Virus record (IMG/VR): IMGVR_UViG_3300021956_000057
Coordinates: 1-30,424 of that record
From: a virus
Direction: 5' to 3' (one strand)
DNA: 30,424 nucleotides
Translations under genes and position numbers: made by a program
In this document: piece after piece, positions 1-30,424 of the stretch
How the letters are laid out: each line of letters starts with the position of its first letter
How positions within the stretch are numbered: position 1 is the first letter of the stretch
The notes under the pieces: generated by a model
Database searches by the model: none
Told to the model about the DNA's origin: nothing
What the model saw: only the letters and a program-made list of their open reading frames with translations

Positions 1-1
1 T

Positions 2-127
2 CTTAGTGCAACAGCATCACTCACAGCAACTTTACGCAGAACAAAACAATTTAGTGCAAGTCTAGTTGTTGCGGCAAGTGAATTAACAGCCAATGCAAGA
101 ACAAGAGGCTTTGGTGCAATATTAACA
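2..127 (+). repeat. Left copy of 126-bp terminal overlap
   Basis: These 126 bases are identical to 30299-30424 and in the same reading frame. The preceding base differs: T at position 1, C at 30298. This is the expected picture for a circular or terminally redundant genome assembled as a linear contig. It could also be two near-identical repeat modules of one gene. Confidence 0.95.
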
Positions 128-820
128 TCAACAGCCACTGTCAGTGCTACACCAACTAAACAGTTTGGTGCATTTACAGCCACCCTATCAGCAACAGCCA
201 GCTTGTCAGGCAATCTAGTTAAGATTAAAGAATTTAGTGCAAACCTAATAACAACTGGTTCAACATTAATTGCTGATACAAGAACACGCGGTGATGGTGC
301 AAACTTAACAGCAACAGCCACTTTAACCTCTAGTGCTAGAAGAACTAGAAGAACAGCAGTTGCATTAACAACAACTGCAACAGTAACAGCACAACCAAAT
401 AGAATTAAACAGTTTAGTTCTAATTTAGTTGTAGGCGCAAGTGAATTAACTGTAGACCAAAAGACAGCTAGAACTAGTGCTACATTATCAACAACAGCGG
501 CATTATCATCAACAGCTAAACGAACAAGAAATGGTACTGCAACTATAAGTTGCCAAGCCAACATCGTTGTTAATGCTAGCCAATCTAAGATTATTCGTGT
601 ATCATTATCAAGTACAAGCTCGTTATTTGTTACAACAGGTAATATTAAGAGAGCAGAAGCTCACTTAAATGTTGGTGCATTTGAAATAGCAACTGCAAGA
701 ACAATTAATCTAAGTAGTGCGGCCATGTGGACTGTACCAGCTGAATCAACCATGTGGAAGATACAGCAAGAAACAAGAGAATGGATTATTCCATACGAAG
801 AAAGAACTTATCAAGTATAA
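2..820 (+). CDS. Repeat-rich tail protein, C-terminal part (5' end lies at the right end of the window)
   Basis: The frame is open from base 2 to the TAA at 818-820 and contains no start of its own that is needed. The same frame is entered by the gene starting at 28553, so across the end overlap they form one protein of about 854 aa. This part is a run of degenerate Ser/Thr/Ala-rich repeats of roughly 20-24 aa, with alternating patterns such as KQFSASLVVAASELTANA and ATLSTTAALSSTAKRTR, typical of beta-structured fibre shafts. It ends in a Trp-rich tail (MWTVPAESTMW... WIIPYEERTYQV) that looks like a capping or attachment module. The adaptor gene follows 11 bp downstream with its own SD. The role as a distal tail fibre or adhesin is inferred from composition and from the genes around it; no enzymatic motif is visible in this half. 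Confidence 0.8.
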   Translation, partial: LSATASLTATLRRTKQFSASLVVAASELTANARTRGFGAILTSTATVSATPTKQFGAFTATLSATASLSGNLVKIKEFSANLITTGSTLIADTRTRGDGANLTATATLTSSARRTRRTAVALTTTATVTAQPNRIKQFSSNLVVGASELTVDQKTARTSATLSTTAALSSTAKRTRNGTATISCQANIVVNASQSKIIRVSLSSTSSLFVTTGNIKRAEAHLNVGAFEIATARTINLSSAAMWTVPAESTMWKIQQETREWIIPYEERTYQV

Positions 821-831
821 AGGAAAATATT

Positions 832-1161
832 ATGACAACAGGATATCAAATTATTGATAATCAATTATGGATTAGCAAGGATCCTAGTGCTCAATTGCTT
901 TATGGCTTTGACTGGAGTGAATGGTTGCCACAAGGTGATAGTTTGCAATCAGTTAACTATACTGTAACTGCCAGAGTAAATGATCCAGCACCATTGGTCA
1001 AAGAAGATACAACTTTAGATACTGTAAACAAAAAAACCTATGTGTCACTTAGCGGTGGACAAACTGGCAAGAGTTATGTGGTCACAGCTAACATTACAAC
1101 AGCAAATGGTTTGATTGACAGCAGATATTTTAAAGTCAAAGTGGAAAAGCGTTCGGCCTAA
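832..1161 (+). CDS. Phage fibre-tail adaptor-like protein
   Basis: I chose the ATG at 832 because AAAGGA sits 7-12 bases upstream; the longer frame from 754 overlaps the preceding tail gene and has no ribosome site. The protein is 109 aa. It has the pattern of the small Ig-like fibre-tail adaptor proteins of phages: an N-terminal DWSEWLPQGDSLQSVNYTV segment (about residues 24-42), a central variable loop, then VSLSGGQTGKSYVVTANITT and a closing beta strand. Such proteins connect fibres or adhesins to the tail tip. Its place directly after the giant tail protein fits. The family assignment is from remembered motifs, not a search. Confidence 0.7.
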   Translation: MTTGYQIIDNQLWISKDPSAQLLYGFDWSEWLPQGDSLQSVNYTVTARVNDPAPLVKEDTTLDTVNKKTYVSLSGGQTGKSYVVTANITTANGLIDSRYFKVKVEKRSA

Positions 1162-1187
1162 TCTAAACCGATTCAAAATCCATATTC

Positions 1188-1194
1188 TTAAATA
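1188..1194 (+). promoter_or_regulatory. TAAATA-type putative late promoter
   Basis: TTAAATA ends four bases before the ATG at 1199. It matches the core of the T4-type late promoter TATAAATA seen elsewhere in this window. If used, the mRNA would begin at or next to the AUG. Confidence 0.4.
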
Positions 1195-1198
1195 GAGT

Positions 1199-1702
1199 AT
1201 GGATCCAAATGAACTTAGACAACGATTAGAACAAGTAGCCGAACTTAAAGACCGCAAACCAATTAAAACGGCTAGTCACAGACCCGCGATTGAATATATT
1301 ACAGAAGTAGATGAAGACGGCGAGGAATATCAAATTGCAGTTGAAATCAAAGATAATCCAACGCTAGGTTATGAATTGGTCAAAGTTAAAGACCAACACA
1401 AATTATGTGAATTGGGCTGTGGCGATATAGTTGCAAATCAAATAACCGAACGCAGATTTGTTCGAACACCACAACCACATTGGCGTACTCGTTGCAAAAA
1501 CTGTGACCACTATGTTAGTCCAGATGGCAAAGGTTTTATCAAAGGTAGTCATGCTGTGCAAAATGCTTTTGGTAGATATTTTAATTCAACTAAAACCATT
1601 CCAAAAGATGAACCGTTACCTCCAGGAACAGTACATGTTACCGAATACAGTGATCATACAGAAATAGTCACAAATACACAGATAATCAAGCGATACAAAT
1701 AA
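1199..1702 (+). CDS. Hypothetical protein with Cys pairs, possible zinc binding
   Basis: This is a 167-aa protein I cannot name. Its middle has CELGC (C-x3-C) followed about 30 residues later by RCKNCDHYVSPDGKGF (C-x2-C), a plausible four-cysteine zinc site. The N-terminus is a charged helix (MDPNELRQRLEQVAELKDRK) and the C-terminus is beta-rich and polar (HVTEYSDHTEIVTNTQIIKRYK). There is no clear Shine-Dalgarno site before the ATG; instead the TTAAATA motif lies four bases upstream, which suggests leaderless translation or a different start. The stop codon overlaps the AATAAATA motif that precedes the RNA element at 1710. Similar Cys-pair proteins of unknown function are common in marine T4-like phages (general recollection). 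Confidence 0.7.
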   Translation: MDPNELRQRLEQVAELKDRKPIKTASHRPAIEYITEVDEDGEEYQIAVEIKDNPTLGYELVKVKDQHKLCELGCGDIVANQITERRFVRTPQPHWRTRCKNCDHYVSPDGKGFIKGSHAVQNAFGRYFNSTKTIPKDEPLPPGTVHVTEYSDHTEIVTNTQIIKRYK

Positions 1703-1705
1703 ATA
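1698..1705 (+). promoter_or_regulatory. TAAATA-type putative late promoter of RNA element
   Basis: AATAAATA overlaps the TAA stop of the 1199 gene. Its end lies 5 bases before the left arm of the long RNA stem at 1710, so a transcript starting about 6 nt after the motif would begin at the base of that stem. Confidence 0.4.
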
Positions 1706-1709
1706 AAAA

Positions 1710-1817
1710 TGTTAGGCAGGTATGCTAGTACAAGGCTGGCATGATTGATGGCATATCAATCTCCGTTATAAAGGGTTACAGCCATTACCCTATTCTCTGA
1801 TAAAATCCTGCCTAACA
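1710..1817 (+). ncRNA. Candidate structured small RNA, multi-helix junction
   Basis: A perfect 11-bp closing stem pairs 1710-1720 (TGTTAGGCAGG) with 1807-1817 (CCTGCCTAACA). Inside it are three hairpins. P2 is ATGCTAG/CTGGCAT (1722-1728 with 1736-1742, one G-U pair, 7-nt loop). P3 is GATTGAT/ATCAATC (1743-1749 with 1755-1761, loop GGCAT), which abuts P2 directly. P4 is AGGGT/ACCCT (1772-1776 with 1787-1791, loop containing GCC). The GGC in the P3 loop could kiss the GCC in the P4 loop. A promoter-like motif precedes it and an intrinsic terminator follows at 1829-1854, giving a transcript of about 145 nt. It is not a tRNA and I recognise no known RNA family. The function is unknown. Confidence 0.6.
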
Positions 1818-1828
1818 CCTTTTTCTCC

Positions 1829-1854
1829 AAACCGCTTTTTCAGCGGTTTTTTTT
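1829..1854 (+). terminator. Rho-independent terminator
   Basis: AAACCGCT pairs with AGCGGTTT (8 bp) around a TTTTC loop, and a run of eight T ends at 1854. It ends the transcript carrying the structured RNA, and a new promoter-like motif begins 8 bases later. Confidence 0.9.
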
Positions 1855-1861
1855 GTGTTAA

Positions 1862-1869
1862 ACTAAATA
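1862..1869 (+). promoter_or_regulatory. TAAATA-type putative late promoter
   Basis: ACTAAATA lies just after the terminator and 17 bases before the ATG at 1887. The ACTAAATACT form recurs at 23803. There is no recognisable -35 box. Confidence 0.5.
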
Positions 1870-1886
1870 CTGTATAGGAGAATAAA

Positions 1887-2630
1887 ATGGCACAAAACAC
1901 CAAAACAATAGCAAACCCGTCGGATTATTTTGTTTCTACGGGAGCGCAATCATTAACAACATTAACAACAATAACTACTAATAACAACTTAACAACAGTT
2001 AATGTTATCACATCTGAAGATGGCGACAAACATCAACAGGAGTCCTTCGGACATCTTTTGGCTAGCCCAGAGGGCTTGGCTCCGCAAGGGGTCGTAGACC
2101 TAAATGTAAGTGCGCCCGCCAAATGGAAGTATGCAAAAGTTGATTTGTTTGATAATTCAACAGAAAAGCAAATTAAAAAGGGCATACGCAAACTACGCCT
2201 TAGTTTGAGCTTTTTAACATTTACCAATAGCAATTATCAATATCTTGGCGCACTAATGAATAGTCGCATTCGTGATGTCAAGCGAGGATTTGATATGGAT
2301 GATCCATATGAAAAAGCGCACTATGATTTACTCATTCAGACCTATACAGAATTAAAAGAATTGGGCTATGAAAATGTACGCCTAAGCAAATGCTATGAAA
2401 GAGCAGTTAGAGGCAAAGGTAAAACTATTTTTGGATTAAGTGTAATTTTAGTAGAACTGCCACAAGACGGACAATATCTTTGTTTGTTATTAGACGGAAC
2501 AGATTTAACAAGAATTGATTTATCCGGCAAACAATTAACTGACAAACAAAGAGCAGGCAACTGCATTAGTTCTGGACAGTATGGATCTAATACAATTAAA
2601 AGAAAGACACGCAATGACTTCTTCAAATAA
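1887..2630 (+). CDS. Hypothetical protein, 247 aa
   Basis: The start is set by AGGAG at 1876-1880, 6 bases before the ATG. The first 50 residues are Thr/Asn-rich and probably disordered (TTLTTITTNNNLTTVN). Residues about 75-190 are a mixed, charged alpha/beta region with helices such as KQIKKGIRKLRLSLSFL and EKAHYDLLIQTYTELKELG. The C-terminal 60 residues have short beta segments (TIFGLSVILVELPQDG, YLCLLLDGTDLTRI). I recognise no family or catalytic motif. It is the first gene of a rightward unit starting at the ACTAAATA motif. The frame of the next gene overlaps its last codons. Confidence 0.7.
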   Translation: MAQNTKTIANPSDYFVSTGAQSLTTLTTITTNNNLTTVNVITSEDGDKHQQESFGHLLASPEGLAPQGVVDLNVSAPAKWKYAKVDLFDNSTEKQIKKGIRKLRLSLSFLTFTNSNYQYLGALMNSRIRDVKRGFDMDDPYEKAHYDLLIQTYTELKELGYENVRLSKCYERAVRGKGKTIFGLSVILVELPQDGQYLCLLLDGTDLTRIDLSGKQLTDKQRAGNCISSGQYGSNTIKRKTRNDFFK

Positions 2631-2796
2631 ATCTGTGCCCTTAGTCAAACATGCCAATCACACAGTTAAAATTGTATTAGTAACAGGATCTAAACACTAT
2701 GGCAAGTATCACTGTGTTGATTGCAATAAATGGATAGCGTGGGCTAGTCGTGCAGAAATTAATCGCGCATTAGAACTAGGTTTAGTTACAGATTAA
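2614..2796 (+). CDS. Small CxxC protein
   Basis: The frame extends upstream to an ATG at 2581. The ATG at 2614 has the better purine-rich leader (AAAGAAAGA) and gives a 60-aa protein beginning MTSSNKS. The 17-bp overlap with the previous gene suggests coupled translation. The visible hallmark is GKYHCVDCNKWIAWASRAE near residues 32-50: one C-x2-C pair followed by aromatic and basic residues. Similar one-pair proteins (HYxKxxCxDCxKfixW) are widespread in T4-like marine phages with no known function. With only two Cys, zinc binding would need dimerisation. Its 3' end overlaps the convergent glycosyltransferase by 11 bp. Confidence 0.65.
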   Translation: MTSSNKSVPLVKHANHTVKIVLVTGSKHYGKYHCVDCNKWIAWASRAEINRALELGLVTD

Positions 2797-3835
2797 GATA
2801 ATATTCACAGTTCTTAATTAATCGCTCATCTGATAGATTTAGTTCGAGAGCTAATGCTCCGTAATGAATTGCTTGTTCTTTCATACCTAGGTGATAAGCA
2901 GATAATGCGGCAAGATCATAGGGTTTCCATGACCACGGATCATTAGTAGATGTAAACACATATTCTCTTTGAGTAATAGTCAAACACTGAGTTGCGGCAT
3001 AATAGCATTCATGCCACTGCTGTGTTTCAAAACAGGCTTGAGCTAGATCTAACCAAGTATCACGAATATATCTGCTTGTGTCTACTGCCAATCTCAAATG
3101 CTTGAGTGCTTGTTCTTGATTACCTAAATTCAAATAACAACGACCCATATGACGCAAAGCAAATGAGCGTTCATGATGCCATGTAGCACCAGGTAATGCT
3201 AGATATCTAGTCCACTCTTTAATGGCCAATAACCACTGCTTGGTATAAAAGTATTCACGGCCCAAATACCAACTGTCTCTGTGACTGTATGGATCTTCCT
3301 TGATGGCAGATTCTAGCATGGGCAAATACTGTCCACGGCTTTTTGACAAATCAGGATGGTGTTCTGTTAGGATATCTTCGGTAATTGCCCATACTTCTCG
3401 TGTGCGTGGATCGGGCTCAATCATTTCATGTATTAAATGCCGCCAAGTATAACCTGTTCTTTTATGCACTTTAGTACAGTTATATATTTCGCCTTGATTG
3501 TCGAACCTGTACTGAAGTCTAGTAATGTCCGATTTCCAATTGCGTTCTATAGATTCACGCCAACCCGGAGTCATTACTTCATCCAAATCTAGTGCAACGC
3601 ACACATCTATGTCTTTTGGAACAAGCCCTAGTGCTATGTTACGAGCTGTATCAAAACGCCAAGGACTGACAGTTATCCTATACACTTGTATACCTAGACT
3701 TAGTGCTAGTTCAGCAGTACCATCTGTTGATCCTGTATCAGCCAGTACAATGCAATCTGCATCCTTGCATGATTCATAAAAGCGTTCTACAAAATGTCGT
3801 TCATTAAGGCTGATGGCATACACGCATATTTTCAT
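2786..3835 (-). CDS. Family 2-like glycosyltransferase with TPR-like C-terminus
   Basis: This 349-aa protein is the only convincing leftward gene. Residues 1-100 are a GT-A glycosyltransferase core: ISLNERHFVERFYES, the nucleotide-sugar motif ADTGSTDGT (32-40), and a DLDEV metal-binding DxD-type motif (83-87). Residues about 165-349 form helical pairs resembling TPR repeats (DSWYLGREYFYTKQW, ALRHMGRCYLNLGNQEQALKHLRLAV, TWLDLAQACFETQQW). It probably moves a sugar from a nucleotide sugar to a host or virion surface acceptor in the cytoplasm; the substrate cannot be read from the sequence. On the minus strand GAGGAA lies upstream of the start, and a TAAATA motif faces leftward at 3875-3869. Its orientation and convergent overlap with the 2614 gene suggest a separately acquired cargo gene. 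Confidence 0.85.
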   Translation of the reverse strand: MKICVYAISLNERHFVERFYESCKDADCIVLADTGSTDGTAELALSLGIQVYRITVSPWRFDTARNIALGLVPKDIDVCVALDLDEVMTPGWRESIERNWKSDITRLQYRFDNQGEIYNCTKVHKRTGYTWRHLIHEMIEPDPRTREVWAITEDILTEHHPDLSKSRGQYLPMLESAIKEDPYSHRDSWYLGREYFYTKQWLLAIKEWTRYLALPGATWHHERSFALRHMGRCYLNLGNQEQALKHLRLAVDTSRYIRDTWLDLAQACFETQQWHECYYAATQCLTITQREYVFTSTNDPWSWKPYDLAALSAYHLGMKEQAIHYGALALELNLSDERLIKNCEYYLNL

Positions 3836-3860
3836 AAATTATTCCTCTATATTAGTGTGG

Positions 3861-3868
3861 GATAAATA
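3861..3868 (+). promoter_or_regulatory. TAAATA-type putative late promoter, rightward
   Basis: GATAAATA lies in the 57-bp divergent gap, 24 bases before the ATG at 3893. GAGGA follows it as ribosome site. It abuts an oppositely oriented copy. Confidence 0.5.
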
Positions 3869-3875
3869 TATTTAA
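3869..3875 (-). promoter_or_regulatory. TAAATA-type putative promoter, leftward
   Basis: Read on the minus strand this is TTAAATA. It directs toward the glycosyltransferase, whose start is 34 bases away, and is adjacent to the rightward GATAAATA, making a back-to-back pair. Confidence 0.35.
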
Positions 3876-3892
3876 GAGAAAGAGGAAAAACA

Positions 3893-4075
3893 ATGGCTCG
3901 ACTTGAATACGCACGAATAGATTTGTTTAAGTTATTGCCTTACGGCTATGATATCAAATGGATGTATTCTGCTAAAGATTGTGAATACAGAGAAGACTAT
4001 CAATGCTTTTTTGTTCTCAAAGGATCTCGTACTCATACTGCCATAGCTATAAAATACGGAGATGTCTTTGACTAA
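3893..4075 (+). CDS. Small hypothetical protein, 60 aa
   Basis: The ATG is preceded by GAGGA at good spacing and by the GATAAATA motif, so expression is credible. The product (MARLEYARIDLFKLLPYGYDIKWMYSAKD... HTAIAIKYGDVFD) has aromatic-rich alternating segments and two Cys, but no motif I recognise. It overlaps the start of the endonuclease VII gene by 14 bp, so the two are probably co-translated. It may be an accessory to that gene, but nothing beyond location supports this. Confidence 0.6.
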   Translation: MARLEYARIDLFKLLPYGYDIKWMYSAKDCEYREDYQCFFVLKGSRTHTAIAIKYGDVFD

Positions 4076-4427
4076 ATTACGACCAAAAGATATTAAGGCC
4101 ACTAGAGAACAAATACTTGCCGAACAAAATGGACTATGTGCCATCTGCTGTGAACTAGTCAAACCAGAAGAAGCTGTGCTGGACCATGACCACAAGTCAG
4201 GTTATATCCGTGCTGTACTGCACAGAGGATGTAATGCCTATATTGGACACATGGAAAACAACATGGCTAGGAATCGCATAAGTGCCAATAGACTTAACCA
4301 AATCTTAACCAATTTCCAATATTACATCAACACGCACCGTTTATTGGTGCATCCAACGCACAAGACACCAGAAGAACGAAAAGAACGAGCAAAAAAACGA
4401 GCTCGAGCAAAACGGGCAAAAAAATAA
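4062..4427 (+). CDS. Recombination endonuclease VII-like (T4 gp49 family)
   Basis: This 121-aa protein has the endonuclease VII signature: CAICC at 26-30, then LDHDHKSGYIRAVLHRGCNAYIG at about 40-62 with the catalytic D41-H42 and N58. T4 gp49 cleaves Holliday junctions and branched DNA so that concatemers can be packaged. The zinc site normally has two C-x2-C pairs. Here the second pair reads H54-x2-C57, so one Cys is replaced by His; zinc binding is still possible. The C-terminus is a long Lys/Arg tail (RKERAKKRARAKRAKK) likely to bind nucleic acid. T4 gp49 is 157 aa, so this is a short form. It is the only DNA-recombination enzyme in the window and probably serves packaging of branched replication products. 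Confidence 0.85.
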   Translation: MSLTKLRPKDIKATREQILAEQNGLCAICCELVKPEEAVLDHDHKSGYIRAVLHRGCNAYIGHMENNMARNRISANRLNQILTNFQYYINTHRLLVHPTHKTPEERKERAKKRARAKRAKK

Positions 4428-4436
4428 CCTTTTTTG

Positions 4437-4465
4437 TTGACTTGTATAAATATATTATATATAAT
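4437..4465 (+). promoter_or_regulatory. Sigma70-type promoter
   Basis: TTGACT (4437-4442) and a perfect TATAAT (4460-4465) are separated by 17 bp. The predicted start is about 4472, at the AUG of a 23-codon leader frame. This is the best host-type promoter I see in the window. Confidence 0.75.
4445..4452 (+). promoter_or_regulatory. Exact TATAAATA late-promoter motif
   Basis: TATAAATA lies inside the spacer of the sigma70 promoter, so the same leader could be read by two polymerase forms at different times. Confidence 0.5.
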
Positions 4466-4472
4466 TAACACA

Positions 4473-4544
4473 ATGAGATTACGAGCGGTGAGATTACTAC
4501 GAAAGGAGAAGTCTCCGGATAACCGCTCACCCAACAGGAGATAA
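4473..4544 (+). CDS. Possible basic leader peptide, 23 aa
   Basis: An ATG at the predicted sigma70 transcription start opens MRLRAVRLLRKEKSPDNRSPNRR, stopping at 4542-4544, one base before the ATG at 4546. Nine of 23 residues are Arg or Lys. There is no SD, so it would be translated as a leaderless message. It covers the whole foldable leader and could influence its folding. It may equally be chance. Confidence 0.3.
   Translation: MRLRAVRLLRKEKSPDNRSPNRR
4483..4528 (+). promoter_or_regulatory. Structured 5' leader with two alternative stems
   Basis: GAGCGGT (4483-4489) can pair with ACCGCTC (4522-4528), enclosing a GGAG/CTCC hairpin (4505-4508 with 4513-4516). Alternatively GGTGAG (4487-4492) can pair with CTCACC (4526-4531). 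The two pairings share bases and exclude each other. The inner AAAGGAG is hidden in the hairpin, while the CAGGAG used for the ATG at 4546 lies just outside. Confidence 0.4.
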
Positions 4545-4545
4545 A

Positions 4546-4968
4546 ATGGCCTACAACCCAATTAGAAAAGATGGCACACCAAAAAAGAAACCAGGACGCA
4601 AACCTATACCTCGCGAGCCTAGTACATTTGTGCGTCGAGCACCACGCCCACAAGTTTGGAAATCAGGCCCTGACATTGAACGCCATAGAATGTATCAACC
4701 TTGGTTATTAAGTAGAGCTCAAGCTAATTTTAGAGGTGAACAATTTGATTTGTCTTTTGAAGAATATTATCAACTGTGGCATAAAGATTGGGACAACAGA
4801 GGCCGCCGCCCTGAAAACATGTGCATGACACGCATTGATAAAGAAGGTGCTTGGAGCTTGGATAATGTGCATATCATTAGTCGCAAAGAACATCTAGCTG
4901 AAAGAGGCACTAGTCGAAAAAATATGACTTACAAACCCCGTTATAATAAAATGAAGGTAAACACATGA
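4546..4968 (+). CDS. HNH-nuclease-associated-like phage protein
   Basis: GGAG at 4537-4540 sets the start. The first 40 residues are basic and Pro-rich (KKKPGRKPIPREPSTFVRRAPRPQVW). Residues about 55-125 carry the pattern RGEQFDLSFEEYYQLW, WDNRGRRPENMCMTRIDKEG and AWSLDNVHIISRKEHLAE. This W...RGR...MTRxD...AWxxDNVxixxRkeHL pattern belongs to a small phage family that resembles the DNA-contacting part of HNH homing endonucleases, but the catalytic HNH box is not obvious. DNA binding is plausible; nuclease activity is uncertain. It overlaps the lipoprotein gene by 4 bp, so they form one operon behind the sigma70 promoter. Confidence 0.65.
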   Translation: MAYNPIRKDGTPKKKPGRKPIPREPSTFVRRAPRPQVWKSGPDIERHRMYQPWLLSRAQANFRGEQFDLSFEEYYQLWHKDWDNRGRRPENMCMTRIDKEGAWSLDNVHIISRKEHLAERGTSRKNMTYKPRYNKMKVNT

Positions 4969-5183
4969 AAACTATCCTAATGGCTGTGATTTTATTAAAT
5001 TTAACCGCTTGTGCAACGCCCCCGCAATGGCTAGCCAATTACTACAATAACAATGATCCTTGTCAAAGTAGAGGACAAGAGAATTACCAATATCCCAGTT
5101 GGTGCGGAGTAGGCTCAGGTAGAACTTATGTTACTCGTGACTACAATTCAGGCCGTTACTTAACTACTACAAAGGCACAATAA
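4965..5183 (+). CDS. Small lipoprotein
   Basis: This is a 72-aa protein with a signal peptide MKTILMAVILLNLTAC, where LTAC (13-16) is a lipobox and C16 the lipidated Cys. The mature part is Tyr/Asn/Ser-rich with two further Cys (DPCQSRGQ, PSWCGVG) that could form a disulfide in the periplasm. It should sit in a Gram-negative envelope. An outer spanin-like role in lysis or superinfection exclusion are both possible; there is no adjacent inner spanin. The ATGA overlap with the gene before and single-base overlap with the gene after show operon coupling. Confidence 0.75.
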   Translation: MKTILMAVILLNLTACATPPQWLANYYNNNDPCQSRGQENYQYPSWCGVGSGRTYVTRDYNSGRYLTTTKAQ

Positions 5184-5623
5184 TGCGAACAATACGCTAT
5201 CAAAAGATGATTAAAATGGACCCTAGAGATGGGGTTAAATATTCAACAACCTATGTCAAGCAAACACTAAATCAGCGCAAAGAACTGTGCAGACATATTA
5301 AAACTGTCATAACAGAAATTAGTGATGCCATAGAAGGCCGTGAAGACTTAATGGATTTTGTGCGTACCCCGCTTAAAGGTTTTAAAACAACTACAGGGCA
5401 AAACCGCACTACAACAGACATACTAACAGACATGGTAAATGAAGCCAAGGGCAAGATGAAAAATGGTATGCCCAAGGACTTTGCACTAGCACCAATAGAG
5501 CGTTGGAACAAACTGTTTGAAGGTACTGACTATGCCATAGACCTAGTTCAAACATTTAACGCACCCAGCAATAACTTTGCTGATCTTGTGGAGAGTATGG
5601 AAGATGATGAACAGGGACTTTGA
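5183..5623 (+). CDS. Hypothetical helical protein, 146 aa
   Basis: The ATG overlaps the last base of the lipoprotein stop, which implies coupled translation. The protein is largely helical and charged (NQRKELCRHIKTVITEISDAIEGREDLMDFV; LTDMVNEAKGKMKNG) and ends in an acidic tail (LVESMEDDEQGL). I see no membrane segment, metal site or known motif. It lies four genes upstream of terminase in the accessory operon. Its function is unknown. Confidence 0.7.
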   Translation: MRTIRYQKMIKMDPRDGVKYSTTYVKQTLNQRKELCRHIKTVITEISDAIEGREDLMDFVRTPLKGFKTTTGQNRTTTDILTDMVNEAKGKMKNGMPKDFALAPIERWNKLFEGTDYAIDLVQTFNAPSNNFADLVESMEDDEQGL

Positions 5624-5822
5624 CCCGTATGACATGTTAATGGAAGTAATGGAAAGGCTTAACCGCTTGGAACATGCTCACAACAAACTGGCCAACGCAT
5701 TTCAAAAAACAGAACGCGAACTTAACATAGCATTACAAAGCATCAAGCATTTACAACAGACTCACATGTTGATCTTAAGCAATCAAGTCAAAGCTGAAGC
5801 CGAGCTAAACAAGTTGAGATAA
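5604..5822 (+). CDS. Small coiled-coil protein
   Basis: The frame opens at a TTG at 5577. The ATG at 5604, 8 bases after GGAGAG (5590-5595), is the better start and gives 72 aa; ATG 5607 is also possible. Residues about 14-70 have strong heptad character (ERLNRLEHAHNKLANAF, TERELNIALQSIKHLQQ, KAEAELNKL), indicating a parallel coiled coil. It overlaps the previous gene by 20 bp. Its stop codon lies inside the GATAAATA motif at 5818. It is the last gene of the accessory operon. No function can be named; a structural or assembly role would fit. Confidence 0.7.
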   Translation: MMNRDFDPYDMLMEVMERLNRLEHAHNKLANAFQKTERELNIALQSIKHLQQTHMLILSNQVKAEAELNKLR

Positions 5823-5825
5823 ATA
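5818..5825 (+). promoter_or_regulatory. TAAATA-type putative late promoter
   Basis: GATAAATA overlaps the stop of the coiled-coil gene and is followed by ATGTTAG, the same arrangement as at 1698-1716. It would drive only a short transcript ending at the terminator at 5884-5916. Confidence 0.4.
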
Positions 5826-5828
5826 AGT

Positions 5829-5856
5829 ATGTTAGAGTTTTAGTAGGCTCTGACAT
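5829..5856 (+). ncRNA. Stem-loop of a possible second small RNA
   Basis: ATGTTAGAG (5829-5837) pairs with CTCTGACAT (5848-5856) in a 9-bp stem with one G-U pair and a 10-nt loop. It shares the AUGUUAG 5' arm with the RNA at 1710, lies behind a like promoter motif and before a terminator, and encodes no protein. The transcript would be about 85 nt. Confidence 0.4.
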
Positions 5857-5883
5857 TTAATCCTATATTTCTTAATACGAAAA

Positions 5884-5916
5884 GTGAAAAGCCCTCTTTC
5901 ATGGGGGCTTTTTCAC
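5884..5916 (+). terminator. Intrinsic terminator, probably bidirectional
   Basis: GTGAAAAGCCCTC pairs with GGGGGCTTTTTCAC around TTTCAT (one G-U pair, one extra T). The A and T tracts on the two arms make it usable from either side. It closes the accessory operon before the packaging genes. Confidence 0.85.
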
Positions 5917-5922
5917 GACTAC

Positions 5923-5930
5923 TATAAATA
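5923..5930 (+). promoter_or_regulatory. Exact TATAAATA late-promoter motif before TerS
   Basis: TATAAATA lies 7 bases after the terminator and ends 4 bases before the ATG at 5935. The expected start point is at the AUG, so the TerS message may be leaderless. No -35 element is visible. Confidence 0.55.
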
Positions 5931-5934
5931 CTAG

Positions 5935-6360
5935 ATGGAAGATAATACATCTAATACTGCCGCGACTGAAAACATAGTTCAAGCAGAAGCCTTGAATCTC
6001 AAACCTGGACCTAAACCCAAAGAACTAGTAGAAGCAACCTACTTAGGAATTCCCGTTGGACGCGATAAGAAGGTCATAGACCCAGAGGAAGTGGAAAAAC
6101 TAGCCGCATTGGGTTGTAGAGATAATGAAATTGCCAACTTCTTTGGCATTAAAGAAGATACTCTACGCTATAATTTTACGGATAATCTCACAAAAGGGCG
6201 TGAAGAATTAAAGATTACCTTACGCAGAGCCATGCTGAATAATGCATGTAAGAACATGAATGCCGCTGTTCAAATCTTCCTAGCTAAAAACATATTAGGC
6301 ATGAGTGATACTGGCCAAGAGTCAGATACTAATAAGCCTTTACCATGGAGCGATGATTAA
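5935..6360 (+). CDS. Terminase small subunit
   Basis: This is a 141-aa protein located directly upstream of a holin-like gene and TerL. Residues about 60-90 form a helix-turn-helix (EEVEKLAALGCRDNEIANFFGIKEDTLRYNF) for binding the packaging site. A helical segment follows (LKITLRRAMLNNACKNMNAAVQIFLAKNILGMSD), the typical oligomerisation end of many small terminases. The N-terminal 25 residues are disordered and end in KPGPKPK. It would select phage DNA and load TerL. There is no SD before the ATG; the TATAAATA motif ends only four bases upstream, which suggests a leaderless mRNA. The next start codon overlaps its TAA. Confidence 0.85.
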   Translation: MEDNTSNTAATENIVQAEALNLKPGPKPKELVEATYLGIPVGRDKKVIDPEEVEKLAALGCRDNEIANFFGIKEDTLRYNFTDNLTKGREELKITLRRAMLNNACKNMNAAVQIFLAKNILGMSDTGQESDTNKPLPWSDD

Positions 6361-6632
6361 TGGCCACGCAAACAGAGCGAATAGCAGTATTGGAAACCAA
6401 GGTTGACGAACTTAAAGATACTGTTAAGAACAATGATACAGAACTCAAAGCAGAACTAAAGAAAATGTACGATGCGTCATGCAGTCAACATGCCAAACTT
6501 AGTACAGACATTGAAGATTTAAAAACATTTCGTAATAGCGTACTAGCCCGTATTGCCACAGCCGCTATGATTATTGGACCTATATTAGGATACCTTGCTA
6601 ATCATATTGACTGGGCTAGTGTATTAAAATAA
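6360..6632 (+). CDS. Holin-like protein: coiled coil plus one membrane segment
   Basis: This 90-aa protein has an N-terminal heptad-rich region (TERIAVLETKVDELKDTVKNND) and one hydrophobic segment near the C-terminus (about residues 64-82, ARIATAAMIIGPILGYLAN). This layout matches XhlA-like and other single-span small phage membrane proteins proposed as holins or holin accessories. It starts in the stop codon of TerS and TerL begins one base after its own stop, so it is embedded in the packaging operon. No endolysin is present in the window. A role as a membrane anchor rather than a lysis pore cannot be excluded. Confidence 0.6.
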   Translation: MATQTERIAVLETKVDELKDTVKNNDTELKAELKKMYDASCSQHAKLSTDIEDLKTFRNSVLARIATAAMIIGPILGYLANHIDWASVLK

Positions 6633-6633
6633 T

Positions 6634-7878
6634 ATGCCGTTAAGTGCCGCACAAGAAACCATTGCAAAAGACCCGCACCGTTTCCGTGTGGTAGTAGCAG
6701 GAAGACGCTTTGGTAAAACGCATTTGTCTATAAGAGAACTGTGTTTCCATGCTAAGAATCCTAATCAAGAAGTTTGGTATGTTGCACCAACATATAGGCA
6801 AGCTAAACAAATTGTTTGGCGCAAACTAAAACACAAATTACAAGACCTTAACTGGGCCAAGAAGATTAATGAAAGTGAACTTACCATCTTATTAAAGAAT
6901 GGCAGCGTTATAAGCCTCAAGGGTGCTGACAACGCTGATAGCCTGCGTGGTGTGGGCTTGGATTTTATGGTTATGGATGAGTTTGCTGATGTGGACGAAA
7001 CAGCGTGGACTGAAGTCCTTCGCCCTACTCTTGCAGACAAAGAAGGCAAAGCCTTGTTTATCGGAACTCCTAAAGGGATCGGTAACTGGGCCCATGATTT
7101 GTATACCATGCCTACAGAACAACCTTCAACCTGGGCTAGTTATCAGTATACAACATTAGACGGTGGGCAAGTCAAGCCTGAAGAAATAGAAGCTGCCAAG
7201 CGTGACCTAGACGAACGCACATTCCGTCAAGAGTTTATGGCAACTTTTGAAACATATTCAGGCAGAATTTATTATGCATTTGAAAGAACAACCAATTGCA
7301 TATTGCCCAAGGATGCTAACTTTGATTTAAGCATTATATACATAGGCATGGACTTTAACATAGATCCCATGAGTGCTGTTGTTGCTATACGCCAAGGAGA
7401 TAATCTGTATGTCATCGATGAAATCCGTATGTTTTCTTCTAACACCACCGAAATTGTGGAAGAAATTAAGACGCGATATCCAAAAGCAAAAACATTTGTC
7501 TACCCAGATCCAGCCGCCCGCCAAAGAAAAACATCAGCTGCCGGCTCTACTGATCTCACCATCCTCAGCAACGCAGGATTCGTAGTCAAAGCACCTAATG
7601 CACATACACCTGTGCGTGACCGTATCAATGCTGTTAACAGCAGACTAAGGGATGCTAAGGGTATTTCACGCCTGTTTATACATCCTAAGTGTAAATACAC
7701 TATAGAAGGATTAGAACGCCACACTTATAAGGAAGGTACAAGCCAACCTGATAAGGACAGTGGCTATGACCATATGATGGATGCACTGGGCTATATGGTT
7801 GATTATTTGTTCCCAGTAAGAAGAGATATAACGCCCGAGGCGCCAATGCGCTGGGGTCATAACATTGGAGCCCGTTAA
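6634..7878 (+). CDS. terL: Terminase large subunit
   Basis: The ATPase domain has Walker A in VVAGRRFGKTH (about 20-30), Walker B with catalytic Glu in FMVMDEFADV (111-120; D115, E116) and the coupling motif LFIGTPKG (141-148). The nuclease domain is RNase H-like, with acidic residues D240 in IGMDFNID, D292 in VYPDPAAR, and the D379/D383 pair in YDHMMDALGYM. This is the motor that translocates DNA into the procapsid and cuts at the ends of packaging. At 414 aa it is on the short side for TerL but all motifs are there. It is preceded by TerS and holin-like genes and followed immediately by portal, a standard packaging order. Confidence 0.97.
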   Translation: MPLSAAQETIAKDPHRFRVVVAGRRFGKTHLSIRELCFHAKNPNQEVWYVAPTYRQAKQIVWRKLKHKLQDLNWAKKINESELTILLKNGSVISLKGADNADSLRGVGLDFMVMDEFADVDETAWTEVLRPTLADKEGKALFIGTPKGIGNWAHDLYTMPTEQPSTWASYQYTTLDGGQVKPEEIEAAKRDLDERTFRQEFMATFETYSGRIYYAFERTTNCILPKDANFDLSIIYIGMDFNIDPMSAVVAIRQGDNLYVIDEIRMFSSNTTEIVEEIKTRYPKAKTFVYPDPAARQRKTSAAGSTDLTILSNAGFVVKAPNAHTPVRDRINAVNSRLRDAKGISRLFIHPKCKYTIEGLERHTYKEGTSQPDKDSGYDHMMDALGYMVDYLFPVRRDITPEAPMRWGHNIGAR

Positions 7879-9399
7879 ATGGCAATTATTCAAACCGTAG
7901 AAGAACAACTGGCCCGCTTAGGTAGTTACAATCGCATGTATAACTACAACAGAAACAATTGGAAATATCTGTTGGTAAGTTATCTAGGTGGCGATGATTA
8001 CCGTAGAGCAGGCTTGTTAACTAGATATCAATTAGAAACAGATGCGGAATATCAAGCCCGCCTAAATGCAACACCACTAGAGAACCATTGCAAAGCTGTT
8101 GTCAATGTTTACAACAGTTTCTTATTCCGCAACTGTCCAGAACGCCTATATGGCAGCATGGAAGGCATGCCAGAAATAGAAGACTTTTGCTATGATGCTG
8201 ACTTAGAAGGACGCAGTTTAGATTCATTCATGAAGGATGTTGCAACCTGGGCTAGTGTATTTGGACATTGCTGGGTGCTTGTAACCAAACCTAATTTAGG
8301 TGCTGTAACTCGTGCAGAAGAAATGGCCATGGGTATTCGTCCTTATGTGTCATTGATTACTCCTATGAACATGCTAGACTGGCAGTACTATAGAGAACCA
8401 AGTGGACGCTATTGTCTCAAGCATCTCAAGTATGTAGAAGAAGTCAACGGCTCTGTTCAGACTATTAAAGAATGGTACGAAGACCGTATTGAAACTTGGG
8501 TAGTAGACTTTGACAAGCGTGAAGTGCATGACCATCAAATAGAAACAAATGGCTTGGGTAAGATACCTGCTGTTTGTGCTTACAATAGCCGTAGTAATGT
8601 TCGCGGTATGGGTATACCAGACTTGTCCGACATTGCGCACTTACAGCAATTCATCTACAACTTGACCAGCGAAGTAGAACAAACACAACGCATGGACGCA
8701 CATCCAAGCCTAGTTAAGACTCCAGAAACACAAGCAGGCACAGGTGCTGGATCAATTATTAGTATTCCAGAAAACTTGGATCCTGGCTTGAAGCCATATC
8801 TATTAGAATACAATGGCGCAAGTGTTGACTCACTGTACAAAGCCATCGAACACGCTACAAGTGCAATTGATCACTTGGCCAACATTGGTAGCATCCGTGC
8901 AACAACCAGCACAGTTATGTCAGGCATTGCTATGGAAACAGAGTTTCAATTGCTCAATGCCAAACTAAGCGAAAAAGCTGACAACCTAGAGCAAGCAGAA
9001 GAAGGCATTTGGCGCTTGTTTGCTGAATACATGGGTTATGTATGGGACGGTGAGATTGACTACGAAGACAGCTTCTCAATCCAAGACGAGAAGAATGAAT
9101 ACATTAAATTACAGACTGCTAAACAGGCCGCAACAGGTCCTGAAGCAATGGCTGTAATTGATCAAATGCTTATTAACCTAATTACTGATGATACAGAGTT
9201 AGAAGGCAAGGTGGTAGGACCAATAGATGCATCAGGTGAAATTATGCCTATAGATGAATTTACCTATGGCAGCGATTACCTTGAAGAACACCCAAATGAA
9301 GCTACGGGAGCGAATCCGCCAGCACCCTCTAATGTCCCACCAGACAATAGAGTCCTTAACTCTAGAAGAGTTTACTTTCAAACAGGAAATAAACAATGA
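7879..9399 (+). CDS. Portal protein
   Basis: This is a 506-aa protein immediately after TerL; GGAG at 7867-7870 precedes the ATG. The N-terminal helices (NNWKYLLVSYLGGDDYRRAG), KAVVNVYNSFLFRN, the clip/stem region VTKPNLG...RPYVSLITPMNMLDW, and the long C-terminal helices (ATSAIDHLANIGS, NAKLSEKADNLEQAEEGIW) agree with phage portal proteins that form the dodecameric DNA gate at one capsid vertex. Length, position and the QFIYNLTSEVEQTQRMDAHPSL stretch support the call. The C-terminal 50 residues are Pro/Asn-rich and probably flexible. Its stop overlaps the start of the Dps-like gene, which is therefore made with portal. Confidence 0.9.
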   Translation: MAIIQTVEEQLARLGSYNRMYNYNRNNWKYLLVSYLGGDDYRRAGLLTRYQLETDAEYQARLNATPLENHCKAVVNVYNSFLFRNCPERLYGSMEGMPEIEDFCYDADLEGRSLDSFMKDVATWASVFGHCWVLVTKPNLGAVTRAEEMAMGIRPYVSLITPMNMLDWQYYREPSGRYCLKHLKYVEEVNGSVQTIKEWYEDRIETWVVDFDKREVHDHQIETNGLGKIPAVCAYNSRSNVRGMGIPDLSDIAHLQQFIYNLTSEVEQTQRMDAHPSLVKTPETQAGTGAGSIISIPENLDPGLKPYLLEYNGASVDSLYKAIEHATSAIDHLANIGSIRATTSTVMSGIAMETEFQLLNAKLSEKADNLEQAEEGIWRLFAEYMGYVWDGEIDYEDSFSIQDEKNEYIKLQTAKQAATGPEAMAVIDQMLINLITDDTELEGKVVGPIDASGEIMPIDEFTYGSDYLEEHPNEATGANPPAPSNVPPDNRVLNSRRVYFQTGNKQ

Positions 9400-9845
9400 A
9401 TCCGTTAATTGAATTAATGCTAATGGCATTTGCAAATAATTTTACATTTTATTTAAAAAGCCACAATTTCCATTGGACTGTAATGGGTCCAGACTTTCCA
9501 CAGTACCACAAACTGTTGGAAGAAATATACAATGATGCTCAAGAAAGCATCGATGATTATGCTGAACAATTACGCAGACTAGGGGCTTTCCCTCAAGGCG
9601 ATTACCGAGACATAGTCAATAACAGTCAATTAGTTGACCCACCTGAAACTGTTACGGATCCAACACAAATGTTCGCAAATCTATTAAGTGATTTAGACAT
9701 CATTGTACTTAATTTGCAAGACAGCTTTGATATGGCAACTGAAAGCCGTGAATATGGCTTACAAAACTTTCTAGCAGATCGCATTGACGCACATCGTAAA
9801 CAACAATGGATGTTAAATGCAATCATGGGACAACAAAATGCCTGA
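9396..9845 (+). CDS. Dps-like ferritin-fold protein
   Basis: This 149-aa protein has the Dps signature SHNFHWTVMGPDFPQYHKLLEEIYNDAQESIDDYAEQLRRLG written here in parts: NFHWTVMGP (24-32), YHKLLEE (37-43), DDYAEQLRRLG (53-63). The four ferroxidase ligands are present with E. coli spacing: H26, H38 (+12), D53 (+15), E57 (+4), equivalent to H51, H63, D78 and E82. The C-terminal helices (MFANLLSDLDIIVLNLQDSFDMATE... RIDAHRKQQWMLNAIMG) complete a four-helix bundle. Cellular Dps forms 12-mers that oxidise iron and coat DNA. Here it overlaps the portal stop by 4 bp and sits among head genes, so it is likely made late and could be packaged, protect DNA from oxidative damage, or have been adapted as a structural protein. 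A Lys-rich DNA-binding tail is not evident. Confidence 0.85.
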   Translation: MNPLIELMLMAFANNFTFYLKSHNFHWTVMGPDFPQYHKLLEEIYNDAQESIDDYAEQLRRLGAFPQGDYRDIVNNSQLVDPPETVTDPTQMFANLLSDLDIIVLNLQDSFDMATESREYGLQNFLADRIDAHRKQQWMLNAIMGQQNA

Positions 9846-9966
9846 AAAAACACCATTACAACAAGCTCTTGAAGAGCAACAAGCTGAAAAAGAACCTTAT
9901 GTTGTAACTGTTTTACCTAAAACTGAGGAGTCAACCAATGCCAGTGCACCAAGTGACAACAACTAA
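9838..9966 (+). CDS. Tiny acidic hypothetical protein, 42 aa
   Basis: An ATG inside the last codons of the Dps-like gene opens MPEKTPLQQALEEQQAEKEP followed by YVVTVLPKTEESTNASAPSDNN and a TAA at 9964-9966. The protein is acidic, Gln/Glu-rich and mostly disordered. Overlaps at both ends (8 bp with Dps, 29 bp with the next gene) suggest coupled translation. No family is recognised. It could serve mainly to carry translation to the next start. Confidence 0.5.
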   Translation: MPEKTPLQQALEEQQAEKEPYVVTVLPKTEESTNASAPSDNN

Positions 9967-10096
9967 GAATGGTAAAACTGTTGTAGGATACAAGTGGGGT
10001 AACAGTGGTAAAGTTTACACTGGTCCTAATGCTAAATCCAAGGCGGCTGCTCAAGGGCGTGCCGCATGGGCCAACGGTTATAAAGGTAAAATGTAA
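9938..10096 (+). CDS. Small basic head-region protein, 52 aa
   Basis: GAGGAG at 9925-9930, 7 bases before the ATG, is a strong ribosome site. The product begins MPVHQVTTTKNGKTVVGYKW and continues GNSGKVYTGPNAKSKAAAQG, RAAWANGYKGKM. It is Gly/Lys-rich with a likely two-strand N-terminus and an Ala-rich helix. Small basic proteins with the same KVYTGxxAKxKAxxQGRA pattern occur near portal and scaffold genes in several marine phages (recollection). Function is unknown; nucleic acid or capsid contact would fit the charge. Confidence 0.7.
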   Translation: MPVHQVTTTKNGKTVVGYKWGNSGKVYTGPNAKSKAAAQGRAAWANGYKGKM

Positions 10097-10125
10097 CCAT
10101 AATCATAGGAGATTTAACTATCTTC

Positions 10126-10133
10126 TATAAATA
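10126..10133 (+). promoter_or_regulatory. Exact TATAAATA late-promoter motif before scaffold and capsid
   Basis: TATAAATA lies in the 70-bp gap after the small basic gene; AAAGGGAGG at 10148-10156 and the scaffold ATG follow. No -35 box lies 17 bp upstream. It would drive the most abundant virion proteins. Confidence 0.6.
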
Positions 10134-10166
10134 TAAAACAATACTCTAAAGGGAGGCGAGCTTACT

Positions 10167-10844
10167 ATGAGCGATACAAACATAGGCAACAACAACGCAA
10201 CTGATGCGGCTTCAAAAGAAAATCAGGCACAAGCGACTAAAACTTATACACAAGAAGAAGTAGATAACATGATGGCCCGTATGCGCGGATCATTAGAAAA
10301 GAAACTTCTTAAGCCATATGAAGATTTGGGAGATCCTGAAGAACTTCGCAACATTCGTCAAGAATGGGAGAAGAAACAACAACAGGAACAAATCAAGCGT
10401 GGTGAGTTTGAAAAGACTCTACAAGAATTAGCCGCTAAAAAGGATGCTGAAATCCAAAAAAGAGACAGTATCATTAAAGAATACAAAGTGAACACACCTC
10501 TTGTTAGTGCCGCAGCCAAATTCAAAGCAGTAGCACCAGAACAAGTTAAAGCGTTGTTATCAAACCGTGTACGATTAAATGATATGGGAGAAGTAGAAGT
10601 ATTAGACGACAAGGGTTCAGTCAAATATAATGACGGTGGACAACCTTATCAAGTGGATGATTTAGTGCGTGAATTCCTGGATTCGAATCCGCATTTTGTT
10701 TCCGCAAGTCCTAGTACAACTCACTCCAAATCAAACTCAGGTGTTGCTAACACTGGAGAATTTGATTTGTCTAAACTAGATTTCAGTAATGCTGGAGATA
10801 GAAAAAGATACGCCGAGGCTAAAGCCGCAGGCCTAATAAAATAA
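10167..10844 (+). CDS. Head scaffolding protein
   Basis: This is a 225-aa protein directly before the capsid gene with the strong ribosome site AAAGGGAGG. The N-terminus is disordered and polar (MSDTNIGNNNATDAASKENQ), then TYTQEEVDNMMARMRGSLEKK and a long charged coiled coil (RQEWEKKQQQEQIKRGEFEKTL... QELAAKKDAEIQKRDSIIKEY). The centre (VSAAAKFKAVAPEQVKALLSNRV) resembles phage scaffold families. The C-terminus ends in a short basic helix (DRKRYAEAKAAGLIK), as in scaffolds whose end binds the coat protein. It would template procapsid assembly and then leave. No protease motif is seen. Confidence 0.85.
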   Translation: MSDTNIGNNNATDAASKENQAQATKTYTQEEVDNMMARMRGSLEKKLLKPYEDLGDPEELRNIRQEWEKKQQQEQIKRGEFEKTLQELAAKKDAEIQKRDSIIKEYKVNTPLVSAAAKFKAVAPEQVKALLSNRVRLNDMGEVEVLDDKGSVKYNDGGQPYQVDDLVREFLDSNPHFVSASPSTTHSKSNSGVANTGEFDLSKLDFSNAGDRKRYAEAKAAGLIK

Positions 10845-10866
10845 GACAAATCAAAGGAGATTTTAA

Positions 10867-11718
10867 ATGTCTGCATTATATAACAACACTTCGCTAAACA
10901 GCGAATTATATGCACCGCTCGTTGCAGCTGCTCAATACGCAGCATACGAGAATTCAGTTGCTCGTCAATTAGCAACTGTATTCGACATGCCTGCTAATTC
11001 AGGTAAAGTTGTACAAGTTCCAGTTTGGTCTGGAATCAGTGCTGGTACTCCAGAAGAAGGTAACATTGCTACTTTCGCAGATACTAACACTTCTAGCGTT
11101 AACATCACTTTAAGCGAGAAAGTTGTTGCTCACCGTATCACTGATATGTTGCGTGACTCTGCTTACAACGATGTATTGGCTCAATTGGGTGACCAAGCTG
11201 GCCGTGCTATCGCTGAAAAGATGGACGAAGAATTGTTTGCAACTTTCGCTGACTTCTCAAGCGACATTGGTTCTGCTAGTACAGAAGTTACTGCTGATAC
11301 AATCTTCCGTGCTGCTGCAACATTGCGTAGCCGTAAGTTGACTGGTCCTTTCTACGCTGTATTGGATCCACGCACAGCTTACAACTTGAAGAAGACTTTA
11401 ACAGCTACAACTTCTTACCAAAACGCTACCGCAGTTGGTTCAAGCGTTCTTTCTAACTTCTACATCGGCCAAATCGCTGGTGTTCAAATCTATGAAAGCG
11501 CACTTGTAGCTACTGATGGTTCAGTATCAACCGCTGCTGTTAACGCTGTGTTTGCTCCTCAAGCATTGGCACACTCTATGCGTGGTTCAATCCGTTTAGA
11601 AACTCAACGCCAGGCTGCTTATCGTAGCACTGACTTGGTTCTAACTGCTGTTTCTGGCGCCGCTGTAATTCAACCTACATTCGGTGTTAAGTTAACTGCA
11701 AACAAAGTGATTGACTAA
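10867..11718 (+). CDS. Major capsid protein
   Basis: This 283-aa protein follows the scaffold, with AAAGGAG 7 bases before the ATG. The sequence has the layout of HK97-fold coat proteins: N-arm (SALYNNTSLNSELYAPLVAAAQY), VVQVPVWSGISAGTPEEGNIATFADTN, long spine-helix region (GDQAGRAIAEKMDEELFATFADF), then the P-domain/A-domain (TIFRAAATLRSRKLTGPFYAVLDPRTAYNL) and a C-terminal strand set (SMRGSIRLETQRQAAYRSTDLVLTAVSGAAV). The fold is inferred, not searched. Codon choice differs from neighbouring genes, with frequent AAC, TTC, GCT, CGT and TTG, as expected for selection at the most highly expressed gene. Confidence 0.92.
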   Translation: MSALYNNTSLNSELYAPLVAAAQYAAYENSVARQLATVFDMPANSGKVVQVPVWSGISAGTPEEGNIATFADTNTSSVNITLSEKVVAHRITDMLRDSAYNDVLAQLGDQAGRAIAEKMDEELFATFADFSSDIGSASTEVTADTIFRAAATLRSRKLTGPFYAVLDPRTAYNLKKTLTATTSYQNATAVGSSVLSNFYIGQIAGVQIYESALVATDGSVSTAAVNAVFAPQALAHSMRGSIRLETQRQAAYRSTDLVLTAVSGAAVIQPTFGVKLTANKVID

Positions 11719-11730
11719 TTTAGGGGATAG

Positions 11731-12243
11731 ATGATGCCCTTCATTTCAGACGGAACCAATATTGTTAGCTTTGCCGAGTACCAAGATGTACTTGACATGG
11801 ACCAACGATTGTTTGAAGCGAACGAAGGGCTCACTGACGATGTCGTTGAGGCTGCTCTTGCGAGAAGTACTCAACGCATCCTAACACTTATTAGAAATAC
11901 AGACTGGTGGAGAGATTATTATCTCCAAAAGACTACCAATCCAGTTTACCTTAGTGATGCGGATTTACCACAAGTAGATCCAAATAAAATTGTAGGCCGT
12001 ATTGCTGATTTCCAAGACTTGTGTGTTTACCATACATTATGGGATCATTTGCTACCTAGAATTGCTGACTTCAGTAAGGAAGACAATGCCGAGCGAGCAA
12101 AGATTGGTTTCTACCAAGGCAAGTTTCAATTTTTATTCGACGAGATAATCAACGGTGGAGATTGGTATGACCTAGGTGGGGATGGTACTGTCGATAGAAG
12201 CGAAAAGTTTCCAGGCAATTACAGTCTTAAAAGGATCAGATAA
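11731..12243 (+). CDS. Head-tail connector (adaptor) protein
   Basis: A 170-aa protein starting 12 bp after the capsid gene behind AGGGGAT; a second in-frame Met follows at once. N-terminal helical content (SFAEYQDVLDMDQRLFEANEGLTDDVVEAALARSTQRILTLI) resembles gp6-like adaptors that bind the underside of the portal ring. The C-terminal part (FQFLFDEIINGGDWYDLGGDGTVDRSEKFPG) is acidic. Its place after the major capsid protein and before the tail-terminator-like gene matches the standard head-completion order. The identification rests mainly on position and helical pattern. Confidence 0.7.
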   Translation: MMPFISDGTNIVSFAEYQDVLDMDQRLFEANEGLTDDVVEAALARSTQRILTLIRNTDWWRDYYLQKTTNPVYLSDADLPQVDPNKIVGRIADFQDLCVYHTLWDHLLPRIADFSKEDNAERAKIGFYQGKFQFLFDEIINGGDWYDLGGDGTVDRSEKFPGNYSLKRIR

Positions 12244-12641
12244 TGAGATCAGTTATCTACAATTACATTAGGGATTTGCGTATTAAGAGTTTAACTCTTA
12301 CAGACCATTTACCTTTTGAAGATAACAATGCTCCAGTTTATCATCATAATAAGAAACACATTTATGTTGATGTGGCTAAAACAAATCAATCACCCGTGTT
12401 TGATGCGTTTAATGGCCAAGGAACCGTAGATGAAGTTACAACAGTCAGTGTCTACTTCGTAAATGACGCAAAGAAGTTACCTCCAGATTACGATAGTGTA
12501 GTGGAACAGATTAAAGGAGCTAGAACAGCCGCAGGGACAGAAGGATATATCCAGAAGTTATGCCAAGTGTCTAGTTCTTATGACGCAGACGCTATCATTA
12601 CGCAACTGGAATTTAGTTTTAGAAAACTAATAACCAATTAA
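12243..12641 (+). CDS. Tail completion / tail terminator-like protein
   Basis: A 132-aa protein whose ATG overlaps the last A of the preceding stop. The N-terminal helix (MRSVIYNYIRDLRIKSLTL), a central beta set (KKHIYVDVAKTNQSPVFDAF, EVTTVSVYFVNDAKKLPPDYDSVVEQIKGA) and a final strand (QLEFSFRKLITN) agree with the alpha/beta tail-terminator fold of lambda gpU type. That protein caps the tail tube and joins it to the head. Position between the connector and the tail tube supports this. Sequence similarity to any named family is not something I can confirm by eye. Confidence 0.6.
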   Translation: MRSVIYNYIRDLRIKSLTLTDHLPFEDNNAPVYHHNKKHIYVDVAKTNQSPVFDAFNGQGTVDEVTTVSVYFVNDAKKLPPDYDSVVEQIKGARTAAGTEGYIQKLCQVSSSYDADAIITQLEFSFRKLITN

Positions 12642-12653
12642 AAGGAAAAAACC

Positions 12654-13154
12654 ATGCCAGCATATATTAACCCAGCGCCTGGTACAAGTTCGCAAATCGT
12701 TCTAAAACTCGATTGCGGAATTGCACTAGGTACGCTAACATTGGGCGCAAGCCCATTGACTATTCCAGCACTACAAGACATTACCGTTAACGCGGCAAAT
12801 GATGTCTTTACCTGGACTCAGTTAGACGCAACAGCTAAAAAACAAGTTGCTACAACAAGTACAAACTCAATTGCTATGAACTTAGTTTGTGACGATGCAT
12901 CATTCTTTGGTACTACCCTTGATGCTGCTCAGTCTGGTACTGTTGCCGCTCAAGGTATTTTAGGTCTAAGCCGTAACAAGACTCTTGTTACATTTAGCCT
13001 TAAGATGCTAGAGAATGGTAGCACAGACCGTTACTTAAAAGGTCAAGGCTACATTACTGGTGTTGCTCCAAAGATTTCTGCGGATCAGCCAGTATGGGTA
13101 TCACCAGTTACTATCACTGTAACAGGCGAATACACAGTTAGTGCTACAGAGTAA
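12654..13154 (+). CDS. Major tail tube protein
   Basis: A 166-aa, Thr/Ala-rich beta protein with AAAAGG before the ATG. Segments such as QIVLKLDCGIALGTLTLGAS, SIAMNLVCDDASFFGTTLDA, KTLVTFSLKMLENGSTDRYL and QPVWVSPVTITVTGEYTV alternate in the way expected of a tube subunit forming a hexameric beta-barrel ring. It directly precedes the terminator at 13173 and lies between the tail-terminator-like and chaperone genes. The GC-rich codon bias seen in the capsid gene is partly shared. Identification is by position, length and strand pattern. Confidence 0.75.
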   Translation: MPAYINPAPGTSSQIVLKLDCGIALGTLTLGASPLTIPALQDITVNAANDVFTWTQLDATAKKQVATTSTNSIAMNLVCDDASFFGTTLDAAQSGTVAAQGILGLSRNKTLVTFSLKMLENGSTDRYLKGQGYITGVAPKISADQPVWVSPVTITVTGEYTVSATE

Positions 13155-13172
13155 TTTGTAAGTTAGACAAGC

Positions 13173-13204
13173 AAATAGGGTCTTTATTGACCCTATTTTC
13201 TTTT
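13173..13204 (+). terminator. Rho-independent terminator after tail tube gene
   Basis: AAATAGGGTC pairs perfectly with GACCCTATTT (10 bp) around TTTATT, followed by TCTTTT. It separates the high-expression head/tube unit from the lower-expression tail assembly genes. A promoter-like motif follows 6 bases later. Confidence 0.9.
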
Positions 13205-13209
13205 CAGCA

Positions 13210-13217
13210 GGTAAATA
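13210..13217 (+). promoter_or_regulatory. TAAATA-type putative late promoter
   Basis: GGTAAATA follows the terminator and precedes AGGAAG and the ATG at 13236. It would restart transcription for tail assembly genes. Confidence 0.45.
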
Positions 13218-13235
13218 TGAGTGATAGGAAGATTT

Positions 13236-13409
13236 ATGGACATATTAGATTCAAAGACAGATGATGAATTACTGCGTAGCATTTTAGGCGAAGTGGCCAA
13301 GGCCAATAATGAACTAAAATGCGCCAAACAAGATTTAGAGAAAGCAACAAGTAGACTAGGCTTTTTACTTGTTCTTACAAACACCCTGATTAACAGACAA
13401 GGAGATTAA
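13236..13409 (+). CDS. Small coiled-coil hypothetical protein, 57 aa
   Basis: The ATG at 13236 has AGGAAG (13226-13231) 4 bases upstream; the longer frame from a GTG at 13221 has no such support. The product MDILDSKTDDELLRSILGEV is followed by AKANNELKCAKQDLEKATSR and a hydrophobic stretch LGFLLVLTNTLI near the C-terminus, which may be an amphipathic or short membrane-like helix. It lies between the tail tube terminator and the tail chaperone gene. I do not recognise a family. A role in tail assembly is suggested only by location. Confidence 0.55.
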   Translation: MDILDSKTDDELLRSILGEVAKANNELKCAKQDLEKATSRLGFLLVLTNTLINRQGD

Positions 13410-13412
13410 CAG

Positions 13413-13709
13413 ATGAAATTATCACAACTAGCCGCAAAGCCGCAACTCGTACAAATCCTAATAGATGACGAAGACACCATAAAAGAACTCGGTGAAGCCG
13501 TTGAATTCTGGACATGGGATCGCCAACCACTAGATACATTTATGAAATTGGCCAGTGCTGGCCAAAAAGATCCCACACAAATGATTGAAATTGTACGCAC
13601 CTTGATCCTTGATGAAAAAGGAAAAGAAATTATTCAAGGTGATGCTATGCTTCCAAGTAATATTTTACTTAAAGCTATTGGCAAGATAGTTGAAATGTTG
13701 GGAAAGTAA
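13413..13709 (+). CDS. Tail assembly chaperone, short form (lambda gpG-like)
   Basis: AAGGAG at 13399-13404 sets the start. The 98-aa protein is small and acidic in its first half (QILIDDEDTIKELGEAVEFWTWDRQPLDTFMKLA), a pattern shared by siphophage tail chaperones, and helical in the second (PTQMIEIVRTLILDEKGKEI, ILLKAIGKIVEMLGK). It lies between tail tube and tape measure, where siphophages keep two chaperone genes. It ends on the slippery sequence GGGAAAG just before the stop, so a fraction of ribosomes can continue into the next frame. The chaperone coats the tape measure during tail assembly and is absent from the virion. Confidence 0.8.
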   Translation: MKLSQLAAKPQLVQILIDDEDTIKELGEAVEFWTWDRQPLDTFMKLASAGQKDPTQMIEIVRTLILDEKGKEIIQGDAMLPSNILLKAIGKIVEMLGK

Positions 13710-13963
13710 TAGGCGAGAATCCTGATTGGAATGATCAGGATATTATGATGTTATTAACCTTGGATAACCTCGCCTTTAGATATCATTGCCTGCCAAGTGA
13801 GGCATTAAGCAGAGCGAATACACTAGATCTGTATGTGCTTGATGTATCTGCTAAATGGGCAAGACATCGTCAAGATGTTGCAGAAGGTAGAACTCCAGAT
13901 GGTGCTTTACCTAATGTAGAACAAATGAAGGCTATGATAGCCAGTGTTAGGAGCGAACAATGA
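13413..13963 (+). CDS. Tail assembly chaperone, -1 frameshift fusion (gpGT-like)
   Basis: A -1 slip at 13700-13706 (G GGA AAG to GGG AAA) moves ribosomes from the 13413 frame into the frame that is open from 13706 to 13963. The fusion would be 98 + 85 = 183 aa. The T-like part contains a region from an internal ATG at 13745 (MMLLTLDNLAFRYHCLPSEA, TLDLYVLDVSAKWARHRQDV), with a Pro/Gly linker and a closing helix (NVEQMKAMIASVRSEQ). The LPSEAL...DLYVLDVSAKW pattern is that of small terminal chaperone domains encoded just before tape measures. The frame geometry, shift direction and gene context all match lambda G/GT. Confidence 0.8.
13700..13741 (+). promoter_or_regulatory. Programmed -1 frameshift site
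   Basis: GGGAAAG (13700-13706) is in the correct X XXY YYZ phase and is the heptamer used by lambda. A stem-loop 12 nt downstream pairs ATCCTGAT (13719-13726) with ATCAGGAT (13734-13741), 8 bp with a 7-nt loop. The zero-frame stop TAA follows the slip site directly. Confidence 0.85.
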
Positions 13964-14265
13964 GTATTAAATTTACTGTAGATGCTAAGTTTAAAACAAC
14001 CTTAGACAAATTGCAAATAGCCATGAAAGAAGTGGCTCAATTGCCCATAGATACTCACAAGTATTTTGTGTCTATTACTCCTATTGATACTGGTAATGCT
14101 CGCAGAAGCACAAGCCTTAGAGGTAAAACTATTGAAGCTAACTATCCTTATGCCAAGCGATTGGATGAAGGATGGAGTCGACAAGCACCACAAGGTATGG
14201 TTAAACCAACCGAAAGATTTGTGGAAAAGCGAGTCAAAGAAATTAATCAAAAAATAGGAAGATAA
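13960..14265 (+). CDS. HK97 gp10-like head-tail/tail completion protein
   Basis: A 101-aa protein with the family signature SITPIDTGNARRSTSLRGK (about 39-57) followed by YPYAKRLDEGWSRQAPQGMVKPTERFVEKRV (about 63-93). The TPxDTGxaR and YAxxLdeGwS(rq)aPxG..kP blocks are typical of HK97 gp10-like proteins, which bridge the head-tail joint or tail end. It overlaps the chaperone stop by 4 bp (ATGA). In most siphophages this gene precedes the tail tube; here it lies between the chaperones and the tape measure, so the local order is shuffled. Confidence 0.8.
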   Translation: MSIKFTVDAKFKTTLDKLQIAMKEVAQLPIDTHKYFVSITPIDTGNARRSTSLRGKTIEANYPYAKRLDEGWSRQAPQGMVKPTERFVEKRVKEINQKIGR

Positions 14266-14266
14266 C

Positions 14267-16537
14267 ATGGCAGATACTACAATAAGAATTGATGCTGACA
14301 CTAGCCCTGCCATTGCGGCGCTGGATAGATTATCAAAAAAGATTGATAGTCTTCACGATAACTTTAAAGATAAGTTCGGCAAGTTAAGTGAATACACACT
14401 GGCCTTACAAGCCAGCTTAGTTGCTACTGGTGTTGCTGTTGCAGCCTTTGCTGACGAAATAACAGACATTGCAGATGCTAACCAAGTGGCCATTAGTCAA
14501 GTACTTGGACTAAGCAAAGCATTAGAAGCTACAGGTGGTAAAGCTGACACCGTTGGTAGATTGTTTCAAACAATGTCTAATAACATTGAAGAAGCTAACT
14601 CAGGTAATCTTAAGAGTCTAACTACTTTCAATAGACTTGGTGTAAGTCTTGAAGACTTGGGAACACTAAGCAATACAGCCTTAAAAGACAAATTATTGGA
14701 TGGACTTGTTAGAATCAAAGATCCAATCGAAAAGAATGCCTTGGCTATGCAGATATTTGGCAAGTCCATTGTTGGAGTCAACATTGATGAATTTGCTGCC
14801 AAACAAAAGCAAATGGCTCAAGACATGGAAAAATATGAGCCAGCTATCCGTACAGCAGGTGATGCTTGGGATAATATGGTTGCTATCTTTGGAAAGATTA
14901 AAATAGCATTTGCAGAAGCATTCGAACCAATCTTTTATCTAATTAGTAAATTACCGTTTAGCATTGATGCCGCTGTTGTTGGCTTTAGATTACTAGGCAT
15001 TGCTGTAGCCGCTCTGACTGCCACAACAATTTTAGCAGGTATGGCCAAATTAGTTGAATTGGTTAGATTATTAGGTGTTGTTGCTAGCCGAAATCCATTA
15101 ATTGCTATAGCCAGTGCTTTGTTAGCATTGGGACCAACCGTAGCAAGTTACCTTGGATTGTCCCAAGATATAACTAAAGAACAAGAAAAATCCAATGATA
15201 CTGTATTAAAAGGTCGCCGAAATCAAACAGGCACATTAGATGCGCTTAAGAAAGAAAAAGATTCATTAGGCCAAATTAGAGAAAACCTTGAAAAGAATTT
15301 CAAAATTGCTTTAGACAAATATGATTTAGAATTAAAAGCATTGAGTCTAACAGAAGATGAAAAGAAAATATCCGAAGCCAAAGCCAAAGTTGATGAAGAT
15401 GCTCAAAATGCTTTGTTTGCATTAAAACAAAAGTTTGATGCATTAGATAGTTCAGCTCGTGCTCGTACTTTAAGAGCTTATGAAGATGAAAAGAAAGCTA
15501 TCGAAATCAATGCAGAAGTACAGAAAAAAGCAATTGATGAAAAATTAAGAAAGCAAGAACAGTATAATAATTTCTTAAAGACAAGTCAAAGTGTTCAACA
15601 GGTATTGGCAGATGGTTCTCTTAAAATGTTTGAGGCTCAATCCAAACAATTATTAGATACATCTGGATTTGCTGAACGCATTAGCTTAGAAGAAAAGATA
15701 AACGAAATACAAAAAATCCGTTCAGCATTAATGAACAATATTAGCAATGTTTCTGCTGACCAAAGAGACGCCGCTATATTGGCAATCAGTGCATCTACAG
15801 ATCAAATTGAATTGTTAAATCAAGGCTATCAAGAAATTGGTCAAAGCATTACTAACAATTTAATCAAGCAAAAACAAATGACTGGGTTAACCAATGAAAA
15901 TGCTTATGCATTAACCAAAGGATTAACCAAAGGCTTTACAGAATATGGTATTGCCGCAACATTTGTTGCTGACAAGAACTTAGAAATAGCAGAGCAATCT
16001 AGAACATTCGAAGCAGGATGGTCAAAAGCCTTTAGACAATATGTAGATAATGCAACCAACGCCGCTGAATCTGCTAGTCGTATTTTTAATAAAGTTACAC
16101 AAGGCATGGAAGACATGTTGGTTGGTTTCTTCAAAACAGGAAAACTTGGTTGGAGAGATTTCTTAAACACCATTGTAGATGAATTGTTGCGTAGTCAAAT
16201 TCGTCAACTTATTGCTAGAACATTTGGTGGCATTGGTGGAGGTGCTGGAGGAGGCCGTGGTGGATTGTTAGGCGGATCAATTATTCCAGGATTTCTAGCA
16301 GAAGGTGGTCCAGCAACAGCAGGCAGTCCTTACATTGTTGGTGAGCGCGGCCCAGAATTGTTTATACCTAACACAGGTGGTACTGTTGTTCCTAATGGAC
16401 AACTAGGAGGAACCAGTGTAACTTATAATATCAATGCTGTTGATGCAATGAGCTTTAAACAAATGATTGCCGCTGATCCAACATTCTTATATGCTGTTAG
16501 CGAACAAGGTCGTCGCAGAATACCAGGAGCAAGATAA
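14267..16537 (+). CDS. Tape measure protein
   Basis: This 756-aa protein sits after the tail chaperones, as tape measures do. The N-terminal third is helical with chaperone-like heptads; residues about 222-298 are strongly hydrophobic (AAVVGFRLLGIAVAALTATTILAGMA; PLIAIASALLALGPTVASYLGL) and would span the host inner membrane during DNA ejection. Residues about 330-560 are a long charged coiled coil (KKEKDSLGQIRENLEKNFKI). The C-terminus has QGMEDMLVGFFKTGKLGWRDFL, then a Gly-rich segment and YIVGERGPELFIPNTGGTVV, the usual tape-measure end. With about 1.5 angstrom per residue the tail would be on the order of 110 nm, if the whole length is used. Confidence 0.92.
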   Translation: MADTTIRIDADTSPAIAALDRLSKKIDSLHDNFKDKFGKLSEYTLALQASLVATGVAVAAFADEITDIADANQVAISQVLGLSKALEATGGKADTVGRLFQTMSNNIEEANSGNLKSLTTFNRLGVSLEDLGTLSNTALKDKLLDGLVRIKDPIEKNALAMQIFGKSIVGVNIDEFAAKQKQMAQDMEKYEPAIRTAGDAWDNMVAIFGKIKIAFAEAFEPIFYLISKLPFSIDAAVVGFRLLGIAVAALTATTILAGMAKLVELVRLLGVVASRNPLIAIASALLALGPTVASYLGLSQDITKEQEKSNDTVLKGRRNQTGTLDALKKEKDSLGQIRENLEKNFKIALDKYDLELKALSLTEDEKKISEAKAKVDEDAQNALFALKQKFDALDSSARARTLRAYEDEKKAIEINAEVQKKAIDEKLRKQEQYNNFLKTSQSVQQVLADGSLKMFEAQSKQLLDTSGFAERISLEEKINEIQKIRSALMNNISNVSADQRDAAILAISASTDQIELLNQGYQEIGQSITNNLIKQKQMTGLTNENAYALTKGLTKGFTEYGIAATFVADKNLEIAEQSRTFEAGWSKAFRQYVDNATNAAESASRIFNKVTQGMEDMLVGFFKTGKLGWRDFLNTIVDELLRSQIRQLIARTFGGIGGGAGGGRGGLLGGSIIPGFLAEGGPATAGSPYIVGERGPELFIPNTGGTVVPNGQLGGTSVTYNINAVDAMSFKQMIAADPTFLYAVSEQGRRRIPGAR

Positions 16538-17157
16538 TGAGTTTTCAATGGATTATAGACAATGCCGAATCAATTAGCATTGATAGACAACAAGTAACAG
16601 GGCAGACTGTTACAAGAAACAATACTGTACGCACCAGTTCAAGAGGCGGCAGTATTTGGAAATTTACAGTAAGTTTACCCGCAGGACTTAAATGGACTGA
16701 CATTAGATCAAACATTAGCCTAGCAGAACAACTAGGTCGTGTTACTGCGGCATCAATCAGTATAAGCGCAACAGGACACAATTATCTAGTCAAATATCTA
16801 GGTAATAGCGCAAACACTACAGGCTTTACAACAACATTGTCTGGCTCAACAGCTACCAATACATTTACATTAACAGCAAGTCCTAGTACACCTAGTGGAT
16901 ACAAATTCCGTGCAGGTGATATTATTCAATTTGGCTCAGGAGGTCGTGTCTATACTGTTGCTGCAGATGTTGCTTACAATAGCAATAGTGTTACTGTTAA
17001 TAGACTTATCGATGATGCCAACGGTTCTTATACACTAAGAGTAGGTCCTAATGTTAGCTGGAATGTAATTTGTGTTCAATTTCCCAGCTGGACTATTGTA
17101 GATTATGACCGCGTACAATGGAGTGGTCCGTTTGTATTTTATGAGAACAGAGTATGA
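16537..17157 (+). CDS. Minor tail protein, possible distal tail component
   Basis: A 206-aa beta-rich protein that starts in the stop codon of the tape measure; AGGAG lies just upstream. It opens MSFQWIIDNAESISIDRQQV and continues with VTGQTVTRNNTVRTSSRGGSIW KFTVSLPAG-like strands and a second domain with RAGDIIQFGSGGRVYTVAAD, a small beta-barrel type module. It ends in ...WTIVDYDRVQWSGPFVFYENRV. In siphophages the gene after the tape measure encodes the distal tail protein that begins the tip, and this fits. The specific family is uncertain. Confidence 0.7.
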   Translation: MSFQWIIDNAESISIDRQQVTGQTVTRNNTVRTSSRGGSIWKFTVSLPAGLKWTDIRSNISLAEQLGRVTAASISISATGHNYLVKYLGNSANTTGFTTTLSGSTATNTFTLTASPSTPSGYKFRAGDIIQFGSGGRVYTVAADVAYNSNSVTVNRLIDDANGSYTLRVGPNVSWNVICVQFPSWTIVDYDRVQWSGPFVFYENRV

Positions 17158-17720
17158 TTGATTTAAGATCCTATAAAAGTATAGAAACTGCTTTATTAAT
17201 CAAATGGGAAATACCCAATTTTGATACAGCATATCTTACTGACTTCACAACTAATTTAAGCGATGGCACTAATACTTTTATTAATATAGGTAACCTATTA
17301 GGTGTTAGTAATACTGTTAGCGAACTAACATCAACTCCTGGCGAAATAACTGTAAGCCTTAGCGGAGTACCTACCAATGCTATTAGTGATATACTTGATC
17401 AAGAAATCAAAGGCAGTACAATAACTATTGGTCGTGCTTATTTTAATCCTTCAACACATCAACCTATTTTAATTGATGGTACAAATAATACCTTTAATAA
17501 ATTTATTGGAATAGTTACAAATTATTCCATAAGCGATAGCGTAGATATTAATGCAAATCTTGCAGTAACAACAATTACTTTAAATTGTTCTAGTGTTGTA
17601 GAGATATTAGCTAACAAAACAAATGGTCGCAGAACAAATCCTGAAGATTTTCCTGGAGAAAAAAGCATGGATCGTGTAAGAGCATTGGCCAACAGCAACT
17701 TTAACTTTGGAGCACCATAA
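17154..17720 (+). CDS. Tail tip/hub assembly protein (lambda gpL/DUF2163-type)
   Basis: A 188-aa protein overlapping its neighbours by 4 bp and 1 bp, so it is part of a tightly coupled tip operon. The pattern ITVSLSGVPTNAISDILDQE, IKGSTITIGRAYFN, FIGIVTNYSISD and VTTITLNCSSVVEILANKTN ending in GRRTNPEDFPGEKSMDRV, NSNFNFGAP is that of hub proteins found between distal tail and J-like proteins. There are only one or two Cys (NCSSV), so an iron-sulfur site as in lambda gpL is not supported. It would form part of the ring on which the central tip protein assembles. Confidence 0.75.
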   Translation: MIDLRSYKSIETALLIKWEIPNFDTAYLTDFTTNLSDGTNTFINIGNLLGVSNTVSELTSTPGEITVSLSGVPTNAISDILDQEIKGSTITIGRAYFNPSTHQPILIDGTNNTFNKFIGIVTNYSISDSVDINANLAVTTITLNCSSVVEILANKTNGRRTNPEDFPGEKSMDRVRALANSNFNFGAP

Positions 17721-20700
17721 TGGGATTTTTTAGTGGATTATGGGATTGGTTTAGCGGCAATAGTATATCTAGTGCATTGGCTAAAACAGCCCTTGTTGGT
17801 TATGCGGCCAAATTACTTTATGGCAATACTTCTAGCGATTCCGGATCAGGAGCAATAGCTGAACCTGATAAAGGTATCCGTTTACAATTAGATCCAAGTA
17901 CTGATAATCAAATTCCTGTACTTTATGGTGAAAAATTCTTTGGTGGCAACATTACAGATGCTGCCTTAAGCAGTGATTATAAAAAGATGACTTACTGCTT
18001 GACCTTAGCAGAGGGCACAGATGAATTACTCAGCAATCCAGGTAACTATACCGGTTATATTTTTAAAGGCTGTTACTTTGACAACAATAGAGTTGTATTC
18101 AAAAGCGATGGTATTACTGTTGATTATACTCTAGATAGTTTTGGCAATCAAGATATTACCTATAGAGACAAAGCTAAAGTTTATTTTTATATTAATGGTC
18201 CATTGCAACCGCAAGGTTATAGTGGAACAACTCCGCAATCTTATACAGTTATGCCTGGTTGGAACAGCACTGATTATCCAATGACAGATTTAATCTATGC
18301 TATTGTACAAATTACCTATGATAGAGATGCAGGAGTTACAGGATTACCTGATATCACATGGCATGTAGATACAAACATGAAAAAGCCCGGTGATGTCATG
18401 GTAGATTATTTGTTATCCAATACTTATGGAGCTGGATTATCTGTTAATGACATTGATCTAACCAGTTTTCAAACACTGAATACATTTTGCAATACAGGAT
18501 TTAGTTACAAAAACTTATCAAATCAAACTGTAAGCAGTAGCATTACAATTAATGGCTTAGTTGATACTACACAGCCTATCTTAAACAATTTGCAAGAAAT
18601 GGCCAAGGCCTGTAGTAGTTGGATTAGTTATGACATTTATAAAGGTAAATGGTCTGTTATAATTAATCGCGCAGGTTCAAGCATTGCTACATTTACCGAC
18701 AGCAATATCATAGGCGATATAGCCATTAGCGGAACTAGTCTAACACAATTAAACAGTACAGCCGATGTCAAATACCAAAATACAGATATCTTAGATAAAA
18801 CAGATTATGTAAAGATTTCCCTGCCCAGCGGAGATTTGTATGCCAACGAATTGGGCAATACTACAGAAATCAATTTACCATTTACCAATAAACAAGTTGT
18901 TGCTGCCAAAATTGGTCTGCAGGCATTAAAGCAAGAGCGTGTAGACAAAGTTATTAGTTTCAAAAGCGATTTCAGTTATATCAATCTCAAAGCAGGAGAT
19001 TTAATCAGTGTAACCAGTAGCATTTATGGTTTTACCAATAAAGTTTTTAGAATTATTACTGCAACTGAAATTGAAGACGATAACAATTCAATTATTATCG
19101 AATTCAAAGCACTAGAATATGATTCATATGTTTATGACTATGACATTACCGAATTTGCCGTAGAGACAGACAATGGTATTCTTGGAATTGGTAGTATTGG
19201 CAAACCTAATACTCCAACCGTTACCAAAACCGAAACAAGTAATGTCCCAAAAATTGTAATCAATGCACAAGTACCAAGCGGCATTGTTGATGCAATTGAA
19301 TATTGGATAACATTTGATACAGGTGTTAGCGAAGCCAATAGAAATTATATTTTAATTGGCCGTTATAGCGATCCAGCAGGCGCAGTTTTAGTTGAAGATA
19401 CAGTTTATTCTTATACCTATACAGGCCTACAACAAAGCGATTTTTATGTTAAAGTTCGAGGTGTTAATGGAGTTGCTGTTGGACCATATAGTGATCCAAG
19501 CGGATTAATTACCTACAAGCCAGTTGTTGTTGCTGATACCGTTAGTGATACACCAGTTAGTATCAATGGTGCCTTAATGGGTCTTGGATTATTAACATTA
19601 TTGAATAACTTAGACAAGTTGTTTAGTGGTGATACAAGTCCTGGCGGTCTGCTAGATAAAATTATTACTGGAATCAAAGATTCAACAGGAGTTGATTTAG
19701 CTGGTGGTGCAACTGTATCTAGTGATATTGCTGTTAAAGATGAAGGCTTGCAGTTAACTTCAAAAACATCTAGCATTGATTTTGTTGGAGACGGTGTTAC
19801 AGTAACCAATGCAGGAACAGCAGTAACAGTTACTATTGGATCAACTGGAGGCAGTGGTGGTACTGGTAGCGGTAGTGGTGGTACTGGCGGCGCATGTTCT
19901 ATCAGCCCAACTTATAAATATCCTCCAGACAAAGGAACCAATGTAGAATCTTATCCAGAAGATGCATTAGTTAATGGCATTAGTGCTGACAAAGCACCAA
20001 TTACAGGTTATTATTTTATTACCTACACTGGTGGTGTTTATAGCAACCTAATCAAAGGTTCAGGCAATATTAAATTATACAAAAGTGATGGTACACTAGT
20101 TGCTACAAGAACTGCCAATGATATTATTATAGATCAGAATACAATTAAGATTCCGTTTCCAAATAGAGATAGAGGAACTGACTATTATATCATAATGGAT
20201 CAAGGCATTGTTAAGACTGCACAAGGTTGCGTAAGTCTTGGCATTACAGATCCAAAAACATGGAACTTTAACACACCTTGGGAAGATATCAATCCCTATA
20301 CTGTAAATGGTTACTTAGAAAGCCAACCAGCAGGATGTGGATCATTAGGATTTGTATCGTTTGGTGTAAGAAGTTATTTTAGCGACACCATTAATAAAGC
20401 CAATAGACAAACCGATATTCGTTTGACTTATAACAATCCTATTGTATTAGGTTCTAGTGGTAGTGCAAAATTATACACTAGCGGTGGCAGTCTTGTACAA
20501 GAGTTTAAAGCCTCTGAAGCAGTTAGTTCAAGTGTTAAAAGCGAACTGATGTGGATTAGTGGAAATTCTTTATATCTTGATCCAACTGTTGACCTAACAC
20601 CTGGTACAACATATTATGTAACTATTGATGCAGGTACAGTCAAAGATGCTTGCGGTAACAGTTGCGGTAGTATAACTAATTCAACTACTGTTAGATTTAC

Positions 20701-20887
20701 TGTTGACCAAATGAATCCAACAAAATCAATTGCATCCAGCGGAAGTATTGATGAATCAGGACTAGCATTGGCATTTGACAGACCAGTAACATCTGGTACA
20801 GGTAATATGAGAATATATGATTCAAGTAATAATTTAGTAGCTACTATTGCTCCAACAGATCCGGCAGTAGTTTATACAACAGTTTAA
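17720..20887 (+). CDS. Central tail tip protein (J-like), split in its last Ig domain
   Basis: This is a 1055-aa protein in the lambda J position. Residues about 1-45 include a hydrophobic start; 45-480 are the hub region (VLYGEKFFGGNITDAALSSD, DITWHVDTNMKKPGDVMVDY, TQPILNNLQEMAKACSSWIS, RVDKVISFKSDFSYINLKAG DL). Residues about 494-605 are a fibronectin III-like domain, followed by a helical stretch, a Gly/Ser linker (about 710-725) and SbsA-type Ig-like domains (about 727-860 and 865-1000). A third Ig domain begins near 1002 (LALAFDRPVTSGTGNMRIYD) but stops at VVYTTV, half-way. The missing half is the start of the next gene in the same frame. It is the receptor-proximal tip and carries the adhesion domains. 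Confidence 0.88.
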   Translation: MGFFSGLWDWFSGNSISSALAKTALVGYAAKLLYGNTSSDSGSGAIAEPDKGIRLQLDPSTDNQIPVLYGEKFFGGNITDAALSSDYKKMTYCLTLAEGTDELLSNPGNYTGYIFKGCYFDNNRVVFKSDGITVDYTLDSFGNQDITYRDKAKVYFYINGPLQPQGYSGTTPQSYTVMPGWNSTDYPMTDLIYAIVQITYDRDAGVTGLPDITWHVDTNMKKPGDVMVDYLLSNTYGAGLSVNDIDLTSFQTLNTFCNTGFSYKNLSNQTVSSSITINGLVDTTQPILNNLQEMAKACSSWISYDIYKGKWSVIINRAGSSIATFTDSNIIGDIAISGTSLTQLNSTADVKYQNTDILDKTDYVKISLPSGDLYANELGNTTEINLPFTNKQVVAAKIGLQALKQERVDKVISFKSDFSYINLKAGDLISVTSSIYGFTNKVFRIITATEIEDDNNSIIIEFKALEYDSYVYDYDITEFAVETDNGILGIGSIGKPNTPTVTKTETSNVPKIVINAQVPSGIVDAIEYWITFDTGVSEANRNYILIGRYSDPAGAVLVEDTVYSYTYTGLQQSDFYVKVRGVNGVAVGPYSDPSGLITYKPVVVADTVSDTPVSINGALMGLGLLTLLNNLDKLFSGDTSPGGLLDKIITGIKDSTGVDLAGGATVSSDIAVKDEGLQLTSKTSSIDFVGDGVTVTNAGTAVTVTIGSTGGSGGTGSGSGGTGGACSISPTYKYPPDKGTNVESYPEDALVNGISADKAPITGYYFITYTGGVYSNLIKGSGNIKLYKSDGTLVATRTANDIIIDQNTIKIPFPNRDRGTDYYIIMDQGIVKTAQGCVSLGITDPKTWNFNTPWEDINPYTVNGYLESQPAGCGSLGFVSFGVRSYFSDTINKANRQTDIRLTYNNPIVLGSSGSAKLYTSGGSLVQEFKASEAVSSSVKSELMWISGNSLYLDPTVDLTPGTTYYVTIDAGTVKDACGNSCGSITNSTTVRFTVDQMNPTKSIASSGSIDESGLALAFDRPVTSGTGNMRIYDSSNNLVATIAPTDPAVVYTTV

Positions 20888-20899
20888 GGAAATAAGATG
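20885..20899 (+). other. In-frame stop-SD-start junction inside an Ig domain
   Basis: TAA, then GGAAATAAG, then ATG: all in one reading frame. The codons on either side would form one continuous Ig-like domain. TAAGGA serves as ribosome site 8 bases before the ATG. Confidence 0.7.
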
Positions 20900-23575
20900 G
20901 CAAATAAAGTTACAATCAATACAGATGCACTAAACATTACTTGGGCTACAAATACTCAATATCGTTTTGAAGTAGATGAAAATTTTATTGTTGAAGACGG
21001 TGGAAGTCTTCAAGGACTAAGTGCCAATCAAAATTTTTATACATTTACAACCAATAGCACAGGTCCTGTACTAGCTTCTAGTATTCCTGCAAACGGTTCA
21101 ACAAATGTTACTGATAACAGTCAAGTAGTAATTATTTTTGATAGAAAAATTAGAGTAAACACAGGCAATATTCGTCTATACAAACAAGACGGAACATTGT
21201 TGGCAACCTTTAGTGTTACAGATACTAGCAAAGTAACTGTAGGCGATGACAGAATTACTATTGATTTATTTGGTTATCTTTCCTTTGCCAATACAGGTTA
21301 TTATTTTACAGCAGATGCAAGCATTGTCAAAGACTATGATGGATTTAATAGTGTAGCCATAACAGGTTCTAGTACTATTGCATTTACTACAGGTGGTGCC
21401 GCGGCAATTGCTTCAACAAGTCCAAGTGTTAATTCAACTTATGTAACTAACAAAACAAGTCTTACAATCACATTTGATAGAAAAGTTCTTGCCAACACAG
21501 GTTACATTAAATTATATAAAGTAGGTACAACTGATACTTTAGTAAAATCATTTAATGTAGCCAATAGTTCGGAAGTTACTGTAAGCAATTACAATGTAGT
21601 GGTAAATGTAACTGGTTATATTAAATCATTCCAAACTTATTATTTCTTAATTGATGCGGCCGCAGTTACTGACTATGGTGGTATTCAATATGCTGGATTA
21701 ACAGATCCAAACGCAATCCGTTATTCAACAAGTTTATTGCTACAGGACACATTTGTTTTATCTAATACTTCAAGTTTTGCGGCACAGTATCTATTAGATG
21801 GTAATTTTGGATATGCATTAGCCTTAAATGACACTTATACACTAGTTGGTGCACCATATGATAGAAGTCAATCATTTAGTCGCAGAGAAAATTATCACAG
21901 CGGTGGCGGTGCAGTAAGTGTACGCAATACCAGCACAGGCGCAGAAATTGCTTATATTAAAAATGAACATGGAACGCTTTCACCTAGCAGAGATATGTTT
22001 GGTGCAAGTCTAGCTATTTCAGGATCTTCTGCTTTGATTGGCCGACCACTAGATGATGATTATGTTCCTAGTGCTATTACAATTAGCATTGACAATACAC
22101 AAGGTAAAGTAACAATCTTAAGCGGTACACTAACATCAAATATTATTTTGTTTGCTGGAACTAATACAGGCACTGGTAGCATTAGTGGATACACAGAATA
22201 TACTCCATATTATTTGAATAGACAGCTGGTTTATGTAAATGGCGCTTATCAAAGCGAATATTATGTATTGTGTACAGCTCCAGAAGATCCAACCGGTAAC
22301 CAAGCACCATATGATTCATATCCAGAAACTTATGTAACAACTAGTCCTGGAACATTTAATGCCATTGTTTATTCACTTAATGATAAAGTTGATGGAGGAA
22401 GTGTAGATGTTTGGGATTTAAGTTCTAATTCTTTTGTTAGAACATTGATTAATCCTAGCAGTGGCAATTATACATATCAAGATAAATTTGGAACTAGTGT
22501 TGCATTAAATGGTACTAAGGCATTAATTGGTTCACCTGGTGAAATCAGTATAGGTACAACTCAAATTGCTATTTCTTCTGTAGATAGCAATGGTAAATTC
22601 TACGGCGATACCAATATGGCTAGTAATTTGCCTTATATAACTCCTGGAGTAGGCAATAGCCCATATCCAATCGAGATTACTGGAACTAAAACAGGAACAG
22701 GCAATATTAGCGGATATTCTAGTGGTAACATTTATTACACTTGGGGTGTACAAGGCACATATCCAAATTATTATATTCAATTATTTGCAAACCCAACTTT
22801 ATGGGGTACAAGTTTCTTTAGTTATGTAAGTGTTACAACAGGAACACTTACTGGATTAACTTTTAAGAAAGGTATTATTGGCCATGGAAAAGTCTATGTA
22901 TTTGATACAAATAGCGGATCATTAACTTATACTATAGGGCCAGATGGAACCGATACCGGATTTGGTACGCAAGTTGCATTGACTGATGATTATGTTATAA
23001 TTCGCGGATCAAGCAAGATCTTTATATACAATTCAACATACAGTTTTGTTAGAAGGATAACAGGACTAAGTTCATATTCATCTTTTGCTGTATATGGCGA
23101 TTATGTTGTTGTTGGTCTTCCTGGTGTTTATAATCCGGATACTGATATACCTGGTTCAGTTCCTAGAGGGGTTGTTAGAGTTTACAGTTTAAGCACTGGT
23201 GCATTAATACATGAAATTTATGGTCCAACACCTCCTACTCTTGAAGCTACTGGATATGTAGATCCATATTACGGAAACAAGGTAGCAATTAACAGTAAAT
23301 ATTTTGTAGTTTCTGCGCCTAGATATGGAGTTCAAAAAACTATACTTGATACCACCGGTACTCAAGCGGGTAGAAGTTATGTTTATTCACTAAGCGATGC
23401 AACGCTAATAGCAACTATTGATAATCCTGTTTATGGCGGAAATTCAACAGGTGAAAATGACTTCTTTGGATCAGTTACCGCTTGTAGCACAAATTATATT
23501 GCTATAACTTCTGAAAGAGAAGACACTCCAACAGTTAATGGTGGTGCTGTATATCTATTTAAAGAAGAGTTCTAA
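20897..23575 (+). CDS. Ig-like and FG-GAP propeller adhesin
   Basis: An 892-aa protein in the same frame as the J-like gene, separated by one TAA. Residues 1-55 (NKVTINTDALNITWATNTQYRF) complete the Ig domain cut at the end of that gene. Two whole SbsA-type Ig domains follow (about 55-162 and 163-280; both have the TFDRKV...NTGxIxLYK pattern). From about 285 to 890 there are FG-GAP-type blades (FGYALALNDTYTLVGAP, DMFGASLAISGSSALIGRPL, DKFGTSVALNGTKALIGSPG, YGNKVAINSKYFVVSAPRYG, FFGSVTACSTNYIAITSE), forming a probable beta-propeller. Two related insert domains (GTGSISGYTEY and GTGNISGYSSG) interrupt the blades. It is likely a tip-attached receptor-binding protein. Confidence 0.8.
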   Translation: MANKVTINTDALNITWATNTQYRFEVDENFIVEDGGSLQGLSANQNFYTFTTNSTGPVLASSIPANGSTNVTDNSQVVIIFDRKIRVNTGNIRLYKQDGTLLATFSVTDTSKVTVGDDRITIDLFGYLSFANTGYYFTADASIVKDYDGFNSVAITGSSTIAFTTGGAAAIASTSPSVNSTYVTNKTSLTITFDRKVLANTGYIKLYKVGTTDTLVKSFNVANSSEVTVSNYNVVVNVTGYIKSFQTYYFLIDAAAVTDYGGIQYAGLTDPNAIRYSTSLLLQDTFVLSNTSSFAAQYLLDGNFGYALALNDTYTLVGAPYDRSQSFSRRENYHSGGGAVSVRNTSTGAEIAYIKNEHGTLSPSRDMFGASLAISGSSALIGRPLDDDYVPSAITISIDNTQGKVTILSGTLTSNIILFAGTNTGTGSISGYTEYTPYYLNRQLVYVNGAYQSEYYVLCTAPEDPTGNQAPYDSYPETYVTTSPGTFNAIVYSLNDKVDGGSVDVWDLSSNSFVRTLINPSSGNYTYQDKFGTSVALNGTKALIGSPGEISIGTTQIAISSVDSNGKFYGDTNMASNLPYITPGVGNSPYPIEITGTKTGTGNISGYSSGNIYYTWGVQGTYPNYYIQLFANPTLWGTSFFSYVSVTTGTLTGLTFKKGIIGHGKVYVFDTNSGSLTYTIGPDGTDTGFGTQVALTDDYVIIRGSSKIFIYNSTYSFVRRITGLSSYSSFAVYGDYVVVGLPGVYNPDTDIPGSVPRGVVRVYSLSTGALIHEIYGPTPPTLEATGYVDPYYGNKVAINSKYFVVSAPRYGVQKTILDTTGTQAGRSYVYSLSDATLIATIDNPVYGGNSTGENDFFGSVTACSTNYIAITSEREDTPTVNGGAVYLFKEEF

Positions 23576-23766
23576 TGGCTGAAATTAAACTATTGATGGA
23601 TCAATTGGCCGATTATGTGCAATACCCTAAGAGCTTAGAACGCCTTGGGGTATGTAGTGGCTGTCCTAGCTTAATTAAAGATACATTAACATGTCAAGAA
23701 TGCGGATGCAATATGAAATTAAAAGTATTAGTACCGCTTATGAAGTGTCCATTGAACAAGTGGTAA
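23575..23766 (+). CDS. Zinc-ribbon small protein (DUF6171-like)
   Basis: A 63-aa protein whose ATG overlaps the stop of the propeller gene. It has three Cys groups: GVCSGCP (C27, C30), LTCQECGCNM (C40, C43, C45) and a terminal KCPLNKW (C58). The C-x2-CP...C-x2-CGC...KCPxxKW arrangement matches the DUF6171-type zinc ribbons found in T4-like marine phages and some bacteria. It probably binds one zinc with four of these Cys. Function is unknown. Its position between two tail adhesin genes is odd for a zinc protein and suggests that it is an accessory insert or a tail-fibre assembly helper. Confidence 0.75.
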   Translation: MAEIKLLMDQLADYVQYPKSLERLGVCSGCPSLIKDTLTCQECGCNMKLKVLVPLMKCPLNKW

Positions 23767-23802
23767 CTTTTTTTGCTTTTTTCAATGATTTTTTAGGTTT
23801 GC

Positions 23803-23810
23803 ACTAAATA
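23803..23810 (+). promoter_or_regulatory. TAAATA-type putative late promoter
   Basis: ACTAAATA (followed by CT, as at 1862) lies in the 102-bp gap after the zinc protein. The leader downstream holds a TGCG-AAT-CGCA hairpin (23815-23825) and AAGGAG before the ATG at 23869. The T-rich run at 23768-23793 has no clear hairpin. Confidence 0.5.
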
Positions 23811-23868
23811 CTTGTGCGAATCGCATAACGCAAGTTATTAACCAAATACAACCCTTAAGGAGAAAAAT

Positions 23869-24270
23869 ATGGGCGCAGCCAGTAATTATTTAGAAGCAAA
23901 ACTTCTAGACCACGCACTTGGTACAGCAACTTTTACCAAGCCAACAACCGTTTATGTAGCATTACATACAAGTGATCCTGGTGAAACAGGTAGCTTTTCA
24001 GGCGAAGTTTCAACTTCAGGAACTGCTTACAGCCGTAAGGCAGTAACATTTGCAGCAGCTTCAAGTGGAAGTGCCGCAAGCAATGCAACAGTAACATTTG
24101 ACGCCGCAACTTCAAGTTGGGGTACTATTACTCACATTAGCGTAACTGATAATGCAACAGCAGGTTCAGGTAATGTGTTGTTCTATGGTGCTGTTACAAC
24201 TAGTAAGACAATTGACACAGGCGATACTTTCCAAATTACATCAGGCAACTTAACAGTTAGCTTAGATTAA
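23869..24270 (+). CDS. Tail fibre-associated protein (Gp80-like)
   Basis: A 133-aa beta protein behind AAGGAG. The pattern ASNYLEAKLLDHALGTATF, VYVALHTSDPGETGSFSGEV, YSRKAVTFAAASSGSAASNA, VTFDAATSSWGTITHISVTD and LFYGAVTTSKTIDTGDTFQI is that of a common small phage protein placed before tail fibres: helix, YLALhTsDP, YxRqavtF, WGtITHfgi, GdLTvsLD. It probably forms part of the fibre attachment or the fibre shaft base. Expression is likely high because it has its own promoter motif and a good ribosome site. Confidence 0.8.
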   Translation: MGAASNYLEAKLLDHALGTATFTKPTTVYVALHTSDPGETGSFSGEVSTSGTAYSRKAVTFAAASSGSAASNATVTFDAATSSWGTITHISVTDNATAGSGNVLFYGAVTTSKTIDTGDTFQITSGNLTVSLD

Positions 24271-24296
24271 TTGTCATACCTTACTAGGAGCGAATC

Positions 24297-25646
24297 ATGA
24301 CAAAACCATTAATAGTCACCCGTGCTGGTAAAGGAACACCCTTAACTAGTGCGGAAGGCGACAGTAATTTTACAAACCTACGCGATGCCCAAGTTGGTAT
24401 CAAAGTAGGTTCTGAAACTATCTACGCAGACCTTAACGGGTCTATTGAAATTGTAGCAGGTAGTAATTTAACTATTGACTCTAACACGGGCAATAAGACA
24501 TTAACTATCAATGCTCCATATTCAGCTACAGGTGCTACAGGTGCTACAGGTGCAACTGGAGCAACAGGCGCACAAGGTATCCAAGGAAACACTGGAGCAA
24601 CCGGTGCCACAGGACCACAAGGCGATATGGGTCCAACCGGTGCTCAAGGACCACAAGGACCTGCTGGAGATCAAGGCATTCAAGGCAATACTGGAGCAAC
24701 AGGTGCTACAGGTGCAACAGGACCACAAGGCGATATGGGTCCTACAGGCCCTCAAGGTGCTACAGGTGCAACAGGACCTCAGGGTGATGTTGGCCCAACA
24801 GGAGCAACTGGCGCACAGGGAGATATGGGACCAACTGGCCCAACTGGCGCACAAGGACCAACAGGAGCAACTGGTGCTACAGGTGCTACAGGTCAAGGCT
24901 TTATTATTGCCAAAACATACGCAAGTCTATCAGCTTTAACAGCAGATACAAGTCCAACAGGTATCACAGCTGGTGAATTTGCTATTATTGACAGTGATGC
25001 ATCTGATCCTAACAATAGCAAATTGTATCTATGGACAGGAAGCAGTTACAATTATGTAATGGACTTATCTGGTGCTCAAGGTATCCAAGGTGCTACTGGT
25101 GCTACAGGTGCAACAGGACCACAAGGCGATATGGGTCCTACAGGTGCTACTGGAGCCGCTGGTTCTAATGGTGCTACTGGAGCAACGGGCGCAACTGGAG
25201 CTACTGGACCACAAGGTGATATGGGACCTGCTGGAGCTACAGGAGCTACCGGACCTCAAGGAGACCAAGGCATTCAAGGCCCAACAGGTGCTACTGGTGC
25301 ACAAGGACCAACTGGACCACAAGGTGACCAAGGCATTCAAGGAAATACTGGTGCTACTGGCCCACAAGGTGACACTGGCCCAACAGGTGCTACTGGCGCT
25401 CAAGGTGATGTTGGACCTACAGGACCACAAGGCCCACAAGGCAATGTTGGACCAACAGGTGCTACTGGACCAACAGGTGCAACAGGTGCAACAGGTGCTA
25501 CTGGAGCAAACTTTACTACAACTGTGGCAACAGATGCTCCAACTGTTTATGATACCGGATACTTTGAAGGTACATTAGACACTCCAGTTGCTTGGAGTAA
25601 AGTAACAATCAGTGGATCCGCTTACTGGATTCCATTGTATCAGTAA
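24297..25646 (+). CDS. Collagen-like tail fibre
   Basis: A 449-aa protein with AGGAG upstream. Residues 1-75 are an attachment module beginning [20 protein letters not shown], shared with the next fibre gene. Two Gly-x-y blocks follow (about residues 79-200 and 259-404), dominated by [16 protein letters not shown]-like units; these form collagen triple helices. Between them lies a compact domain ([40 protein letters not shown]). The last 45 residues ([19 protein letters not shown] ... [17 protein letters not shown]) form the tip. Trimeric fibre with a flexible hinge is the likely structure. The collagen-coding DNA is a low-complexity repeat prone to expansion and contraction. Confidence 0.85.
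24531..24898 (+). repeat. Collagen-type Gly-x-y DNA repeat, block 1
   Basis: About 120 codons of imperfect GGTGCTACA/GGACCACAAGGC units encode [13 protein letters not shown]-like triplets. Synonymous codons vary, so the DNA is less uniform than the protein. Confidence 0.9.
25071..25508 (+). repeat. Collagen-type Gly-x-y DNA repeat, block 2
   Basis: About 145 codons of the same Gly-x-y type, after a 57-codon globular insert. Assembly through both blocks from short reads may be unreliable in unit number. Confidence 0.9.
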
Positions 25647-25661
25647 AAGTAGGCAAACAAG

Positions 25662-25685
25662 GGGAGGGTGCATGTGTGCCCTCCT
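25662..25685 (+). terminator. Possible terminator hairpin after collagen fibre
   Basis: GGAGGG (25663-25668) pairs with CCCTCC (25679-25684), extended by G-U pairs on both sides. Only a weak T stretch follows, so it may be an attenuator or mRNA stabiliser. Confidence 0.45.
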
Positions 25686-25693
25686 ATCCCGTT

Positions 25694-25703
25694 TATAAAA
25701 ATA
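25694..25703 (+). promoter_or_regulatory. Variant of late-promoter motif (TATAAAAATA)
   Basis: It follows the hairpin at 25662 by 8 bases and precedes the second fibre gene, the same layout as the other units, but the core is TAAAAATA rather than TAAATA. AAGGA overlaps its end. Confidence 0.3.
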
Positions 25704-25713
25704 AGGAAAAACG

Positions 25714-27930
25714 ATGACCAAGCCGGTAATAGTAACAAGAGCAACTCTAGGGCGACCATTAACTCGCACAGAACTAGACAATAACTTCACCAATATTAAT
25801 AATGCTACTGTTAGCGTTACTGGTGATACAGGTACAATAACGAATGACCTTAACGGTTCGTTTCAGATTTCAGGAGGTACTGCTACAACCAGTAAAGTGG
25901 TTAGCAATGCCTTAATTATTGATTTAGATGATACTGCGGTAACACCTGGATCATATTCATTAGCAAGTATTACAGTAGATCAACAAGGTCGAATTACAGC
26001 CGCATCAAGCGGTTCAATTACTCCAGCAGGAAGTAATACACAAATTCAATTTAATAATAGTGGCGCACTAGGTGCAAGTTCAAGTTTAACTTGGGATGGT
26101 ACATATCTAAGTTCAACATATTTGAAATCATCTAATTCTGCAGGAGATGAAGGTGGCGAAATATTACTAGCCAAACCAGCAACTAACAGTACAATTAGTG
26201 GTACTGGTGTTACTATTGATGTATATCAAAATAAATTACGAATTTTTGAACAAGGCGGTTCAGCCCGTGGTGCTTATATTGATTTAACAGCCGCATCAGC
26301 AGGCGTAGGTACAAATTTATTGTCAAGTGGAGGCGGCGCAACAACATTAGATGGACTTAGTGATGTTGTAATTACAGCCGCGGCAACCGGTGATATTTTA
26401 AGATTTGATGGAACCAACTGGGTTGATACAGCAGAAAGTTCTATTACTGTTGGTACTGCAACTGTTGGTTCAACAGTTACTCTAACTGCTGATAATACAA
26501 CTAATGCAACCAACTATCCATTGTTTGTTAATGCAGCAACAGGTAATTTAAGTCCAAGAACAGATACTGGTTTTACTTATAATCCAAGTACTGGAATTTT
26601 AACTGCCGCACAATTTAGTGGACCATTATCTGGTAATGCAAGTACAGCTACTAGTGCTACTAGTGCTACCGTAGCTTCTACTGTTACAGTAACAGCAGAT
26701 AATACAACTAACGCAACAAATTATCTATTATTTGTTAATGCTCAAACAGGTGATCTTAGTCTTAGAGCCGATAATACATTAACATATAATCCATCTACTA
26801 ATTCGCTAAGTTCTACTGGAACTGGATCTTTTGGTACGCTTACTACTAGTGTAGATGCTACTTTTAGTGGTACTGGATCTGTTACTATGCAACCAAGTAA
26901 TACTGTTACAATTGGACCTGCAATAGCAGGAACCATTAACAATATGAGTATTGGTGCTACAACTGCAAGGGCAGGTACTTTTTTAGGTTTAACTGCTAAA
27001 GGTACAACTAGTACAGCTAAATTAACATTAGATACAACTGCATTAAGTTCAACTGCTTGGACAACAGCAGGTATAGGTTTAAAAGTTCAAGCAGCTACAT
27101 ACACTGATACAAGTTCAGTAGCAGGCACAGTAGCCGCAAGCCATGTTCATGCAATTGCCGCTCCAACAATGGCTAGTACTAATGCCATTACTGTTACTGA
27201 TGCAGCAAGTTTATACATTGCTGATGGTCCAACACAAGGTACTAATACAACTATTACCAATAAATGGGCATTGTTAACAGCAGGTAATATTAAAAGTTCT
27301 GGAGCAACAATTGGTGGAACAGCATTCCCAACAGCAACAGGAACAACTGGTCAAGTTTTAGCTTTATCCAGCGCAGGTACTGCCGCTTGGACTACTGCAA
27401 GTAGTGGTAATGCTGTAGCCATAGTAGCAGGTACAATTGCCAGTCAAACATTTAGTATTTCAACTAGTACTGGTATTGCTGAAACTACCACCCCACATAC
27501 TTGGAGTGAATTATCCGATCCATCAGGTATAGTAACAGTCAGTACTGATACAGTAACAATATCTTCTGCTGGAACTTATTTGATTGAATATCATAGTAAT
27601 AACAGTTTAATCTTTACTACCACTAGTGGTAATAATACTACTGGTACTATTCCTGTAACACAATTTAAATTATACAATAGTAGTGATGCAACAACTTTAG
27701 TTACATTTGATTGTAATACCAGTAATGATCGTGTTACTAATGGTAACGGTGTTGCTGGTTCTTGGCCAAGATCTCCAGTTCAAATGAAAACAGTTGTGAC
27801 TATAACAGGAAGCAAAAGTTTTACTATTAGACACACCGCAGCAGCAGCAACTAGTGGTTGGAATGATTTGTCAATAAGATACACTAATGCAGTTCAAAAA
27901 CCTCATATGGTTATTACTAAATTAGCCTAA
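25714..27930 (+). CDS. Long tail fibre with paralogous attachment module
   Basis: A 738-aa, Ser/Thr/Ala/Asn-rich beta fibre. Residues 1-30 (MTKPVIVTRATLGRPLTRTE, LDNNFTNI) are homologous to the start of the collagen fibre gene. The shaft contains repeated units: SYSLASITVDQQGRITAASS, LDGLSDVVITAAATGDILRF, and two copies of VTADNTTNATNY(P/L)LFVNAxTGxL about 82 residues apart. The region AASHVHAIAAPTMASTNA resembles intramolecular or fibre assembly modules. The last about 130 residues (TISSAGTYLIEYHSNNSLIF, FKLYNSSDATTLVTFDCNTS, HMVITKLA) form a C1q-like jelly-roll tip likely to bind the receptor. It forms the second of two alternative or co-assembled fibres. Confidence 0.8.
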   Translation: MTKPVIVTRATLGRPLTRTELDNNFTNINNATVSVTGDTGTITNDLNGSFQISGGTATTSKVVSNALIIDLDDTAVTPGSYSLASITVDQQGRITAASSGSITPAGSNTQIQFNNSGALGASSSLTWDGTYLSSTYLKSSNSAGDEGGEILLAKPATNSTISGTGVTIDVYQNKLRIFEQGGSARGAYIDLTAASAGVGTNLLSSGGGATTLDGLSDVVITAAATGDILRFDGTNWVDTAESSITVGTATVGSTVTLTADNTTNATNYPLFVNAATGNLSPRTDTGFTYNPSTGILTAAQFSGPLSGNASTATSATSATVASTVTVTADNTTNATNYLLFVNAQTGDLSLRADNTLTYNPSTNSLSSTGTGSFGTLTTSVDATFSGTGSVTMQPSNTVTIGPAIAGTINNMSIGATTARAGTFLGLTAKGTTSTAKLTLDTTALSSTAWTTAGIGLKVQAATYTDTSSVAGTVAASHVHAIAAPTMASTNAITVTDAASLYIADGPTQGTNTTITNKWALLTAGNIKSSGATIGGTAFPTATGTTGQVLALSSAGTAAWTTASSGNAVAIVAGTIASQTFSISTSTGIAETTTPHTWSELSDPSGIVTVSTDTVTISSAGTYLIEYHSNNSLIFTTTSGNNTTGTIPVTQFKLYNSSDATTLVTFDCNTSNDRVTNGNGVAGSWPRSPVQMKTVVTITGSKSFTIRHTAAAATSGWNDLSIRYTNAVQKPHMVITKLA

Positions 27931-27943
27931 TTAAGGACAAACA

Positions 27944-28543
27944 ATGATACAAGATATTAGTTACTTTGAGATAGGCTACATTGACGAAAGTTATTTTGTT
28001 CGTGTAGCTGAGGCCGAAAGTAATATCTCAACTAGCTCTACAATGTCTGTGACTTGTGGAGTTATTAAACACGCTCAAGTAGCTATTACTAGTGCATTTA
28101 CAACATCATTAGTAGCTAATCCAATACGCAATGACCAAGTTATATTAAGTACCTCAGCAACATTAGCCGCAACACCAAAACGCATTCGCGACAATAATAT
28201 TGCTGTTGCCAGTGTGTTTAATATTGCTACAAGTGCAAGTAGAGTATTCCATGTTGGAACTAGCGAAACAGCCGCATTCAATATTACTGCGGTTAATGCC
28301 CGTACAAGATCAACTCAAGCCGCTATTACTGCGGCTTTTTCATCAACTCTAACAGTTAGAGAAACAAGTGGATTATCGGCTAATTTAACAACAACAGCAA
28401 CATTAAATTGTACAGCTATTCGTGCAATTCGCGTTATAGGAGACAGTACTATACAAGGACAGATTATTTCTCCAACAGGTGCTGTGTTACAAACAGATAT
28501 CTATCCAAACTACAGCCAAGTTACATTGGCTACACCGGCTTAA
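27944..28543 (+). CDS. Repeat tail protein, short paralogue of the giant protein
   Basis: A 199-aa protein behind AAGGA. It begins MIQDISYFEIGYIDESYFVR, then has about six repeats of the LSTSATLAATPKRIRDNNIAV type, the same class as in the giant protein at 28553/2-820. It ends in a short domain (GDSTIQGQIISPTGAVLQTD, IYPNYSQVTLATPA). Likely an adaptor or fibre that assembles with the giant protein through matching repeats. Spacing to the next ATG is 9 bp with AAGGA between, so they are co-expressed. Function is inferred from repeats and position. Confidence 0.75.
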   Translation: MIQDISYFEIGYIDESYFVRVAEAESNISTSSTMSVTCGVIKHAQVAITSAFTTSLVANPIRNDQVILSTSATLAATPKRIRDNNIAVASVFNIATSASRVFHVGTSETAAFNITAVNARTRSTQAAITAAFSSTLTVRETSGLSANLTTTATLNCTAIRAIRVIGDSTIQGQIISPTGAVLQTDIYPNYSQVTLATPA

Positions 28544-28552
28544 GGAACGACA

Positions 28553-30424
28553 ATGACAGTTTTAATTTCTAACAACGGTGAATTTGGCAATGGTTTAAAG
28601 TTTGAAGCAAGAGCTAGTGCTCATGGATTAAGCCATGGACCTGTCTACGGCTCTGCGGGATATCTTGCATTAAGATTAGATGAAAATGGATTTGATACAG
28701 GAGTTTATCTACAATCAAGTACAGATGGTATTAACTGGTCAAATCAAAGTCATAATATAACCATACCATTTACATCTATTAATAACTTAACCTATGTTAA
28801 TGGTAGATATTTTGTTTTAGGAAATGACACAGCAACCAGTACAAAATATATCAGTTACAGTACTGATATGTCAACTTGGACTAATTTAAGTTTTGTTAGT
28901 CCTATTGCTGGTAGTGTTCTTAACATTGTTTATTCAAACAGTTTATATATTTTATTAACCAGTGGTAATGGCACTGGAAGAATTTATACAAGTACAAATT
29001 TAACTACTTGGACATTAAGACACACAAGAACATACGGCGGCGGTACTGTAACTGGTTTTAGTTTTACTTCTATAGCAACCAGTGGAACTTATACTGTAGC
29101 CTGTGCTTGGAGCTATCAAAATACTACTGGAAAATATATTCCAGGATATTCTTATTCTAGTAACGGAACTACATGGACTGATGGTAATATGAATAATGGC
29201 GGTACTAATGCTATTAGTACAATATTCCAAGATGTTACATCTGTCGGTGGAACAAGTTTTATTGCAGTTGGTACTGGTGGTGTAATGTATACTACTAGTA
29301 ACATGACTACATGGACTCCGCAAACAACAGGCACAACTAATGATTTATATAAAGTTGGTTATGCCAACAGCAAATATGTTGTATATGGTGGTCGAAGTCT
29401 TATCTTAACCAGTTCTAATGGTAGTACATGGACAAGTCAAACATTACCTGTTATACAAAGTGATGACATATTGGCTTATAGTAATGGTGCAAGCCAATAT
29501 TCAAAACCGTTTTATGCAAACAATAAATGGACTGTTGGTGATTATACCAGTACTGATGCTGCCACTTGGACAGTATTAGATTATCAAATTCCAAATAAAC
29601 AACCATTTATTAAGTATCCTTATGAATCTGGTTGGAACACTTGGAAGTCAATGGATTTTTGGGTTTTCATTCCAAGCCATCCTAATAAATTTAGTGAATT
29701 TGGTATTGCTAGTGAGCGTGGTAGTTGGACAGTATATCTAGAAACACAGTCTAGCGGATCAATATCATTAAGATATCGCGGAAATAATTTTAGTGCTTAT
29801 GCCGATGTGGCTATCACAAGTAGTTTTAACTTTGGTCAATGGAATCATTTGAGATTAGTATCTGATGCTGGTGTTTCTAGTTGGTATGTTAATGGTTCAA
29901 GAAAATCTATTACAACAACAGGTACACGATTAGTTGCTAATGATACACTTAACATAGGTTATAGTGCATGGGTAGCTGACAATAGATATGCTCGTCCTGT
30001 AGATTATTTCATTGACGAATTTTATCTAACTGATGAAGCATTAAATCCTACATCAGCAACTACAATTACAGTTCCAACACAACCTTGGGTCAACAATGAA
30101 TACACCAGTATCTTATTGCATTTCAATACAAACTTTGAAGATGATCCAAGCACTCCAGCAAGAAATGCTACTGCATTTATTGATGCTGCCTTTACTGAAG
30201 TAACCAATGCTAGTAAGATTGTTAAAACATCTGTTGCATTGTCAACAACAGCAAGTCAATCAGCAAGTGCTACCAAAGCTGTCAATACCAGTGCAAGCCT
30301 TAGTGCAACAGCATCACTCACAGCAACTTTACGCAGAACAAAACAATTTAGTGCAAGTCTAGTTGTTGCGGCAAGTGAATTAACAGCCAATGCAAGAACA
30401 AGAGGCTTTGGTGCAATATTAACA
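28553..30424 (+). CDS. Giant tail adhesin: Asp-box propeller, LamG, repeat shaft (continues at base 2)
   Basis: The ATG at 28553 follows AAGGA (28542-28546). The frame is open to the window end, and by the 126-bp overlap continues at 2-820 for a total of about 854 aa. Residues about 50-340 hold seven Asp-box-like motifs (SSTDGINWS, STDMSTWT, STNLTTWT, SSNGTTWT, TSNMTTWT, SSNGSTWT, STDAATWT), typical of a sialidase-like or BNR beta-propeller. Residues about 350-500 are a LamG/concanavalin-like domain (FVIP-type strands, NFGQWNHLRLVSDAGVSSWY, YFIDEFYLTDEAL). From about 535 the Ser/Thr/Ala repeats begin. The domain layout suggests carbohydrate binding at the host surface; no catalytic set for sialidase is evident by eye. 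Confidence 0.85.
   Translation, partial: MTVLISNNGEFGNGLKFEARASAHGLSHGPVYGSAGYLALRLDENGFDTGVYLQSSTDGINWSNQSHNITIPFTSINNLTYVNGRYFVLGNDTATSTKYISYSTDMSTWTNLSFVSPIAGSVLNIVYSNSLYILLTSGNGTGRIYTSTNLTTWTLRHTRTYGGGTVTGFSFTSIATSGTYTVACAWSYQNTTGKYIPGYSYSSNGTTWTDGNMNNGGTNAISTIFQDVTSVGGTSFIAVGTGGVMYTTSNMTTWTPQTTGTTNDLYKVGYANSKYVVYGGRSLILTSSNGSTWTSQTLPVIQSDDILAYSNGASQYSKPFYANNKWTVGDYTSTDAATWTVLDYQIPNKQPFIKYPYESGWNTWKSMDFWVFIPSHPNKFSEFGIASERGSWTVYLETQSSGSISLRYRGNNFSAYADVAITSSFNFGQWNHLRLVSDAGVSSWYVNGSRKSITTTGTRLVANDTLNIGYSAWVADNRYARPVDYFIDEFYLTDEALNPTSATTITVPTQPWVNNEYTSILLHFNTNFEDDPSTPARNATAFIDAAFTEVTNASKIVKTSVALSTTASQSASATKAVNTSASLSATASLTATLRRTKQFSASLVVAASELTANARTRGFGAILT
30299..30424 (+). repeat. Right copy of 126-bp terminal overlap
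   Basis: Identical to 2-127 and in phase with the adhesin frame. The preceding base is C here and T at position 1. Both AGC CTT and an AGT CTT-like codon would encode Ser-Leu, so the difference may be a silent variant. Confidence 0.95.

Follow-up and report, generated by a model that had tools for sequence, protein, structure and literature searches.

The window, as we call the whole 30,424-nucleotide stretch of phage DNA analyzed here, carries close to its start a zinc-ribbon gene, a structured RNA element and the beginning of a further transcript, X. The contig of a close relative (L001) spans the two ends of the window (30424/1), which is therefore probably an almost complete genome, either circular or permuted. 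No replication gene was recognized among the window proteins scanned. Positions 9396-9845, between the portal and scaffold genes, encode a Dps/ferritin-like protein (Pfam Ferritin, E = 8e-23) of a family that PHROGs labels as DNA-binding. The features of the locus are:

1199-1702 (+): zinc-ribbon protein gene, 167 amino acids, with C-x3-C ... C-x2-C and an HWRT motif, directly upstream of the RNA
1699-1705 (+): late-type promoter word ATAAATA of the RNA; predicted first base G1711
1710-1720 (+): closing stem P1, 5' strand, pairing with 1807-1817; covariation
1722-1742 (+): hairpin P2, variable in sequence, kept in position
1743-1761 (+): hairpin P3; covariation
1772-1791 (+): hairpin P4, with the conserved loop UACAGCCAUU at 1777-1786; the stem swaps, the loop stays
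1781-1786 (+): predicted start-codon seed GCCAUU within the P4 loop
1791-1806 (+): single-stranded linker, co-varying with the X leader
1791-1798 (+): predicted leader seed UAUUCUCU in the linker; 1791 can also close P4
1807-1817 (+): closing stem P1, 3' strand, pairing with 1710-1720; fold and covariation
1829-1854 (+): intrinsic terminator, hairpin 1829-1849 plus T-run
1863-1869 (+): late-type promoter word CTAAATA of X; predicted start near 1875
1877-1891 (+): predicted target site, from permutation tests and duplex energy
1877-1884 (+): target part GGAGAAUA, predicted to pair with the linker seed at 1791-1798
1886-1891 (+): target part AAUGGC, predicted to pair with the loop seed at 1781-1786
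1887-2630 (+): X product of the window phage, a 247-amino acid protein without relatives

The RNA element and its homologues

The initial annotation had proposed 1710-1854 as a candidate for an undescribed structured RNA provided with a promoter motif and a terminator, and its sequence and coordinates were correct on re-checking. The perfect 11-bp closing stem it described is present (1710-1720 with 1807-1817), as are the three inner hairpins, which it gave as 7, 7 and 5 bp and which fold as 8, 8 and 5 bp when G-U pairs are counted; two of them do abut, P2 and P3 meeting at 1742/1743. Likewise, a promoter word precedes the element (1699-1705), a terminator hairpin (1829-1849) with a T-run to 1854 follows, and no gene lies inside. 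The predicted fold of 1710-1854 reaches -49.1 kcal/mol (z = -5.8), with 0 of 200 shuffled sequences equally good, and z is -5.4 for the RNA without its terminator. No Rfam family matches the window RNA, searches at the gathering threshold and at E-values up to 10 giving nothing convincing; a match to Trp_leader (E = 0.004) was rejected, as it falls short of the gathering score and what pairs clearly in it is a generic terminator. The covariance model of the Polynucleobacter-1 RNA (RF01718) has no match in the window. ARAGORN recognized neither a tRNA nor a tmRNA in the RNA, in agreement with the earlier view that it is no tRNA, tmRNA or known riboswitch, and a literature search found no description of it.

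A scan with the closing stem found L001, in which the flanks are about 84-86% identical and the RNA is nearly identical, and L005, whose stem letters are changed on both sides, was picked up by scanning with the upstream protein. Sequence patterns built from both then yielded further homologues. With a profile of the upstream protein, 36 loci were located in IMG/VR, and an RNA of the same kind follows the protein gene in all 35 whose contig continues (that of L134 ends too early to be read). Two other contigs, L002 and L003, were rejected as homologues, being probably chance matches to the closing stem; in L003 (755-860), an unrelated contig, a 9-bp stem with the window's closing-stem letters lies beside a tRNA-like sequence, probably by chance. 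The 28 distinct RNA homologues, all in phage contigs, share one plan: when folded individually, nearly all form P1, usually two variable hairpins and then P4, whose loop mostly has ten or twelve bases, typically UACAGCCAUU, with the core GCCAU. The two most diverged RNAs, L132 and L133, to which the covariance model gave no match, were assigned by promoter, position and fold, and L133 has a different internal fold. In the HTVC pelagiphages and DSL-LC06, the nearest phages by terminase, the RNA model found no match in the stretches searched.

Pairs are preserved across these loci. A covariance-model alignment covered 25 distinct members and, having been fitted to the model, favors structure. 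Its cells pair at 95.4%, both sides have changed in 17 of 23 pairs, and the cells altered on both sides number 102, compared with 24 in shuffles; shifting the partner by one to three columns brings pairing down to 42-50%. A plain MAFFT alignment of 12 members has both-side changes in 14 of the 23 pairs. P2 is absent from the covariance model and was left out of the pair counts. In P4, the stem swaps in all four counted pairs and the loop is kept. On this comparative evidence, the candidate is a real, strongly conserved structured RNA.

One possible feature of the RNA in the initial annotation, a GGC-GCC loop-loop contact, is not conserved: in the predicted folds, an unpaired GGC between P1 and P4 is found in 5 of 28 homologues, and a GGC of any kind there in 19 of 28. 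The contact bears on the suggestion of a packaging RNA like that of phi29, which is likewise phage-made and built as a closing helix with several hairpins. The late-type promoter and the hairpin-bearing closing helix would suit such a role, and in the window a kissing contact could form between UGGC of P3 and GCCA of P4. However, the complementary loops by which RNAs of the phi29 type form rings are not conserved here, and the window phage has ordinary, conventional terminase genes. The packaging suggestion gained no support and appears exceedingly improbable.

Predicted transcription and the zinc-ribbon gene

All 28 homologues carry the word [AC]TAAATA, then exactly 5 nt and a G. If this G is the start site, as predicted, the spacing is that of phage T4 late promoters, in which a TATAAATA-like word stands at a fixed short distance from the start site; both word and spacing are fixed here. 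The G belongs to the first invariant P1 pair (25 of 25), whereas of the two P1 pairs drawn further out one is lost in 7 sequences and the other in 3, so that conserved pairing starts at the base predicted to be transcribed first. A terminator hairpin with a T-run follows in 27 homologues, the candidate in L125 being too weak to count. In the window, the stop codon of the zinc-ribbon gene overlaps the promoter word, and this overlap is in different frames in different phages; protein coding therefore does not explain the conservation of the word. Homologues, covariation, fixed promoter spacing and terminators together back the original proposal of a new RNA with signals of its own, and the RNA is likely transcribed independently from its own promoter as a molecule of about 140 nt.

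Could the element instead belong to the zinc-ribbon mRNA as a structured 3' untranslated region with a cis effect on its stability or expression? It always lies directly behind the zinc-ribbon gene, and read-through transcription would include it. However, the fixed distance between the promoter word and the first conserved base pair in all 28 homologues, and the retention of that word though the overlapping stop codon varies in frame, make such a role very unlikely.

In 12 of 13 genomes of the group, TAAATA occurs about 1.5- to 4-fold less often than expected, the window having 18 compared with 45 expected, and the depleted words in the window often lie upstream of genes. A gp55-like late sigma factor was not recognized among the window proteins scanned, and gp55 relatives diverge strongly; an unrecognized sigma factor or outside help would be needed to read the TAAATA promoters of the window.

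Proteins of the zinc-ribbon family are 100-171 amino acids long and share four invariant cysteines as well as an HW(R/K)T motif. AlphaFold2 models the protein with a confident core, and neither Pfam, PHROGs, PDB sequences nor PDB folds gave a match of known function; its structural relatives are only unnamed proteins from uncultured phages, and structure comparison suggested no function. The family was found neither in the 84,980 bacterial and archaeal genomes searched nor in INPHARED phages. From phage to phage the neighboring genes and their orientation vary and the zinc-ribbon/RNA pair stays together. As the pair also belongs to the core of this phage lineage, its linkage, though consistent by comparison, is alone no proof of joint function, and to name the protein as a partner of the RNA is a guess from that linkage. 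Under such a partnership, a ribonucleoprotein or RNA-chaperone pair, the P4 loop would bind the protein and pairing with X would be secondary or absent. The RNA following the gene in every readable locus, the pair holding together through changes of neighbors and orientation, and the loop that stays while stems swap would all fit. Yet linkage is to be expected anyway in a pair core to one lineage, comparisons with Pfam, PHROGs and PDB give no indication of RNA binding by the protein, and the co-variation between linker and X leader described below would go unexplained. We therefore regard this explanation as unlikely.

Predicted pairing with the leader of X

In the window, the X leader region (1863-1891) is complementary to the linker of the RNA and its start codon to GCCAUU; both duplexes together are predicted at -15.3 kcal/mol. 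When the RNA tail was compared with all gene starts in 13 genomes, a swap test showed no preference for the own genome. The RNA as antisense to phage gene starts in general was thus rejected, only the test at locus X being positive. Among starts behind late-type promoters, the X locus (TAAATA, a short leader and ATGGC) occurs in 13 of 13 genomes, and promoter plus ATGGC identifies one X locus per complete genome; where there were two candidates, the one with C after TAAATA was chosen.

Across 16 phages, the summed pairing of linkers with their own leaders is 259.5, compared with 209.4 (sd 10.1) for permuted partners, none of 50,000 permutations being as good; the X locus and this focused test were defined after the leaders were seen, and permuting partners does not fully remove relatedness. 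By duplex energy, 12 of 50,000 permutations are as good. The pairing test gives 104 of 50,000 without the two divergent linkers (G009 and G015), and with regions cut by rule, not by hand, the result is 1 of 50,000. Shuffled linkers were never as good against X leaders (0 of 2,000), and within its own genome X ranks high among gene starts (Fisher p = 4.5e-6).

Linker and leader co-vary in G002 (UCUCUACAU/AUGUAGAGG), G007 (UCUCUGUA/UACAGAGG) and G011 (UCUCUACA/UGUAGAGA). For the divergent linkers of G009 (UGCUUAUUACA/UGUAAUAGGCA) and G015 (UUCCUAUC/GAUAGGGA), the leader of the same phage is divergent too and matches over 11 and 8 bp, respectively. In G012, the leader was located by the promoter pattern alone and then found to pair with the linker over 8 bp. 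Linker pairing is weak in G001, G003 and G018, and in G018 the loop itself is changed (UACUGCCAUUG), matching its own start (CAAUGGCAG). As the start context is ACAUGGC or UUGGC in several phages, loop pairing is only 4-5 bp in these. Hairpins with CTAAATA and an AUGGC loop (G004, L119) were rejected as a second target, lying just upstream of an ORF that resembles tail-region genes of the window. In G004 (L141/L142) and at L173:1499-1560, a perfect 11-bp hairpin carrying AUGGC in the loop region comes after CTAAATA, and the gene downstream resembles tail-region genes.

We propose, with a probability of about 0.7, that the phage small RNA is an antisense regulator covering the ribosome-binding site and start codon of X. 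Of the roles first suggested, this one gained direct comparative support, as linker and target leader co-vary. The RNA would be made from its late-type promoter and ended by the intrinsic terminator, and its folded body would present two recognition elements, the GCCAUU of the P4 loop and the linker just 3' of P4. Their base-pairing would cover the start codon of X and its 5' end, where ribosomes bind, and translation of X would most likely be blocked, or timed. Both the duplex with the X leader, predicted from complementarity, and repression as its effect are what we infer.

A suggested host-mimic role has gained no such support. An RNA acting on the host might be antisense to host mRNA starts, through GCCAUU and the anti-Shine-Dalgarno letters UCUCC, or to host ribosomal RNA. 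The loop and the C-rich single strands are indeed complementary to a generic ribosome-binding site, and ACAGCCAU is complementary to what we take to be a universal stretch of 16S rRNA, though an 8-letter match easily arises by chance. However, the linkers of G009 and G015 lose the generic anti-Shine-Dalgarno letters and match their own X leaders, and the 16S match is lost in the loop variants UACUGCCAUU and UAACGCCAUU, which makes action on the host decidedly unlikely.

The X slot and known regulatory RNAs

X as a single conserved protein was rejected, its products being unrelated between phages: in G001, G004, G005 and G018 the leader precedes other, unrelated proteins. In most other genomes a short ORF follows the leader, and then several hundred bases of conserved noncoding sequence. 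In L110, the closest relative of the window, positions 3082-3214 (+) within the X transcript match the Rfam family Polynucleobacter-1 (RF01718) with 73 bits, and only its X region matches that family. This RNA is listed for Burkholderiales from fresh water or estuary (PMC2864571). By this match, the Polynucleobacter-1 family also belongs to phages, and together with terminase relatives in Dishui Lake it points to a freshwater origin of the phage lineage. A second large conserved noncoding region, of about 400 nt, lies behind the X leader in G002, G003, G007, G008, G011 and L133, and 18 of its 72 predicted pairs show paired changes. This region, seen at L147:15930-16362 (-), L140:7090-7500 (-), L149:9905-10318 (-), L153:10650-11079 (-), L137:11320-11758 (-) and L133:1671-2120 (+), has no Rfam match in the sources searched. 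Other noncoding types occupy the slot in G006/L114/L116/G012 and in G009/L112. In G001 (L113) and L117, a three-codon ORF (ATG GCT GAG TAA), resembling a minimal leader peptide, lies at the X start ahead of a larger gene.

The c4 RNA is a structured phage RNA that uses two separate unpaired elements to pair with a phage transcript in the vicinity of its ribosome-binding site, and it represses an antirepressor via translational coupling to a short ORF. Similarly, the loop and the linker here are two unpaired elements whose complement lies in the X leader, in the ribosome-binding region of that phage transcript, a likeness in complementarity only, and in several phages the target is a short leader ORF. 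However, the fold is different, the RNA has its own late-type promoter and terminator, the site lies in a separate, often distant transcript, a zinc-ribbon gene is linked, and the regulated product varies between phages. The covariance model of the c4 antisense RNA of phages P1 and P7 (RF01695; Citron and Schuster 1990, as cited in PMC2864571) gave no match at the gathering score or at E-values up to 10. By analogy, the proposed working principle resembles that of c4, while the RNA is no member of the c4 family. As in the kissing antisense RNAs of plasmids, a hairpin loop would first contact the translation start region. Those RNAs, CopA and RNAI, are encoded opposite their targets and are fully complementary to them, whereas the window RNA is encoded away from its target and would pair over two short stretches. 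The Polynucleobacter-1 RNA shares the phage group, lying within the X transcript of L110, but it stands on the target side and is distinct from the antisense RNA.

Both the RNA and the zinc-ribbon protein represent new families, seen here in phages only, and the predicted target is unusually well backed by comparison for a phage RNA, as the linker follows the 5' end of the target in evolution. We tentatively raise the possibility of a three-part module, consisting of a zinc-ribbon RNA-binding protein, a structured antisense RNA and a matched 5' leader, that might silence any cargo located downstream of this leader, unrelated proteins and large structured RNAs alike, and release it at a set time of infection. 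If the proposal is correct, these uncultured phages would control an exchangeable late cargo slot via an antisense RNA dedicated to the task, and the slot's large conserved noncoding regions would become a defined object of study.
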